Below, piece after piece: positions 1-56,962 of a DNA stretch of 56,962 nucleotides; positions within the stretch are counted from its first letter, which is position 1; every line of letters begins with the position of its first letter. Made by a program: the position numbers and the translations under genes. A model generated the notes under the pieces. That model searched no databases. It was not told the origin of the DNA and worked only from the letters and a program-made list of their open reading frames with translations. Source of the stretch: Oscillospiraceae bacterium (GTDB taxonomy: Bacteria; Bacillota; Clostridia; Oscillospirales; Ruminococcaceae). The stretch lies in the NCBI GenBank assembly GCA_024684395.1, contig JAIKWY010000084.1, forward strand, positions 1-56,962, read 5' to 3'.

Positions 1-12
1 CCTTTCGGGCAG

Positions 13-39
13 TAAAAAAGCACCTCTTTCGAGATGCTT
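13..39 (-). terminator. Rho-independent terminator ending the phage leftward operon
   Basis: On the minus strand a 9-bp stem (one G-U pair, 18-39) closed by a GAAA tetraloop is followed by a run of T residues. It lies 22 bases past the last small phage gene and probably ends the portal/minor-head transcript. Confidence 0.85.
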
Positions 40-61
40 CACACTTGTATTTGACTTGTAT

Positions 62-238
62 TTACGGTTTCAGCTCAACACAGAACACACTGTCGAAGTT
101 GTAGATCCCGACCCATGCGCCCTTGTTCTTAATGATGACCGCCTTTCCGTCATAGGCGTAGTCGTCCCAGTGATCTTTGTCATAGACGATCGTCTCACCA
201 CTCTTGAACGTGATCTCGATTCGAGTTGCGTTTTCCAT
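62..238 (-). CDS. Small phage protein, unknown function (58 aa)
   Basis: The ATG at 238 has a strong GGAGGAG ribosome site and the frame runs 58 codons to TAA. The protein is rich in beta-prone, aromatic and charged residues, with a repeated D/Y/W pattern that could suit a small SH3-like barrel, but I recognise no family. It is the last gene before the operon terminator. Its position downstream of the toxin-like minor head gene makes an accessory or protective role possible; this is inference only. Confidence 0.7.
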   Translation of the reverse strand: MENATRIEITFKSGETIVYDKDHWDDYAYDGKAVIIKNKGAWVGIYNFDSVFCVELKP

Positions 239-247
239 AAACTCCTC

Positions 248-427
248 CTATTCGTAGAACCAACACTTTGTCCCGCACTCGGGGCATTCGCACACAAGCG
301 CATCATCGTTGTATTCTACTTGCTCCCGCTTATACTCTCCTGCATCTGCGATGAACTCGCAGCCGCAGTGCTTGCACCTGAACTGCTTTTTATAGTCAGG
401 CTTCTGACCGTGTTTGATGATCTCCAT
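248..427 (-). CDS. Zinc-ribbon phage microprotein (59 aa)
   Basis: The start at 427 is chosen because GGAGGT lies just upstream. An in-frame upstream ATG at 493 has no such site and would overlap the preceding gene. Cysteines at 18, 21, 23 and 46, 48, 51, 55 form two CxxC-type knuckles typical of small zinc-binding ribbons. No specific family is recognised. It follows the P-loop ATPase gene and is preceded by a leader sequence that also precedes that ATPase gene. Confidence 0.7.
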   Translation of the reverse strand: MEIIKHGQKPDYKKQFRCKHCGCEFIADAGEYKREQVEYNDDALVCECPECGTKCWFYE

Positions 428-431
428 GTCT

Positions 432-454
432 ACCTCCGTCAGGGTATAAGGAAA
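432..454 (-). repeat. Duplicated gene leader, copy 1
   Basis: The stretch shares 22 of 23 positions with 955-977, differing by a one-base indel. Both copies run on the minus strand from a C/T-rich end into GACGGAGGT, the ribosome site of the next gene. Each sits just after a GC-rich inverted repeat at the end of the previous gene. Confidence 0.75.
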
Positions 455-459
455 CCCGC

Positions 460-948
460 TCATTGCTGGGCGGTTCCGTTCTGCTGATACCATTCTTCTG
501 CAAGCTGAAAATACCGGTCAATACGCTCTGCGCGGCGCGGATCGTTTCGGATATTCTCCCGGCATTCCTCCAGCGTGGCGCTCATGCGGACGATCTCACC
601 GCCGAGCCGGTCTGCCAGCTCCTGCACCCTGGCAGGCTCCTTCCTTGCTGTGATGATGTAGGCGGTGTTCCAGTTTCCCTCACGCTTGGAGATAGTGTCA
701 AAAATGGCTTCCCTTGCAGCGAGCGCAACATGAAGCTGCGGTTCCCGGTCACCATAGAGCCGGTCATCCAGAGCGAGCGCGGCTGTCAGGTAGTCGAAGT
801 CAAGCGCGAGGTCTCCGGGTTGCAAATGTGACTTCACATAGTACGTTTTGCCGCTGCCTGGTGCGCCGCTCACGATCACCACTCGTTTTTCCTCGGATTT
901 CATCACCTGTCCGACGAATGCCTTGCGGTATTGTGCTGCCTGTTCCAT
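460..948 (-). CDS. P-loop ATPase/kinase-like phage protein
   Basis: 162 residues from the ATG at 948, which follows GGAGGTGAAATA. A Walker A motif (GAPGSGKT, residues 28-35) follows a short hydrophobic strand, and an acidic strand (LALDFDYL) follows about 25 residues later, as in small nucleotide kinases and AAA_33-type proteins. It is far too small for a terminase large subunit, and no nuclease domain is seen. It could phosphorylate a nucleotide or small molecule, or serve as a packaging accessory; the substrate is unknown. It lies in the phage structural operon between small unknown genes. Confidence 0.75.
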   Translation of the reverse strand: MEQAAQYRKAFVGQVMKSEEKRVVIVSGAPGSGKTYYVKSHLQPGDLALDFDYLTAALALDDRLYGDREPQLHVALAAREAIFDTISKREGNWNTAYIITARKEPARVQELADRLGGEIVRMSATLEECRENIRNDPRRAERIDRYFQLAEEWYQQNGTAQQ

Positions 949-954
949 TATTTC

Positions 955-977
955 ACCTCCGTCAGGGTATAGGAAAA
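955..977 (-). repeat. Duplicated gene leader, copy 2
   Basis: Near-identical to 432-454 (one-base indel). It carries the ribosome site of the P-loop gene that starts at 948 and follows the hairpin at 976-1001. Confidence 0.75.
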
Positions 978-1001
978 CCGCCTTGATCACTCAGGGCGGT
1001 T
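976..1001 (-). terminator. Intergenic hairpin with T-rich tail
   Basis: AACCGCC and GGCGGTT pair as a 7-bp stem around a 12-base loop. On the minus strand the stem is followed by TTCC. It overlaps the stop codon of the gene ending at 1000 and could be a weak terminator or a processing or stability element. Confidence 0.5.
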
Positions 1002-1206
1002 AATCCTCAACAAATTCAACTCTCTCCTTTGTGAAATCAACCCACTTGAAGCCGCCTTCCTGCTCATGGTCTTCAATATCATAAACAAGAAAGCACTTCT
1101 CGTTACCACTGACAGCGAAAACAGAAGACACGAACCATCCGTCATACTCTCCGTTTTCCAAATAGCGGTGGACTTTCACTTTGAAACGGTTTGTGATCTC
1201 AATCAT
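1000..1206 (-). CDS. Small phage protein, unknown function (68 aa)
   Basis: The ATG at 1206 follows GGGGAGTGAGGTGG. The longer frame upstream would read through the neighbouring gene and hairpin, so the short form is preferred. The protein is acidic at its C-terminus, with alternating hydrophobic and aromatic residues suggesting a small beta fold. No family is recognised. The gene is more AT-rich than the portal region and belongs with the cassette behind the toxin-like minor head gene. Confidence 0.65.
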   Translation of the reverse strand: MIEITNRFKVKVHRYLENGEYDGWFVSSVFAVSGNEKCFLVYDIEDHEQEGGFKWVDFTKERVEFVED

Positions 1207-1219
1207 ATTCCACCTCACT

Positions 1220-1243
1220 CCCCGCACTGCTCCCGGTGCGGGG
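1220..1243. other. Perfect 8-bp intergenic hairpin
   Basis: CCCCGCAC and GTGCGGGG flank an 8-base loop directly after the stop codon of the gene ending at 1244. There is no T-run, so RNA processing or stability is more likely than termination. Confidence 0.55.
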
Positions 1244-1423
1244 TTAGTCTTTGTCACACTCAGGATTATACTCATAATCAGGGCACTTGCTTTCTTCATC
1301 AATTTCAGTATGAAAATACTTTTCAGGGATATCATCAGGAAATTGATCACAGCAGCACCAAGGTGAAGATTCAAGAGCCTTGTATTTCTTGCATGTTTGA
1401 CATTTTACACGCCACAATTTCAT
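1244..1423 (-). CDS. Cysteine-rich phage microprotein (59 aa)
   Basis: The ATG at 1423 has a GGAGGG ribosome site, and the start directly abuts the stop codon of the minor head gene. Cysteines at 8, 11, 23, 24, 25, 47 and 56 with an acidic second half suggest metal binding or disulfides. No family is recognised. It is AT-rich like the C-terminal part of the gene upstream, so the two may have been acquired together. That makes it the first candidate for a protective partner of the toxin-like domain; this is inference from position. Confidence 0.65.
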   Translation of the reverse strand: MKLWRVKCQTCKKYKALESSPWCCCDQFPDDIPEKYFHTEIDEESKCPDYEYNPECDKD

Positions 1424-2848
1424 CTAAATCCCTCCAAAGAAAAATCTATATATTTTTGTCCAAGCTGAAACATCTGTATTTCCCATTTCAACTAAGGCCA
1501 TAGCATCAGCAACAAATTCATAATCATTTTTGCGTGAGTTAAACGATGGGAGTACAGAGTTTCTTTTTGAAATAGATGGCAATAGTTTATGAATCTTTGA
1601 CCTCGGATTATTAAGTTCGTCAATTGAGATAAAATGCATATATTCATGAGTAATCGCATATTCTGCGGTTTCGAACCCTTTTGGCAATAGATGACCTTCT
1701 CGCATTCTATCCAACCAATCAGCAGTGGCCTCAGAACTGTTCATATAGTTTGCATTCAGATGGAGCGATAAATCTGGAGCAACTTCTGCGAAGTCAGAAT
1801 CATCCATAGTAGCATCAACAATGATCTGAAAGAAATGCTTGCTATGTTTTTCCTTTAAAGTCCCGAGCCGCTCAAGTAACGGCTGAATGACCTCTCCGTT
1901 TTTCAATGCCGAGAAATCAACAACGCCGGCAGACAATATATCTTTGGCATATTGTTCTGCCGCCTTGACAGCAGCGGCATCCTCAATAACCGAGTACACT
2001 TTTCCTTGTAACGTGAAGTCACTGTCAGCCGCCATCCTTGTCCTTAGTATATCACCCTGCCCCGGTTTTGTCAACCCAGAAACCGCATTTTCCTCGATCT
2101 CCCGTGCCTGCTCCTCCGTGTACACCGTCTCCCTCGAAGCCAGTCTCTCAATCTCCTTCGGATCATGCGCATCCCATGTCTTTTTGCTCCACACATCCTG
2201 CCGCTCCCGTCCGTTCTCGAAGGTCACGGTGCAGGAGCAGTTGTCGTGCCGGTGGAAGATGTCATCCGGGTGGTTGCCGTAGACATAGCGCCCTGCCACG
2301 CCCGTGCACCACTTGCAGCAGCCTGGTGCTGCGATCCGGTCGAGGTAGCACTTGAAGCCGAGGTCGGTGCGGGCACTGGCATTCTCCCGGATGTAGTCAT
2401 CATGAAACGACTTCGACACAGTCGCCACCGGGGCTCCGGCTCTCCGCTCGATCACGGATGCCTCCACAGTCGGATCCAGCAGCGAGTGTGCGATCTGCTG
2501 CACACGTTCGGCGGGGAACTTCGGCTTGACAGGCTTCAGAGACAGCCCCTGAGCCGCGTCCAGCGCCTCCTGTACCTCTCCGCAGATGTCGTTCGTGGAA
2601 TCATACCGTTCCCGGAGCAGCGCCTTACAGATGCTCTCACGGGCTTCTGCCGGCATGTCTGCGATCGCTTCGGAAAACACCTCACCGAGCAGCTCCGCCG
2701 ACCGGTCAGACCAGACCGCCGTATCCCGGAAAGTCGCCTTGCCCTCCCCGATGCGCCGCAGCACCCGCCGGATCTCCGGGTCATGTTCCATGCGCCGGTA
2801 CAGCTCCCCGAGAAGCTGCTGATACAGCGCCCTTGTCTGCTCATCCAT
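1424..2848 (-). CDS. Phage minor head protein with C-terminal metalloprotease-like domain
   Basis: 474 residues. Roughly the first 260 resemble SPP1 gp7/Mu F-type head morphogenesis proteins, with the cysteine/histidine cluster CCKWCTGVAG...HRHDNCSC near residues 180-215. These proteins enter the head and follow the portal gene, as here. From about residue 270 the DNA becomes clearly AT-rich and the protein carries HEYMH at 401-405 with a downstream glutamate at 444 (DYEFVAD), a zincin-like HExxH...E arrangement. Phage head proteins are known to carry variable toxin-like tails. The fusion, composition shift and motif are seen; activity and target are inferred. Confidence 0.8.
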   Translation of the reverse strand: MDEQTRALYQQLLGELYRRMEHDPEIRRVLRRIGEGKATFRDTAVWSDRSAELLGEVFSEAIADMPAEARESICKALLRERYDSTNDICGEVQEALDAAQGLSLKPVKPKFPAERVQQIAHSLLDPTVEASVIERRAGAPVATVSKSFHDDYIRENASARTDLGFKCYLDRIAAPGCCKWCTGVAGRYVYGNHPDDIFHRHDNCSCTVTFENGRERQDVWSKKTWDAHDPKEIERLASRETVYTEEQAREIEENAVSGLTKPGQGDILRTRMAADSDFTLQGKVYSVIEDAAAVKAAEQYAKDILSAGVVDFSALKNGEVIQPLLERLGTLKEKHSKHFFQIIVDATMDDSDFAEVAPDLSLHLNANYMNSSEATADWLDRMREGHLLPKGFETAEYAITHEYMHFISIDELNNPRSKIHKLLPSISKRNSVLPSFNSRKNDYEFVADAMALVEMGNTDVSAWTKIYRFFFGGI

Positions 2849-3014
2849 CAGCCTTGTCCTCCCTCAGATCATCGAGCTGCCAGCTCTCCGGGTTCTTTGT
2901 AGCCTGCAATGTACAATAGCCGTACCCCGTCCGGAACACGCACTCGCTGCATCCACGCTCACCGCAGTACTGCCGGAGCAGCTCGGCGCAGCGGAGAGCC
3001 TTGGCGTCACTCAT
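2841..3014 (-). CDS. Small cysteine-containing phage protein (57 aa)
   Basis: Its start codon overlaps the stop of the preceding gene (ATGAGTGA) and its end overlaps the minor head start by 8 bases, so the three genes are translationally coupled. An alternative ATG lies at 3026. Cysteines occur as CGERGCSEC and a lone CTL, suggesting a small zinc site. No family is recognised. It sits between portal and minor head genes. Confidence 0.6.
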   Translation of the reverse strand: MSDAKALRCAELLRQYCGERGCSECVFRTGYGYCTLQATKNPESWQLDDLREDKADG

Positions 3015-3198
3015 GGCATTCTTCATTCAGCCACCGGGCGATGCAGTCACGGCAGAACGTCACGTTGGCGCATCTGCCTTCCACTTCTGCCCCGATCGCA
3101 TCCAGAACGCACTCCGGTTCCTTATCCTCAATGTTCTCATTCATCATCAGCAGCATGTCATACAGTGCCATGCTGCCGAGTTTTTCACGGTTGGTCAT
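3007..3198 (-). CDS. Small phage protein, unknown function (63 aa)
   Basis: The ATG at 3198 is chosen because GGAG lies 8 bases upstream, inside the end of the portal gene. Predicted mostly helical, with a CxxxxxxCxxC pattern in the second half (CANVTFCRDC). This pattern is shared with the next small gene, so the two may be related zinc-binding proteins. Function unknown. Confidence 0.6.
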   Translation of the reverse strand: MTNREKLGSMALYDMLLMMNENIEDKEPECVLDAIGAEVEGRCANVTFCRDCIARWLNEECHE

Positions 3199-3203
3199 AC
3201 ATC

Positions 3204-4433
3204 TCACTCCGTTTCCGCATCACTTTCCATCCCCGTCGCCGCACGGATATTCCTTGCGCCAAAGAAGCCCTCCGATGCCTGATTGATCTTGAAGATCGCA
3301 TCGCCGAGCGCTCCCAGAGCGGCGGCATCCGGCTCGAAGATCGGCAGATAGGTGCAGCGGGTGCCGGCAAATGCCTTGCGCTCATAGCCGTAGTTGTCCC
3401 GGATACATGCAGCCAGGTAACCGGCATTGACGAAGCCCGTCCCAAACGTCTGCTGCGCACGTCTTGCCGTCAGCCTGAGCTGCTCATGGCTCGCCCGGAT
3501 GGCGTCATAGCTCGCCGGGTTCTCGGTCGTGAAGCCAAGGTCATCGAGCGTCAGACCGGTTTCCGCCGCAAACAGCGAGGCGAGCATCTTGGTCTGTGCC
3601 ACGAACGGCTCCATGCTGCCGGCGTTGAACTGCCCGAGCGTCGGATGCTGCCCGTCCCGATCCTTGCCGAAGCCGAGGAAGCTGGACAGGGTCGCCGCCC
3701 TGTTGTTGAACTTCGCCGGATTTTCCAGACCGAGGATGTATTTCTGCGGCACAGAGTAGAACTCCGCCGCCGTCTCCGTCCGGAGCAGCGTCCGCAGAGC
3801 GCTCTGTACGATGTCCATGCAGGCTCTACTGATGCGGGAATGCCCGAACGGTCTGTGTGCATCCGGTCGGAAGATCACCGGCACAAGCAGCGGATAGGGT
3901 GCCTTGTGGACAAACACATCCACGAGCTGCCCCTTGCCGTTGTAGTACTCCGTGCGGTTCGGCAGGAAGTATACCTCCAGCTCGACCTCGCCGTAGTCAT
4001 CCCGCCGCAGAACGGCATAGCCCTCGGTCAGCAGGTTCGTCCTGGCATCGATGATGCCTGTCGCATTCCCGCCGTCGATGCACTCGATCGTCGGATAGCC
4101 GGCATCGTCCTGCCCGAGGTACAGGAAGCTGCACGAGCTGATGAGCGCCGACAGGATCGCCGATCCGTACAGCACATCTGCATTGTTCAGCCGGTAGATC
4201 TCCCCGATGCCTGCGATGTCACCGTCAAAGCTGTCCACAACGATCCGGTCGGACAGCGTGTCCACCGCCTTGCCGCACCAGCCGAGGGTATAGCTCAGCG
4301 TCCGGAGCTCCTCCGGGATCAGCGCCGAGATCTTGCGCATCGCCTGCTTCATTTCGTAGTATTTATACCGCAGCTCGACCCGGCTCTGCTTCTGCGAGAG
4401 CTTGCTGCGGAGATAGTCGATGCCGTAGTTCAT
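3204..4433 (-). CDS. Phage portal protein (SPP1 gp6-like)
   Basis: 409 residues, matching the phage portal family of SPP1 gp6 type: an N-terminal helical segment, a central beta-rich domain, the HRPFGHSRIS loop and a long C-terminal helical stem with LTLDDLGFTTENPAS. Portals form the dodecameric ring at the capsid vertex through which DNA is packaged and the tail attaches. It is slightly shorter than SPP1 gp6. The minor head gene follows, as in that family. Unusually, no terminase gene precedes it; only about 250 non-coding bases separate it from a DUF1492-type regulator. Confidence 0.88.
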   Translation of the reverse strand: MNYGIDYLRSKLSQKQSRVELRYKYYEMKQAMRKISALIPEELRTLSYTLGWCGKAVDTLSDRIVVDSFDGDIAGIGEIYRLNNADVLYGSAILSALISSCSFLYLGQDDAGYPTIECIDGGNATGIIDARTNLLTEGYAVLRRDDYGEVELEVYFLPNRTEYYNGKGQLVDVFVHKAPYPLLVPVIFRPDAHRPFGHSRISRACMDIVQSALRTLLRTETAAEFYSVPQKYILGLENPAKFNNRAATLSSFLGFGKDRDGQHPTLGQFNAGSMEPFVAQTKMLASLFAAETGLTLDDLGFTTENPASYDAIRASHEQLRLTARRAQQTFGTGFVNAGYLAACIRDNYGYERKAFAGTRCTYLPIFEPDAAALGALGDAIFKINQASEGFFGARNIRAATGMESDAETE

Positions 4434-4683
4434 GGATCCTCACACCCTCCGAGAGAGAAAATGAGCAGTGACGTTGTGAAGGTCTTTGGTGATGATGAAG
4501 GGGGTACCCTCCCCCCATGCCTGCACACGCCCTGCCCCTGCAAACACAAGAGCACCGGACGACTGCCCGATGCTCTCATGCCATAAAACAAGAAGGAGAA
4601 AAACTGCGGAGAAGCGAACCGGCAGTTTTGCTGCCGGAAAGCACTGCACTTCATCTCCGCCGCTTTTCTATATTACCATTCTA
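4434..4683. other. Non-coding gap upstream of portal with two hairpins
   Basis: No convincing gene is present. Two stem-loops are seen: 4550-4575 (9 bp with one wobble) and 4619-4637 (7 bp, CCGGCAG/CTGCCGG). Neither has a long T-run. Terminase genes normally occupy this position in SPP1-like phages. On the minus strand AT-rich sequence near 4665-4683 could serve as a late promoter, but no clear -35 is visible. Confidence 0.6.
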
Positions 4684-5115
4684 TCACATTTTAGGGTGAC
4701 ATACAATGACAATTTGATCGAGAGCGGCTTTGTGCTTCCGCTGAATGGTTCTCTTGTCGTAATGCATCTTCTCGGCAATCTTATCGAATGTTTCGTACAT
4801 CAGGTAGTGCCACATCAGGATCGCCTGCATGTCATCATCGCCCACAGTCGCAATCGCACCGGCTATCTCGTCACGGATCTTCACGAGCTCGGTGAGCCGC
4901 AGCTCCGTCTCCTGTTCTGTCTCTGCGAGGCGGAGCAGCGCGTTTTCCGTGCTGTTGTCCGATCCGCTGCCACCCGTTCCGGATGCAAGTCCGCTCCGGA
5001 TCCGTTCCGCGAGGCTCCGGTCGCACTCCCGCTTTTCCACCCATGCCTGTGCAATTTTGTCAGCATGGAATGCCCGGTTGAGCCAGCGGATCCGTTCAAT
5101 CTGTTCTGCTGTCAC
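4684..5115 (-). CDS. DUF1492-type phage regulator (sigma-like late activator)
   Basis: 143 residues from a GTG at 5115, chosen for its GGAGGAGAAAC ribosome site. The last 60 residues (ILMWHYLMYETFDKIAEKMH followed by DKRTIQRKHK) form a sigma region 4-like helix-turn-helix, typical of DUF1492/ArpU/RinA-like regulators that activate late genes. An N-terminal helical part and a Gly/Ser-rich linker near residues 40-52 precede it. It lies just before the structural genes, the usual position for a late activator. Confidence 0.75.
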   Translation of the reverse strand: MTAEQIERIRWLNRAFHADKIAQAWVEKRECDRSLAERIRSGLASGTGGSGSDNSTENALLRLAETEQETELRLTELVKIRDEIAGAIATVGDDDMQAILMWHYLMYETFDKIAEKMHYDKRTIQRKHKAALDQIVIVCHPKM

Positions 5116-5296
5116 GTTTCTCCTCCTTCCTGCCGATCTCCGGCAGTCCCTTTGGCTGATACCGGAACGTCCTGCCTGGCATCTCCGCGAATTGGTTGCA
5201 TGTGCATCCGCTGCATGGAGGCTCATCCGCTGCGCACTTAGTATGCAGGCAGTCGCCTCGTGGGCACTTGATGGCTGCGCTGGTGTTAGTCCACAT
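5096..5296 (-). CDS. Cysteine-rich phage microprotein (66 aa)
   Basis: The ATG at 5296 follows AGGAGG. Six cysteines (CPRGDC, TKC, CSGCTC) lie in the first 32 residues and a basic tail follows. The spacing suggests one or two zinc sites. The gene overlaps both neighbours (start within the preceding gene, end within the next), so it is part of a tightly coupled run of small genes. No family recognised. Confidence 0.6.
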   Translation of the reverse strand: MWTNTSAAIKCPRGDCLHTKCAADEPPCSGCTCNQFAEMPGRTFRYQPKGLPEIGRKEEKRDSRTD

Positions 5297-5717
5297 CGGC
5301 TTCGACCTCCTTATCTGCTGCCAAGCCACTCCAGACATGCATATGCGCCGGATATGCTATCCTGTATATGTGCTCCAAAAGATCACTGACTCTGCGAAGA
5401 TAGCGTGAAATGCCATACAAGCAGCGTTGCTCTCTCATGTCCAAAAACCAAGTACACGATTCAATGCATCGCACCATGTTGTAGAGACGATAGTATCTCC
5501 CCCTTAAATCATCAAGCGATGCGCTGTTGTCAGGGTTCTTCTTTGTGTAGTAATGCGCAAATCTGCCGATTGTAAAATCTTCGTGCTTTTCAACTGCATC
5601 ATCAATCGACCACAGTGTTTCGGTTTCAAACTCAGTTCGAAACCAATTCCACAACTTAACAAATGCAAGGAATTCCGGTTTAAGCTGTTGCATGAGTTGC
5701 TTAATATCTTGTTCCAT
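5286..5717 (-). CDS. Phage protein of unknown function (143 aa)
   Basis: The ATG at 5717 has an AAGGAG ribosome site. The protein is predicted almost entirely helical, rich in aromatic and charged residues (WNWFRTEFETE; YYRLYNMVRC). It is more AT-rich than its neighbours. No family is recognised. It lies in the small-gene run between RusA and the DUF1492 regulator, where phages often carry host-interaction or accessory genes. Confidence 0.6.
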   Translation of the reverse strand: MEQDIKQLMQQLKPEFLAFVKLWNWFRTEFETETLWSIDDAVEKHEDFTIGRFAHYYTKKNPDNSASLDDLRGRYYRLYNMVRCIESCTWFLDMREQRCLYGISRYLRRVSDLLEHIYRIAYPAHMHVWSGLAADKEVEADVD

Positions 5718-5722
5718 CTTCC

Positions 5723-5878
5723 TCACTCCTTCCGCTCGAAGCGCTGTATGATATGCTGCCTGAACTGCTCCTGCGCTTGCGCAGCCCTGACCAGCCGCTC
5801 CAGATACCGCTTCTCGACTCCCGTCAGGTCGGACTTTGCGATGTGGCGCAGAAGCTGGGCTTTGTTGATGTCAGGCAT
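5723..5878 (-). CDS. Small helical phage protein (51 aa)
   Basis: The ATG at 5878 has a GGAGGTGAATGGGG leader, and its stop lies just ahead of the next gene's start. Basic, glutamine-rich and helical, with no cysteines. It overlaps the end of the preceding cysteine-rich gene by 8 bases (coupled translation). Function unknown. Confidence 0.6.
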   Translation of the reverse strand: MPDINKAQLLRHIAKSDLTGVEKRYLERLVRAAQAQEQFRQHIIQRFERKE

Positions 5879-6092
5879 CCCCATTCACCTCCGGACACTC
5901 TGCGCTATTCTGCAAGAGGCAATCTTTGCACTCAAAGCTATTCAAATAGCACTCCTTGCACTTGACCCGTTCCAGGCCCGCATCACTTGCGGGAAGGTCG
6001 TAACGCTCCTCGAACTCATCTATTCTGAAATTCGGACAGTCATAGGCGCAATGCGCATTGCAAAAACAGTGCTTTTTATCGTTTCGTTTCAC
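5871..6092 (-). CDS. Cysteine-rich phage protein (73 aa)
   Basis: A GTG at 6092 is chosen because GAGGAGGAAGACT precedes it. It overlaps the end of rusA by 17 bases. Cysteines cluster as CFCNAHCAYDC at the N-terminus and CKEC...CKDC...C in the second half, consistent with two zinc-binding knuckles. No family recognised; possibly a small nucleic-acid-binding protein. Confidence 0.6.
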   Translation of the reverse strand: MKRNDKKHCFCNAHCAYDCPNFRIDEFEERYDLPASDAGLERVKCKECYLNSFECKDCLLQNSAECPEVNGDA

Positions 6093-6501
6093 AGTCTTCC
6101 TCCTCGTCGATTTGCTCGATCCTGATATAGATCCCCGGGCGCAGCGCCCAGAATTTCTCGATGATCTCCGAGCAGACCAAAGCATCATCCTTCCAGAAGC
6201 CACACTTCGTCATACAATCCTTCAGCATCTTGTTCAGATTGTCCGTGTCCGGTTTCGTGATGCGGTACTCACCGTCATAGTGCTTTGAACCGGCAGGGAT
6301 CGGAAACAGCCATTTGACCGTAAGACGCACACCGTTCGTGTAGGGAGTATCAGGCTTCTTCTTGTTCAGAAAGGCGAGGAGCTTCGACCTGGCTTCCAGC
6401 AACTCTTGCGGATCATAGCGATACGGCTTGCCGTTCCGGATACCTGTCTTCTGCTCCTGTGCGGTCACGGTCGGTGGGATCATACTCATAAAAAATTCCA
6501 T
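6076..6501 (-). CDS. rusA: RusA-like Holliday junction resolvase
   Basis: 141 residues with the family signature KPDTDNLNKML followed by GFWKDDALV, where the aspartates bind the catalytic metal. RusA enzymes cut four-way junctions during phage recombination and before packaging. Length is typical (about 120-145). It sits downstream of the replication genes, separated from the primase-helicase by a 173-base gap with large palindromes. Confidence 0.88.
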   Translation of the reverse strand: MEFFMSMIPPTVTAQEQKTGIRNGKPYRYDPQELLEARSKLLAFLNKKKPDTPYTNGVRLTVKWLFPIPAGSKHYDGEYRITKPDTDNLNKMLKDCMTKCGFWKDDALVCSEIIEKFWALRPGIYIRIEQIDEEEDCETKR

Positions 6502-6528
6502 CTTTCACACTCCTTTACCAATTGCGTT

Positions 6529-6649
6529 TGTCAATGGAATGGGTCACACGACAGGTGGCTGGCTTTTGAAGCCACCTGTTGGTGACACCCATTGACAGGG
6601 ACAAATATTTCTATATATTATATAGCCAGTTGTCCCTGGTTTTGTCCCT
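6529..6649. other. Twin-palindrome region, candidate phage replication origin
   Basis: The first element (6529-6597) is an imperfect palindrome with outer arms TGTCAATG/CATTGACA and inner arms ACAGGTGGCT/AGCCACCTGT. The second has AGGGACAA (6597-6604) and TTGTCCCT (6630-6637) around an AT-rich perfect palindrome CTATATA/TATATAG (6611-6625). A further TTGTCCCT copy lies at 6642-6649. The region lies immediately downstream of the primase-helicase gene, a common place for phage origins. Origin function is inferred; a processing or attenuation role is the alternative. Confidence 0.5.
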
Positions 6650-6674
6650 GCGTGGCAATTATTACCAGCAGATT

Positions 6675-8921
6675 TCAGACTTTTCTGACAACATTCTGAC
6701 TGACCGAAAGTCCCTCGCATTTTTCCAGACGGCGGCGGACGGTCTTATCTGTCACACCAAGAAATTCTGCAATATCCTGTACTGTCACCTTGCCGTTCAC
6801 ATTCACAAGGTCAAACACATTCAGAAGCTCGGCACTCTTGTCCGCCTGTTCCGCTTTTGCCTGCTTCTTCTGTGTATCATGTCCACGTTTTGCACCACGT
6901 TGATAAGGCGTGCGCTGCGCATCTGTCTGCAAATCCTTCAACACGCCAACAACATCCTCCTCATGGACAGGGTACCGGAACCACAGGTTCTTCGGCTGGA
7001 ACTTCGGGAACTCACGCAGCGTGCCTTCCAGCCTCCATGCGGTCATAGATTCCGTATAGCGGTCAGACACCTGCAATTTTATCAGAAGCGTATCATAGCC
7101 ATCCTTCGGAAGATGATCACAACACAGCTTCAGAAGTGCATTACGGCTGAACAGGTCATCCGGCGGCGCATCTGCCAGAACATCCGGCGCATACTGTTTC
7201 AGAGCGTTTTCACATATACTGCACGCTGCCTGATTCTTCTGCTGTTTCAGGATGTCCTCAGTCAGCTCGAGCTCTGTCATGTCGATCAGCGCATCAGGAT
7301 CACGGGCAAATACGCCGGAACCGGATGCTCTGTCCATGCTGCGCTTGCCGCCCTGGGCGCCCTTGCTGTGATGGTGGCAGTAGATCACGGCACACCCGAG
7401 CTGCGTACAGACCTTGTCGAACTGGTTGCAGAAGTGCGCCATCTGGTCGGCGGAGTTTTCGTCGCCGGTGATGACCTTGTAGATAGGGTCTATGATGACA
7501 GCGATATAATTGCCCTTCTTGGCACGGCGGATGAGCTTTGGTGCGAGCTTGTCCATCGGCTCGGTGACACCTCTCAGATTCCAGATGTCTATACTGCCCA
7601 GATGAGCGGGAGGAAGGTTCAATGCTCCGTACACATCCCGGAAGCGGTGCAGGCAGGATGCCCGGTCGAGCTCGAGATTGACATACAGCACCTGCCCCTT
7701 GGCACACTGCCATCCAAGCCACGGACGCCCCTCGGCGATGGCAATGCTCATCTCGATCAGCGCATAGGACTTGCCCGCCTTGGACGGACCTGCGATCAGC
7801 ATCTTGTGCCCCTGCCGGAGCACACCTTCGATCAGCGGCGGTGCGAGGTCGGGCATATGCTCCCATGCATCCGCCATGCTCTCGAAGTCCGGGAGGTCAT
7901 CTGTGATGCTGTCGATATAATCACGCCATTCCGTGTAGGAAGCAAAGCCGATATTCGTTTCCAGCAGGCACTGTTTCTGCCCCTTGCGTTCAACACCAGG
8001 CATTCTCGATAAGCGGGAAGGGTTGCGGTTCTGCCGGTCTACCTTCAAGCCGTTTTTGTCGCAAACGGTATAGAGAAATTCCACACGTTTTCGGTATTCG
8101 TCATAATCGCCTGCATCAATGTGAACAATCGCATGAAGAGATTTCCCGCCGGAGTAGACCAGTGCTGCAATAGGCAATTGCAGGTCATGCAGGATTCCGT
8201 TTTGCTGTTCAATGCTGATCTGGTCGGATTCGACAAGAGCGTATCTGTATTCGGTGACATTCTCATTTTTAGCGCCCTTGCCATCTATTGGGTTGAAGCG
8301 GATCCATGCACCACATTCCGGATTCGGTGTACCGAAGACACTTGCAAAATCGCCATTATATTTCCGGAGCTCTGCGAGAAGCTGTCCTGCGGTCCTGGTG
8401 TAGGAGCCGGCAGTCGGCAGATATTTTCCGTCCGAGTTCTTCCAGCATTCTGTGACATACCCGACAAAGTCGTCCGGTTCAAAAATGGTTTCCAGATATT
8501 TCGTGATCTGTGCTGCCGGGTCCCAGACATCCGGCATCTGTACAGGTGTTGCAAGTGTCTGCTCGGCGGATGTGACAACATAGTCCTCACCGATATAGCT
8601 GTCCCAGTCAAGTGCCGCACCGTATGGAACAGACGACTGCTTCTGCGGCTGATAGCCTCCTTCTATGGCGAGCTTGACGATCGTACCAGCTGTGACGGGA
8701 TGGTCGGAGCCCGTGAAGCTCCGCCATTTCTTCACGCATTCGCCCTTGTGGTAGCGTGCTGCATCGAGTGCAGACCAGCTATCCCAGACACTCACGTCAT
8801 AGCCGGAATCTTTCAGCGCCATACCAATACCGAGCCATGTCTGATAATCGAGCGCCGCCGGAGATATATACTCCAGCAGCTCTCTGAGATTGTCGTTTTT
8901 ATAGTCCAAAGGATCCACCAC
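6675..8921 (-). CDS. Phage primase-helicase (AEP-like/PriCT plus RepA-type ATPase)
   Basis: About 748 residues from a GTG near 8921 just past the upstream stop; an adjacent GTG at 8918 is possible, and earlier ATGs lie inside the previous gene. In order: a PriCT_2-like helical domain; a primase-polymerase-like region with SGGKSLHAIV and NPSRLSRMPG; a RecA/RepA-like ATPase with Walker A (GPSKAGKS), Walker B-like IIDP and CHHHSKGA; and a C-terminal winged helix (VTDKTVRRRLEK). This set can unwind and prime phage DNA and probably initiates replication. It is coupled to the DEAD helicase gene. Confidence 0.82.
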   Translation of the reverse strand: MVDPLDYKNDNLRELLEYISPAALDYQTWLGIGMALKDSGYDVSVWDSWSALDAARYHKGECVKKWRSFTGSDHPVTAGTIVKLAIEGGYQPQKQSSVPYGAALDWDSYIGEDYVVTSAEQTLATPVQMPDVWDPAAQITKYLETIFEPDDFVGYVTECWKNSDGKYLPTAGSYTRTAGQLLAELRKYNGDFASVFGTPNPECGAWIRFNPIDGKGAKNENVTEYRYALVESDQISIEQQNGILHDLQLPIAALVYSGGKSLHAIVHIDAGDYDEYRKRVEFLYTVCDKNGLKVDRQNRNPSRLSRMPGVERKGQKQCLLETNIGFASYTEWRDYIDSITDDLPDFESMADAWEHMPDLAPPLIEGVLRQGHKMLIAGPSKAGKSYALIEMSIAIAEGRPWLGWQCAKGQVLYVNLELDRASCLHRFRDVYGALNLPPAHLGSIDIWNLRGVTEPMDKLAPKLIRRAKKGNYIAVIIDPIYKVITGDENSADQMAHFCNQFDKVCTQLGCAVIYCHHHSKGAQGGKRSMDRASGSGVFARDPDALIDMTELELTEDILKQQKNQAACSICENALKQYAPDVLADAPPDDLFSRNALLKLCCDHLPKDGYDTLLIKLQVSDRYTESMTAWRLEGTLREFPKFQPKNLWFRYPVHEEDVVGVLKDLQTDAQRTPYQRGAKRGHDTQKKQAKAEQADKSAELLNVFDLVNVNGKVTVQDIAEFLGVTDKTVRRRLEKCEGLSVSQNVVRKV

Positions 8922-8929
8922 CCCACTTT

Positions 8930-10510
8930 TCAAGTCGGAATATAGGTCGCCGGGTCGATACCTCGTGGAACATGCCTCCAGCCGAGTGATGCAATACGTG
9001 TCACCATGTCGGATGCCTGCTGCATCGTCCATGTGCCGACGTGCCGGAAGCCATAGCGTTCTAGACAACGGATCTGCTTCGGCGTGGACAGTCCCGCACT
9101 CCTGCGCTTATCCAGTCTGTCAAGGATCTTTGCCGCCTTGCCGGCGCATGTGATCTCATCCGGGAAGATGCCTGCCTTTTCCAGTGCCATGCGCTGTTTT
9201 TCTGACGGCGGAGCAGCTTCCCATCCGAACGCCGGAACATAGCCTGACAGGTCTTCGGCAGCGATGCTCATTTCAAATTGCAGCGGATCCACGAGCTTGC
9301 GTTTGCGTGTCTTCATCTCTGCGAGCGTTTTGGCAAGAGCTTCTTCACGCTGCGCCACAACGTCTTCGGAGGCTTCCTTTTCCATGATCTCAAGATCCTC
9401 CGGACATCCGGATGCCGCCATTTTCTCGGTCATCTTGTCTGCTACTTCCTTGTCCTGTGCGATCAGACATGCCGGTCTGCACAGCTCGTGACGCTCCGTG
9501 TGCCACAGAAAGTCAAGAAGCAGCAGATGATCCTTGCCCGGTGCGAGCCGTGTGCCACGTCCTACCATCTGACTGTATAGCGCTCTGACCTTGGTCGGGC
9601 GGAGGACGATCACACAGTCTACAGACGGGCAGTCCCATCCTTCTGTGAGCAGCATCGAGTTGCAAAGAACATTGTATTTTCCGGCATCGAAGTCCGCAAG
9701 GATCTCCGCACGGTCAGGGCTCTCACCGTTGACCTCAGCAGCAGAGAAGCCGTGCCGGTTCAGGATGTTCCGGAACTTCTGCGAGGTGCGCACAAGCGGC
9801 AGGAACACAACGGTCTTTCTGTCCCTGCAATAGTGTTCCATCTCAGCGGCGATCTGCTCCAGATAGGGATCCAGTGCGCTGTCGATGTCGGCGGCCTTGA
9901 AGTCACCCGCCTGGACGGATACACCTGTAAAGTCGATCTTCAGCGGGATCGTCACTGCCTTGATCGGGGAGAGAAATCCTTCTTTGATCGCCTGCGGAAG
10001 GGTGTATTCAAATGCCAGTGTATCGAATACCTGTCCAAGGTTCTTCATGTCTCCACGGTCTGGCGTTGCAGTCACGCCAAGGACTTTCGCATCCTCGAAA
10101 TGCGCAAGGATACGCTGGTAGCTGTCGGAGATCGCATGGTGTGCCTCGTCAATGACGATGTGCGAAAAATAGTCTGACGGAAATTTTGCAAGCCGGCTGT
10201 CACGCATGAGCGTCTGCACCGATCCGACTGTGACACGATACCAGGTGCCAAGACAGGAATGCTCTGCTTTCTCGACAGCACATCCGAGCCCGCAGGTGCT
10301 CATGATCTTATCGGCAGCCTGATCGAGCAGCTCTCCCCGGTGTGCAAGAACCAGCACACGCCCGCCTCGACGGACGCAGCTTTCGGTGATCTTGGCGAAC
10401 ACGATCGTCTTCCCGCATCCGGTCGGGAGAACAAGGAGCGTGTTCTGCACACGCTCCCATTCGTCCAGTACTGCCGTCATCGCTTGCTGCTGATACGGTC
10501 GCAGCTGCAT
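8930..10510 (-). CDS. DEAD/DEAH-box helicase, phage type
   Basis: 526 residues with superfamily 2 motifs: Walker A LPTGCGKT near residue 28, DEAHH, TATPDRGD, and the C-terminal QMVGRGTR arginine-finger motif. The layout matches the UvrB/ResIII-like helicases common in Firmicutes prophages. The last 130 residues carry a repeat-like helical region, probably an accessory DNA-binding tail. Likely unwinds DNA during phage replication or recombination. Start and stop overlap neighbours by a base or lie within a few bases, giving a coupled operon. Confidence 0.85.
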   Translation of the reverse strand: MQLRPYQQQAMTAVLDEWERVQNTLLVLPTGCGKTIVFAKITESCVRRGGRVLVLAHRGELLDQAADKIMSTCGLGCAVEKAEHSCLGTWYRVTVGSVQTLMRDSRLAKFPSDYFSHIVIDEAHHAISDSYQRILAHFEDAKVLGVTATPDRGDMKNLGQVFDTLAFEYTLPQAIKEGFLSPIKAVTIPLKIDFTGVSVQAGDFKAADIDSALDPYLEQIAAEMEHYCRDRKTVVFLPLVRTSQKFRNILNRHGFSAAEVNGESPDRAEILADFDAGKYNVLCNSMLLTEGWDCPSVDCVIVLRPTKVRALYSQMVGRGTRLAPGKDHLLLLDFLWHTERHELCRPACLIAQDKEVADKMTEKMAASGCPEDLEIMEKEASEDVVAQREEALAKTLAEMKTRKRKLVDPLQFEMSIAAEDLSGYVPAFGWEAAPPSEKQRMALEKAGIFPDEITCAGKAAKILDRLDKRRSAGLSTPKQIRCLERYGFRHVGTWTMQQASDMVTRIASLGWRHVPRGIDPATYIPT

Positions 10511-11133
10511 TATCTACCGCCTCCGTTCCAGCCTCCCTGCGGCTGTCCGTATCCCTGCGGCGGCTGCTGATAGCTTTGCTGGTAGCCCTGAGCATGCTGC
10601 CCGTACCCATGCGACTGATCGTATACAGGCTGGCTGTAGGTCGGCTGAGCCTGTACAGGGGGCGGGAGGTTCGGCTGATCGTAGGACGGATAGAGCATGT
10701 CGATCCGGTTGTTCTGATGCTCGCTGCCATCCTTGGTGTAGGTATTTACAACGACCTTGCAGATGCCGGTCTTTCCGATGATGGCAGGTGACCAGTTCAT
10801 TTTCAGCTTTTCTCCCTTGGCTTTCATGCCGATGGATGCAAAGAACTGCGACAGCTTCCATTCCATTTTCTGATGAAGCAGGAAGTTTTCCGTGAGCGTG
10901 ACAGTCTGAGCGTCCGGGCAGGTGATCTCAAACTCGACGATCGCCTTCGGACAGGCGGAGATCTTCGCTCCGCCGTCATAATGTCCCTTGTCTACCTTCT
11001 TGATCCTGAACCAATAGTCACCATCCGGAAGGAGGACGAAAGCATCCTCCTTCTCGATCTCGTCATCCCAACCGAACGCACCGTGGTTCTGCGGTGCAGG
11101 GTTCTGCTGATAGCCATTCTGATAATAATCCAT
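10510..11133 (-). CDS. DUF669 family phage protein
   Basis: 207 residues from the ATG at 11133 (AAAGGAGAAAACAGC). The first 145 resemble DUF669 proteins, found next to helicases and P-loop ATPases in Firmicutes phages and thought to bind single-stranded DNA. The last 60 residues are low complexity, rich in Gln, Tyr, Pro and Gly, ending WNGGGR, like flexible tails of SSB proteins but lacking an acidic tip. The N-terminus is also Gln/Asn-rich. The role in recombination is inferred from family and position. Confidence 0.75.
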   Translation of the reverse strand: MDYYQNGYQQNPAPQNHGAFGWDDEIEKEDAFVLLPDGDYWFRIKKVDKGHYDGGAKISACPKAIVEFEITCPDAQTVTLTENFLLHQKMEWKLSQFFASIGMKAKGEKLKMNWSPAIIGKTGICKVVVNTYTKDGSEHQNNRIDMLYPSYDQPNLPPPVQAQPTYSQPVYDQSHGYGQHAQGYQQSYQQPPQGYGQPQGGWNGGGR

Positions 11134-11151
11134 GCTGTTTTCTCCTTTCAT

Positions 11152-12252
11152 TTAGAACGGGACATAGTCGCTGCAGTTCGTCTTGACAGCATCGAGGACT
11201 GCGGTCCAGTTCGCCGTCAGGTAGTCATGATAGTCAGCAGGGTAGGTGCTCATCGGCTGCCCCTGTGCAAAATAGTGCCACACATCAGCGCTGACATGTT
11301 CGATCTGGTGCGGCAGCACGTTGTACTCGTGCATCAGATCGGCGAGCTTCTGAGGGATGTCCGGGAGCAGCTGCGGTGCTTTCTGAGAAGGCGGCATCAC
11401 ACTTGCTACAAGCTCTTCCTGCGATACAAAATCTGATGGCGAAGGCTCCGGTTCTGTCGGGATGTCCTGTGCCTGTGCCTGAGCGATCATCTGCTGTGCG
11501 GGTCTTACCGGTGCGAACAGGTGTTTGATCGCACCGAAGTCGATCGGCAGGATCTCAGGAAGTCCGAAACGATTCTTTGCATCCCACCATGCAGATTTGG
11601 TCGTGTACATGACACGCTCTGTTGAGGTCGCCTTGTGCTTCTTTCCTTTGTCGTCCGTGGCGATAATGTTCGTCCGGAATGCCAGGAACAGCGTCATGTC
11701 CGACCACTCCTTCAGCAGCGGTGCGATCTTGTTCGTGGTCTTGCTGCCGAGCTTCAGCTCCCAGTGGTCATATTCTTCCATGACCTCCGGTGCGGTCGTC
11801 TTGCGTGCGATCGCATGGCACAGGAACACGACATTGACGCCCTCGGTGATCAGCCGCTCGGTCGCATCCAGGAAACGCCCGATCATTTCTTTCTCATACT
11901 CCCAGCCTTTGCCGTAGTTCAGTCCCTCGATTCCGTTGATCTTGTGCGTGGCGCAGATATCGTCCAGTGCAAGCCTTTCCGCCCAGTCAAATGTGTCAAA
12001 GATGAGCGTCTGATAGCCTTTCTCAGCGTGCTTCTGCCGGACAAACTCCACCTCATCGCACAGCATCTGCCAACTCGTAGGCTTCTGCAGGCGGCGGACA
12101 TTCATGCGTGTGGTCGAGCCCTCGCAGTCGATGAAAACCGCACCGGGGAAGGCTGCGGCAAGCGTAGACTTGCCGACCCCCTCCTGTCCGTAGATCACGA
12201 CCTTGATGCCGGAATTGTACTGGATCCCGTTGACTTCTTCAAAATTCGGCAT
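11152..12252 (-). CDS. Phage P-loop nucleotide-binding protein (AAA_24, RecA-like)
   Basis: 366 residues from the ATG at 12252 (GAAAGGAG). Walker A GQEGVGKST near residues 20-28, a Walker B-type strand TLIFDTFDW, and VVFLCHA give the AAA_24 phage nucleotide-binding family. Members usually neighbour DUF669 and a helicase, as here, and may load or act as a recombinase on ssDNA. The C-terminal 120 residues (PEPSPSDF onward) form a linker and a small helical domain of unknown role. Confidence 0.8.
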   Translation of the reverse strand: MPNFEEVNGIQYNSGIKVVIYGQEGVGKSTLAAAFPGAVFIDCEGSTTRMNVRRLQKPTSWQMLCDEVEFVRQKHAEKGYQTLIFDTFDWAERLALDDICATHKINGIEGLNYGKGWEYEKEMIGRFLDATERLITEGVNVVFLCHAIARKTTAPEVMEEYDHWELKLGSKTTNKIAPLLKEWSDMTLFLAFRTNIIATDDKGKKHKATSTERVMYTTKSAWWDAKNRFGLPEILPIDFGAIKHLFAPVRPAQQMIAQAQAQDIPTEPEPSPSDFVSQEELVASVMPPSQKAPQLLPDIPQKLADLMHEYNVLPHQIEHVSADVWHYFAQGQPMSTYPADYHDYLTANWTAVLDAVKTNCSDYVPF

Positions 12253-12269
12253 GATGATACTCCTTTCAA

Positions 12270-13562
12270 TTACTTCTGCTTCCATCCGGGCACATAGCGG
12301 GGCGGTTCAGACGGAGCAGTCTGCATCGGTTCTTCCGGTTTTGCCCCGGAGATATATCCATCCTCAATAATAACACTGCACTCATCCCCGGTGCTGACAC
12401 GGGTCGCAATGGCTTGCAGTCCCTCCGATTCGAGCCATCTGCCAAAATCAGCAAGCGTGCGGACATCCATCTGCTCAAGCTTGTCGAGCAGGACGAAGCC
12501 GCAGTCAGGCTTGAGACAGCGCACGATCGCAGTCGCCACCATGAGCTGCTCTGCACCGCTCATGCAGTCCCACGCACGCTCATGGTAGAGGAGCTTGCCA
12601 TCTGCCACGCTCAGACCGGGGAGCGGCAGGTTGGCACCGTGCAGCAGCTCCCGCCGTGCCGTCCGGATGCACTCGATCTCTGTCGTAAGCTCTTCGTACC
12701 GTCTGGAAAGACCGTCCGCCTCCTGTTCGGCGGCTGCCTTGGCAAGATTATCCCGTACCTTGGCATTGACAGCGTCTATCTCGGAAATGCTCTTCTCGAT
12801 CTCTGCAGTGGATTCATCCTGTAGATCCTTAGCGGATTTCCGCGCTTGTGCAGCGTCATACTCTGCCTTTGCCAGTGCATGCTTTGCCTCCTGTAACGCT
12901 GCCTGTGCCTTTACAACGGCATCCTCACAGGCAGCAAGCTGTAAGCGCAGTCTCTGGTTCTCGGCATTTTTCCGCAGGATCTCCTGCTGCTGCAGGATCA
13001 GCTCCGATGCCGTGACCGGCTGCTCCGGTACGCCCTGCCAGGACGGCATCTCGGCTGCAAACTTCTTCTTCTGATCAGCGATCTGACCGATGGCATGGCG
13101 CTGCTCATACAGGCGATTTTCCTCCTGTTCCATCTTCACGAGCTGATCACCCACGCCGATGATCTGCAACAACGTGTCCGCCTTCTCCTTGTCTGAGGCA
13201 TTCAGGAACTTCGGCAGATTCAGCGCCAATTCGGAGATGAAGCTGTCGAGCAGCGCCTGACCGGACTTGTTCCCCTGCGGGTCGATGACCTTGAGGGCGG
13301 CATTTTTACCGGAGCGCTCTACGATCAGACCGTTGGAGAGCGTGATCTTGATGTGCGGGTCGGTGTAGGCGCCGTCCCGTGCTGCATTGGTCGGCTTGTA
13401 CTTGTTCCCGCCGACCGCCCAGCAGATCGCATCGAGGACGGAGGTCTTTCCCTGACCATTGTCACCGCCGAGGATGGTCAGACCATTCTCAGACGGCGTG
13501 AGAGAGACCGCCTTGATGCGCTTGACGTTCTCAATCTCAAGGGTGTTGATCTTTACGGACAT
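12270..13562 (-). CDS. SMC/Rad50-like AAA ATPase, phage
   Basis: 430 residues. The N-terminal half-domain carries Walker A GGDNGQGKTS near residue 33. A coiled-coil of alanine- and glutamate-rich heptads spans roughly 140-290, and the C-terminal half has an ABC signature-like MSGAEQL and Walker B VLLDKLEQMD. The architecture is that of a short RecN/SbcC/Rad50-like ATPase; such proteins in phages usually partner an exonuclease, but none is adjacent here. Coupled to the upstream gene by a one-base overlap. Confidence 0.82.
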   Translation of the reverse strand: MSVKINTLEIENVKRIKAVSLTPSENGLTILGGDNGQGKTSVLDAICWAVGGNKYKPTNAARDGAYTDPHIKITLSNGLIVERSGKNAALKVIDPQGNKSGQALLDSFISELALNLPKFLNASDKEKADTLLQIIGVGDQLVKMEQEENRLYEQRHAIGQIADQKKKFAAEMPSWQGVPEQPVTASELILQQQEILRKNAENQRLRLQLAACEDAVVKAQAALQEAKHALAKAEYDAAQARKSAKDLQDESTAEIEKSISEIDAVNAKVRDNLAKAAAEQEADGLSRRYEELTTEIECIRTARRELLHGANLPLPGLSVADGKLLYHERAWDCMSGAEQLMVATAIVRCLKPDCGFVLLDKLEQMDVRTLADFGRWLESEGLQAIATRVSTGDECSVIIEDGYISGAKPEEPMQTAPSEPPRYVPGWKQK

Positions 13563-14473
13563 TATGATTCTCCTTTCAGCTTTGCGAGCTCGGTGTTTGA
13601 CAGGTTCAGAACGCCGTCAATGCGTGAGAGATACAGTGCATGATTGACATCATTCGGACGCTTGGCGACAAATTCCAACAGCCGCCGCATGGAATCCGCA
13701 GCCGCTGACAGGTACGCCTTGAACGCATCGGTCGTGTCAGTAACCGGGAGCGCATCCTGCACCATCGGACGTTCAGCAAGCTGCTTCTGTGCATCGGCAA
13801 GTGCTGCATTGGTAGCATCCAGCTCATCACGAAGTGCTTCCAGCTCCTCGGTATGGTCAACAACATCATGCTCGATAGGGCGATCTTCCAGCTCTTTGAT
13901 CTGCTCATTCAGCATCCGGATCTTTTCGAGCAGAGTATCAGAACGCCGCTTCCATCCGGACCGCACTTCTTCGATCTCCGCATCTTTGGATGCAAGTGCG
14001 GCATGGAACTGCTTGGTCTTGCTGTCGATGGATTCCTTTGCCGCATCAAGCTTCTGTCCGAGGTCGGCGTTCTCTGATTCGATCCGGCTGATCTGCTCCC
14101 GGAGCTCCTTCACGGTGACGGATTCTACGTCTACAGTCTCGGTGACGGCTTCGCGGGTGGGCTCGTCGAGCATTGCAAGCATATACAGCTTTTCGGTGCT
14201 GATTTTAGCCAGTTGACTGGCTGTTTCATCTGTCATGCGATCAGCAATTGCTACATACTTCTTAGCCTGGCTGATTTTGATACCAGTCTCATTCTCGCAG
14301 AAATCTGCGAAATTCTGATACCCCAGCTCCTTATAGAGCTTCCCGTCCCGCATCTCCTTCAAGCCCTTGCACACCTCATACAGCGACTGCTGCGCTGCCT
14401 GGGCGTTGGCGATGATGCTGCGGGTCAGGGCGACGGCGCGGGTGTAGTCTGCTGATACAATAATCTCACTCAT
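13562..14473 (-). CDS. Coiled-coil phage protein, DUF3102-like
   Basis: 303 residues. The N-terminal 100 contain a helix-rich region (YQNFADFCENETGIKISQA) typical of DUF3102-like plasmid/phage proteins, in which a short helix-turn-helix may contact DNA. Residues about 110-240 are a long coiled coil rich in Glu, Lys and Ala. Overlaps the PcfJ gene by 4 bases and the SMC-like gene by one base, so it belongs to the same recombination module. Precise role unknown. Confidence 0.7.
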   Translation of the reverse strand: MSEIIVSADYTRAVALTRSIIANAQAAQQSLYEVCKGLKEMRDGKLYKELGYQNFADFCENETGIKISQAKKYVAIADRMTDETASQLAKISTEKLYMLAMLDEPTREAVTETVDVESVTVKELREQISRIESENADLGQKLDAAKESIDSKTKQFHAALASKDAEIEEVRSGWKRRSDTLLEKIRMLNEQIKELEDRPIEHDVVDHTEELEALRDELDATNAALADAQKQLAERPMVQDALPVTDTTDAFKAYLSAAADSMRRLLEFVAKRPNDVNHALYLSRIDGVLNLSNTELAKLKGES

Positions 14474-16074
14474 GCTGTGATCCTCACTTTCTCAGTTTTC
14501 CGCTGCTTTGCAAACAGCGGTCTGATATATTTTTTGTAGCTCTCCACGAGCTGTTTGACATCCTTCGGCGGATCGCAGTTGCGGAGCCCGCGCACCTGAA
14601 TGATCTTGCCCTCGGCGGACAGCTCCATCGTGAAGTACGGCGTGTCCGGGTCGGCTGCTTTCCGGATGAACAGGATGTGCAGCTTGCCCTCGGCGTGACG
14701 CGATGCGTAGCCGCCGACACAGTGGTGGAGGGCTCTGCCCTCGTCTATAATTTCATGCAGGGCAGCCGGGACGCGAATCATCAGACCGTCCTTTTCAAAC
14801 CCAAGTTTCCGGCGCTTCTTAGTGGATTCCTTGAACTTCTGGCGGGCTTCTGCGTCTTTTCTCAGCTTTTCGCGCCGTAATTCCTCATACCGGAGTGTGG
14901 CGAGCGCATCGCTTGTCCGCGCGTGCGCATCCGCCAGACAGCGGGGAAACCGGATCGTGCGGTCGTTCCAGTCGTATTGCAGTTGACGGCACTCGCTGAA
15001 ATAATCACGGTATTCCCGGAGCGTCATAAAGCCCTTATCTACGGCGTACTTCTCATTCTGCCGCCGGATGTACCGGAGCATCTCCCGCCTGCGCTTGTCA
15101 TCATCGAAAATGGAAAGATAGCCGTAATTGTACCGGACGATGTTCATGTAAATGAAGCACTCCTCCACGCTCAGGAACGGGCACATTTCTCTCATGGTGT
15201 GGTAGTCTGTGATGTCAATGTTTTGCTCGCGGATCCGGCGCAGCTCGTAGGCATTCACGCCTATCATTTTGCGGACATCGTTCTGCTTCCAGTCGATCCA
15301 GTTCGGCATGGATGTGCAGTATCCGGTGAACCATCCCGCGACCATTTTCTGAAATCCAAGTTTCACAAGATATTCCACATTCGGATGCTTCAGGTAGAAC
15401 TGAATGTACCGAAACAGCGCAATCTCCTCAAATTTGTCAAGCATCGCGTATTGCAGGCAGGTGCCGTCCAGATCATCATCTCCGACCGGACGATACTGCT
15501 TGTCGGTGCAGAATCCCGTCTGGCCCCATGTCGGCTCGGTGTACTTGGTGCGGTACTCCCACGGCGTATACTGATATACGGCACGGTTCTGCTTCGGGTC
15601 GAAATAGCCATATTGCTCTCTGCCATACCGGTACGCAAACCCCTGCGTGAAGATGTACCGCTGTGTCTCTGTATAGCTGTAATCCTCGGCTGCAAAGCCG
15701 CCGATCTGCCTGTTCAGACGGATCCGGATGCGGATGCAGTACACATAGCAGATATCGCCTTTCCCTTTGCGGAAGATCGCGAAATTGCCCGCCCCGCGCT
15801 CCACGGTGTTGGAGTAGTTGTAGCAGTCGCAGACCGCAAAGCCCTCTTTCCCGCAGGCGGGGCAGGCCGTTTTCGTGTCGTGATTCAGGAGCAGGAGATA
15901 GTCCGGGTTCTCGTCCATCGTGATGACCTTCCCGCAGTAGTTGCACCGGCACTCGCTCCGGTCATGCCGGAACAGAATGTGATGCGGCATCTTAGCCATG
16001 CAGCGGTCAACGTCCTTCTTCCGGAGATTTGGGAAATCCTTGATAAGTTCGGCGGCTCGTTCTCTCTTTGTCAT
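14470..16074 (-). CDS. PcfJ-like protein
   Basis: 534 residues. The N-terminus has a zinc-ribbon pair (CRCNYCGK about residue 42; CPACGKEG about residue 72). The middle is rich in Tyr and Arg. The C-terminus has the PcfJ signature LHHCVGGYASRH followed by a beta-rich stretch. PcfJ was first seen in conjugative plasmids and occurs in many Clostridia prophages and integrative elements; its biochemical role is unclear. It is paired with a PcfK-like gene upstream, the standard arrangement. Confidence 0.82.
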   Translation of the reverse strand: MTKRERAAELIKDFPNLRKKDVDRCMAKMPHHILFRHDRSECRCNYCGKVITMDENPDYLLLLNHDTKTACPACGKEGFAVCDCYNYSNTVERGAGNFAIFRKGKGDICYVYCIRIRIRLNRQIGGFAAEDYSYTETQRYIFTQGFAYRYGREQYGYFDPKQNRAVYQYTPWEYRTKYTEPTWGQTGFCTDKQYRPVGDDDLDGTCLQYAMLDKFEEIALFRYIQFYLKHPNVEYLVKLGFQKMVAGWFTGYCTSMPNWIDWKQNDVRKMIGVNAYELRRIREQNIDITDYHTMREMCPFLSVEECFIYMNIVRYNYGYLSIFDDDKRRREMLRYIRRQNEKYAVDKGFMTLREYRDYFSECRQLQYDWNDRTIRFPRCLADAHARTSDALATLRYEELRREKLRKDAEARQKFKESTKKRRKLGFEKDGLMIRVPAALHEIIDEGRALHHCVGGYASRHAEGKLHILFIRKAADPDTPYFTMELSAEGKIIQVRGLRNCDPPKDVKQLVESYKKYIRPLFAKQRKTEKVRITA

Positions 16075-16085
16075 AGCACACCTCC

Positions 16086-16433
16086 TCAGAAATCGAGCAG
16101 GCTGTCAAAGCTGACGGTCAGGGGCTTGACATGCTCTTCCGGCTTGTCCGCATTCCCCACCAGATCTATGCGCATCTGGAAGATGACATTAGCACCGGGG
16201 AAATAGAACTCGACCGCCTTGCTGTAGGCCTGGAAGTCGGACAGGCTCGTCCCCACGCCCTTTGCCACATGGTCAAGGCACGCCTGAAAGCTCTTGCCTG
16301 ACTGCTCGATGGCCTGTGCAAATTCCGGCTCCTGCCCGCAGAAGCTGAGGAGCGCCTTGGCAGTGTCGGCGGCGATGGCTTTCTGCACCTTGCCGGTGAT
16401 GCTGGCGGCACTGAAATATTTCTCTAAATCCAT
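16086..16433 (-). CDS. PcfK-like protein
   Basis: 115 residues with the PcfK-type motif SDFQAYSKAVEFYFPGA followed by VIFQMRIDL. It lies 11 bases upstream of the PcfJ-like gene; the pair is conserved in mobile elements but of unknown biochemical role. The gene's ATG and ribosome site (GGAAAGG) overlap a perfect rightward sigma-A promoter on the other strand, so convergent or antisense transcription may affect it. Confidence 0.75.
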   Translation of the reverse strand: MDLEKYFSAASITGKVQKAIAADTAKALLSFCGQEPEFAQAIEQSGKSFQACLDHVAKGVGTSLSDFQAYSKAVEFYFPGANVIFQMRIDLVGNADKPEEHVKPLTVSFDSLLDF

Positions 16434-16461
16434 TGACTTTTCCTTTCCGTTCGTGTATAAT
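16433..16461 (+). promoter_or_regulatory. Sigma-A promoter, antisense to the phage operon
   Basis: TTGACT (16433-16438) and TATAAT (16456-16461) are separated by exactly 17 bases and point rightward, against the phage operon. No rightward gene follows; an intrinsic terminator does, about 20 bases from the predicted start. Confidence 0.7.
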
Positions 16462-16467
16462 GAACAT

Positions 16468-16520
16468 AGTCGTTTTTCTGTGCGCCTGTACCGTGTATCC
16501 GGTCAGGTGCTTTCTTTTAT
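16468..16520 (+). ncRNA. Candidate antisense small RNA (about 50 nt)
   Basis: Predicted transcript from the promoter at 16433-16461 to a hairpin (7-bp stem with a G-U pair, a bulged T, then 4 bp; 16482-16510) followed by TTTCTTTT. It is complementary to the spacer between the PcfK-like gene and the upstream small gene. Could act as an antisense RNA, decoy or attenuated leader; its existence is inferred from sequence alone. Confidence 0.45.
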
Positions 16521-16564
16521 CCGAATTTCATCCAGATCCGCTTGGCGAGTCCCTTAGCTCGGCG

Positions 16565-16771
16565 TCAATCTTTTTGGCCATGCTCCGCGACCTCCTCCCG
16601 CAGCATCTCCAGCTCACGAACCACAGCCGAGCACTTGCAGCACTCCGCCAAGAATCCCTGCCGCTGCCGTTCATCCACGGACAGTGCAGCGCTGTGGTAG
16701 CGCCCCTCGGCTCGTTTCAGGGCAGCTCTCCAACAGCTCAGACGGCTGTCGATGTATGCCAGCATGTCCAT
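16565..16771 (-). CDS. Small helical phage protein (68 aa)
   Basis: Begins with ATG at 16771 in a TGATG overlap with the previous stop. Predicted helical, with heptad-like spacing and a CC pair. No family recognised. It lies at the end of the first early-gene block, before the spacer containing the candidate small RNA. Confidence 0.6.
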   Translation of the reverse strand: MDMLAYIDSRLSCWRAALKRAEGRYHSAALSVDERQRQGFLAECCKCSAVVRELEMLREEVAEHGQKD

Positions 16772-17010
16772 CACTGTTCCTCCCGAAGATCCTCGACACG
16801 ACCGTACCACGCAGCCACATCGAATGTCGAATCCCGCATATCCTGCATCAGCTGGTGATCCGCCTGCCACTGCCGGAACCGGTGATAGCGCTCAGCCCGT
16901 GCCGCCTGCTCCTGCCGCTCCTGCTCGTCCGCCTCCTCTGCGCCGGCAAACAAAAACAGCGACAGCATCGCCAGACCGACCACGATGCAAAAACATGTAA
17001 ACCCATTCAT
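16771..17010 (-). CDS. Small membrane-anchored phage protein (79 aa)
   Basis: An N-terminal hydrophobic segment (residues 4-22, FTCFCIVVGLAMLSLFLFAG) forms a transmembrane helix, followed by a strongly charged, Glu/Gln/Arg-rich helical tail. The topology suggests a single-pass protein with its tail in the cytoplasm. The start overlaps the upstream stop (TAATG). Function unknown; superinfection exclusion proteins can look like this, but nothing specific supports that. Confidence 0.6.
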   Translation of the reverse strand: MNGFTCFCIVVGLAMLSLFLFAGAEEADEQERQEQAARAERYHRFRQWQADHQLMQDMRDSTFDVAAWYGRVEDLREEQ

Positions 17011-17372
17011 TATCGCAGCATCTCCTTTACTTTATCCTTGATCATGTTTTTGAGTGTCGGCGAGAGCATGTCCGACATAGCCCTGTCATAGGCTGCCTCG
17101 ATGCTCTCCAGCTCATCAGTCAGCGCCTTGATGGTCTCCGCCATCTGCGCCCTGATCTTCATGTGGTGCGCCGAGCCCTCACCGAGCTCGATCAGACGCT
17201 CGTTCGCCGCCCGTTGCACCGCCTCTGCCAATCCGCCTTGGTTGACATTGTAGGCATCGCAGAACTCCTGCTTGGTCAGCCACGGCCCGCTGTTGTACGC
17301 CTGCTCGATGCACTCGTACAGGATGGCGTCCGGGAAGATGTCGGCAAGGATCTCAAATTCGGATTGTAGCAT
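17010..17372 (-). CDS. Phage protein of unknown function (120 aa)
   Basis: The ATG at 17372 has a GAAAGGAGGACAC leader and is preferred over an upstream in-frame start. The protein has two parts: an N-terminal helix-rich region with a possible helix-turn-helix (WLTKQEFCDAYNVNQGGL) and a C-terminal coiled-coil-like region. May be a small DNA-binding protein. No family recognised. Confidence 0.6.
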   Translation of the reverse strand: MLQSEFEILADIFPDAILYECIEQAYNSGPWLTKQEFCDAYNVNQGGLAEAVQRAANERLIELGEGSAHHMKIRAQMAETIKALTDELESIEAAYDRAMSDMLSPTLKNMIKDKVKEMLR

Positions 17373-17392
17373 GTGTCCTCCTTTCGTTGTGA

Positions 17393-17415
17393 AGCCCCTC
17401 CCCGGCGCAGGGGCT
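17393..17415. other. Hairpin in early phage spacer
   Basis: AGCCCCT (17393-17399) pairs with AGGGGCT (17409-17415) around a 9-base loop in the leader upstream of the gene starting at 17372. No T-run; likely a processing or stability structure. Confidence 0.45.
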
Positions 17416-17462
17416 GAGTACAAGCAAGCATATGATGATTTGATAGATTTTTCGCCGGGGGA

Positions 17463-17527
17463 TGGTGGGGCTGACCGGAGTCGAACCGGTTTTCGTGCGC
17501 GCTACGGCAGTCCGCTGCTACAGCCCC
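17463..17527 (-). tRNA. Compact tRNA-like element with encoded CCA
   Basis: On the minus strand: a perfect 7-bp acceptor (GGGGCTG/CAGCCCC), discriminator A and CCA, and a perfect T arm (ACCGG/CCGGT with loop TTCGACT). A short D arm (GCAG/CTGC, 4-base loop) and only a 3-bp anticodon-like stem (CGT/ACG, loop AGCGCGC without U33) complete it. At 62 nt before CCA it is about 12 short of a normal tRNA, so decoding is doubtful. Could be a degenerate tRNA, an RNA decoy or an attachment-site relic. Confidence 0.55.
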
Positions 17528-17608
17528 ATACGCCCTCCCACCGCCGAGGGCTTGTGTTATATGGATCACGTCACTCGCTGACTGTGCGGTGGTATGGGAT
17601 GCCGCCGA

Positions 17609-17806
17609 TTATTGGCTCGGCGGCTCAGGAGCCTTGACGTTCTCACGATATAGCTTGTCATACTTCCCGAACAGATTGTCGCTGATGTCCTTCTCGAATG
17701 CCGCCTTGCTCCTGCCTGTCAGTGCCCGCACCAGCACATCCAGCACGGCAGGGGAGTCGTAGTCAGGCGGCTCGAAGGTCACGCTATTGCAGATGTTTTC
17801 AGGCAT
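17609..17806 (-). CDS. Small phage protein, unknown function (65 aa)
   Basis: The ATG at 17806 follows GGAGGAAGCCAC, and the frame overlaps the previous gene by 28 bases. Acidic with a helical centre and a Pro-rich end. A strong inverted repeat (GCCGCCGA/TCGGCGGC, 17601-17624) straddles its stop codon. No family recognised. Confidence 0.55.
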   Translation of the reverse strand: MPENICNSVTFEPPDYDSPAVLDVLVRALTGRSKAAFEKDISDNLFGKYDKLYRENVKAPEPPSQ

Positions 17807-18021
17807 GTGGCTTCCTCCTTCTTTGGGATGTTGACCGTGTCGATCAGCTCCCCGCCAATGCTGATCAGAGGCATCTCAGACACTACTCGAAGCAGATCGG
17901 TGTATGCCTTGATCAGCGGAACAAGCTCACCGTCGTTGAAACCGTCATTGGTCATTGCAATAATCAGATCTCCGACTTCGCTGAGCACCTGCTCAGGGGT
18001 TGTCATTTCCTTCGGTTCCAT
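17779..18021 (-). CDS. Small phage protein, unknown function (80 aa)
   Basis: The ATG at 18021 follows GGAGGAACACA. Predicted helix-beta mix, no cysteine cluster, charged C-terminus. It sits just after the Rha gene at the start of the early operon, where small regulatory proteins are common. No family recognised. Confidence 0.6.
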   Translation of the reverse strand: MEPKEMTTPEQVLSEVGDLIIAMTNDGFNDGELVPLIKAYTDLLRVVSEMPLISIGGELIDTVNIPKKEEATCLKTSAIA

Positions 18022-18036
18022 TGTGTTCCTCCTTCC

Positions 18037-18777
18037 TCACGCTGAGACCTTCACCCCGAACAGCTCCGCCAGCTTCTCCACGCCCTTCCGGTTGTAGCGG
18101 AACGACGGCACCTGTTTGGCTGAATAGGGCGACTTGTCCAGAACGGTGATGCCGTATTCCTCGGTTTTCAGCCCGTGCTCATTCGCCATTCTGCCGATCT
18201 TCGCTGACGAGATGCCGCCGAGCAGCTTGCCGACCTCCGTCGCAGAGTAGGTCTGCTCGGTCAGCGGGAGCTTGTCGCTCATGTCCTTGCCGAGGGTCTC
18301 TTCAATGCGCTTGACGCCGAGCGTGGTGAGCGATTCCGGCGAGAGCTTCTGCATCTCCGGATGGTCAAGCAGCATCTTCATGCGGCGGTTCTCGGCATTC
18401 ATGCGCATGGCTGCGGCTCTGTCCGCCCTTGCCTGTGCATCGAGCTGCTGCATATAGGTGTACTGTAGATTGATGTGCTGCTCCATCTTGTTGAAGGCTT
18501 CGATGTACCGGAGCTTCCAGTCAAGCGCTTCCTTCCCGGTGAAGCCCATCACCAGCAGCGAGAAACCGTCACGGGTGATGTCGTAGCACTTGTAGTTCTT
18601 GCCTGTTCCTGCCTGATAGGTGCTTTCGATGAACATGGGGGTCACAGCCGAATTTTCGGCTCTGATGTTTTCGATTGCTTCAAGCACGTGCTTGTGCTTC
18701 TTCCCGAAGTCCTCTGCGACCTGCAAGCTGCTTACGCAGGGGACTCCGCTGGTCATGGTGATCTTTACTTCATTCAT
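18037..18777 (-). CDS. Rha family phage regulator with C-terminal KilAC-like domain
   Basis: 246 residues. The N-terminal 100 match phage regulatory protein Rha (KHKHVLEAIENI; DITRDGFSLLVMGFTG), known for affecting phage growth and antirepression. After a helical linker, the C-terminal 100 (TYSATEVGKLLGGISSAKIG) resemble the KilAC/antirepressor DNA-binding domain. Together they suggest an antirepressor that counters the repressor encoded divergently. It overlaps the Cro-like gene by 8 bases, so it is expressed early from the leftward promoter. Confidence 0.85.
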   Translation of the reverse strand: MNEVKITMTSGVPCVSSLQVAEDFGKKHKHVLEAIENIRAENSAVTPMFIESTYQAGTGKNYKCYDITRDGFSLLVMGFTGKEALDWKLRYIEAFNKMEQHINLQYTYMQQLDAQARADRAAAMRMNAENRRMKMLLDHPEMQKLSPESLTTLGVKRIEETLGKDMSDKLPLTEQTYSATEVGKLLGGISSAKIGRMANEHGLKTEEYGITVLDKSPYSAKQVPSFRYNRKGVEKLAELFGVKVSA

Positions 18778-19021
18778 TTGATGTTTCCTCCTCTGGTTTA
18801 GTTTTCTGAACTAATGGCGTAAAAAAATATTGCGAGATCTCGTCCACCCGCAGATCAAGAATCTTGACTGCTCTCACTATCTCTGGTTGTGAAAATTCGG
18901 ATTTGTTATTAAGTTTGGCTGAAACAGTAGTTTTTGACATGCCCATAAGTTCAGAAAAGCGGTCTTGTGTATCGCACACTTCACGGATTTTACCTCTAAG
19001 CCTTGAATAGTCGAACTCCAT
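18770..19021 (-). CDS. Cro-like HTH regulator (DUF739 type)
   Basis: 83 residues. An HTH (DRFSELMGMSKTTVSAKLNN, residues about 20-40) and the overall layout match DUF739/Cro-like phage regulators. It is the first gene of the leftward operon and starts at ATG 19021 with GGAGGTGATGTA. It probably competes with the repressor at the shared operators to allow lytic growth. A 17-bp inverted repeat resembling an operator lies inside its 3' end. Confidence 0.8.
   Translation of the reverse strand: MEFDYSRLRGKIREVCDTQDRFSELMGMSKTTVSAKLNNKSEFSQPEIVRAVKILDLRVDEISQYFFTPLVQKTKPEEETSNE
18798..18814. promoter_or_regulatory. Possible extra repressor operator inside the Cro-like gene
   Basis: A perfect palindrome TTAGTT/AACTAA around TTCTG includes the TTCTGAA half-site shared with the three operators in the divergent promoter region. 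Its coding location could be chance, but the half-site match and perfect symmetry make it worth noting. Confidence 0.4.
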
Positions 19022-19035
19022 TACATCACCTCCAA

Positions 19036-19135
19036 TTCAGGTTTCTGAACTCAGTATATCATAACATAATTAAAATGTCAATACTTTTTTTCAGATTTCT
19101 GAAAAGTTTTTTTAAATCTCTTGATTTTTTCTGAA
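19036..19135. promoter_or_regulatory. Phage operator array (three TTCTGAA sites)
   Basis: Two near-perfect palindromes TTCAGRTTTCTGAA lie at 19036-19049 (over the start of leftward transcription) and 19090-19103 (between the promoters). A TTCTGAA half-site lies at 19129-19135 in the spacer of the repressor promoter. The layout is that of a lambda-like switch bound by repressor and Cro-like protein. Confidence 0.75.
19053..19081 (-). promoter_or_regulatory. Early leftward phage promoter
   Basis: On the minus strand TTGACA and TATACT are separated by 17 bases, giving a strong sigma-A promoter. The first operator lies just downstream of its -10, so repressor binding would block it. Confidence 0.85.
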
Positions 19136-19149
19136 CTGCATGATATAAT
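19121..19149 (+). promoter_or_regulatory. Repressor gene promoter
   Basis: TTGATT and TATAAT are separated by 17 bases, with an operator half-site in the spacer, consistent with autoregulation of the repressor. Confidence 0.8.
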
Positions 19150-19172
19150 GAAAATAGTTGGAGGTGAATCTA

Positions 19173-19835
19173 ATGAAGGATTTTTCTAATCAATTAAAGA
19201 AAGTCATGAAAATACGTGGGATCAGCCAAACCGAACTCTGTGATAGAACAGGAATACCAAAGTCTGCAATGAGTCAATACATTTCCGGTGCGTTCAAGCC
19301 GAAGCAGGAGCGTGTCTATTTATTGGCTAAGGCTTTGAGAACTACACCTGAATATCTTATGGGATTAACAGATGATGAAGAACCGCCTGTTCTTTTTTCT
19401 TTTCATGTTGATAATAATAATGCAGAGATTCTTCCAGACAAATATCTTCGACGTATACCAACTTTTGAAAGCTGTGCTGCCGGATTCGGTGCTTATGCAG
19501 ATAGTACAATTACAGGGTACCAGTACCTTAGTATCCAAAGTGACTGGGAGGCTGAGCATACAATAGCTGTTAAAGTAAAGGGAGACTCTATGTACCCTAA
19601 GATCGAGGATGGTGATATTGTCATTGTGTGTAAAGATATGGATTACGAGGATGGTCAGATTGTTGTTGCAAGGATCGGTGATGACGAAGCTGTCGTGAAG
19701 CGGATCCATTTATTTCCTGATAAGCTCGTTCTTGAATCTATCAATCCGGAGTATATGGACAGAGTTTTCCGTAAAGAACAAATGAATTCTGTTCACATAG
19801 AGGGTGTAGTCAAGAAAATCATAAAAAACGTGTAA
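19173..19835 (+). CDS. LexA/CI-like phage repressor
   Basis: 220 residues from the ATG at 19173 (GGAGGTGAATCTA). The N-terminal Cro/CI helix-turn-helix (ISQTELCDRTGIPKSAMS, about 17-34) binds the operators. A linker leads to an S24 peptidase domain with cleavage site Ala103-Gly104 (CAAGFGA), nucleophile Ser139 (GDSMYP) and base Lys176 (EAVVKR). RecA-stimulated self-cleavage after DNA damage is expected, so the prophage is likely SOS-inducible. The gene is more AT-rich than the structural region. Confidence 0.92.
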   Translation: MKDFSNQLKKVMKIRGISQTELCDRTGIPKSAMSQYISGAFKPKQERVYLLAKALRTTPEYLMGLTDDEEPPVLFSFHVDNNNAEILPDKYLRRIPTFESCAAGFGAYADSTITGYQYLSIQSDWEAEHTIAVKVKGDSMYPKIEDGDIVIVCKDMDYEDGQIVVARIGDDEAVVKRIHLFPDKLVLESINPEYMDRVFRKEQMNSVHIEGVVKKIIKNV

Positions 19836-19853
19836 ATGTGAGGTGTATATTTT

Positions 19854-20270
19854 ATGGGTTTCTTTGATATTTTTAAAAGCAAACCAACCGGGATACCGCC
19901 AGAAAGAATGCCAGATCATGAGATCAAGCCCGTAACAGAACCGATCAAGGGCTATACTCTAAAATATCACTATCACGATGTTGAAATCAGTTCGTGGGAG
20001 ATGATCCCCCGTGATGTTAAAATAGGCAATCGCATCATTTTTCTTCAAGAGCCAACTAATGAAGCGGACCCTAACGCTGTTCTCCTAATGTTTGTTCCGC
20101 AGAAGAAAAAACTTGGATATCTCTTCCGTGGTGAAATGCAGAATATGGTAAACGACTACCTGAAAAGAGGTGATAAAGTCGTTGGGAGACTTTCATATCT
20201 CGCATTCAAACCCTGTAAGACAGTAAAGATTGACATTGCTTTCTTTAAAAAAGATAAGAAGAAAAAGTAA
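19854..20270 (+). CDS. HIRAN domain protein
   Basis: 138 residues. The core EPTNEADPNAVLLM and KLGYLFRGEMQNMV fit a HIRAN domain, an OB-like fold that binds DNA ends or damaged DNA, usually fused to helicases or nucleases. Here it stands alone with a basic C-terminal tail (KKDKKKK). It lies between repressor and integrase in the lysogeny module, AT-rich like the repressor. A role in lysogeny or DNA-damage sensing is inferred; it may also be a cargo gene. Confidence 0.75.
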   Translation: MGFFDIFKSKPTGIPPERMPDHEIKPVTEPIKGYTLKYHYHDVEISSWEMIPRDVKIGNRIIFLQEPTNEADPNAVLLMFVPQKKKLGYLFRGEMQNMVNDYLKRGDKVVGRLSYLAFKPCKTVKIDIAFFKKDKKKK

Positions 20271-20274
20271 AAAA

Positions 20275-20306
20275 ATCCGTCCCTGTGCTGGAACACCGGG
20301 ACGGAT
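20275..20306. terminator. Hairpin after the HIRAN gene
   Basis: ATCCGTCCC (20275-20283) pairs with GGGACGGAT (20298-20306), with an inner GTG/CAC stem. An A-run on the left gives a U-run for leftward RNA only, so it may stop leftward transcripts or act as a weaker two-way terminator. Confidence 0.55.
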
Positions 20307-20315
20307 CGAAATAAA

Positions 20316-20361
20316 GGAGGCAGTGTGGTATACTGCAACCCTCCAGTTAAAGTATACCACA
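20316..20361 (+). promoter_or_regulatory. Integrase leader with two competing hairpins
   Basis: Hairpin A pairs GGAG + GCAGT (20316-20324) with ACTGC + CTCC (20332-20344). Hairpin B pairs TGTGGTATACT (20324-20334) with AGTATACCACA (20351-20361). They share bases and cannot form together. The B loop contains CCCTCC, complementary to the integrase ribosome site AAGGAGG (20378-20384). This could form a translational or transcriptional switch; inferred from sequence only. Confidence 0.5.
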
Positions 20362-20392
20362 TTCCTCCGAAAAATGCAAGGAGGAATTTTTT

Positions 20393-21828
20393 ATGCAGGC
20401 AAAAACCGCAGCGGCATACGCCCGCTACAGCACCGACCATCAGACCAGCAGCTCCATCGAGTACCAGATGCGGCGCATCGAGGAGTACTGCAAGGCGAAC
20501 GGTATCACCGTCACGGCACGGTTCGCCGATGAAGCCTGCACGGGCACCAACACCGACCGCCCCGCATTTCAGGCACTCTGTGCAGCCGCCAGAGCGCACA
20601 GCTTTCAGGCAGTCGTGGTCTACGACATCAGCCGTGGCAGCCGTGACGTTGCCGATTGGTTCGGCTTCCGGCGGGAGATGGCACTGCTCGGCATTGAGGT
20701 CATCAGCGTGGAGGACAAGCTCGGCGACATCTTGAATCCGTCCGACTACCTGACCGAGCTGATCACCGTCGGACTCGGACAGCACCACGTCCTGACGAGC
20801 CGCCAGAAGTCGATGGACAGCGTTGCGACCAAGGCAAAGACCGGGCAGTTCCTCGGCGGATACCCGCCGTTCGGGTACGAAATCCGGAACGGGCAGTACT
20901 TCATCGTGCCGGAGGAGGCACGGATCGTCCGTCAGATCTTCGACATGTACGCAGCAGGGGAGAGCTACAACCGGATCCTCGCTGCGATCGGTCAGGTAAG
21001 GGGCAAGCGTGGGCGTGTGATCGGCAGCAATTCTCTTCATGCTATGCTGAAAAACGAGCGGTACATCGGTGTTTACACATGGTGCAAGGTGCATCAGAAG
21101 ATCATGGGCAAGTATGCGGGACGGATCCCGAACGAGAATGCTGTGCGCATCGAGGGAGCCATCCCGGCGATCATCGACAAGGAAACATGGGAGAAGGTGC
21201 AGGCAAGAATGAGCGACAAGAAGCGGAATGCGTGCAATAAGGCGAAGCGGGAGTATCTGCTGTCCGGTCTGATCGAGTGTACAGCGTGCGGCGGGACGTA
21301 TGTCGGGCACACCACGACCAGCAAGGGGCATGAGTACAAGTGCTACTGCTGCGGCACGAAGTACCGGAACCACACCTGCAATGCCAAGAATATCAACGCA
21401 GAGGAGATCGAGACGTTTGTTGTGCAGAATCTGAAGGACTATCTGCTGCGGCTCGATTTTGACACGATGGCGAAGAAGATCGCCGATGAGATCAACGGGG
21501 CAGGGGAGGACCTCAAAGCGGAGCGGGCAGAGCTGCTCGATGTCGAGGCGCAGCTTGCCAACGGCACCCGTGCGATCCTCAAGGGGCTGGACTACCCGGA
21601 GCTGCAGCAGGAGATGTTCAAGCTGCGGGTGCGGAAGTCTGAGCTGGAGGACATCGTCGGCAGGAAGAACCCTAAGAAGCCTGTTGATCCGGAGAAAATC
21701 GCCGCAATGCTGCGGTCATTCACGGAGAACTGGAGCACGGATCTCGGCTCGATCGTCCGCAGTATGGTAAAAATATACGCCCATGCTGATGGTAGCTATG
21801 ACCTCAACATAGGCGTACATATCATGAG

Positions 21829-21847
<19 letters not shown>
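20393..21847 (+). CDS. Large serine recombinase (prophage integrase)
   Basis: 484 residues. The N-terminal resolvase domain has the catalytic Ser13 in ARYSTDHQ and conserved DISRGSRD. A recombinase domain (GQFLGGYPPFGYEI) follows, then a zinc ribbon near residue 297 (CTACGG...CYCC) and a C-terminal coiled coil. It integrates and excises the element between attP and attB. The final residues and stop codon (ending 21847) lie within the 3' end of the initiator tRNA gene, so integration completed its reading frame or overlaps it. Expression may be controlled by the hairpins upstream. Confidence 0.92.
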
Positions 21848-21902
<55 letters not shown>

Positions 21903-21943
21903 ATATCGTGTCATTCAAGCACCTCTCGCCTGACGACTTATTT

Positions 21944-21972
21944 ATTATAGCACAATCCATTAGGTTTGTCAA
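21944..21972 (-). promoter_or_regulatory. Promoter of tRNA-fMet
   Basis: On the minus strand TTGACA and TATAAT are separated by 17 bases, about 42 bases upstream of the mature tRNA 5' end. Confidence 0.85.
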
Positions 21973-22044
21973 TAGCATTTCTGATTTTCGTTATTTTACA
22001 CAACAAAACCGATACAATGTGCAATCGTTGCGCAGTTCAACTAA

Positions 22045-22091
22045 ATTCAGGTGCAGATCCGACACAAAACGCCTCCGGATCCCACCTGAAT
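22045..22091. promoter_or_regulatory. Large palindrome upstream of the kinase promoter
   Basis: ATTCAGGTG (22045-22053) pairs with CACCTGAAT (22083-22091), and inner GATCCG pairs with CGGATC. It lies just upstream of the -35 at 22097. No T-run, so an operator or cruciform site is more likely than a terminator. Confidence 0.5.
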
Positions 22092-22096
22092 GAACC

Positions 22097-22125
22097 TTGC
22101 AATTTCGATCATTTCATGCTATAAT
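22097..22125 (+). promoter_or_regulatory. Promoter of the fruK-like gene
   Basis: TTGCAA, a 17-base spacer and TATAAT preceded by TGC (extended -10). The start codon at 22166 follows about 35 bases later. Confidence 0.75.
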
Positions 22126-22165
22126 GAAAAGAACACCAATCATATGAGCAGGGGAGTATCCAAAC

Positions 22166-23083
22166 ATGATCTATACTGTTACGTTCAATCCGGCGATCGA
22201 CTATGTCATGCATACCGGCAGTTTACAGCCCGGTACGGTGAACCGCTCGCAGGCGGAGGAGATCTACTTCGGCGGCAAGGGCATCAATGTGTCCTGTGTG
22301 CTTGCAGAACTTGGCGTGCCGTCTGTAGCGCTCGGCTTTGTGGCAGGATTCACAGGCGAGGCGATCGAGCATGGCTTGCAGGCAGAGAGCATCCGCACGG
22401 ATTTTATACATCTGAAAGAGGGCTTTTCCCGCATCAATGTGAAACTGAAAGCCGGTGAAGAGACCGAGATCAACGGCAAAGGTCCCGCTATTGACGAGCA
22501 GTCCTTGAATGCGCTCTTTGCCAGGATCGAAGCCCTTGCGGACGGCGATACCCTCATTTTAGCCGGAAGCATCCCCGGCAGCCTTCCACAGGACATGTAT
22601 CGTCAGATGATCGAGCGGCTTTCCGGCAGGGAAGTGCAGATCATTGTCGATGCAGCAGGGGAGCTGCTTATGCAGATCCTGCCGTTCCGCCCATATCTCA
22701 TCAAGCCCAACCATATTGAACTAGGGGAGCTGTTCGACACCGAGCTTCATACGGAAGCTGAGATCATATCCCATGCAGAAAAACTACAGGCACTTGGCGC
22801 CCGGAACATCCTCGTCTCTATGGCAGGCGACGGCGCTTTGCTGCTCGATGAGACAGGCACCGTGCATCGCTGCGGCGTGTGCAGGGGAAAGGTCATCAAC
22901 TCCGTCGGGGCAGGGGATTCGATGCTTGCAGGTTTTACAGCCGGGATGCTGCGCGGCGACCCTGATTATGCACTTCGTCTCGGGACGGCAGCTGGCGGCG
23001 CAACGGCATTTTCATCCGGTCTGGCAAAGCGTCCGCTGATCGACGAACTGCTCCGGCAGCTTGAAACGAAGCAGACTAACTGA
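22166..23083 (+). CDS. fruK: 1-phosphofructokinase/tagatose-6-phosphate kinase family
   Basis: 305 residues of the PfkB fold: N-terminal TVTFNPAIDYVM, the substrate-binding GGKGINVS near residue 36, and the C-terminal GAGDSMLAGF with catalytic aspartate. This FruK/LacC subfamily phosphorylates fructose-1-phosphate or tagatose-6-phosphate for glycolysis. No PTS fructose transporter or DeoR regulator is adjacent, so the substrate is uncertain. It has its own promoter with a large palindrome upstream, and runs into surE 12 bases downstream. Confidence 0.85.
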   Translation: MIYTVTFNPAIDYVMHTGSLQPGTVNRSQAEEIYFGGKGINVSCVLAELGVPSVALGFVAGFTGEAIEHGLQAESIRTDFIHLKEGFSRINVKLKAGEETEINGKGPAIDEQSLNALFARIEALADGDTLILAGSIPGSLPQDMYRQMIERLSGREVQIIVDAAGELLMQILPFRPYLIKPNHIELGELFDTELHTEAEIISHAEKLQALGARNILVSMAGDGALLLDETGTVHRCGVCRGKVINSVGAGDSMLAGFTAGMLRGDPDYALRLGTAAGGATAFSSGLAKRPLIDELLRQLETKQTN

Positions 23084-23095
23084 CAGGAGGGTCTC

Positions 23096-23812
23096 ATGCG
23101 AAACATTCTGATCACCAATGATGACGGCATTCTCGACGGCGGTATCATCCGTCTTGCAGAAGCAGCGAAAACCTTCGGACAGGTCTGGGTCGTTGCCCCG
23201 GATGGCCAGCGCAGTGCTGCCTCTCATGCGATCTCGCTGCATGATGCCGTAGACATCTACCCGCACGATTTCCCTGTGGATGGCGTACAGGCATACACAT
23301 GCTCCGGAACGCCTGCTGATTGTGTGCGGGTCGGCCGCCTGTATGTGATGCCGCAAAAGCCCGATCTGCTGCTCTCCGGCATCAACAGCGGCTACAATGT
23401 CGCCACCGACCTCCAGTATTCCGGCACGGTCGGGGCTGCTTTTGAGGGCGCATTTCAGGGCATTCTTTCGGCAGCGCTGTCCGAACAGGCGGAAAGCTGC
23501 CATGAGGTCGCAGACTATTACTTGCCTGAGCTGCTTGCAGAGCTGCTCACGATGCAGCTTGATTACGGTCAGATCGTGAATATCAACATCCCAGGCTGCC
23601 CGCTTTCGGAATGTAAAGGAATATTGCGTGATCGCCCTGTTTCGAGAGGTGCATTTTACCGTGATACCTATGAAGCAGTCAAAACGCTCCCGGGCGGCGG
23701 TGTGAAGCTCATGGTAAAAGGCGAGTATAACGAAGATGCTGAGCCCGGAACAGATTTCCGTGCAGTGACGGAGCATTATGTCTCTGTCGGGATCGCTCAG
23801 AATATCAGATAG
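23096..23812 (+). CDS. surE: 5'/3'-nucleotidase SurE
   Basis: 238 residues. N-terminal NILITNDDGI with the paired aspartates that bind the metal, VVAPDGQRSA, and SGINSGYNVATDLQYSGTVGAA are SurE signatures. SurE dephosphorylates nucleotides, with metal dependence, and is linked to survival in stress. The start has an ACAGGAGG site and the gene follows the kinase closely, in one probable transcript. Confidence 0.9.
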   Translation: MRNILITNDDGILDGGIIRLAEAAKTFGQVWVVAPDGQRSAASHAISLHDAVDIYPHDFPVDGVQAYTCSGTPADCVRVGRLYVMPQKPDLLLSGINSGYNVATDLQYSGTVGAAFEGAFQGILSAALSEQAESCHEVADYYLPELLAELLTMQLDYGQIVNINIPGCPLSECKGILRDRPVSRGAFYRDTYEAVKTLPGGGVKLMVKGEYNEDAEPGTDFRAVTEHYVSVGIAQNIR

Positions 23813-23821
23813 GAGAACATC

Positions 23822-24607
23822 ATGAAGCCTGTGATTTCCGTTATCATCCCTGCACATAACGAAGAATGCTATATCCGGCGCTGCATCGCCTCGATCCGAC
23901 GTGCTGCAAAGCAATACCCCGGCAGGACCGAGATCATCGTCGTCTGCAACCGCTGCACCGACAAGACAGAGGAGATCGCCCGCCGCTGCGGTGCCGTGAC
24001 CGTGCAGGACAGCTCCCGCTGTATCGCTAAGGTACGTAACGCCGGCATTGCAGCTGCCACCGGACAGATCATCGTCACCATCGACTGCGACAACCGCATG
24101 ACCCCCGGCACCCTGAGCGAGATCTACCGGCTTCTCCGGAGCGGGCGCTACATCGGCGGCGGCGCACCGATCCGCTTTGAGCGTTATTCCTTGCCACTGT
24201 ATCTCAATGACTATCTATGCCGCATCGGTTTCCGGCTGACAGGGCTGTACTGCGGCATTTTCTGGGCGAAGCGTTCGACCTTCGATGCCATCGGCGGCTT
24301 TGCGGACATCCGTGCGATGGAGGATGTCGAGACCGCCAAGCGCCTGAAAACCTATGGCAAACAGCAGGGGAGGGGTTACACCTGTCTGCGTGAGAACTAC
24401 CTCATCAACTCCACCCGCAAGTTCGACCGTGACGGCGACTGGATGTATTTCAAGCTGCTGGCACAGCATACCGGAACATTTGCCAAAGCCGCTCTCGGCG
24501 ATGGCACAGCGCTTGATCAGCTGCTCGATGCGCTGTTCTATGAGTATCCGCACGATACTGCTGCAAAATCTGTGCAGAGTTCGGCTACACGACCAAAGAG
24601 GAGCTGA
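23822..24607 (+). CDS. Family 2 glycosyltransferase, possibly truncated
   Basis: 261 residues with a GT-A fold: SVIIPAHNEECYI at the start, the nucleotide-binding IIVVCNRCTDKT, and the DCD motif at VTIDCDNRM near residue 82. It may transfer a sugar to a lipid, protein or wall polymer. The reading frame ends oddly: the last 16 residues look unrelated, and a -1 shifted frame runs on from about 24556. The protein may therefore be frameshifted. Short spacing to surE suggests one operon. Confidence 0.75.
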   Translation: MKPVISVIIPAHNEECYIRRCIASIRRAAKQYPGRTEIIVVCNRCTDKTEEIARRCGAVTVQDSSRCIAKVRNAGIAAATGQIIVTIDCDNRMTPGTLSEIYRLLRSGRYIGGGAPIRFERYSLPLYLNDYLCRIGFRLTGLYCGIFWAKRSTFDAIGGFADIRAMEDVETAKRLKTYGKQQGRGYTCLRENYLINSTRKFDRDGDWMYFKLLAQHTGTFAKAALGDGTALDQLLDALFYEYPHDTAAKSVQSSATRPKRS

Positions 24608-24861
24608 TCGCAGACGGCGGACTGGACAGAGCAACCTACCTGAAATTCTTTCATCTCGATCCGGATACGGATGACGATACTCTATATGAGAAATATCTTG
24701 CGTTCTGTCAGAAGATCCGTGACAATACCCTTTCTCCCTACGCCGATCAATAAGGAAACTGCGAGATCGTTCTTTTGCCGGGAGATCATTGCATCTACGA
24801 GCAGAAGCCCGATGCGTGTGCGAATGTTATACAAGAGTTTATAGACACTCTGGACAAATAG
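24556..24861 (+). pseudogene. Decayed reading-frame remnants after the glycosyltransferase
   Basis: A start-less open frame, shifted by -1 from the glycosyltransferase, runs 65 codons from 24556 to TAA at 24751-24753. In the same frame a further peptide (ending 24861) has LPGDHCIYEQKPDACANV, resembling the C-terminal His-containing end of an alpha/beta hydrolase. The first part may be the lost tail of the glycosyltransferase; the second looks like a hydrolase relic. The two share one frame interrupted by a stop. Assignment is tentative. Confidence 0.55.
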
Positions 24862-24878
24862 AATCTTGTTCCATCAGC

Positions 24879-24915
24879 AAAAATCCCCCGAAGTGACCTG
24901 ATCACTTCGGGGGAT
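24879..24915 (-). terminator. Terminator of hydF
   Basis: A perfect 14-bp stem (ATCCCCCGAAGTGA/TCACTTCGGGGGAT) starts 4 bases past the hydF stop and is followed by a T-run on the minus strand. Confidence 0.92.
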
Positions 24916-24918
24916 AGC

Positions 24919-26121
24919 TTATTCATCGAGCAGCACCTGCACCTCCGGAAACAGTGAAAGGCTCCGGCGCAGGATGCCATGACAATGCGCAATGGCAGTG
25001 CCGTAATTTGTGAAGGGAACGTTTTGCTCTGCGGCAATGCTCTGCCGGAACTGCACCTCCCGAGGCGGCAGCATACATGCCCCGCAGTGAACGACAAGCG
25101 CATATTCCGAAAGGTCCCGGGGGAATCCTGTGCCGCTCGACCAGCAGAACTCCGGCTGACAGCCCGCATGGTCAGAGATCCACCGGGGCAGCTTGACCGT
25201 ACCGATATCATTGCACTGCCGATGGTGCGTGCATCCTTCCGAGAGCAGCACCTTGTCACCGCCCCTGAGCTTGTCCAGCGCCGCAGCGCCACGCACGACC
25301 GTCGCAAGATCGCCTTTATAGCGTGCAAAGAGGATGGAGAAGGAAGTCAGAGGTATTTCCTCGGAAATGAGCGGAGCAACCTTCCCGAACGCCTGACTGT
25401 CCGTGATGACTATGCGGGGCGCCGGGAGCTGCCGGAGCGTCATCTCGAGCTCCGTGTCCTTGCAGCAGACGGGGATCGCACCGGCTTCCAGCGCCGCACG
25501 GATGACCTGCTGCTGAGGCAGAATAAGGCGTCCCTTGGGCGCCGATTCGTCGATCGGGATGACCAGCACGATCAGATCCCCGGGCTTGACCAGATCCGCC
25601 AGCAGGGGAGAGGCGTTCGCCACCGGTGCCACCTGACGAGCGATCAGCTCCCGCAGCTCGTTGATGTTCTCCCCGGACGCAGCGCTGACCGTGATCTCGT
25701 GCGCATAGCTGACAGCAGGCGAATCCCCGAGGTCAGACTTATTATAGACTATGATATAAGGCAGCTTCCGCTTCTCAAACTCGGCGACCATCTTCCGGTC
25801 AGCCTCAGCCAGTCCGACTGTTCCATCCACGATGAGCACGGCAATATCCGTCTTGGCAAGCACCGCAAGCGATTTTTCCACCCGGAGTTTGCCAAGCTCG
25901 CCCTCATCGTCGATGCCGGCGGTATCCACGATCATGACCGGACCGAGCGGGAGCAGCTCCATCGCTTTATACACCGGATCGGTAGTCGTTCCCTTGACAT
26001 CGGAGACAACAGACAGCGGCTGCCCCGTGACAGCGTTGACAACAGAGGATTTACCGGCGTTGCGCCTTCCGAAAAAGGCAATGTGCAGACGCTCGGAGGA
26101 AGGTGTGACATTCAGACTCAT
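24919..26121 (-). CDS. hydF: [FeFe]-hydrogenase H-cluster maturation GTPase HydF
   Basis: 400 residues. The N-terminal GTPase domain has P-loop GRRNAGKSS and switch/G-motifs VDTAGI and NKSD. The C-terminal domain carries the iron-sulfur ligands CTHHRQC and VVHCGACML typical of HydF, which scaffolds the di-iron subcluster before transfer to the hydrogenase. Length matches the family. HydE and HydG are not in the window. It shows that the host makes an active FeFe-hydrogenase. It has its own promoter (26159-26187) and terminator. Confidence 0.95.
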   Translation of the reverse strand: MSLNVTPSSERLHIAFFGRRNAGKSSVVNAVTGQPLSVVSDVKGTTTDPVYKAMELLPLGPVMIVDTAGIDDEGELGKLRVEKSLAVLAKTDIAVLIVDGTVGLAEADRKMVAEFEKRKLPYIIVYNKSDLGDSPAVSYAHEITVSAASGENINELRELIARQVAPVANASPLLADLVKPGDLIVLVIPIDESAPKGRLILPQQQVIRAALEAGAIPVCCKDTELEMTLRQLPAPRIVITDSQAFGKVAPLISEEIPLTSFSILFARYKGDLATVVRGAAALDKLRGGDKVLLSEGCTHHRQCNDIGTVKLPRWISDHAGCQPEFCWSSGTGFPRDLSEYALVVHCGACMLPPREVQFRQSIAAEQNVPFTNYGTAIAHCHGILRRSLSLFPEVQVLLDE

Positions 26122-26158
26122 AGCGGTCAGATCCTTTCAAAGCATGATATTCCTTCTT

Positions 26159-26187
26159 ATTGTAACAGAGAACAGCAGCCGTGTCAA
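26159..26187 (-). promoter_or_regulatory. hydF promoter
   Basis: On the minus strand TTGACA, a 17-base spacer and TACAAT lie about 38 bases from the hydF start. Confidence 0.8.
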
Positions 26188-26503
26188 GATGTAACAATAG
26201 GGCGATCCGGTAAAAAAACGACCTGCTCATACTGTATCTTTGAGGTCTGTTTTCGAGCGATCGTCTAAAAAATGACAAACTTTCTATCAGAATAGTTACA
26301 TTTCGATGAAATTCACGGACTTTTCGCACTTTTCTGCCGAAAACGTTTTAGATTTCAATTATTATCGATATATAGTCGAAATGTACACACTTGATAGTCC
26401 GACGTTTTAATAAATGATAGATGCTATTTCCAAATACCAACGGCATTTTTTGTGCGTTATGCAAAAACATCCTGGAAATAAGTAAAAAAACGGTTACAAA
26501 AGA
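26188..26503. other. AT-rich intergenic region with an inverted repeat
   Basis: No gene is seen. TACATTTCGA (26297-26306) and TCGAAATGTA (26376-26385) form a perfect 10-bp inverted repeat about 70 bases apart. The remainder is AT-rich and unstructured, separating divergent hydF and wall-protease promoters. It may hold sites for a regulator of the protease gene, but none is recognised. Confidence 0.5.
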
Positions 26504-26532
26504 TTGACAAAACGCATTTCATGTGCTATAAT
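26504..26532 (+). promoter_or_regulatory. Promoter of the secreted protease gene
   Basis: TTGACA, a 17-base spacer, and an extended TGCTATAAT. The start codon at 26589 follows about 50 bases after the predicted start. Confidence 0.85.
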
Positions 26533-26588
26533 ATACGAGTGAGCTGCCAAGGGCGGCTTGTACCCAAAACGTGAAAGGAAGAAGATCG

Positions 26589-28367
26589 ATGCATTTATGG
26601 CATATGGCTTCTGCGGCACTGGCTGCCGTGCTGATCGTCGGCACGGGCGCAATTACAGCAGCTGCTGCGGAGGAAACAGCCCCTGCGGAGACAATTCCCG
26701 CACCGACCGAGGCTGTTACTGAAATGACAGCTGCCGTGGAAGAAACACAGGCAGCGATTGAAATGACCGAAGCAACCGAAGCTCCGACCGAGGCGATCAA
26801 GACCGGTTGGGAGCAGGAAAACGGCAAGCGCTATTACCGCCAGGCTGACGGCAGCTTTGCAACAGGGGAGACCGAGATCGACGGAGTACCGTATCTCTTC
26901 GGCTTCAGCGGTGCAGAGAAGACCGGCTGGCAGACCATCAATGACCAGCGCCGCTACTACGATCCGGAATCCGGTGAAGCAGTGTTCGGCTGGGTCGAGT
27001 ATTTTGATAACCGCTACTATATTTCCCAGGAAACCGGAAAGGTGACTGGTGAGCAGGTGATCGAGGACAAGCATTATCTGTTCGAGGGCAACGGTTCCCT
27101 CGTCAAGGGCTTCTTCGGGGACGATACCGGTCTTTGCTATGCGAACGCCGAGACCGGCGAGATCGCAGCCGGCGGCTATATGGACGGCGAGCGTGTATTC
27201 TTCACGGATGCACACGGCACGCTGCTCAGCGGCTGGCAGGAAATGGACGGTAAGCGCTATTACATTTCCGAAGATACCGGTTTTGCAAGATACGGTTTCT
27301 TCGAGAAGGACGGCAAGTTCTACCTCGGTACTTCGGACGGTCTGAGCACCGGCGAATACTGGCTGGACGGCGACCGCTGCCTCTTCGGTGAGGACGGAAC
27401 ACTCTGCACCGGCTGGTATGAGATCGACGGCGCAAGAATGTATTTCGATACCGAGTCCATGCATATCCTGCGGAACGGTTTCGCAGATCTCGATGGCAAG
27501 ACCTATTACTTCGATGCCAACGGACAGGCTGTTACCGGCATCCAGACCATCAACGGCAACACCTACGGCTTCGGCGAAGATGGTGCGATGCTCCACGGTG
27601 AGCAGCAGGTCGATGGCGTGTTCTACCGCTTCGATGTCAAGACCGGTGCCGTGCTCGTGGGTGCAGTTACCACAGATGAGGGCATTGTACGCTACGATGA
27701 GAACGGCGTGCAGATGTTCGGCTGGCACAAGGTCGGCGATTCCTGGTATTACACCAACGAGGAAGGCTATGTCGTTCCCGGCTGGGTAACGATCGAGGAC
27801 AAGGAGTATAAGTTCGACGAAGAGGGCAAGATGATCTCCGATGGACGTCTTTACAATCAGTTCGATCCCAAGTGGAAGGAAGTTACGATCGGACCGTCCT
27901 CCGGTTCTACGATGTACGCATCTGCGTGCGGCATCTTCTCCTTCTGCAACGCAGTCTTTGCCCTGAACCACAACGAAGCAGATGCTGTTGAAGTGGCACA
28001 GTGGGCATACGATATCAAGGCATATCGTCCGGGCGGCGCAGGTACTTACCGTGAGATCTTCTACAACAATGTAGAGCAGACCTTCGGCGAGGCGCTGAAC
28101 GTCACGATCGGACAGCAGATCTGGGGCAAGGTCACCGACAGCCGTCTGGTTGACCACCTGCTCAGCGGCGGTGTCGCAGTTATCCACGTAGCCGGTCACT
28201 TCATGTGCATCACAGGCTACAATTTAGAAACTGGTCTGTACCACGTTCTGGAGAGTGCAGTTTCCTCCAAGAGAGGTCTGGAGGGCGACAGCTGGGTAAC
28301 AGCTACCAAGATGTCGAGCGGCAACTCCAATGTTGACTGGTTCGTCCTGATCTCCGATCGTTCCTAA
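26589..28367 (+). CDS. Secreted wall-binding C39-like cysteine protease
   Basis: 592 residues from the ATG at 26589. The signal peptide (1-27, AAAA|EE cleavage) is followed by a Glu/Thr/Ala-rich linker to about 70. About 15 choline-binding-type repeats (GW...NGKRYY...DG) fill 70-420. The C-terminal 422-592 is a C39-like papain-fold domain with likely Cys447 (SACGIFS) and His537 (AGHFMCI). It probably binds the cell wall or capsule through its repeats and cleaves an external peptide or protein. Strong promoter upstream and terminator downstream make it a single-gene unit. Substrate unknown. Confidence 0.85.
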   Translation: MHLWHMASAALAAVLIVGTGAITAAAAEETAPAETIPAPTEAVTEMTAAVEETQAAIEMTEATEAPTEAIKTGWEQENGKRYYRQADGSFATGETEIDGVPYLFGFSGAEKTGWQTINDQRRYYDPESGEAVFGWVEYFDNRYYISQETGKVTGEQVIEDKHYLFEGNGSLVKGFFGDDTGLCYANAETGEIAAGGYMDGERVFFTDAHGTLLSGWQEMDGKRYYISEDTGFARYGFFEKDGKFYLGTSDGLSTGEYWLDGDRCLFGEDGTLCTGWYEIDGARMYFDTESMHILRNGFADLDGKTYYFDANGQAVTGIQTINGNTYGFGEDGAMLHGEQQVDGVFYRFDVKTGAVLVGAVTTDEGIVRYDENGVQMFGWHKVGDSWYYTNEEGYVVPGWVTIEDKEYKFDEEGKMISDGRLYNQFDPKWKEVTIGPSSGSTMYASACGIFSFCNAVFALNHNEADAVEVAQWAYDIKAYRPGGAGTYREIFYNNVEQTFGEALNVTIGQQIWGKVTDSRLVDHLLSGGVAVIHVAGHFMCITGYNLETGLYHVLESAVSSKRGLEGDSWVTATKMSSGNSNVDWFVLISDRS

Positions 28368-28385
28368 ATCCATTCATGATATGTT

Positions 28386-28423
28386 GACCGAGCTCAGTTC
28401 AAACGCTGGGCTCGGTCTTATTT
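28386..28423 (+). terminator. Terminator of the secreted protease
   Basis: A 12-bp stem (GACCGAGC core, one G-U pair) with an 8-base loop is followed by TTATTTT. Confidence 0.9.
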
Positions 28424-28498
28424 TGCGCATATGGCTATATTACCTGTCGATTTTTCCGATCTGTTACCGCGGATTCATCATTGTACCCGCACTGATAC

Positions 28499-28527
28499 TT
28501 GACATTTCCGAAAAAATCGTGTATAAT
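28499..28527 (+). promoter_or_regulatory. Promoter of the cohesin-like lipoprotein gene
   Basis: TTGACA, a 17-base spacer and TATAAT lie about 57 bases upstream of the start codon. Confidence 0.85.
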
Positions 28528-28583
28528 AAGATAAACCCTGAACATGACTGCATGATCAATGCATAGACGAAAGGATGATTATC

Positions 28584-29450
28584 ATGAAGAGTGTAATGAA
28601 GAAAACGATTGCGATCTGCCTGCTGGCGGTGATCGCTGCAACTGGTTTTGGCTGCGGCAAGAAGGATCCGGACGCTGATGTATCCCGTGAGACGATCGAC
28701 ATCAACCAGACCAAGCAGGAGCTGACCTTCAACTACAAGACCGGTACTGCATCTGATGCCACCGAGGCAGAGGATCCCAACGCCGACCCTGTCGAGAGTG
28801 CAGCTGATGCATCCGCTGCCGAGCCGGAGACCCAGACCGTGATCGAAGTTGTCACCGAGTATGTTCCTGTAACGGATGACAAGGGTCAGGACGTAACGGA
28901 TGCCGAGGGCGCCAAGACCACAGAAGCTGTTGTTAAGGAGACCCGTGAGGTAGTTGTTCCTGTGACCGAGAAGCCCGGCGACAACAGCCAGTCGAACCAG
29001 CCCTCCAACTACACCCCTGCATATGACACCTGTAAGGCATACTGGCTGGATATGAGTCAGATGGGCGACTATACGTTCAACGGCGAATTCCTGGTCATCA
29101 ACTTCAAGGTCAATGACAATGTCCCGGACGGCAACTATCCGGTCTCCATCTCTATGACCGACATCGCAAGCTGGGATCTGGTCAAGTATGAGCCGGAAAA
29201 GATCAACGGCGAAGTTGCCATCAACACCGATGTATCCTCTCAGGCTGACATGTCTTCCAGCGACTTCACCCTGAAGATCAACAGCGTCGCCGCTAAGCAG
29301 GGCGATAACGCAACTGTAACCGTGGATCTTGCCAACAACCCCGGTTTCTGCGGCTTCGTCATCGACATCGAGTATGATACCAATGCCCTGACGATCATCA
29401 ACGCCAAGGCAGGCAAGGACTTCGATGCCGCTGTAAACGTTGTAAAATAA
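28584..29450 (+). CDS. Lipoprotein with C-terminal cohesin-like domain
   Basis: 288 residues from the ATG at 28584 (AAGGA). A signal peptide ends in a lipobox (TGFGC, acylated Cys24). A long Glu/Thr/Val-rich linker (about 30-145) leads to a globular middle part and a C-terminal cohesin-like stretch (VAAKQGDNATVTVDLANN, then IEYDTNALTI). Cohesins bind dockerins in Ruminococcus cellulosome-like complexes. The domain is shorter than a full cohesin (about 57 residues), so it may be degenerate or a related beta-sandwich. Likely surface-anchored. Confidence 0.75.
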   Translation: MKSVMKKTIAICLLAVIAATGFGCGKKDPDADVSRETIDINQTKQELTFNYKTGTASDATEAEDPNADPVESAADASAAEPETQTVIEVVTEYVPVTDDKGQDVTDAEGAKTTEAVVKETREVVVPVTEKPGDNSQSNQPSNYTPAYDTCKAYWLDMSQMGDYTFNGEFLVINFKVNDNVPDGNYPVSISMTDIASWDLVKYEPEKINGEVAINTDVSSQADMSSSDFTLKINSVAAKQGDNATVTVDLANNPGFCGFVIDIEYDTNALTIINAKAGKDFDAAVNVVK

Positions 29451-29467
29451 CCTGATCATACAGCGAA

Positions 29468-29497
29468 AACGCCGGGATCTGACTCCCGGCGTTCTTC
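29468..29497. terminator. Bidirectional terminator between lipoprotein and tspO
   Basis: A 10-bp stem (AACGCCGGGA/TCCCGGCGTT) with a 6-base loop and U-rich sequence on both sides serves two converging genes. Confidence 0.85.
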
Positions 29498-29501
29498 CGT
29501 A

Positions 29502-29975
29502 TCAGCTGTTCAGTTTCAGGATCCCGAGCGTCAGATAGGAGGCATATGCCGTCCACAGGACATAGGGAATGTTCAGCAGACCCGCACTGCGCCGGATCCG
29601 CCAGAACCACACTGCCATGACTGTCACCAGCAAAAGCAGCACCAGGATCACCACCGCTGCCCCGCCCAGCGAATGAAACCGGAAAAACACCGGGCTCCAC
29701 AGGAAATTGACAGCCAGCTGGATCCAGTACAGTTTCAGTGCGTTGCCGCTTTGCGGACGCCCTGCCATATGGATGAGATATGCGGAGATGCCCATCAGCG
29801 CATACAGCAGCACCCAGGCGATCGGAAACAGCCATCCCGGCGGCGCAAAAGGCGGCTGCTGCAGCGACTGATAAAACTCGCCGAAATTCCCGCCCGATGC
29901 GATCCCGGACAGCGCCCCGACCAGCTCCGCACTGATCACATAGATCAACAGCTCCACCCATTTGATATGCTTCAT
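29502..29975 (-). CDS. tspO: TspO/MBR family membrane protein
   Basis: 157 residues from the ATG at 29975 (GGGAGGGATC). Five hydrophobic helices and the family residues PPFAPPGWLF, WTAYASYLTLGI and a Trp-rich loop mark TspO/MBR, a five-helix membrane protein that binds porphyrins and cholesterol-like ligands and senses tetrapyrrole or oxidative stress. Convergent with the upstream lipoprotein gene and divergent from the spx-like gene. Confidence 0.9.
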   Translation of the reverse strand: MKHIKWVELLIYVISAELVGALSGIASGGNFGEFYQSLQQPPFAPPGWLFPIAWVLLYALMGISAYLIHMAGRPQSGNALKLYWIQLAVNFLWSPVFFRFHSLGGAAVVILVLLLLVTVMAVWFWRIRRSAGLLNIPYVLWTAYASYLTLGILKLNS

Positions 29976-30070
29976 TGCGATCCCTCCCATGTATGATCTG
30001 GTATAGTATATGGGAAACGGGACGTTTTATGCAGATTATCGTCAATCTCACACAGAATGGAGGAATCCCC

Positions 30071-30421
30071 ATGCTCTTTCTTTGCTATCCGAAATGTACG
30101 ACCTGCCAGAAGGCAAGAAAATGGCTCGATGCCAACCATATCCCCTATGAGGAGCGCCATATCGCCGAACAGAATCCGACAGCCGAGGAGCTGCGTTCAT
30201 GGCAGGAGCGTTCCGGGCTGCCGCTGCGGCGTTTTTTCAACACCAGCGGTATGCTCTACCGTTCGTTACAGCTCAAAGACAAGCTACCGACCATGACCGA
30301 GGAGGAAATGCTCGCCCTCCTTGCCACAGACGGGATGCTCGTCAAGCGCCCGCTGCTGATCGCCGACAGCTTCGTTATGGTCGGCTTCAAGGAAAGCGAC
30401 TGGGCAGCCAAGCTCTTATAA
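30071..30421 (+). CDS. Spx/ArsC-family protein
   Basis: 116 residues from the ATG at 30071 (GGAGG leader). The N-terminal CTTC (YPKCTTCQKAR) and thioredoxin-like fold match the ArsC/Spx/MgsR family. Spx-like members interact with RNA polymerase under disulfide stress; others reduce arsenate. The RPLLI...GFKESDW end fits the YffB/Spx-like branch. No arsenic genes are near, so the Spx-like role seems likelier. Confidence 0.85.
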   Translation: MLFLCYPKCTTCQKARKWLDANHIPYEERHIAEQNPTAEELRSWQERSGLPLRRFFNTSGMLYRSLQLKDKLPTMTEEEMLALLATDGMLVKRPLLIADSFVMVGFKESDWAAKLL

Positions 30422-30427
30422 TGCACT

Positions 30428-30457
30428 AAGCCGCCGGATACGCTCCGACGGCTTTTT
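30428..30457 (+). terminator. Terminator of the Spx/ArsC-like gene
   Basis: Stem AAGCCG.CGGA/TCCG.CGGCTT with one C-A mismatch, ending in TTTTT, 7 bases past the stop. Confidence 0.9.
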
Positions 30458-30463
30458 CATAGC

Positions 30464-31213
30464 TTATGCCTGATAGGGGCTTTCGACCTGCTCCGCCTTT
30501 GCCACAGCATCCGCAAGCGTCATGCCGGCATACTCCTGTGCCCGGAAGATCCTGCCGGACTTGCCGTCATCGACGAACGCACCGACCACAACGCCGGGAA
30601 CTGCCGATTCCGGCGCATTCGGCGCCTTTGGACCGCCAAGATCCGTTCTGCACCAGCCGGGATCCGCCAGCGAGATGATCACATCAGAACCCTGTAATTT
30701 GCTGCCAAGGTCGATCGTCACCTTGTCGAGCGCTGCCTTGCTGGCAGAATAGCCAGCCTGCTCCGGCTCCAGCGCAATACCGCTCGTGGTATTCACGATG
30801 CGTCCGAAGCCACGCTCGATCATCCCCGGCAGAAAATGATAGCAGATCTGCATCGGCGCAACGGTGTTGATCGCAAAGCTGACCGGATAATCCTCGAGCG
30901 GGGTCTTGAGATATTCCGTCCGATAGCCGATCTGCAAACCGGCATTGTTCAGGATCACATCCACCTGCGTCCCCTGATCGTCGATCTCTTTCAGCATTGC
31001 AGCCACGGATGCCGTATCCGAGAGCTCAGCTTCCACAGAGTATGCCTCAACGCCCATTGCACGTACTTCCTCAGCCAGCTCCGCAGTGCCCTCTCTCTTT
31101 CGGCTGTGCAGGATCAGATTGCAGCCCTGCTGTGCCATACAGACCGCAGCAAGCCGCCCGATACCTCTGCTTGCACCGGTGATCAGTACCCATTTTCCTT
31201 TTAATTCTGTCAT
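30464..31213 (-). CDS. Short-chain dehydrogenase/reductase (SDR)
   Basis: 249 residues from the ATG at 31213 (GGAGGACATAGTG). The Rossmann TGASRGIG near residue 11, NNAG motif, and catalytic Ser/Tyr/Lys in TTSG...YSASKAA are classical SDR. It reduces or oxidises a small carbonyl or alcohol with NAD(P)H; the substrate is unknown. It has its own leftward promoter (31288-31316) and converges with the Spx-like gene at a shared terminator. Confidence 0.9.
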   Translation of the reverse strand: MTELKGKWVLITGASRGIGRLAAVCMAQQGCNLILHSRKREGTAELAEEVRAMGVEAYSVEAELSDTASVAAMLKEIDDQGTQVDVILNNAGLQIGYRTEYLKTPLEDYPVSFAINTVAPMQICYHFLPGMIERGFGRIVNTTSGIALEPEQAGYSASKAALDKVTIDLGSKLQGSDVIISLADPGWCRTDLGGPKAPNAPESAVPGVVVGAFVDDGKSGRIFRAQEYAGMTLADAVAKAEQVESPYQA

Positions 31214-31287
31214 CACTATGTCCTCCTTCATAATGCCGTTTGATCGCCCATATCCTGACATTTCCGGCAGGAATGACCGTCAATTCC

Positions 31288-31316
31288 AGTATACCACATC
31301 TGTTGCTGAAATGCAA
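31288..31316 (-). promoter_or_regulatory. SDR gene promoter
   Basis: On the minus strand TTGCAT, a 17-base spacer and TATACT, about 75 bases from the start codon. Confidence 0.7.
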
Positions 31317-31345
31317 CAGTTTTTTTGATCAATTGTTCACAGCAC

Positions 31346-31374
31346 TTGCATTTATATGATATTTATGCTATAAT
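31346..31374 (+). promoter_or_regulatory. Promoter of the sigma factor gene
   Basis: TTGCAT, a 17-base spacer and an extended TGCTATAAT. The 106-base leader to the start at 31481 is long enough for further regulation. Confidence 0.75.
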
Positions 31375-31480
31375 AAATATTGAGCATTTTTCATCCGTTC
31401 ACAGAAAGTTTACAATTACAAAGCGCAAAATTTGCGTTTTTGATCGTCAAAGTATCTAAAGAGAGGGCAAGGGGTGATCC

Positions 31481-31936
31481 ATGGACATCAAAGAACAGTA
31501 TAAGAAAATATTCCAGTTCTGCAGCAGCCGGATCAGCGATCCGACCCTTGCCGAGGATCTGACACAGGAGACTTTCCTGCGCTACCTCGAACACCCCGAA
31601 TACCAGAACTCCGGCAAGGAGAAGCAGTACTTATATACCATCGCAAGGAACCTGTGCATCGACGAATACCGCCGCAAAAAGCCCGAAGAGCTCCCGGAGG
31701 ATCTGCCCGATCCCCACAGCGATGATCCGGGCTGGAGCGATCGTCTCACGCTCCGCAGCATCCTGGAATCGCTGCCCGAGGAGGACAAGGACATCATCAC
31801 GCTGCGGTATGTCTCAGAGCTCAGCGTGGCAGACATCGCCGGCATGTACGGCATATCCTGGTTTGCGATGAACCGCAGGATCAAAAAGATCCTGAAAACC
31901 ATGAAAAATGCGTTCGGAGAGGAGGGGATAGGATGA
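31481..31936 (+). CDS. Sigma-70 family (ECF-like) sigma factor
   Basis: 151 residues. Region 2 (DPTLAEDLTQETFLRYLEH; TIARNLCIDEYRRKK) lies at about 18-66, and region 4 (LPEEDKDIITLRYVSELS; ISWFAMNRRIKKILKT) at about 95-143. There is no region 3, as in ECF sigma factors. Its stop overlaps the start of the membrane-protein gene by ATGA, the usual arrangement with a cognate anti-sigma, so the pair probably responds to envelope or external signals. Confidence 0.9.
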   Translation: MDIKEQYKKIFQFCSSRISDPTLAEDLTQETFLRYLEHPEYQNSGKEKQYLYTIARNLCIDEYRRKKPEELPEDLPDPHSDDPGWSDRLTLRSILESLPEEDKDIITLRYVSELSVADIAGMYGISWFAMNRRIKKILKTMKNAFGEEGIG

Positions 31937-33249
31937 ATGCATTCAAAAAAGCACTCAGCGGATTGAAGGACACCTATCCTTCCCCGGATCCGGTACGTGA
32001 GCGTGAATTTCTGGAGCAGCTTTCCCAGCGTGAGAGCATGGCAAACCCTGCACCGATCCGGCATTCACGCAGAAAGCCGCTCCTATATGTGCTCCCGGCG
32101 ATAGCAGCAGCTGTCATGCTGGCTGTCGGCATTGGTGTGTACCAGAACATGAGCCACGAGCGCCTGCCGATGATCATGCAGCCGACCGAGACGACCACCA
32201 TGACGGTGGACGAGAATGTGAACGAGACAGACGGCGTCAAAACAGTGGAAACAGAGCCGACCGAACCCGCCAGTGAGCCTCCGAAGGCATCCGATGCGCA
32301 GGTTTCCCCTGCCGCAACGACCACAGCAGGGCAGGGGACTGCTGCCCTTCCGGAGACGGCTGCCACTTCCCCGGCGAGCGGGCGTACCACTACAGATAAG
32401 CCGCTCTCGACCACTGCGCAGGCTGCCACACAGGCACCGCAGCAGCAGACACAGCCCGCTGCAACGCAGAAAGCCACAGATCCCGTTGAGAAAGCAACAA
32501 CGCATGTTGCAACAGACAGCACACAGCCGAGTACGACCGAGTTTATCGCATCGCCGACCATGCCGCCTGATGAAGAACCGGATCATCCCTTTGATCCGCT
32601 GCCGGCTGAACCGGATGATCCTATAGACGACCTGCCGGACAGTACCGATTCCAAGGACTTCATCCCGGAGGAAACGGTCAGGAAGTCGCTCGATCTGTGT
32701 GTACAGCCGCAGTTCAACTTCGCCAAAGGCGCAACCTATTATACCATGCGTGAGAGTGCGCCGATCATCATGCCGGCGGAGCCTGAGAAAGTGGAGCTGC
32801 AATGGATGTGCAAAGCCTCCGATCTGATCGTTCTGGCGGATGTGGATCAGTTCTGGTACACCAAAGCCGGAGAGATCGTCTACACGCAGCTGAACATCCG
32901 GATCAACACAGTCTATAAGGGCGACCTCTGCGAGGGCGACCGGCTGTCTGTGTATGAGAAAGGCGGCTACATGCCGGCGAACATTTTCCTTTGCCAGCAC
33001 CCGGAGTATACCGATCTGGTCGGAGATGCCAAGAGCATTTATTACCCGGGAAATGAAACGCCGCTCCATGCACAGCGGATCTTCTTCCTGCGGCGCTCCA
33101 CGGATCCCGAGATCCCGGACGGCGCATACGTGTACGCCGACAAAGATGCTTCATCTTGCTTACGGTCAGTCGGAGCGGACACATACCGGAGCGTAAACGG
33201 TTTATTCGAGCTCACTGCAAGCGATCTATGGAACGCTTGTCGTTCATAA
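31933..33249 (+). CDS. Candidate membrane anti-sigma factor with Thr/Pro-rich stalk
   Basis: 438 residues. A short cytoplasmic N-terminus (about 1-45) that could bind the sigma factor is followed by a transmembrane helix (about 50-70). A long Thr/Ala/Pro/Gln-rich stalk (about 80-215) and a globular outer domain of unknown fold follow. The layout and overlap with the sigma gene suggest an anti-sigma factor or co-sensor. No zinc-finger anti-sigma motif is visible, so the assignment rests on position and topology. Confidence 0.7.
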   Translation: MNAFKKALSGLKDTYPSPDPVREREFLEQLSQRESMANPAPIRHSRRKPLLYVLPAIAAAVMLAVGIGVYQNMSHERLPMIMQPTETTTMTVDENVNETDGVKTVETEPTEPASEPPKASDAQVSPAATTTAGQGTAALPETAATSPASGRTTTDKPLSTTAQAATQAPQQQTQPAATQKATDPVEKATTHVATDSTQPSTTEFIASPTMPPDEEPDHPFDPLPAEPDDPIDDLPDSTDSKDFIPEETVRKSLDLCVQPQFNFAKGATYYTMRESAPIIMPAEPEKVELQWMCKASDLIVLADVDQFWYTKAGEIVYTQLNIRINTVYKGDLCEGDRLSVYEKGGYMPANIFLCQHPEYTDLVGDAKSIYYPGNETPLHAQRIFFLRRSTDPEIPDGAYVYADKDASSCLRSVGADTYRSVNGLFELTASDLWNACRS

Positions 33250-33254
33250 CACAA

Positions 33255-33295
33255 AGAACAGGCAGAGAGAGGGCTGCCTGTTCTGCTATCCTTTT
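33255..33295 (+). terminator. Terminator of the sigma/anti-sigma operon
   Basis: A perfect 11-bp stem (AGAACAGGCAG/CTGCCTGTTCT, 33255-33284) with an 8-base loop, then CCTTTT. Confidence 0.85.
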
Positions 33296-33325
33296 AATTG
33301 CACAAAATTTGTATTTTGTGCAATT
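33296..33325. other. Second hairpin after the sigma operon
   Basis: A perfect 13-bp AT-rich stem (AATTGCACAAAAT/ATTTTGTGCAATT) with a TTGT loop directly follows the terminator. Could be a backup or two-way terminator or a protein-binding palindrome. Confidence 0.5.
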
Positions 33326-33384
33326 ATTAGAATACTTCCCTGCATGGCGGATCACAGAAAAAAACGCAATTACATGGATTTTAC

Positions 33385-33413
33385 TTGACTTTTGCCGCAT
33401 TCTGTGCAATAAT
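33385..33413 (+). promoter_or_regulatory. Promoter of the rRNA methyltransferase gene
   Basis: TTGACT, a 17-base spacer and AATAAT preceded by TGC, about 40 bases upstream of the start codon. Confidence 0.65.
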
Positions 33414-33458
33414 GGAATGTATGAGAGAAAACATGCTATTCTGAGATAGGAGGTATCC

Positions 33459-34271
33459 ATGCTACAGAAAATCGTTCTGGAAGATCTTGACGATCCGGCG
33501 CTGGCGGTCTACCGTCTGCCGGAGGTACAGCTCAGACGTTACTACGAGCCAGCGGAAGGCTTGTTCATCGCTGAGAGCCCCAAAGTGATCAGCCGTGCGC
33601 TCGATGCCGGCTACGAGCCCGTCTCCATGCTCATCGGCAAAGACACGGCAGAGATATCCGAGCTGCTCCGGCGATGCGGGAATATAACGATCTACACGGC
33701 GGACGAATCGCTCCTGACCCGTCTCACAGGCTATCACATGACGGGCGGCGCACTGTGTGCCATGCGGCGGAAACCGCTCCCGGATGTGGAGACGCTCTGC
33801 GCCGGGAAACGCCGCATCGCCGTCCTGGAAAATGTTGTCAACCCGACCAACGTCGGAGCGATCCTCCGTTCGGCGGCAGCCATGCAGATGGAGGCAGTCC
33901 TGCTGACCTCGGGATGCAGCGATCCGCTTTACCGCAGGGCTGTACGTGTCAGCATGGGCACCGTGTTCCAGGTGCCGTGGACATATCTGCCGGCGGCTGA
34001 CAGTGTGGACATTCCCCTGCTGCACAGCATGGGATTCTCCACGGCGGCGCTTGCGCTCCGGGAGGATGCCATCAGCATCGCAGATCCAGCCCTCCGCAAG
34101 GAGCCAAGGCTTGCAGTCATCCTCGGCACCGAGGGCAAAGGTCTCTGCGACACGACCATCCGGGAGTCGGACCACACCGTCATCATCCCGATGGCGCAGG
34201 GTGTGGATTCCCTGAACGTAGCCGCTGCCAGCGCAGTTGCCTTCTGGGAGCTCGGGCGGAAGGATCTATAA
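33459..34271 (+). CDS. TrmH/SpoU family RNA 2'-O-methyltransferase
   Basis: 270 residues. An N-terminal substrate-binding part, then a SPOUT domain with motifs NPTNVGAILRSA, ILGTEGKGL and the C-terminal GVDSLNVAAAS knot. It methylates ribose 2'-hydroxyls of rRNA or tRNA using SAM; the exact nucleotide cannot be told from sequence (RlmB-like and TrmH-like are possible). Single gene with its own promoter, ending near the interspersed repeat. Confidence 0.88.
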   Translation: MLQKIVLEDLDDPALAVYRLPEVQLRRYYEPAEGLFIAESPKVISRALDAGYEPVSMLIGKDTAEISELLRRCGNITIYTADESLLTRLTGYHMTGGALCAMRRKPLPDVETLCAGKRRIAVLENVVNPTNVGAILRSAAAMQMEAVLLTSGCSDPLYRRAVRVSMGTVFQVPWTYLPAADSVDIPLLHSMGFSTAALALREDAISIADPALRKEPRLAVILGTEGKGLCDTTIRESDHTVIIPMAQGVDSLNVAAASAVAFWELGRKDL

Positions 34272-34318
34272 TAGGCTCTTACGATTTCGCAGAAAGTGCC
34301 ATTTCAATCATCAAATAA

Positions 34319-34411
34319 GCGGGGCTAAGGGGGGCGCCAGCCCCCTCTTTTTCCTCTCCCAATGGGGGAGGTGCCGCCGAACGGCGGCGGAGGGGGGCGG
34401 CTTGCAGGTGC
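34319..34411. repeat. GC-rich interspersed repeat element (three stem-loops)
   Basis: Three adjacent stems: GGGGCT/AGCCCC (34321-34344), CCTCTCCC/GGGGGAGG (34353-34371) and GCCGCC/GGCGGC (34373-34388). This resembles the GGGGGAGG/CCGCCG multi-hairpin repeats scattered in Ruminococcus and Faecalibacterium genomes. It lies between the methyltransferase and glyS. Non-coding; an attenuation role is possible. Confidence 0.6.
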
Positions 34412-34467
34412 CTTGTTCTAAATTGATAAACCCTTCTGTTTGATCGCTCCCAATTTCGCAATTTTAC

Positions 34468-34496
34468 TTGACATTTTTCCTATTTTATAGTATAAT
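34468..34496 (+). promoter_or_regulatory. glyS promoter
   Basis: TTGACA, a 17-base spacer and TATAAT. The leader to the start at 34553 is only about 50 bases and contains one hairpin (34507-34525); it is too short for a T-box. Confidence 0.85.
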
Positions 34497-34552
34497 GAGA
34501 TATGGTCTGCCGCATCCAGCGGCAGCAAATCTACCGGAAAGAAGGAATTTAA

Positions 34553-35947
34553 ATGCTGAGCAACAACGAAAAGAGCATGGATAAGATCGTGGATCTTTGT
34601 AAATCGAGAGGGTATGTATATGCCGGTTCCGAGATCTACGGCGGTCTTGCCAATACATGGGATTACGGCCCGCTTGGCGTGGAGCTGAAGAACAATATCA
34701 AGAACGCCTGGAGAAAGAAGTTCATCCAGGAGTGCCCTTATAACGTAGGTCTGGATTCTGCCATCCTGATGAACCCGCAGACCTGGGTAGCCTCCGGTCA
34801 CCTCGGCGGCTTCTCTGATCCGCTGATGGACTGCAAGGCGTGCAAGACCCGTCACAGAGCCGACAACCTGATCGAGGACTTTGACGGCACCAATCCTGCC
34901 GGCTGGTCAAATGAACAGATGGTGGAGTACATCCGTGACAAGCAGATCCCCTGCCCGAACTGCGGCAAGTGCGATTTCACCGACATCCGCCAGTTCAACC
35001 TGATGTTCAAGACCTTCCAGGGCGTGACCGAGGACTCCAAGTCTGAGCTGTACCTCCGTCCGGAAACGGCACAGGGTATCTTCGTCAACTTCCAGAATAT
35101 CCAGAGAACCACCCGCAAGAAGGTCCCCTTCGGTGTGGCTCAGGTCGGCAAGTCCTTCCGTAACGAGATCACGCCCGGTAACTTCATCTTCCGTGTACGT
35201 GAGTTCGAGCAGATGGAGCTTGAGTTCTTCTGCAAGCCCGGCACGGATCTCGAGTGGTTCCAGTACTGGAGAGGCTATTGCCGTGACTTCCTGCTCGGTC
35301 TGGGCATCAAGGAGGAGAACATCCGCCTGCGTGACCATGATCCGGAGGAGCTGTGCTTCTATTCCAAGGCAACGACCGACTTCGAGTACCTGTTCCCGTT
35401 CGGCTGGGGCGAGCTCTGGGGCGTTGCCGATCGTACCGACTACGACCTCACCCAGCACCAGACCCATTCCGGCAAGTCGATGGAATACTTCGACCCGGAG
35501 GACAACTCCAAGTACATCCCCTACGTTATCGAACCGTCTCTCGGCGTAGAGCGTCTGTTCCTGTCCATCGTAACAGAGGCATATGACGAGGAGGTTCTGA
35601 CGGATGATAAGGGCAAGGAGGACGTTCGTGTCGTAATGCATCTCCATCCGGCACTGGCACCGTTCAAGGCTGCTGTTCTGCCGCTGTCCAAGAAGCTGTC
35701 TGCGGATGCACAGGTCGTATTTGAGTCCCTGTCCAAGAAGTGGAACATCGACTTCGACGACACCGGTTCGATCGGTAAGCGTTATCGCCGTCAGGATGAG
35801 ATCGGTACGCCATTCTGCATCACCTATGACTTCGATACCAAGGAGAGCGACAACTGCGTGACCGTTCGTGACCGTGATACGATGGAGCAGATCAGAATGC
35901 CCATCACCGAGCTCGAGAAGTGGCTTGAAGAGAAGCTGGCTTATTGA
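34553..35947 (+). CDS. glyS: Glycyl-tRNA synthetase, dimeric type
   Basis: 464 residues, a single-chain class II enzyme with motif 1-3 regions, [40 protein letters not shown] and GVERL, and a C-terminal anticodon-binding domain. It charges tRNA-Gly. The length fits the dimeric bacterial/archaeal-eukaryotic-type GlyRS rather than the GlyQ/GlyS two-subunit form. Own promoter and downstream terminator. Confidence 0.97.
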
Positions 35948-35972
35948 TCATAAGCACTGAATATGTAAAGAA

Positions 35973-36000
35973 AGAGAGTCGGTTTCCCGGCTCTCTCTTT
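35973..36000 (+). terminator. glyS terminator
   Basis: A 10-bp stem with a TTTC loop (35973-35996) followed by a T-run. Confidence 0.88.
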
Positions 36001-36006
36001 TCATAT

Positions 36007-36774
36007 TCAGCTCCCGAATGTCTCATCACCGCAGCCGCAGGCCGGCGTGCTGTCCGAAAGCGTCAGAGGCGAAAATTCCTCTGTCGGGAAACGCATCCGG
36101 TCAAAGACAGCACAGGGCGTCTCCGGATCGGCAGTGCATTCCTTGGTCGGGATGGTGTAATCATAGGTCGGCACGAGGAGCGTGACGGGTCTTGTCAGCT
36201 CAATGACCGAGAAGAGTCCGAGCGTCATGACAACGGTGCGCATCGTCTGCGGCACGGTATCCCCCGGGCACTGCTTGCAGACGGAGCCGATCTTGGTCTC
36301 CAGGGCAAGCGGTGGTACCACCTGCACATTGGCAGTCGGCAGATTGACTGACTCACAGCAGGTATTCGTGGTGCCGATGCTGATGCCGTTGCTCGAGAAC
36401 GTCTGCGTATTGGATTCGGAGCCGTAGAGGATGCTGCTCTTGCTGGCATAGACCGTTCCCGCCATGAGCTGCGGCGTATCGCACGCATGGTCATAGCAGA
36501 GCAGCTCCACCCGGAATGTAAAAGTCAGGTCGATGTTATAGAACCCACGGTTGAACGGCACCGGTTCGAGCCGCATACAAACATCCTGCACACGCACACA
36601 TTTGCACTTGACAAGTTGAACGCTTGCCGGCAGCTCCCCTGCATCAAGGATGACCGGCACGTTGGTCAGGCAGTCACGGTCGGAACAGCTGTCGAACACC
36701 CGGCTCACCTTGACCGGGACAGCCGTATCCTGACGAGGTGCCGGATCGCCCGGTAAATTGGTATCGTAACTCAT
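36007..36774 (-). CDS. Cysteine-rich protein of unknown function (255 aa)
   Basis: 255 residues with about 20 cysteines scattered through beta-rich sequence (CSDRDC, CKCVRVQDVC, CCESV, CKQC, CGCGDE), no signal peptide and no catalytic motif. It looks like a disulfide- or metal-cross-linked structural protein, such as a spore coat or S-layer-associated protein, but no family is recognised. It is the last gene of the his-region operon and follows a hairpin (36790-36826) in its leader. Confidence 0.6.
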   Translation of the reverse strand: MSYDTNLPGDPAPRQDTAVPVKVSRVFDSCSDRDCLTNVPVILDAGELPASVQLVKCKCVRVQDVCMRLEPVPFNRGFYNIDLTFTFRVELLCYDHACDTPQLMAGTVYASKSSILYGSESNTQTFSSNGISIGTTNTCCESVNLPTANVQVVPPLALETKIGSVCKQCPGDTVPQTMRTVVMTLGLFSVIELTRPVTLLVPTYDYTIPTKECTADPETPCAVFDRMRFPTEEFSPLTLSDSTPACGCGDETFGS

Positions 36775-36789
36775 AATAGCCCTCCTGTT

Positions 36790-36826
36790 CTGTACTGAAG
36801 GGATGCTGGTGCAGCCCTTGGTACAG
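36790..36826. other. Leader hairpin before the cysteine-rich gene
   Basis: CTGTAC (36790-36795) pairs with GTACAG (36821-36826) and inner AAGGG with CCCTT. No T-run, so probably a stability or translation element in the 5' leader. Confidence 0.45.
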
Positions 36827-36853
36827 GATATTCAGGAGAGCTATCATTTGTGA

Positions 36854-37045
36854 CTATTCTTCTTCATTCAGCTTTTCGGCAGCCTTCTCAATTACGAAGA
36901 GCAGCAGCGCAAATGCACCGGCACAGAGCAGCTTCTTGATGAGCTGGGTCTTCAACGAAGACTTCTTGTCCTTTTTCTTACAGCATTTGCCAAGAACACA
37001 GCACTTCTTGGACTTGTCTTTTCCTTTTTTCTTGCAGCACAGCAT
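36854..37045 (-). CDS. Lys/Cys-rich membrane microprotein (63 aa)
   Basis: The ATG at 37045 has GGAGGTG upstream. The N-terminal half is extraordinarily rich in Lys and Cys (LCCKKKG, KKCCVLGKCCKKKDKK, about residues 2-28). It is followed by a transmembrane helix (LLCAGAFALLLFVIE, about 41-56) and a short acidic end. It could bind metal or nucleic acid at the membrane. No family recognised. It overlaps hisI's end in the his operon. Confidence 0.6.
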   Translation of the reverse strand: MLCCKKKGKDKSKKCCVLGKCCKKKDKKSSLKTQLIKKLLCAGAFALLLFVIEKAAEKLNEEE

Positions 37046-37046
37046 G

Positions 37047-37760
37047 TTATTCACCTCCGTTCACATCAGGTTCGCCGTAAATCTGTGTAAAGAAGCAGGA
37101 ATAATGCCCCGTATGGCAGGCATTCCCCGTCTGCTCCACATTCACGAGCAGCGTGTCATTGTCGCAGTCCGCAAAAATGGACACGACCTTTTGCAGATGC
37201 CCGGAGGTCGCACCCTTGTTCCAGAGCTCCTGCCGGGAACGGCTCCAGTACCAGGTATAGCCTGTCTCCAGCGTTTTCCGCAGGCTCTCCTTATTCATAT
37301 AAGCAAGCATGAGCACCTGCTTGGTGTTCACATCCACCGCAATGGCGGGGATCAGCTCGGCTTTCACAAAATACTTGTCCAGATCATTCAGATCAAAGCC
37401 CATATACAGCACTCCTCTCATTTCGGCAATACAAGTTTTGACATCAAACAGCAATTCCTCCGGCACCCGATCCAGATGCTCCGTCAGAATGGCAGAAACA
37501 GTTCCATAGTTACAGATCAGCGCAAGCGCATCTTCCTTGACGTCCAGGATCTCGTCAGAGATCACGATCTCCTCTAAAAACCGCCAGATCTCCTCCGCAT
37601 AGGGCAGATCATACCCGAACCACGGGTCGAGAAACCGGTCGAGACAGAACAGCAGATCCTTCTTCTCCTGCTCATTTGCATTTGCAAAGTACGCCCGGAT
37701 GGCACCGATCCCCTGCCGGATGACCTCATTTTCCTTATCGGAGTATGCAGCGTAAAACAT
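37047..37760 (-). CDS. hisI: Phosphoribosyl-AMP cyclohydrolase (HisI) with unknown N-terminal domain
   Basis: 237 residues. From about 121 to the end is a normal HisI (LMLAYMN, WYWSRSR, DCDND metal site, [12 protein letters not shown] with zinc cysteines), which opens the PR-AMP ring. The first 120 residues are an all-helical domain absent from ordinary HisI (about 110-130 aa). It is not HisE, which would lie C-terminal and bear EExxE-type metal motifs. Its role is unknown, perhaps regulatory or a partner-binding adaptor. Confidence 0.85.
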
Positions 37761-37763
37761 CAC

Positions 37764-38003
37764 TCAGCCGAGCTTGGAAGCCCCGAGAATGGACTGTAAG
37801 CGATCCATGACACGGTTCCGCTCCTCCTCAGTCTCGAAGCTGATGACTGTGGAATTTTCCTTCTCATCGCCGCAGTTGAAATCAAACTGGATCTTGATGC
37901 CCGCTTTCTGTCTGCCGGATTTCATGGTGAGATCCGCAGAATAGATATGCGCCACATGATCGAGACAGATGATCTCGTCCTTGATCCTGCAATACAGCAG
38001 CAT
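37764..38003 (-). CDS. Small PH-like protein of unknown function (79 aa)
   Basis: The ATG at 38003 has GAGGAGACAC upstream. A predicted compact beta-beta-helix pattern (LLYCRIKDEIICLD...RVMDRLQSIL) resembles small PH-like bacterial domains, but no family is certain. Lies between hisF and hisI, with closely spaced boundaries; it may be a regulatory or structural accessory. Confidence 0.55.
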   Translation of the reverse strand: MLLYCRIKDEIICLDHVAHIYSADLTMKSGRQKAGIKIQFDFNCGDEKENSTVISFETEEERNRVMDRLQSILGASKLG

Positions 38004-38013
38004 GTGTCTCCTC

Positions 38014-38769
38014 CTATCTGACAATAATGCCCTTGCTGCGGCAATCGTCCTTTACCTGCTGCACGGTCAGCTCCCGGAAATGGAACAGCGATGCTGCAAG
38101 TGCCGCCGAGCAGTCAGTCTTCTCGAATGCCTCGGCAAAGTCGCCCAGCTTTCCGGCACCGCCCGATGCGATGACCGGGATGCTCACGGAATCGACCACC
38201 GCTTTGAGCATCGGCAGGTCGAAACCGCCCTTCACGCCGTCCGTGTCAATGGAATTCAGGCAGATCTCCCCTGCCCCGAGCTGCTCGATCTGCTTCACCC
38301 AGTCGAGGAGGTCGAGCCCCATGTCGATACGACCGCCGTTGATGTAGACCGTCCAGTTCCCTGCCGGCGTTTTCTTGGCATCAATGCCGACGCAGATGCA
38401 CTGGCTGCCGAAAATGTCCGCACCGTCCTTGATGAGCTGCGGATTCTGCACCGCCTGCGAGTTGACGGACACCTTGTCCGCACCCGCACGGAGCGTCTCA
38501 CGGATGTCGTCCACGGTCTTGATGCCGCCGCCGACGGTCAGCGGGACAAAGACACGCTTTGCCGTTTCACGCACCACATCGAGCATCACGCCACGCCCCT
38601 CATGGGAAGCTGTGATGTCGTAGAAGACGATCTCGTCCGCACCCTGCTTATTATATTCCGCGGCGCACTCCACCGGATCACCGACCTCACGGATCCCCTC
38701 GAAATTCACGCCCTTGACAACCCTGCCGTCACGCACATCGAGACAGGGGATGATTCGTTTTGCGAGCAT
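38014..38769 (-). CDS. hisF: Imidazole glycerol phosphate synthase, cyclase subunit HisF
   Basis: 251-residue TIM barrel with the catalytic aspartates in [11 protein letters not shown] near residue 11 and GIDAKK near residue 130, plus phosphate-binding VGGGI and SGGAG loops. It uses ammonia from HisH to close the imidazole ring and release AICAR. Standard length. Confidence 0.97.
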
Positions 38770-38787
38770 TGTAGCCCTCCTTCTGGT

Positions 38788-39315
38788 TTATTTGATCTGA
38801 AAATACTTTTCGTCTATATCCAAAGTTTTCAATATATGAAAAATACGTTCCAGCAACGACACTAACTGCTTACAATTAACGTGATTATCCTTTAAATGAT
38901 AACTAAGATTATCACAGTCACCGAAGTAAAATAACGATTTTCCATCAGAAATCATGATATTATACTTCCATCCATCATAGTAATGGCTATCCTCAAGATA
39001 ATAGTTTTCATCTGAAAACAACTCGCTATATTCTTTTATGATAGAAACGATCTGTTCAAGCAAATTATAATCAAGAGTGTAGATTGTTTCGGTGCCCTCA
39101 TTGATAACGACGTTCTCACATTCCCCACGATGGATCCGTATTGAATACGGTGAACGGTGCCAAGCATCGGAGCAGTAATACGAAAACAGCAAATCAGGAT
39201 CAGCATACTTTTCACGAAGCCATTCAATTCGTCTTTCTGTCAATTCCGCATACTCGGGATCATCTTTGTACTGCCGTTCATATTCTGAGCGAATACAATA
39301 ATAATCCATTGTCAT
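38788..39315 (-). CDS. AT-rich protein of unknown function in the his operon (175 aa)
   Basis: 175 residues with no recognised family. It is markedly more AT-rich than its his-gene neighbours, suggesting separate acquisition. Composition is charged and aromatic (YYCSDAWHRS; DGWKYNIMISDGKSLFYFGDCDNLSYH), with beta and helical stretches, a look similar to some small immunity proteins, but this is only a resemblance. An alternative start lies at 39309. Function unknown. Confidence 0.6.
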   Translation of the reverse strand: MTMDYYCIRSEYERQYKDDPEYAELTERRIEWLREKYADPDLLFSYYCSDAWHRSPYSIRIHRGECENVVINEGTETIYTLDYNLLEQIVSIIKEYSELFSDENYYLEDSHYYDGWKYNIMISDGKSLFYFGDCDNLSYHLKDNHVNCKQLVSLLERIFHILKTLDIDEKYFQIK

Positions 39316-39321
39316 TCAACT

Positions 39322-39555
39322 TTATTCATTGACCGGCTTGGCCTTCTTGCATTGTTTCAGCTTCTCGATGTTGCTCCGGTTGACCCATTGCTCCGTATAG
39401 CCGCAGTTGCAGCAGATATAACGGTGCAGCGGAACAGTGGACATGATGGTAATACCGGTCATAATACCGTGATGAGCGCCTTCCGGATAGCCGTCATTCA
39501 TGAAAACGATAATATCTGTGCTGCCGCATTTCGGGCATTGTTTGGTGTTTTTCAT
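39322..39555 (-). CDS. Zinc-ribbon protein (77 aa)
   Basis: The ATG at 39555 has GGAGGAGTAGGC upstream. Two zinc knuckles (CPKCGS and CCNCGY) flank a hydrophobic middle with a possible short membrane-dipping stretch (MTGITIMSTV). Probably a metal-binding protein, role unknown. Inserted within the his operon next to the AT-rich gene. Confidence 0.6.
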   Translation of the reverse strand: MKNTKQCPKCGSTDIIVFMNDGYPEGAHHGIMTGITIMSTVPLHRYICCNCGYTEQWVNRSNIEKLKQCKKAKPVNE

Positions 39556-39557
39556 GC

Positions 39558-40064
39558 CTACTCCTCCGATTCCTGCAACAGCCGCCACTGCAGCGCCTGC
39601 GCAATGATATACGATGTCGGAACACTGCGGAGATCCAGTCTCTCCGGCACAAACGGATCAAAACAGCCGTCCGCCCAGACGATCATCCGGTCATCCCGTG
39701 TTTTTCCGAGCAGATCGGTGCGAAAGCTGACAGAAGCCTCGTGTATCTCTGGAAAACAGTTCTCCGTATAAGGCTGAAAGCGGAAGCTCCGCACACCGGA
39801 AAAATCCAGCTCCATCCGACCGAACCAGTCGCTATCGACATACAGCAGCAGCTGTCCTTCCGGCGCAGAGGGAAGATACATCCCCTCCCCTGCTGCATAC
39901 CGGCAGCCTGTCTCCAGCTTCATCCCGGAGATCACGGCATCATGAAACGCCGCAGCAGCCTGCTGCAATGCGGTAAGATCCGCCTCTGTTTCCACTTCAT
40001 GCCATGCATACAATGCCGCATCACGATCCGGATCCGGCACAGGGCTTGTGATGCGCCGAGGCAT
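39558..40064 (-). CDS. Protein of unknown function coupled to hisA (168 aa)
   Basis: The start overlaps the hisA stop as TGATG, so it is translated with hisA. Beta-rich with several aromatic residues, no cysteine cluster and no membrane helix. No family recognised. It may be a regulatory or scaffold partner of histidine enzymes, based on coupling alone. Confidence 0.6.
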   Translation of the reverse strand: MPRRITSPVPDPDRDAALYAWHEVETEADLTALQQAAAAFHDAVISGMKLETGCRYAAGEGMYLPSAPEGQLLLYVDSDWFGRMELDFSGVRSFRFQPYTENCFPEIHEASVSFRTDLLGKTRDDRMIVWADGCFDPFVPERLDLRSVPTSYIIAQALQWRLLQESEE

Positions 40065-40783
40065 CAGTTTTCCCTCGTATAAGCGACTGCCTCTGCCAGA
40101 TCCAGCGTCCCCTGATAGAGCGACTTGCCTGCGATGGTGCCGTACAGCCCCATCTTCTGGCAGATGCGGATGTCCTCCATCGTGTGGACGCCGCCGCTGG
40201 CGATGACATTCATCGAAACGGCATCATGCAGTGCCTTGAGCTGTTCTGCATTGACGCCGGAGAGCGTGCCGTCCTTGGAGATGTCCGTGAAGATGACAGT
40301 CTTGACACCCATCTTCTCCATCTCCTGCGCAAGGGAGATATAATCCACCGTGGAAGCATCCAGCCATCCCTCCACAGCCACAAAGCCGTTCTTGGCGTCG
40401 ATCCCGACAGCTATGCGCTCGCCGTATTCCTTGACAGCTTCCTCCACGAGCGCCGGATTTTTCAGCGCCACACTGCCCAGTATTACCCGGGAAATACCGC
40501 CGGAGAGGTACAGCTCCATCGTCTCCATCGTGCGGATACCGCCGCCGATCTCGACTTTCAGGGGCGTGTTCTTTGCCACATCGAGGAAGATGTCCGTATT
40601 CACGGGCTTTGCATCCTTGGCGCCGTCCAGATCGACCATGTGGATCCATTCAGCGCCCGCCTTCACGAAGCTCTGCGCCGTCTGCATGTAGTCCTCAGCG
40701 ACCTTGTGTGCCGTGCCGTAATCACCCCGGACGAGCCGCACACAATTGCCGTCCTTAATGTCAATTGCAGGTAAAATAATCAT
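40064..40783 (-). CDS. hisA: ProFAR isomerase HisA
   Basis: 239-residue TIM barrel (ATG at 40783, GAAAGGG). Catalytic aspartates in AIDIKDG near residue 8 and TDISKDGTL near residue 130, phosphate loops GGGIRT and ASGGV. It isomerises ProFAR to PRFAR, the substrate of HisFH. Adjacent to hisH and coupled to the following unknown gene. Confidence 0.97.
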   Translation of the reverse strand: MIILPAIDIKDGNCVRLVRGDYGTAHKVAEDYMQTAQSFVKAGAEWIHMVDLDGAKDAKPVNTDIFLDVAKNTPLKVEIGGGIRTMETMELYLSGGISRVILGSVALKNPALVEEAVKEYGERIAVGIDAKNGFVAVEGWLDASTVDYISLAQEMEKMGVKTVIFTDISKDGTLSGVNAEQLKALHDAVSMNVIASGGVHTMEDIRICQKMGLYGTIAGKSLYQGTLDLAEAVAYTREN

Positions 40784-40796
40784 AGGTAGTTCCCTT

Positions 40797-40991
40797 TCAG
40801 CTATTCTTCTTGTCTGATTCCGGAAGTCTTGCATAAAACTCGATCTTCCCGCATTTCGGGCAGAACCATGCATCTGCATGATAGGTCTTCGGCATGGCGT
40901 ATTGTTCCTTTGTCCGGACGCAAGAAAGCCCCATGTCGAACTCGGCTTCCTTCATCAGAACGCCGCATACTGCGCATTCAAGCTGTTTCAT
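40797..40991 (-). CDS. Small zinc-ribbon protein in the his operon (64 aa)
   Basis: Two CxxC knuckles (CAVC near residue 6; CPKC near residue 44) give a compact zinc-ribbon. No family recognised. It lies between hisH and hisA with 4- and 13-base gaps, so it is part of the operon. Similar in style to the 77-residue ribbon protein encoded downstream, which may be a relative. Confidence 0.6.
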   Translation of the reverse strand: MKQLECAVCGVLMKEAEFDMGLSCVRTKEQYAMPKTYHADAWFCPKCGKIEFYARLPESDKKNS

Positions 40992-40995
40992 ACGC

Positions 40996-41601
40996 TCAGC
41001 CTTTCAGTGCGCCAAAATTGCGCAGGATCTGTAAGCCCACCTCGCCGGATTTCTCCGGATGGAACTGCGCACCAAAGACATAGCCGCCGTCATAGACCAT
41101 CGCAGGCACCTTGCCGCCGTACTCGACCCATGCTGCAAGGCTCTTGTCGCAGTTCTTCGCCGCATAGGAATGCACGAAGTAAACATAGCTCTCCTCCGGC
41201 AGGTTTTGCAGCAGCGGGCACGGGATGCCCATTTCGAGCTTGTTCCAGCCCATGTGCGGGATGATGAGCCCGGGGGCATCAATGCGCTCGACCGTGCCGG
41301 GGATCAGCCCAAGACCGCCGCATTCTTCAAATTCATAGCTTTTTTCGAGCAGCATCTGCATGCCGAGGCAGATGCCGAGCAGCGGCTTTTTCTGCGCTTC
41401 AGCTTTCAGGACCGGGATCAGACCCTTGGCTTCGAGCATCTTCATCGCAGCCGGAAAAGCGCCCACACCCGGGAGAATGACCTCATCGGCAGCCTCGATC
41501 TCCGCCGGGTCATCCGTCAGCTTGCTCTCCATGCCGAGGTAATCCAGCGCATTCTTGACGCTGAAAATATTACCAGCACCGTAATCTACAATTGCGATCA
41601 T
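40996..41601 (-). CDS. hisH: Imidazole glycerol phosphate synthase, glutaminase subunit HisH
   Basis: 201 residues of a class I glutamine amidotransferase with catalytic Cys in LGICLGMQ near residue 77, and His/Glu in FHPEKSGEVG. It supplies ammonia to HisF. Ends of hisH and hisB overlap by 4 bases. Confidence 0.97.
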   Translation of the reverse strand: MIAIVDYGAGNIFSVKNALDYLGMESKLTDDPAEIEAADEVILPGVGAFPAAMKMLEAKGLIPVLKAEAQKKPLLGICLGMQMLLEKSYEFEECGGLGLIPGTVERIDAPGLIIPHMGWNKLEMGIPCPLLQNLPEESYVYFVHSYAAKNCDKSLAAWVEYGGKVPAMVYDGGYVFGAQFHPEKSGEVGLQILRNFGALKG

Positions 41602-42179
41602 CCTAAAATTCCTTTCGTCGAGAACGCCTCCCCTGCCCCGGTCGGTGTCGAAGCGATCCGCAGAGCATGGGCAAGCGCCTTATAGGCGGCTTCGGTCTTG
41701 TGATGGTCATTCTTGCCGTAGAGGACATTGACATGCAGCGTCAGACCCGCATTGAACGCAAATGCCCGGAGAAATTCCTCCGTCAGACAGGTGTCATAGG
41801 CGCCGATCATCGGATTTGTAAACTCCGCATTGAACACCAGAAACGGGCGGTTGCAGATGTCGAGCGAGCAGAACGCCAGCGACTCATCCATCGGGATATA
41901 GGCAGAGCCATAGCGGGCGATGCCGGTCTTGTCGCCGAGCGCCTTGTTCAGCGCCTGACCGAGCACGATGCCGGTGTCCTCAACTGTATGATGGGCATCA
42001 ACATGCGTGTCGCCCTTACAGCGGATCACCATCGGGATCTGGCTGTGAACTGACAGCGCCGTCAGCATGTGATCAAAGAAGCCGATCCCTGTCGAAATAT
42101 CAGCCTTTCCATTCTCCGGAAGAATGGTGACAGTGATGTCCGTTTCCTTGGAAGTACGTGTTACCGTTGCAGAAGTCAT
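41598..42179 (-). CDS. hisB: Imidazoleglycerol-phosphate dehydratase HisB
   Basis: 193 residues with the metal-binding histidine motifs FFDHML, DTHVDAHHTVEDTG and NDHHKTEAAYKALAHAL. It removes water from IGP to imidazole-acetol phosphate using manganese. Monofunctional form, without the phosphatase domain. It overlaps both neighbours by 4 bases. Confidence 0.97.
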   Translation of the reverse strand: MTSATVTRTSKETDITVTILPENGKADISTGIGFFDHMLTALSVHSQIPMVIRCKGDTHVDAHHTVEDTGIVLGQALNKALGDKTGIARYGSAYIPMDESLAFCSLDICNRPFLVFNAEFTNPMIGAYDTCLTEEFLRAFAFNAGLTLHVNVLYGKNDHHKTEAAYKALAHALRIASTPTGAGEAFSTKGILG

Positions 42180-43240
42180 GCGCCTACCTCCTTCAGGATG
42201 TCTTGCAGCGCTGCATAGAGCTGCTCCATTTCCTCGGGCGTGCCGACTGTGATGCGCAGATACTGCGAGATCCTCGGCTTGTTCCAGTAACGCACGAAAA
42301 TGCGGCGTTCTTTCAGCTTTTCAAAGATCACGCCTGCATCGGCAGTCTTGTGCTTGGCAAAGATGAAGTTGCTGTACGAATCCGGGAACGTGAACCCAAG
42401 CTCTGTCAGGCGCTTCTTGGCATCCTCACGGGTGGCAGCGATCTTTCCGGTCGTCTCCCGGAAATACCTGTCATCCTCGAGCGCCTTGGCACCGCAGAGC
42501 AGCGTGATCTGGTTCATCGTGTAGGAATTGACAGAGAACTTCACGTCATTCATGAACTTGATGAGTTTCTCCGAACCGATCGCAAAGCCGATGCGCATCC
42601 CCGCCATCGAGCGGGACTTCGAGTAGGTCTGCACAACGAGCAGATTCTCATATTTTTCCAGCAGCGGCAGTGCAGACACGCCGCCGAAGTCGATATACGC
42701 CTCATCCACAATGACGATAGAATCCGGATTCGCCTTCAAGATCTCCTCGACTGTATCGAGGGATTCGAGCACGCCGGTCGGGGCATTCGGATTCGGGAAG
42801 ATAATGCCGCCGTTCTCCCGTGCATAATCCTTCGGGTCGATGCGGAAATCCTCCGTCAGCGGGAGCTGCTTGTACGGGATGTGGTACACATCCGCCCAGA
42901 CGTCATAGAACGAATAGGTCACATCCGGGAACAGGATCGGCTTGTCTCCGTTGAAGAACGTCATGAACGCCATGGCGATGACATCGTCCGAGCCTACGCC
43001 GACAAAGACTTGTGACGGCTTGACAGCGTAGGTTTTTGCAATGGCATCGACAAGGATCTGCGCATTCGGATCGGGATACTTGCGCATCATGGCAATGTCA
43101 AAATTGTCGAGGATCTCCTGCACACCCGGTGCGGGCGGGTAGGGATTCTCGTTGGTATTCAGCTTGATGATGTTATCGAGCTTCGGCTGTTCGCCGGGGG
43201 TATAGGGTACCACCTTGCGGACGTTATTCTCCCATCCCAT
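42176..43240 (-). CDS. hisC: Histidinol-phosphate aminotransferase HisC
   Basis: 354 residues, fold-type I PLP enzyme with substrate/PLP signature TNENPYPPAPG, GSDDVIAMAF, VDEAYIDFGG and the Schiff-base lysine in TYSKSRSMAG. It transaminates imidazole-acetol phosphate. Downstream overlap with hisB; a lipoprotein gene sits between hisC and hisD. Confidence 0.97.
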   Translation of the reverse strand: MGWENNVRKVVPYTPGEQPKLDNIIKLNTNENPYPPAPGVQEILDNFDIAMMRKYPDPNAQILVDAIAKTYAVKPSQVFVGVGSDDVIAMAFMTFFNGDKPILFPDVTYSFYDVWADVYHIPYKQLPLTEDFRIDPKDYARENGGIIFPNPNAPTGVLESLDTVEEILKANPDSIVIVDEAYIDFGGVSALPLLEKYENLLVVQTYSKSRSMAGMRIGFAIGSEKLIKFMNDVKFSVNSYTMNQITLLCGAKALEDDRYFRETTGKIAATREDAKKRLTELGFTFPDSYSNFIFAKHKTADAGVIFEKLKERRIFVRYWNKPRISQYLRITVGTPEEMEQLYAALQDILKEVGA

Positions 43241-43252
43241 AGGTATTCTCCT

Positions 43253-43621
43253 TTATTGCTTTTTGTTATAGATGATGCGGTTGTCACCGTTGTCCCATAC
43301 CATGATGGTCTTGTCCTCGCTGACAGAAACGGTATAGGTGAATGCCGTGTTGTATTCCGAGATATAGATGGTCACATCAGAGCCTTCGAGAGACCATGCG
43401 TCATCCACCTTCGTATCCGGATAACCACTCATCTTGACGACCTTGCTGTAGGTGCCGTCCTCCCGGATGACCAGCGACTCACTGCCGCCGTCAAACTTAT
43501 AGCCCCAGGAACCGTAAATATCATTCGGGTCAAGTGTCTTTTCCTTGTCACCGCCGCAGCCGGTCAGCATACAGAACGACAGTGCCGCAGCGGTCAGAAT
43601 TGCAAAATTACGTCTTTTCAT
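43253..43621 (-). CDS. Lipoprotein of unknown function in the his operon (122 aa)
   Basis: A signal peptide with lipobox (CMLTGC, acylated Cys22) is followed by a lipocalin-like beta-barrel pattern (YGSWGYKFDG; SLVIREDGTYS). It would be anchored to the outer membrane face. It sits between hisD and hisC with only 5- and 12-base gaps, so it is transcribed with them. A role as a sensor or binding protein for a histidine-pathway ligand is speculation. Confidence 0.6.
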   Translation of the reverse strand: MKRRNFAILTAAALSFCMLTGCGGDKEKTLDPNDIYGSWGYKFDGGSESLVIREDGTYSKVVKMSGYPDTKVDDAWSLEGSDVTIYISEYNTAFTYTVSVSEDKTIMVWDNGDNRIIYNKKQ

Positions 43622-43626
43622 TAGTT

Positions 43627-44916
43627 TTAGTCCTCAAATCTTACTTTGATAGCATTGGCATGTGCGGTCAGACCCTCACGCTCTGCAATGAGCACGATGT
43701 CATCCTTGGCGTCACGGAGCGCCTGCTCGGTGTAATAGATGTAGCTCGAACGCTTCAGGAAGCTGTTCACGCCCAGCGGCGAGAAGAAACGAGCCGTGCC
43801 GGAGGTCGGAAGAACGTGGTTCGGACCTGCATAGTAATCGCCGAGCGGCTCGGAAGCATAGGCGCCGAGGAAGACGGAGCCCGCATTGTCCAGCGCACCG
43901 ATCAGCTCAAGCGGATTCTCCATGACAACTTCGAGGTGCTCCGGTGCGATCGCATTGGCAAGCGCAACAGCCTGCTCACGATCCTGTGCAATGAGCATGG
44001 CACCGTAATTCTCCATAGAAGCCTGGATGATCTCCTTGCGGTCAAGATACGCCATCTGGCGGATCACTTCTGCCTCGACCTTGTCAGGCAGCGTCGGATC
44101 AGTCGTCACAAGGATGGCAGATGCGATCTTGTCGTGCTCTGCCTGGCTCATCAGGTCGGCAGCCACGAACTTCGGATCGGCTGTCTCATCAGCCAGCACA
44201 AGGATCTCGCTCGGACCTGCGATCATGTCGATGTCTACCACACCGTACAGCAGCTTCTTAGCCGTTGCTACGAAGATATTGCCGGGACCGACGATCTTGT
44301 CCACCTTCGGGATCTCCTCGGTACCATAGGCAAGTGCTGCAATAGCCTGTGCGCCGCCGGAGAGGAATACTCTGTCCACGCCGCAGATGGCAGCCGCTAC
44401 GAGAATGTCCTTGTTCGGCGTGCCGTCCTTGCAGGGCGGTGTCATCATGATGATCTCCTTGACACCGGCGATCTTGGCAGGGATCGCATTCATCAGCACG
44501 CTCGACGGATAGGCAGCTGTGCCGCCCGGTACATACAGACCCACACGCTCCAGACCACGGACACGCTGTCCGAGGATCACGCCGTTCGGCTGTGCGTCGG
44601 TAAAGCCCTGCGGGAGCTGACGTCTGTGGAAATTCGCAATGTTCTCCTGGGCATTCAGGAGCGCATTGACAAAGTCCTCATCCGCATTGGTCAGTGCATC
44701 GTTGATGACGTCACGGGGCACCTCATAATACAGCGGCAGATTGCCGTCAAATTTCTTGGTATAGTTCTTGACCGCCTCATCGCCGCCCTCACGAACGGTG
44801 TCGATGATCTCGGTAACGATCTGCGTGACCTTGCGGTCGGTCTCACCGGTGCGGCGCTCGAGTTCTTTCAGAAAGGCATATTCCTGTGTGCCGTCGCACT
44901 TAATCTGCTTTATCAT
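43627..44916 (-). CDS. hisD: Histidinol dehydrogenase HisD
   Basis: 429 residues with the zinc and substrate residues in GPNHVLPTSGTARFFS, and NAD-binding pattern ENIA. It oxidises L-histidinol to histidine in two steps. Overlaps hisG by 17 bases. Confidence 0.97.
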   Translation of the reverse strand: MIKQIKCDGTQEYAFLKELERRTGETDRKVTQIVTEIIDTVREGGDEAVKNYTKKFDGNLPLYYEVPRDVINDALTNADEDFVNALLNAQENIANFHRRQLPQGFTDAQPNGVILGQRVRGLERVGLYVPGGTAAYPSSVLMNAIPAKIAGVKEIIMMTPPCKDGTPNKDILVAAAICGVDRVFLSGGAQAIAALAYGTEEIPKVDKIVGPGNIFVATAKKLLYGVVDIDMIAGPSEILVLADETADPKFVAADLMSQAEHDKIASAILVTTDPTLPDKVEAEVIRQMAYLDRKEIIQASMENYGAMLIAQDREQAVALANAIAPEHLEVVMENPLELIGALDNAGSVFLGAYASEPLGDYYAGPNHVLPTSGTARFFSPLGVNSFLKRSSYIYYTEQALRDAKDDIVLIAEREGLTAHANAIKVRFED

Positions 44917-45544
44917 TGATCTTCTCCTCCACTTTCTGCACCAGCGCCTCGATCTCCTGCTGACGCATTTTCAGGCTGACAGTATTCACGATCAGACGTG
45001 CCGAGATCTGTGCCACATCCTCTACGACTTCCAGACCGTTCTCCTTGAGGGTGGTACCGGTCTCCACGATATCTACGATACCGTCCGCAAGACCCAGCAG
45101 CGGCGCAAGCTCCACGCTGCCCTCGATCTTGACGATGTCCACATCCATGCCCTTGTTCTCGAAGAACGCACGGGTCACGTTCGGATATTTCGTTGCAATG
45201 GTCTTGACGCCGAACCCGTCATAGAACGGATAGTTCTTCTTGGTCGCCAGCGCAAATTTGCACTTGCCGAAACCTAAATTCACGAGCTCGAATAGCTTGC
45301 CGTTCATCTCCATGAGCGTGTCCTTGCCGACAACGCCCATATCGCACACACCATGTTCTACATAGGTGATAACGTCGGCTGCCTTCGCCAGAACGACCTC
45401 TAAATTACCGTCCGGGATGGGCAGGATCAGACGTCTGCCCTTCTCGTGAACGGCGGTGCAGTCATAACCGAGCGTTTCAAGGAGCGCAACGGTATCCTTT
45501 TCCAGTCTGCCCTTGGTGAGGGCGATCCTCAGCGGCTTTCCCAT
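44900..45544 (-). CDS. hisG: ATP phosphoribosyltransferase catalytic subunit HisG (short form)
   Basis: 214 residues. Lacks the C-terminal regulatory ACT-like domain, so it is the short type which needs HisZ. PRPP loop GIVDIVETGTTLKENGL. It catalyses the first committed step; histidine feedback is exerted through HisZ. It overlaps hisZ by TAATG, and hisD by 17 bases. Confidence 0.97.
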   Translation of the reverse strand: MGKPLRIALTKGRLEKDTVALLETLGYDCTAVHEKGRRLILPIPDGNLEVVLAKAADVITYVEHGVCDMGVVGKDTLMEMNGKLFELVNLGFGKCKFALATKKNYPFYDGFGVKTIATKYPNVTRAFFENKGMDVDIVKIEGSVELAPLLGLADGIVDIVETGTTLKENGLEVVEDVAQISARLIVNTVSLKMRQQEIEALVQKVEEKINDKAD

Positions 45545-46749
45545 TACAGCTCCACCTCCTCTGCTGTATTGCCGGTCAGTACGATGACCTTGTGAATGCC
45601 TCTTGCGGCTGCGTAATCCTGTGCATCATCCACATCGAGCGCAAATTCCACACAGAGCCCCTTCCCACGGAGCACCTCTGCCCTGCGGACAGCCTCGGCT
45701 TCGTTGCCTTCATCGGCAGCGATCAGCACATCGGGAGCTGCCTGCTCGGGCGTGTATTTCTTGCCGATGACAGTGGCAACGGCATCGACATTGACTGCCA
45801 TCCCGACAGCCGGCTGATCATAGCCAAACTCCGAGAGCAGCATGTCATACCGACCGCCGGAGAGCACCTCATCGCCGTAGCCTTCGAGATAGCCCTTGAT
45901 GACGAGCCCGGTATAATAATCCGTCTTATTGACAAGACCGAGGTCTACGATGACCTTGGCATCCTTGCGGATCGCACATACGGTCTTGTACAGCTCCCGC
46001 ATACTGCCGAGGATCTCCTCGATGCGCTCATCCTGGAATACCTCAGAAGCACGGTCGAAGACCTCTTCCCCGCCGAAGAGCGTCGGCAGCTTCCGGAGCG
46101 AGCGTGTGATACTGTTATCGCCGAGCTTGTCGAGCATGTCGTTCAGTGCGGGGTAGTTCTTGGACTCGATCAGGCTGCGGATCTCTTCCTTCTGTGCAGG
46201 TGTGGCGCTCAGCCGGTGCATCAGCTCCCGGAAAATACGCACATCGCCCAGCTCCAGCGAATAATTCGCATGGAAGTCCACTTCCTTCCCTACCGAGGAA
46301 AGCACGGAGAGCGCTGCGGAGATGACCTCCACATCCGCCATGCGGGAACCGGAACCGATCAGCTCGATGCCGGTCTGGTTGACCTCGGTGCTCCTGCCCC
46401 GGAGAGAGGGCGTGAAATGATAGACGGGCTGCGTGTAGTACAGACGCAGCGGCAGATCCGCATCCCGGAGACGGGTGGCGACCACTCTTGCGATCGGCAT
46501 CGTGGAATCCGGGCGAACTGCGATGAGCCGTCCCTTGTTATCCGTCAGCTTGTACAGCTCATCCTGCGGGATATAGCCGGAATTGAGATCAAATACGTCA
46601 TAGAACTCCAGTCCGGGCGTGATGACACGGGAGTAGCCCATGGAACGGAAGATCTGGCGTGTGCTGTTTTCAACGATACGCTTCAGGGCGGATTCCTCAT
46701 ACAGGTAATCCCTCGTGCCCTCCGGCGTGATCAGATCGTATCGGCGCAT
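45544..46749 (-). CDS. hisZ: ATP phosphoribosyltransferase regulatory subunit HisZ
   Basis: 401 residues resembling histidyl-tRNA synthetase (class II core motifs at the N-terminus: GTRDYLYEESALKR, DSTMPIARVVATR) but lacking the full anticodon-binding domain, as in HisZ. It pairs with the short HisG and gives histidine feedback inhibition. It is the first gene of the his operon, downstream of a strong promoter with an operator-like array. Confidence 0.95.
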   Translation of the reverse strand: MRRYDLITPEGTRDYLYEESALKRIVENSTRQIFRSMGYSRVITPGLEFYDVFDLNSGYIPQDELYKLTDNKGRLIAVRPDSTMPIARVVATRLRDADLPLRLYYTQPVYHFTPSLRGRSTEVNQTGIELIGSGSRMADVEVISAALSVLSSVGKEVDFHANYSLELGDVRIFRELMHRLSATPAQKEEIRSLIESKNYPALNDMLDKLGDNSITRSLRKLPTLFGGEEVFDRASEVFQDERIEEILGSMRELYKTVCAIRKDAKVIVDLGLVNKTDYYTGLVIKGYLEGYGDEVLSGGRYDMLLSEFGYDQPAVGMAVNVDAVATVIGKKYTPEQAAPDVLIAADEGNEAEAVRRAEVLRGKGLCVEFALDVDDAQDYAAARGIHKVIVLTGNTAEEVEL

Positions 46750-46784
46750 ATGCGGTACCTCTTTTCCTGTTCACTTTAGTGTGT

Positions 46785-46813
46785 TACTATGTTACCGTAG
46801 TATCATGTTACTA
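46785..46813. promoter_or_regulatory. His operon operator-like half-site array
   Basis: TACTA (46785), TAGTA (46798) and TACTA (46809) alternate around the predicted transcription start, downstream of the -10. The spacing and sequence resemble TrpR/HisR-family operators that repress his genes in Firmicutes. No regulator gene lies in the window. Confidence 0.5.
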
Positions 46814-46841
46814 TAATATCATATATCCGGTTTTCTGTCAA
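46813..46841 (-). promoter_or_regulatory. His operon promoter
   Basis: On the minus strand TTGACA, a 17-base spacer and TATTAT, about 65 bases from the hisZ start, with the operator array immediately downstream. Confidence 0.85.
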
Positions 46842-46922
46842 TACCTACCGCTGCGGTCAGATGCAATTCCTACAAAGCGGACGCTTCTTTCCACAATTCA
46901 ACACCGCTGTATGACTTCTTCA

Positions 46923-49900
46923 TCAGAAAAAGCCCAGCTGTGTCGATTCCGGCAGATCGCCGAAAGCACCCATATCCTGTAGCATCTGGATGATGGTCTT
47001 GGAAGCGCCGCTCTCCTGCTGGAACTCCTCGATCGACATATAATCGCCGTTCTGGGCAGCTTCGTAGACGCCGTTGGCAGCCGCTTCGCCCACGCCGCTC
47101 ATCGCAGCGAACGGGATGCGGATCTTGCCGTCTTCGATCAGATACTTGTAGGCATGGGACTTTTTCAGGTCAATGGGCAAAAATTCATAGCCACGAGCCA
47201 GCATCTCATTGACAATCATCAGAATATCGAGCAGATCGTTCTCCTTCTTGCTGCGGTCGTTACCCTTGGCACGGAGCTCGTTGATCTTGTTCCGGACGGC
47301 ATCCTTGCCCTGTACCGCCAGTTCCACATCGAAGTCGTCGCCACGTACCGTGAAGTAGGTCGAGTAGTATTCCAGCGGCATGTAGAGCTTAAACCAGCCG
47401 AGTTTCATTGCGGCGATAACGTAAGCGGCAGCGTGCGCCTTCGGGAACATGTACTTGATCTTCAGGCAGCTGTTGATATACCACTCCTCGACGTTGTTGT
47501 CACGGAGCATCTGGATGATGTCCTCCGTAAAGCGCTTGGGTGCCTGTCCCTTACGGGTCCACTCCATGATCTGGAATGCCATTTTCGGCTCTACGCCCTT
47601 ATAGAGCAGCGTTGTCATGATGCTGTCACGGGTACCGATCACTTCTGAAATCGTACATGTTCCCTCGGCAATGAGATCCTTTGCATTGCCGAGCCATACG
47701 TCCGTACCGTGCGACAGACCGGAGATCTGGAGGAAGTCGGAGAATTTGGTCGGCTTGGCATCGAGGAGCATCTGAATGGTGAAGCCCGTGCCCATCTCGG
47801 GGATGCCGAGACTGCCGGTCTTGCAGAAGATGTCCTCCTCCGTCACACCGAGCACGGAGCAGTCCGTACACATCTGGATGACCTTCTGGTCATAGCCGGG
47901 AACGTCCTTGATGAGCCTTCCGGTCATGTCCTCGAGGTGCTTGTAAAGCGTCGGCACAACGTGTCCGAGCTCGTCGAGCTTCAGGATGGTATCGTGGATG
48001 GAATGGAAGTCGAAGTGGGTCGTGATGACGTCCGATTCCGCCGCATCCGCCGGATGCTGTACAGGCGTGAAGTCGTATACCTCGTAATCCGACGGCACAA
48101 CGACCATGCCGCCCGGGTGCTGTCCGGTCGTGCGCTTGATGCCCGTGCAGCCAATGGACAGGCGGTTCTCCTCGGTCGCATTGAGCATCATGCCCTGCTC
48201 CTCGAGGTATTTCTTGACAAAGCCGTAAGCCGTCTTATCGGCGATCGTACCGATCGTCCCCGCCTTGAACACGTTATCCCGACCGAACAGCTCCTCTGTA
48301 TAGCGGTGGGCACTCGACTGGTACTCACCGGAAAAGTTCAGGTCGATATCCGGCGCCTTGTCGCCGTCAAAGCCGAGGAACGTCTCGAACGGGATGTCGT
48401 GGCCGTCCTTGAGCATCTCCGTGCCGCATTCCGGGCAGTTCTTGTCCGGCATATCAAAGCCGGAGCCGAATTCGCCGGTGGTGTTGAACTCGCTGTGCTT
48501 GCATTTCGGGCAGACATAGTGCGGCACGAGCGGATTGACCTCCGAGATACCCGCCATACTCGCCACGAAGGACGACCCGACGGAACCACGGGAGCCGACA
48601 TGATAGCCATGCTCCTCGGAGTTATATACGAGCTTCTGGGCGATCATATACAGCACCGAGAAACCGTGCTTGATGATCGAGGAAAGCTCTCTGTCAAGGC
48701 GCTTATCCACGATCTCCGGGAGCGGGTCGCCGTAGATCTCCTTGGCACGCTCATGTGTGATGCGCACCAGATCCTCTTCGGCGCCGGGGATGTTCGGCGT
48801 GAACGTGCCCTTCGGGATCGGGAAGACATGCTCGCAGGCATCGGCGATGCGCTGCGGATTGGTCACAACGATCTCCTCCGCCTTCTCTGCACCCAAGTAG
48901 GAGAACTCTTCGAGCATCTCGTCTGTTGTCCGCAGATAGAGCGGCGGCTGATTGTCTGCATCGGCAAAGCCCTGCCCGGAGGTCAGGATCTTGCGGTAGA
49001 TGCCGTCCTTCGGGTCGAGGAAATGCACGTCACAGGTCGCAACGACCGGGATGCCGAGCTTTTCGCCGAGGGCAACGATCTGGCGGTTATAATCCCGCAG
49101 CTCCTCCTCATCGAGCGCAGTGCCGTTCCGGAGCATAAATTCATTGTTGGCGATCGGCTGTATCTCGAGATAATCATAAAAGCGTGCCAGCTTCTCGATC
49201 TTCTCCTGCGGCGCTTCATTTACGATCGCCTGGAACAGCTCACCTGCTTCACAGGCAGAGCCGAAGATCAGTCCGTCACGGTTTGCCTCCATCACGGATT
49301 TCGGAAGAAGCGGATGCCGGTGATAATAGTTCAGATGCCCGTAGGATACGAGCCGGTAGAGGTTTTTCAGTCCGACCTGGTTGCGCACCAGAATGATCTG
49401 GTGGGTGGAATGCAGCTTCTTGACGTCGATCGGATCGGTCTTGGTATTGAGATCGCCGAGCGTCTGCACGCCTTTTTCCTTGGAAAGGCGCTCCAGCAGC
49501 GTGGAATAGACCTTTGCCAGGATCGCCGCATCCTCATTGGCACGGTGATGCCCGAATGCGCCGAGCTTCAGGTGCTTCACGACTGTATCGAGCTTGTATC
49601 TGCCGAGCTGCGGGAGCGCAGACTGGCAGAGCGGCTGCGTGTCCACATAATCATAGTCAAACTCGATGCCGTTGCGCTTCTTCACCTTGTTGATGAAGGA
49701 GGTGTCAAAGGTCGCATTATGCGCCACAAGCACAGGCTTCTCACCGCAGAACGCCATGAACTGGCGGAGGGCTTCCGCTTCCTTCGGCGCACCGGCGACC
49801 ATATCGTCTGTGATGCCGGTCAGTTCGGTGATCTCCGGCGGGATCTTCCGTTCGGGATCCACAAAGATGTCAAAGCTGTCCACGATCTGCAAGCCACGGA

Positions 49901-51254
49901 GCTTCACAGCGCCGATCTCGGTCAGACGGTCGTGCTTGGGGCTCTTTCCTGTAGTCTCCACATCGAAGATGATGATCTCGTCCTGGATGCTGCGGTTATC
50001 GGTGCCATTGAGGATCTTCGGCGGATCAATATCATTGACCGCATATCCCTCACAGCCATAGATGACCTTGAATTTAGGATCCTTGATGGCGCCTTCAGCA
50101 TTCATCGCATCCGGGAAGCCCTGTACAACGCCGTGATCCGTGATGGCGATGGCAGGATGCCCCCATTCATACGCTCTGCGGATCAGATCTCCGGCGGGCG
50201 TTACGGCATCCATCGCCGACATGTTGGTATGACAGTGCAGCTCCACACGCTTTCTCTCCGCCTTGTCCTGGCGGAGTTTGCGCTTGCGCTTGACGATGGA
50301 ATCCGGTTTGAGCACCGGCTCATGCGCAAAGGGGTCATCCTCGATCTTGCCTGCGATCAGGACGCTGACACCCTTTTTCAGCTCGCCGAGCGGAAGCTTT
50401 TCGAGCTTCTCGATCTTGTCAAACATCTTGACCAGGATCGAACCGGAGAAGTCTGTGATCTGGTAAGTCAGAACACGGTTGTTGTTCTTGACATCCCTGG
50501 ATTCCATTGCGAAGATATCGCCGTAAACAACGACACGTTCCCTTCGTGTCTGCAACGCCTGCGGGATCGGGATGGCATCCTCCCGGATATGACGTCCCTT
50601 GATGAGAACATCCTCGCCCTTGACCGCATCCAGCTGCACAGCATCGCCGGAAACGGTCTGCGGTGTCTCCGGCACGGGCGGCGGCGTAAAGGCAGCAGGC
50701 TCCGACGGAGGAGGAGGCGGGGACGGCAGGAAATCCGGCGGCGCTTCCTCGATCACACGGTCAAGATCGTCCTCGGAGAGGGTATCCGGTCCGGAGAGCC
50801 TGACTGTGACACGGATGCCGAAATGCGTCTCGACAAAATCGCTGAACACCTTCGCAAACGAGAACTTTTCGAGGATGGGGCGTCCGCCGTTCTGCAAGGT
50901 GATGCGGATCTCGTCCTGCTGCCAGTCCCAATCCGCCTTATTCAGAAAGCCGTTGATGATGGGCAGCTCCCGTTTGAGCATACTGACCAGCTCCGGGATG
51001 CAGTCCTTTGTGAACAGGGCTGCATCATAGAGACAGTCGAGCCGGAGCTTCTGCACCTGGAGTGCTGTGCCGACGCTCTGCTCAAAATGGAGGATATCCG
51101 CATACGGAACGATGTTCGGGAAGCGAGCCACAAACGTGATCTCGTTGAGCGTTTTCTCGTTATAGCGGATGTTCTCGATCACGCCCTGCTGAACGGAGGG
51201 CGGTATATCCTTGGTATATTGCTGGAGAAATTCCAGCAGTGTTGCATTTGCCAT
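46923..51254 (-). CDS. polC: DNA polymerase III alpha, PolC type
   Basis: 1443 residues. An N-terminal domain and OB fold are followed by a PHP domain (HCHTNMSAMDA near residue 340) with an embedded DnaQ-like 3'-5' exonuclease (IIFDVETTGKSPKHDR near 424). A zinc region (CPKCKHSEFN...CPECG) precedes the polymerase active site with PDIDLNF near 968 and C-terminal fingers. It is the leading- and lagging-strand polymerase of low-GC Gram-positives. It follows ispG by 10 bases in a leftward block. Confidence 0.98.
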   Translation of the reverse strand: MANATLLEFLQQYTKDIPPSVQQGVIENIRYNEKTLNEITFVARFPNIVPYADILHFEQSVGTALQVQKLRLDCLYDAALFTKDCIPELVSMLKRELPIINGFLNKADWDWQQDEIRITLQNGGRPILEKFSFAKVFSDFVETHFGIRVTVRLSGPDTLSEDDLDRVIEEAPPDFLPSPPPPPSEPAAFTPPPVPETPQTVSGDAVQLDAVKGEDVLIKGRHIREDAIPIPQALQTRRERVVVYGDIFAMESRDVKNNNRVLTYQITDFSGSILVKMFDKIEKLEKLPLGELKKGVSVLIAGKIEDDPFAHEPVLKPDSIVKRKRKLRQDKAERKRVELHCHTNMSAMDAVTPAGDLIRRAYEWGHPAIAITDHGVVQGFPDAMNAEGAIKDPKFKVIYGCEGYAVNDIDPPKILNGTDNRSIQDEIIIFDVETTGKSPKHDRLTEIGAVKLRGLQIVDSFDIFVDPERKIPPEITELTGITDDMVAGAPKEAEALRQFMAFCGEKPVLVAHNATFDTSFINKVKKRNGIEFDYDYVDTQPLCQSALPQLGRYKLDTVVKHLKLGAFGHHRANEDAAILAKVYSTLLERLSKEKGVQTLGDLNTKTDPIDVKKLHSTHQIILVRNQVGLKNLYRLVSYGHLNYYHRHPLLPKSVMEANRDGLIFGSACEAGELFQAIVNEAPQEKIEKLARFYDYLEIQPIANNEFMLRNGTALDEEELRDYNRQIVALGEKLGIPVVATCDVHFLDPKDGIYRKILTSGQGFADADNQPPLYLRTTDEMLEEFSYLGAEKAEEIVVTNPQRIADACEHVFPIPKGTFTPNIPGAEEDLVRITHERAKEIYGDPLPEIVDKRLDRELSSIIKHGFSVLYMIAQKLVYNSEEHGYHVGSRGSVGSSFVASMAGISEVNPLVPHYVCPKCKHSEFNTTGEFGSGFDMPDKNCPECGTEMLKDGHDIPFETFLGFDGDKAPDIDLNFSGEYQSSAHRYTEELFGRDNVFKAGTIGTIADKTAYGFVKKYLEEQGMMLNATEENRLSIGCTGIKRTTGQHPGGMVVVPSDYEVYDFTPVQHPADAAESDVITTHFDFHSIHDTILKLDELGHVVPTLYKHLEDMTGRLIKDVPGYDQKVIQMCTDCSVLGVTEEDIFCKTGSLGIPEMGTGFTIQMLLDAKPTKFSDFLQISGLSHGTDVWLGNAKDLIAEGTCTISEVIGTRDSIMTTLLYKGVEPKMAFQIMEWTRKGQAPKRFTEDIIQMLRDNNVEEWYINSCLKIKYMFPKAHAAAYVIAAMKLGWFKLYMPLEYYSTYFTVRGDDFDVELAVQGKDAVRNKINELRAKGNDRSKKENDLLDILMIVNEMLARGYEFLPIDLKKSHAYKYLIEDGKIRIPFAAMSGVGEAAANGVYEAAQNGDYMSIEEFQQESGASKTIIQMLQDMGAFGDLPESTQLGFF

Positions 51255-51264
51255 ACAGTCTCCC

Positions 51265-52305
51265 TTACAGCTGTTCCAGTTCCTCGAGCAAAGCGGGCAC
51301 GATCTCGGCTTCCGGTACCTTCCGGAGGATCTCGCCCTTCTTGAAGATCAGTCCGACGCCGTCACCGCCTGCAACACCGAGATCGGCTTCCCGGGCTTCT
51401 CCCGGACCATTCACGATGCAGCCCATCACGGCGATCTTGACATTCTTTTCGCAGCCCTGCACGGCTTCCTCCACCTGCTTGGCAAGGGATACAAGGTCGA
51501 TCTTCGTGCGTCCGCAGGTCGGGCAGGAAACGAGCTGCACGCCGCTGCGCTTGTCGATGCTTTTCAGAATGTCACGGGCTGCGGCGATCTCACGGAGCGG
51601 GTCATCCGTCAGCGATACACGGATGGTCTCGCCGATGCCGTCATGCAGCAGAGAACCGATGCCGATGGCAGATTTGATGAGTCCCATGCGCTCTGTACCG
51701 GCTTCTGTCACGCCGAGATGCAGCGGATAGGGGCACTTCTCAGCCGCTAAGCGATAGCAGTCGATCATGCGGTTCACGTCCGAGGACTTGATGGAAATGA
51801 CGATATCCTCGAAATCGAACTGTTCGAGCAGCCTGGCATGACCGAGTGCGGATTCCACCAGCGCATCCGGTGTCGGAGCGCCGTATTTTGCAAGGATCTC
51901 CTTTTCGAGGGAGCCGGAGTTCACGCCAATGCGGATCGGGATGTGCTTCTCCCGGCAGACGTCTGCAACCTGCTTCACACGATCCATCGAACCGATGTTG
52001 CCGGGGTTGATGCGGATCTTATCCACGCCCGCAGCTGCCGCTTCGAGGGCGATCTTGTAGTCGAAATGGATGTCCGCCACGAGCGGGATGCTGATCTTTT
52101 CCTTGATGGCAGGGATCAGGCGGACAGCTTCGAGCGTCGGTACAGCCGTGCGGATGATCTCGCAGCCTGCCTTTTCAAGCGCCACTGCCTGTGCGACATT
52201 GCCCTCGACATTTTCAGCCGGGACGTTGAGCATCGACTGAATGTAGATGTGTTCGCCATTCAGCAGGCAATTACCGACTTTGACGGGTTTTACAGTTCTC
52301 ATCAT
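51265..52305 (-). CDS. ispG: 4-hydroxy-3-methylbut-2-enyl diphosphate synthase IspG
   Basis: 346 residues with the [4Fe-4S] ligands in SCPTCGR and GCIVNGPG and a TIM-barrel front end. It converts MEcPP to HMBPP in the MEP isoprenoid pathway. A second ATG lies one codon in. Grouped with dxr, the first enzyme of this pathway, in the same block. Confidence 0.97.
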   Translation of the reverse strand: MMRTVKPVKVGNCLLNGEHIYIQSMLNVPAENVEGNVAQAVALEKAGCEIIRTAVPTLEAVRLIPAIKEKISIPLVADIHFDYKIALEAAAAGVDKIRINPGNIGSMDRVKQVADVCREKHIPIRIGVNSGSLEKEILAKYGAPTPDALVESALGHARLLEQFDFEDIVISIKSSDVNRMIDCYRLAAEKCPYPLHLGVTEAGTERMGLIKSAIGIGSLLHDGIGETIRVSLTDDPLREIAAARDILKSIDKRSGVQLVSCPTCGRTKIDLVSLAKQVEEAVQGCEKNVKIAVMGCIVNGPGEAREADLGVAGGDGVGLIFKKGEILRKVPEAEIVPALLEELEQL

Positions 52306-52317
52306 AGCATATTCTCC

Positions 52318-53373
52318 TTATTTCTGGAAGAGTTTCAGGATGTCCTGGAACGTGACGGCGATCATCAGTAAAAACAGCAGTGCCATGCCGGCAAGGTGTA
52401 CCATACCCTCCTTCTCCGGCGGGATGGGCTTGCGGCGGATGGCTTCGACCACAAGGAACACGAGCCGTGCTCCGTCGAGCGCCGGGATCGGCAGCAGGTT
52501 GAAGATGCCGACATTCACCGTGATGAACGATGCAAGCGACAGCACCGAGGTCAGATGCTGCTTGAATGTCTCACCGTAGGAAGCAGCTTCACCGATGCTC
52601 GTCACGATGCCGACGGGACCGGACAGATCGTGGAAGCCGTACTTTCCGGTGACAAGATCCCGCAGCGACGACCAGATCAGACGTCCCGTGGAGATCGTAT
52701 TGAGGAAGGCATAGCTGATCGTATTGAAGAAACCGAGCGGCTCCGCCTTGATATAGAAATCGAGCCTGCCCTCGGTCTTGGTGTTGTAGAAGCGGATATT
52801 TTCGAGCGTGACCTTCTTCCCTTCCCGGATGACAACGACCGTCATCTCCTCACTCTCATTGGTCTGGAGCTTATAGGACAGGTCGGTGTCCGTCAGGATG
52901 CGCATTCCGTCGATGGAATAGAATTTATCCCCCACCTGCAAGCCGCAGGTCTCGCTGGTGGAATAGGAGACTTCGGTTTCCGGATCCTTCGGGAAGCTGA
53001 CGACATTCAGCGTTGCCACATCGCCGTAGAGGATGGTGGTGATGAGGATGAGGATGAAGCCGAGGATCAGGTTCATGATCGGTCCGGCGATCACGACAGC
53101 CATGCGCTTGGGGACAGCGGCACGTATGAATGCCCGTGGATCGTTGCTGGAGCCGTCCTCGCCCTCCATCGCACAGTAACCGCCCACGGGGAACAGGCGC
53201 AGGGAGTATTCCGTTTCGCCGACCTGCTTTTTGAGCAAAGCCGGTCCCATGCCGATGGCGAATTTGTTGACACGGATACCGCAGAGCTTGGCAACAATAA
53301 AATGCCCGAACTCATGCAGTACGATAATGACAAAGAAAACCAGTAATGCGATCAGGATCGAACTGATCTTCAT
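52318..53373 (-). CDS. rseP: Site-2 membrane metalloprotease RseP
   Basis: 351 residues (ATG at 53373, AAAGGATGAGGTTT). HEFGH near residue 20 in the first membrane helix is the zinc site; a central PDZ domain and a C-terminal DGAR region (NLLPIPALDGARL) complete the active site. It cleaves anti-sigma factors or signal-peptide remnants inside the membrane; in this window the sigma/anti-sigma pair is a possible substrate. Located between dxr and ispG, the common arrangement. Confidence 0.95.
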   Translation of the reverse strand: MKISSILIALLVFFVIIVLHEFGHFIVAKLCGIRVNKFAIGMGPALLKKQVGETEYSLRLFPVGGYCAMEGEDGSSNDPRAFIRAAVPKRMAVVIAGPIMNLILGFILILITTILYGDVATLNVVSFPKDPETEVSYSTSETCGLQVGDKFYSIDGMRILTDTDLSYKLQTNESEEMTVVVIREGKKVTLENIRFYNTKTEGRLDFYIKAEPLGFFNTISYAFLNTISTGRLIWSSLRDLVTGKYGFHDLSGPVGIVTSIGEAASYGETFKQHLTSVLSLASFITVNVGIFNLLPIPALDGARLVFLVVEAIRRKPIPPEKEGMVHLAGMALLFLLMIAVTFQDILKLFQK

Positions 53374-53404
53374 AAACCTCATCCTTTCTGGCAGGAATTA
53401 TCTG

Positions 53405-54553
53405 TTATCTGTTTGCGAGCTTCTCCCGCACGAAGCTGCGTGCCGCCTGGTCGGCTTCGAGCACATCCTCATAGCAGCGCACTTCGCCGCCGGGTACATG
53501 CTCCATTGCCGCACGAACCAGCTCGCCGATCTCAAGGAAGCCGATCTCATCCCGCAGGAAATGACCCACTGCTTCCTCATTGGCGCCGTTGACGATCGCA
53601 GGGCGCAGACCGCCCTCTGTGATGGCGTCGATCGCTGCCCGCAGGCAGTCGAATGTCTCATAGTCCGGCTTCTCGAAGGTCAGAGAGCCGTAATCCGTCA
53701 GCGAGAGCGGCTGTGTCGGGCATTCCACACGGTTGGGATACAGCAGCGCATACTGGATCGGGATCTTCATATCCGGGACGCCCATCTGTCCGATGACGGC
53801 GTAATCCTCATACTCGACCGCCGAATGCAGGACGCTCTGACGGTGGACAACGATCTCGATCTGGGATGGATCAAGGTCGAAGAGCCACTTTGCCTCGATG
53901 AACTCCAGTCCCTTGTTCATGAGCGTGGCAGAGTCGATGGTGATCTTGTTGCCCATGTTCCAGTTAGGGTGCTTCAGCGCATCGGCAGCACGTACCTGCG
54001 TGAGATCCGCCTTCTTCTTGCCGAAGAAGGGACCACCGGATGCGGTCAGGATGATCTTGCGGATGCGGTTCATGGCATTGCCCTGCAAGCTCTGGAAAAT
54101 GGCGGAATGTTCGCTGTCCACCGGGTAGATGTTCACGCCCTTTTCGGCAGCTGCCTTCATGACGAGCGAACCGCCTGCCACGAGCGTTTCCTTATTGGCA
54201 AGGGCAATGTCCGTGCCGGCTTCGATGGCTTTCAGTGTCGGCAGCAGTCCGACCGTGCCGACTACGGAATTGAGCAGAATGTCATGCGATGTGGCAGAGG
54301 CGATCTCGCAGAGACCGTCCATGCCGGTGAGCACCTCGATGCGCTCGCCCATCAGCAGTGTTTCGAGCTGCTCGGTCTTGGCGGGATCAAAGATGCAGAC
54401 TGCCTCCGGATGATACTTCTTTGCCTGTGCGGCAAGCATCTCGACATTGCTGTGTGCAGCAAGCGCCGTGACCTGCATCCCGTGCTTTTCAACGACCTCG
54501 AGTGCCTGTGTTCCGATGGAACCTGTGGAACCGAGAATGGCTACTTTTTTCAT
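53405..54553 (-). CDS. dxr: 1-deoxy-D-xylulose-5-phosphate reductoisomerase
   Basis: 382 residues (ATG at 54553, GAAAGGGGTCACT). The NADPH-binding GSTGSIGTQALE near residue 8 and catalytic regions ANKETLVAGG and VDSEHSAIFQ identify DXR, which makes MEP from DXP. Standard length. Confidence 0.97.
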   Translation of the reverse strand: MKKVAILGSTGSIGTQALEVVEKHGMQVTALAAHSNVEMLAAQAKKYHPEAVCIFDPAKTEQLETLLMGERIEVLTGMDGLCEIASATSHDILLNSVVGTVGLLPTLKAIEAGTDIALANKETLVAGGSLVMKAAAEKGVNIYPVDSEHSAIFQSLQGNAMNRIRKIILTASGGPFFGKKKADLTQVRAADALKHPNWNMGNKITIDSATLMNKGLEFIEAKWLFDLDPSQIEIVVHRQSVLHSAVEYEDYAVIGQMGVPDMKIPIQYALLYPNRVECPTQPLSLTDYGSLTFEKPDYETFDCLRAAIDAITEGGLRPAIVNGANEEAVGHFLRDEIGFLEIGELVRAAMEHVPGGEVRCYEDVLEADQAARSFVREKLANR

Positions 54554-54569
54554 AGTGACCCCTTTCCAT

Positions 54570-54618
54570 GCCGGATCCTCTCCGGCACAATAAGCCCATC
54601 TGCAAAAGATGGGCTTAT
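54570..54618. other. Paired hairpins between cdsA and dxr
   Basis: GCCGGA/TCCGGC (54570-54586) and ATAAGCCCATCT/AGATGGGCTTAT (54590-54618, 12 bp) lie in tandem. There is no T-run, so RNA processing or stability control of the operon is likelier than termination. Confidence 0.55.
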
Positions 54619-54621
54619 CTG

Positions 54622-55482
54622 TCAAAAAATTGTAAATGCATGAACGAACAGATAGAATACCGGTGCAACGAACAGCACGCTGTCAAAACGGTCTGTCAGA
54701 CCGCCGTGACCCGGCATGATCTTGCCATAGTCCTTGATGCCCTTTTCACGCTTGATGACGGAAAACGTCAGATCGCCGAGCACGCTGACGCCTGCACAGA
54801 TCACACCGAGCAGCGCCGTCTTGATGCCGAGGATCACGTTGAACTCAACGCCCCGGATGTGTGCATAGACGATGAAAACGCCGAGGAAGATAACCGCATT
54901 GCTGATGAGTCCGCCGACAAATCCTTCCACCGTCTTTTTCGGCGAGATATTCGGACAGAGCTTGTGCTTTCCGAGGAACACACCGGAAAAATAGGCTCCG
55001 GAATCGGCGATCCATGCGCCGCAGAGCGCCAGAACCAGATAGAACAGACCATGCTCACCGGTGCCGTAGTAATTGACGTCGATGAGCTTTCCGAGCGACC
55101 ACGGCACAAAACACATCGCACCGCCCATAAAGCTGAGCTGTTCGAGCTTATACGAGCCGTGATGCCACAAAAACTCAATAAACAGCGCAAACAGACAAAC
55201 CGGCAGTAAAAGGCGCCGTGCGATCGCGACCGGCTCTGCAAAGGCGCTTTCCGCAGGAATGACATATTGCAGATAGTTCAGGATCGGCTCACTGATGCCG
55301 TAGACCATCACGCCGGTCATAGCAAGCTTGAACTCAGTCCCCTCAACAGCTCTTGACAGCTCAAAGAGGATGATCCCCACGCAAGCACTCAGAAGCAGCG
55401 GCAGCACGATCGTATTGTGGAAGAAAAACGCCAGCAATACGATGACGATGCCTACGCCCGAAGAAATCAGTCTGACCGCCAT
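54622..55482 (-). CDS. cdsA: Phosphatidate cytidylyltransferase CdsA
   Basis: 286 residues with about eight membrane helices and the CDP-alcohol-binding motif KRDKGIKDYG...PGHGGLTDRFDS near the C-terminus. It makes CDP-diacylglycerol from CTP and phosphatidic acid. Overlaps uppS by one base. Confidence 0.95.
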   Translation of the reverse strand: MAVRLISSGVGIVIVLLAFFFHNTIVLPLLLSACVGIILFELSRAVEGTEFKLAMTGVMVYGISEPILNYLQYVIPAESAFAEPVAIARRLLLPVCLFALFIEFLWHHGSYKLEQLSFMGGAMCFVPWSLGKLIDVNYYGTGEHGLFYLVLALCGAWIADSGAYFSGVFLGKHKLCPNISPKKTVEGFVGGLISNAVIFLGVFIVYAHIRGVEFNVILGIKTALLGVICAGVSVLGDLTFSVIKREKGIKDYGKIMPGHGGLTDRFDSVLFVAPVFYLFVHAFTIF

Positions 55483-56225
55483 TACACGCCTCCGAACCGG
55501 CGGCCGCGGCCTGCGAAGTCAATGAGTGCCTTGTTCAGCTCCTCGGGCGTGAAATCCGGCCAGAGGATGTCGGTGAAATAGTACTCTGCATAGGCACACT
55601 GCCAGATCAGGAAGTTGGACAGACGCTGCTCACCGCTCGGACGGATGACCAGATCCACATCCGGATAGCCCTTCGTATAGAGGTGATCGGAGATCATCTG
55701 CTCGGTGATCTCCTCCGGCTGGAGCTTGCCCTCCTTGACATCGGCTGCAAGCTGCTGTGCCGCACGGGTCAGCTCTGCTCTGCCGCCGTAGTTGACAGCC
55801 ATGAACACGATCAGATCGTCATTCTTTTCAGTATCGACCTCGAGCTTGCGCATTCTGGTACGCAGATCCTCCGGATAGGGGCTCAGGTCGCCCAGGAAGA
55901 TGAAGCGCACGCCGTTGTCAAGTTCCTTCTGCACATCGTCCAGATAGGTGCGCATGACCTGCATGATGCCGGCGATCTCCACCTGCGGACGAGACCAGTT
56001 TTCCGTGGAAAACACGTAGAAGGACACGCATTCAATGCCGATCTCCTGGCAGTAATTCTTGATCCTTTTGAACGTCTTGCCGCCCTCGATGTGACCGAAG
56101 GAACGGGGCATTCCCCGCTTCTTCGCCCATCTGCCGTTACCGTCCATGATAAAGCCGATGTGACGGGGCAGCTTTTCCGGAAGCGCTGTTGTGACAGTCT
56201 CTTCCTTTTTGCTAAATAACGCCAT
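55482..56225 (-). CDS. uppS: Undecaprenyl diphosphate synthase UppS
   Basis: 247 residues with the catalytic motif IGFIMDGNGRWAKKRGMPR near residue 25 and the SGxxRxSNFL region. It makes the C55 carrier for wall polymers. Adjacent to cdsA as in most Firmicutes. Confidence 0.97.
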   Translation of the reverse strand: MALFSKKEETVTTALPEKLPRHIGFIMDGNGRWAKKRGMPRSFGHIEGGKTFKRIKNYCQEIGIECVSFYVFSTENWSRPQVEIAGIMQVMRTYLDDVQKELDNGVRFIFLGDLSPYPEDLRTRMRKLEVDTEKNDDLIVFMAVNYGGRAELTRAAQQLAADVKEGKLQPEEITEQMISDHLYTKGYPDVDLVIRPSGEQRLSNFLIWQCAYAEYYFTDILWPDFTPEELNKALIDFAGRGRRFGGV

Positions 56226-56254
56226 AAACAGGCTCCTTTACTCTTGGGATACGA

Positions 56255-56809
56255 TCAGATGCTCATGATCTCCTTTTCCTTCTCGGCGATCGCCTTGTCA
56301 ACTTCCTCAACATACTTGTCGGTCAGCTTCTGGAGCTTCTTCTCTGCATCCTTGAGATCGTCCTCGGTCAGCTCACCGTTCTTCTTCATGGTCTTGAACT
56401 TTTCCATGGTATCACGGCGGATGTTACGAACGGAGACCTTTGCCTCTTCGCCGTACTTCTTCACGCTCTTGCAGAGCTCCTTACGGCGATCCTCCGTCGG
56501 CTGCGGAAAGTTCAGACGGATCACATTGCCGTCATTCATGGGCGTGATGCCGAGATCGGAAGCGAGGATCGCCTTCTCGATCTCCTTCAGGGTAGACTTA
56601 TCCCACGGCTGGATGAGCAGCACTCTCGGCTCCGGAGAGGATACAGCTGCCATCGCCTGGATCTGCGTCGGTACACCGTAGTAATCTACATTGATCCTGT
56701 CAAGGACAGCCGGTGTAGCACGGCCTGCGCGGATGGTTGCGAAGTTGTTGACGAGACCGCTCAGGGTCTTGGACATTTTGTCCTCTGCTTTTTTCAGTGT
56801 TTCTTTCAT
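56255..56809 (-). CDS. frr: Ribosome recycling factor
   Basis: 184 residues, standard length, with RAGRATPAVLDRI near residue 30 and the three-helix bundle pattern. It splits ribosomes after termination with EF-G. The ribosome site lies unusually far upstream, behind a hairpin. Confidence 0.97.
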   Translation of the reverse strand: MKETLKKAEDKMSKTLSGLVNNFATIRAGRATPAVLDRINVDYYGVPTQIQAMAAVSSPEPRVLLIQPWDKSTLKEIEKAILASDLGITPMNDGNVIRLNFPQPTEDRRKELCKSVKKYGEEAKVSVRNIRRDTMEKFKTMKKNGELTEDDLKDAEKKLQKLTDKYVEEVDKAIAEKEKEIMSI

Positions 56810-56821
56810 GATACTTGTGTT

Positions 56822-56847
56822 CGCCCTTTTGTGGGCGTACTCCTTTC
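56822..56847 (-). promoter_or_regulatory. frr ribosome site and hairpin leader
   Basis: On the minus strand GAAAGGAGT is followed by CGCCC/GGGCG (5-bp stem, 6-base loop) and about 12 unpaired bases before the ATG. Folding would bring the site near the start. Confidence 0.45.
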
Positions 56848-56871
56848 TGTTATAATTATCAGGTCTCCGGT

Positions 56872-56962
56872 TTATCCCTCGGAGACGACAGTTCCGATCT
56901 CCTTGCCCATGACAGCATCGAGGATGTTGTCCGGACGGCTCAGGTCAAATACCAGCATCGGC
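56872..56962 (-). CDS. pyrH: UMP kinase, C-terminal end (partial)
   Basis: The last 29 codons (MLVFDLSRPDNILDAVMGKE and IGTVVSEG) match the C-terminus of bacterial UMP kinase, and its position before frr is the standard order. The rest of the gene lies beyond the window edge. Phosphorylates UMP to UDP. Confidence 0.85.
   Translation of the reverse strand, partial: PMLVFDLSRPDNILDAVMGKEIGTVVSEG

Follow-up and report, generated by a model that had tools for sequence, protein, structure and literature searches.

A predicted promoter at the carrier-tail joint of a putative MuF-type toxin cassette in a prophage of an Oscillospiraceae bacterium

A prophage of an Oscillospiraceae bacterium carries a minor head protein gene fused to a zincin-like tail and followed directly by a small Cys-rich gene, and the coding DNA at the joint of the fusion reads as a sigma-70-type promoter. 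We consider it probable that tail and small gene represent a phage MuF-type toxin and its cognate immunity gene, which would form a mobile cassette with, at its 5' edge, a promoter transcribing the immunity gene in the lysogen. Four things seen in the sequences carry this reading, namely the fusion, the transfer of the tail together with its partner, the conservation of the promoter at the DNA level and arrays of spare cassettes in two relatives. The stretch of DNA analysed, hereafter the window, is contig JAIKWY010000084.1 over 56,962 nucleotides, and its features are collected in Table 1. The original prediction, which read the gene at 1424-2848 as a head protein with a toxin-like metalloprotease tail, is supported overall.

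Table 1. Features of the window and of two related loci (positions are those of the window unless a locus is named)
Feature	Position	Strand	Remarks
Minor head protein fused to tail	1424..2848	minus	VG15/MuF-superfamily residues 1-267, zincin-like tail ~270-474
Zincin-like tail domain	1427..2032	minus	HEYMH 401-405, Glu444
Predicted sigma-70-type promoter, in frame at joint	2046..2074	minus	TTGACA-N17-TATACT, TG-extended, 11/12 matches
Putative immunity gene, 59 aa, Cys-rich	1244..1423	minus	start codon abuts toxin stop (TAGATG)
68-aa gene	1000..1206	minus	apparently not tail-specific
Terminator-like hairpin	971..1001	minus	AACCGCC...GGCGGTTTTCCT; after 68-aa gene; read from sequence
Portal protein	3204..4433	minus	phrog_104, E 1.5e-101
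CI-like repressor	19158..19835	plus	S24 peptidase E 5.2e-27, HTH_3 E 1.5e-10
Serine-recombinase integrase	20393..21847	plus	phrog_95, E 6.5e-102; marks temperate element
Tandem orphan toxin-immunity arrays, repeated carrier 3' ends	L168 1-2150; L205 5873-8680		within phage head-gene regions

The head protein, its tail and the prophage

The open reading frame proposed for this gene was recovered at its full extent, on the minus strand (a strand that the original prediction had not given), with an ATG start and a product of 474 aa. Its front part, which had been described as SPP1 gp7/Mu F-like, is indeed a VG15/MuF-superfamily domain: with the full protein as query, the minor head protein family phrog_2494 matches residues 7-247 (E 6.5e-34) and Pfam PF25310 (VG15) matches residues 49-215, with 29.6 bits against a cut-off of 26. 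Neither PF04233 nor PF06152 matched the window protein in Pfam at E up to 5, so that its assignment to MuF is by the MuF3-like route only. Against GenBank phages, tblastn aligned the carrier with gp35 of Streptococcus mitis phage SM1 (E 2e-16), and SM1 is assigned a MuF3 toxin in Jamet 2017 (PMC5576092). The portal gene lies 355 bp upstream, with two short ORFs in between, and a MuF-superfamily head domain encoded beside a portal is one of the marks of a MuF polymorphic toxin. The turn to AT-rich DNA in the back part of the gene was also as predicted, G+C in 200-nt windows falling from 0.63-0.65 within 2301-2800 to 0.33-0.35 within 1401-1700.

From position 1 to about 21.9 kb the window reads as a prophage, and the genes past the integrase look chromosomal by eye. 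Repressor and integrase belong to the same element as the fusion gene, in agreement with the temperate phages that carry MuF polymorphic toxins. On contig C71 the prophage continues with HNH, terminase (phrog_9, E 8.7e-61), scaffold-type protein and major head protein (phrog_267, E 1.2e-31) genes, a junction that we infer from a shared 105-bp end; the contig-end pairings made here (C147-C71 and C148-C41) are based on such shared 105-bp ends and on gene content, not on reads.

In the tail, HEYMH and the Glu444 of DYEFVAD are found exactly where they had been announced. Both His and the Glu of HExxH, as well as Glu444, are invariant across three homologous tails, the Asp of E-x3-D being replaced by Asn in one of them (L045, see below), and HExxH occurs in 25 of the 72 complete tails of related carriers as against none of the 103 carrier N-parts, so that the zincin-like pattern exceeds chance. 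An HExxH with a third-ligand Glu on the following helix, as read from the sequence and the tail model, characterises zincins of the gluzincin type; the metal-site residues lie at or in predicted helices 123-132 and 170-182 of this model (numbered from residue 273), which has a mean pLDDT of 66.7, the other four models having 42-47. The fold search proposed along with the prediction gave mixed results: VIA-align and BFVD comparisons point to zincins, whereas Foldseek of the tail model against the PDB gave no significant match. The best VIA-align matches are M34-type gluzincins (lethal-factor family, PPEP-1/Zmp1), with 13-18% identity in those rows. Known M34-type gluzincins have HExxH plus a downstream Glu, and the window tail has the same arrangement; it differs from them by this low identity, by another route of delivery and by giving no match to PDB sequences up to E 1.

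Sequence searches with the tail (residues 273-474) returned no Pfam match up to E 5 and a best PHROG E of 0.034, and NCBIfam gave no match for the whole head protein. No relatives of the window tail were found in viral contigs, in GenBank phages or in a first scan of genome contigs. A profile built from the window and L045 tails (A2) found none in viral contigs and, in a second scan of genome contigs, gave one match, on a Ruminococcus MAG contig. Weak A2 matches in six further genomes were set aside, five being by eye genes of what we take to be YgjP-like metallopeptidases and the sixth (L170) being unrelated.

Exchange of tails and partner genes between carriers

Among 295 genomes, the window's own included, a single tail homologue was found besides the window itself, in a genome indicated as an uncultured Ruminococcus MAG (locus L045). 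This tail is 54% identical over the tail length and is fused to a Phage_min_cap2 carrier (PF06152, E 7.8e-59) that BLAST could not align with the VG15 carrier of the window (best E 0.48). With the A2 profile, 394 genomes of the order yielded a third, distant copy (L168, E 3.7e-18), also on a min_cap2 carrier (PF06152, E 3.2e-109), and 398 genomes of the phylum yielded only the window.

For a census of carriers we combined 72 VG15 and 33 min_cap2 loci with 15 others (12 VG15 genome loci, the window, L045 and L168), 120 in all; of 13 VG15 genome loci fetched, 12 entered the census, L052 (cut by a contig end) and the C148 fragment were excluded before counting, and five additional weak or short VG15 matches stayed outside. 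Removing copies more than 95% identical left 103 carriers, 72 of which (54 VG15, 18 min_cap2) have a complete tail no shorter than 80 aa. These 72 tails fall into 33 families, and the comparison of homologous head proteins that had been suggested thus gave the expected picture of conserved N-termini with interchangeable C-termini, about a third of them with HExxH (the 25 tails above); this combination is another mark of MuF polymorphic toxins. The tail group of the window is linked to a second HExxH group with the same type of partner (hhalign probability 70%, E 5e-6, in a single comparison). A further HExxH tail class has a different small partner, of N-x-EWY type (L205 6929-7830, L049, L062, L097), and is also found as an orphan cassette.

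Three small downstream genes had been put forward as protective partners, and the sequences favour this role for the 59-aa gene, which moves with the tail, and not for the 68-aa and 58-aa genes. A ribosome-site-like GGAGGG lies inside the last toxin codons ahead of the 59-aa gene. The L045 tail is followed by a homologous gene of 59 aa (47% identical over 55 aa, E 7e-17), and similar Cys-rich genes stand 3' of eight HExxH tails, with C8, C11, C25, P29 and P33 invariant. Pairwise comparison of the 66 tailed carriers with a small next gene showed homology of these next genes in 39 of the 75 pairs whose tails are homologous, compared with 4 of the 2070 other pairs; permuting the labels gave a mean of 1.5 and a maximum of 8 in 2000 permutations against the 39 observed. 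Across the two carrier types, BLAST detected partner homology in one of 10 testable tail pairs, that of the window and L045, the L168 partner being connected only via L055. A cognate small downstream gene, here recognised by co-transfer, belongs to the picture of a MuF polymorphic toxin, and this co-transfer suggests that the 59-aa Cys-rich product is the cognate immunity protein; its structure model (pLDDT 62.7, pTM 0.43) is not good enough to be of use. As immunity genes, the 68-aa and 58-aa genes were rejected, a near-identical copy of the 68-aa gene being found beside a JAMM-like tail in L048. The hairpin behind the 68-aa gene, noted from the sequence and absent from the list of the promoter-region scan, may possibly be the end of the transcript from the predicted promoter described below.

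A repeat stands before other small genes of this region. An identical 15-base stretch, TACCCTGACGGAGGT, stands at 432-446 and 955-969 of the window (minus strand), ahead of two small genes, with 3 matches at up to 2 mismatches where 0.02 are expected; relatives carry it, as 'LYPDGGE', ahead of several small genes, and it resembles start-associated repeats that separate exchangeable small genes. In L045 (5064-5953), a Panacea-domain antitoxin gene (PF13274, E 8.8e-19) and a gene following it come soon after the toxin cassette of the Ruminococcus phage.

Spare cassettes were found in two relatives. In L168, the min_cap2-zincin gene and its partner precede two orphan cassettes, each of which consists, in this order, of a terminator-like hairpin, some 150 bp repeated from the carrier 3' end at 85-96% identity, another toxin tail and a small gene; a further repeat is cut off by the end of the contig. 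The tail of the first orphan is a known polymorphic-toxin domain, papain fold toxin 1 (PF15644; 27.4 bits, cut-off 24.1). Three orphan cassettes in a row precede the scaffold and major head genes of L205, and the stretch fetched contains no intact carrier. The genome of the window itself holds, on contig C148, a relic made up of a stop-containing piece of a carrier, a tail of another kind and a partner of 95 aa, adjoining a nifS-like class-V aminotransferase gene. Five of the six orphan tails (the five of the arrays and that of the window's own genome) have homologues on intact carriers. C148 (L044 1-1600) and C41 (L041 1-372), with a cut HNH gene, appear as a relic of a prophage in the host chromosome, with cysteine-synthase-like genes beside it on C41. 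Read together, the tail and its small gene form, as putative toxin and immunity, one mobile cassette, passed between head proteins that are not related to each other. As far as its sequence can tell, the window gene adds to the MuF polymorphic toxins a new member whose zincin-like tail had not been modelled before and whose immunity gene is credible.

The predicted promoter at the joint

At about residues 259-268 of the head protein, the coding DNA reads TTG ACA AAA CCG GGG CAG GGT GAT ATA CTA, in which the -35 TTGACA encodes L259-T260 and, after a 17-nt spacer, TGA-TATACT falls in D266-I267-L268. This site, from 2074 to 2046, is the best on the minus strand within positions 1-5000; counting both strands, the window has nine more promoter-like sites that score 11-12/12. 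Of the tailed carriers in the census, 28 of 54 with VG15 and 7 of 18 with min_cap2 have a match of at least 11/12 no more than 120 nt from the joint, TG-extended in 27 and 4 of them. When the codons of each gene were shuffled among synonyms, the mean was 1.39 and the maximum 5 for VG15, and 0.73 and 3 for min_cap2; other 240-nt windows of the same loci had 25/1365 and 4/519, and other windows inside the same genes 15/296 and 0/143 respectively, some of the 15 VG15 matches being joints located further down than the end of the match. Among tailless carriers 1 of 29 has a site, and that one has a truncated tail. Between -120 and +330 nt of the joint, such a site is present in the sense direction in 43 of 72 tailed carriers, in at least one of which (L066) it sits mid-tail, and in the antisense direction in 1 of 72; local dinucleotide shuffles gave 0.45 on average and 4 at most. 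Even at 10/12, 18 of the 72 tails have none. Promoter-bearing joints occur in 22 of 33 tail families. The loci are related: with carriers clustered at 70% identity, 28 of 39 clusters include one or more promoter-bearing members, and at 50% 7 of 13 do. The joint of the C148 relic retains TTGACA-17-TACAAT and the L168 orphan joints have TTGCAA-16-TATAAT; the pattern scan gave no site at the L205 orphan joints.

The conservation bears on the DNA as well as on the protein. Anchoring on the protein motif LT-x5-[GDSN]-X-[IML], present in 40 of 72 tailed carriers, we found the Leu encoded by TTG in 40/40 and by neither TTA nor CTN (background TTG 14%, TTA 21%), the codon for Gly, Asp, Ser or Asn ending in T in 40/40 and the X codon of the form A-N-A in 37/40, irrespective of the residue (Ile, Lys, Arg or Thr). 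At the position after Gly or Asp the residue thus changes (I, K, R, M, T), yet a TANAAT-like site is retained in the DNA. This test of the DNA superseded an earlier regular-expression test of the protein motif (18/54 and 6/18; shuffles 1.22 and 0.68). The -10 lies in a single reading frame in 42 of 43 cases, which, the loci being related, may reflect a protein-level constraint or common descent.

Two sets outside the census were also scanned. PF04233 (MuF1) carriers of the same order had it in 4 of 13 tailed cases against 0.22 expected, a rough figure obtained by crude frame picking from 25 loci (seven without a usable frame, five with tails below 80 aa), and two of these four sites are not TG-extended. 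From GenBank phage records (16 fetched among 80 matches listed, of 102 and 93 records; 10 with tails), one of 10 tailed carriers has a site of at least 11/12 (12/12, in a faecal phage) against 0.38 expected, and three against 1.68 at 10/12; five Streptococcus phages had none at 11/12. The joint promoter would therefore be a feature of some phages only, chiefly those of Clostridia type that were sampled here. For a predicted promoter within the toxin ORF, upstream of the immunity gene, we regard the sequence evidence as strong.

A proposed mechanism and its relation to known systems

A head protein gene is expected to be expressed late, and a lysogen would not express it. With coding DNA at the 5' edge of the cassette doubling as a sigma-70 promoter, the immunity gene could be transcribed in the lysogen while the late genes are off. 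We propose that a few copies of the toxin would be brought into the virion, near the portal, by the VG15 head domain, that the zincin tail would pass into the next cell along with the DNA and cleave a protein there, that full toxin would be produced in the lytic cycle only and that the joint promoter would meanwhile serve the immunity gene of lysogens; promoter activity, toxicity, injection and immunity are what we infer here from the sequences.

The same promoter might instead drive tail and immunity gene together as a stand-alone toxin-antitoxin module that stabilises the prophage, as the internal promoter P2 and toxic internal products of Salmonella Rhs would suggest (PMC7043789) and as the ATG (M272) closely 3' of the -10 in the window would allow. 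We hold this to be unlikely: this ATG is so near the expected transcript start that its ribosome site would hardly be transcribed, and of the 43 joints with a promoter just one offers the bare tail a start with a good ribosome site (at least 5/6) within 75 nt, which makes expression of immunity only the likelier outcome. Still less probable, in our view, is that the LT-x5-GII residues matter as protein, be it as a linker or as a head-protease site, and that the promoter is a by-product or idle; the single reading frame of the -10 speaks for it, and against it stand codons that are fixed despite available synonyms, the varying residue over a kept TANAAT-like site and the failure of synonymous shuffles to reproduce the site. 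The head-protease site had been a candidate of ours and was dropped after the codon test.

As for the tail, it might be an injected helper peptidase, for processing or anti-defence, that serves the phage, with the Cys-rich protein as its chaperone: zincins are the commonest domain of the polyvalent proteins of phages and plasmids, proposed as polypeptide processors (PMC5512222), and Jamet 2017 (PMC5576092) suggests that mild effectors could steer the choice between lysis and lysogeny. The swapping of cassettes with a cognate small gene and the spare arrays, one with a known toxin domain, are the pattern of toxin and immunity, and we judge the helper improbable. That HExxH arose by chance in an ordinary variable phage C-terminus, as the shortness of a five-residue motif and the Foldseek result might suggest, seems very improbable with a metal site invariant in three divergent tails, the absence of HExxH from all N-parts and the VIA-align and BFVD comparisons.

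The putative toxin-immunity cassette with its predicted promoter has several known relatives, compared here as far as the available parts of the sources go. MuF toxins of temperate phages (PMC5576092), in whose survey metallopeptidases make up 20%, share with the window the portal-adjacent MuF-superfamily head protein, the variable C-terminal toxin, the small downstream ORF and the temperate phage; the window differs by a tail without significant Pfam, NCBIfam or PHROG match, and its system adds the predicted joint promoter, a tail-immunity pair common to two carrier families and the spare-cassette arrays ('promoter', 'orphan' and 'recombin' have no occurrence in the main text of Jamet 2017). 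Apk2 and Bxa (PMC12226406, PMC11699363) are likewise head-protein fusions with an antibacterial C-terminus and adjacent immunity genes, these having been tested in E. coli, but are an alarmone synthetase and an ADP-ribosyltransferase, not peptidases; the available parts of both papers mention cloning promoters only and no joint promoter. In Salmonella Rhs, the toxin ORF of main and orphan cassettes alike contains an internal promoter, P2, close to its conserved boundary motif (PMC7043789), as is predicted for the window, but the start site of P2 lies 89 nt above PxxxxDPxGL and belongs to a gene of a secretion system, whereas in the window the boundary motif itself, in a phage head gene, is the predicted promoter. 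In the T6SS of V. cholerae, promoters inside effector genes drive the immunity genes (PMC3857813), so that immunity is transcribed independently of the delivery operon, as we propose here; that system is bacterial, not of phages, and in the available part of the paper its promoters are not a boundary element common to unrelated carriers. In the open-access literature, judged mostly by title and start of the abstract, we found no report of a joint promoter in MuF toxin genes, nor, in its available parts, a published regulatory answer to how a lysogen protects itself from the toxin in its own phage heads. The predicted joint promoter and the cassette arrays are what is new in comparison with the known MuF toxins.

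A conserved, DNA-level joint promoter would offer a concrete and cheaply testable candidate answer to the question of lysogen self-protection; it may serve as a sequence tag by which to search phage genomes for toxin joints and immunity genes, and it would link phage toxins with the Rhs and T6SS cassette systems. We lean, by a small degree, towards a wider reading, in which Clostridia-type phages have a class of cassettes whose 5' boundary is a dual-code element, at once a linker joining any head protein to any toxin, a shared exchange sequence and a TG-extended sigma-70 promoter of consensus type. This promoter would leave immunity switched on in the lysogen and turn the spare cassettes of arrays, and relics such as C148, into self-sufficient immunity genes. 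If this is true, prophages would stockpile resistance to the injected toxins of rival phages.
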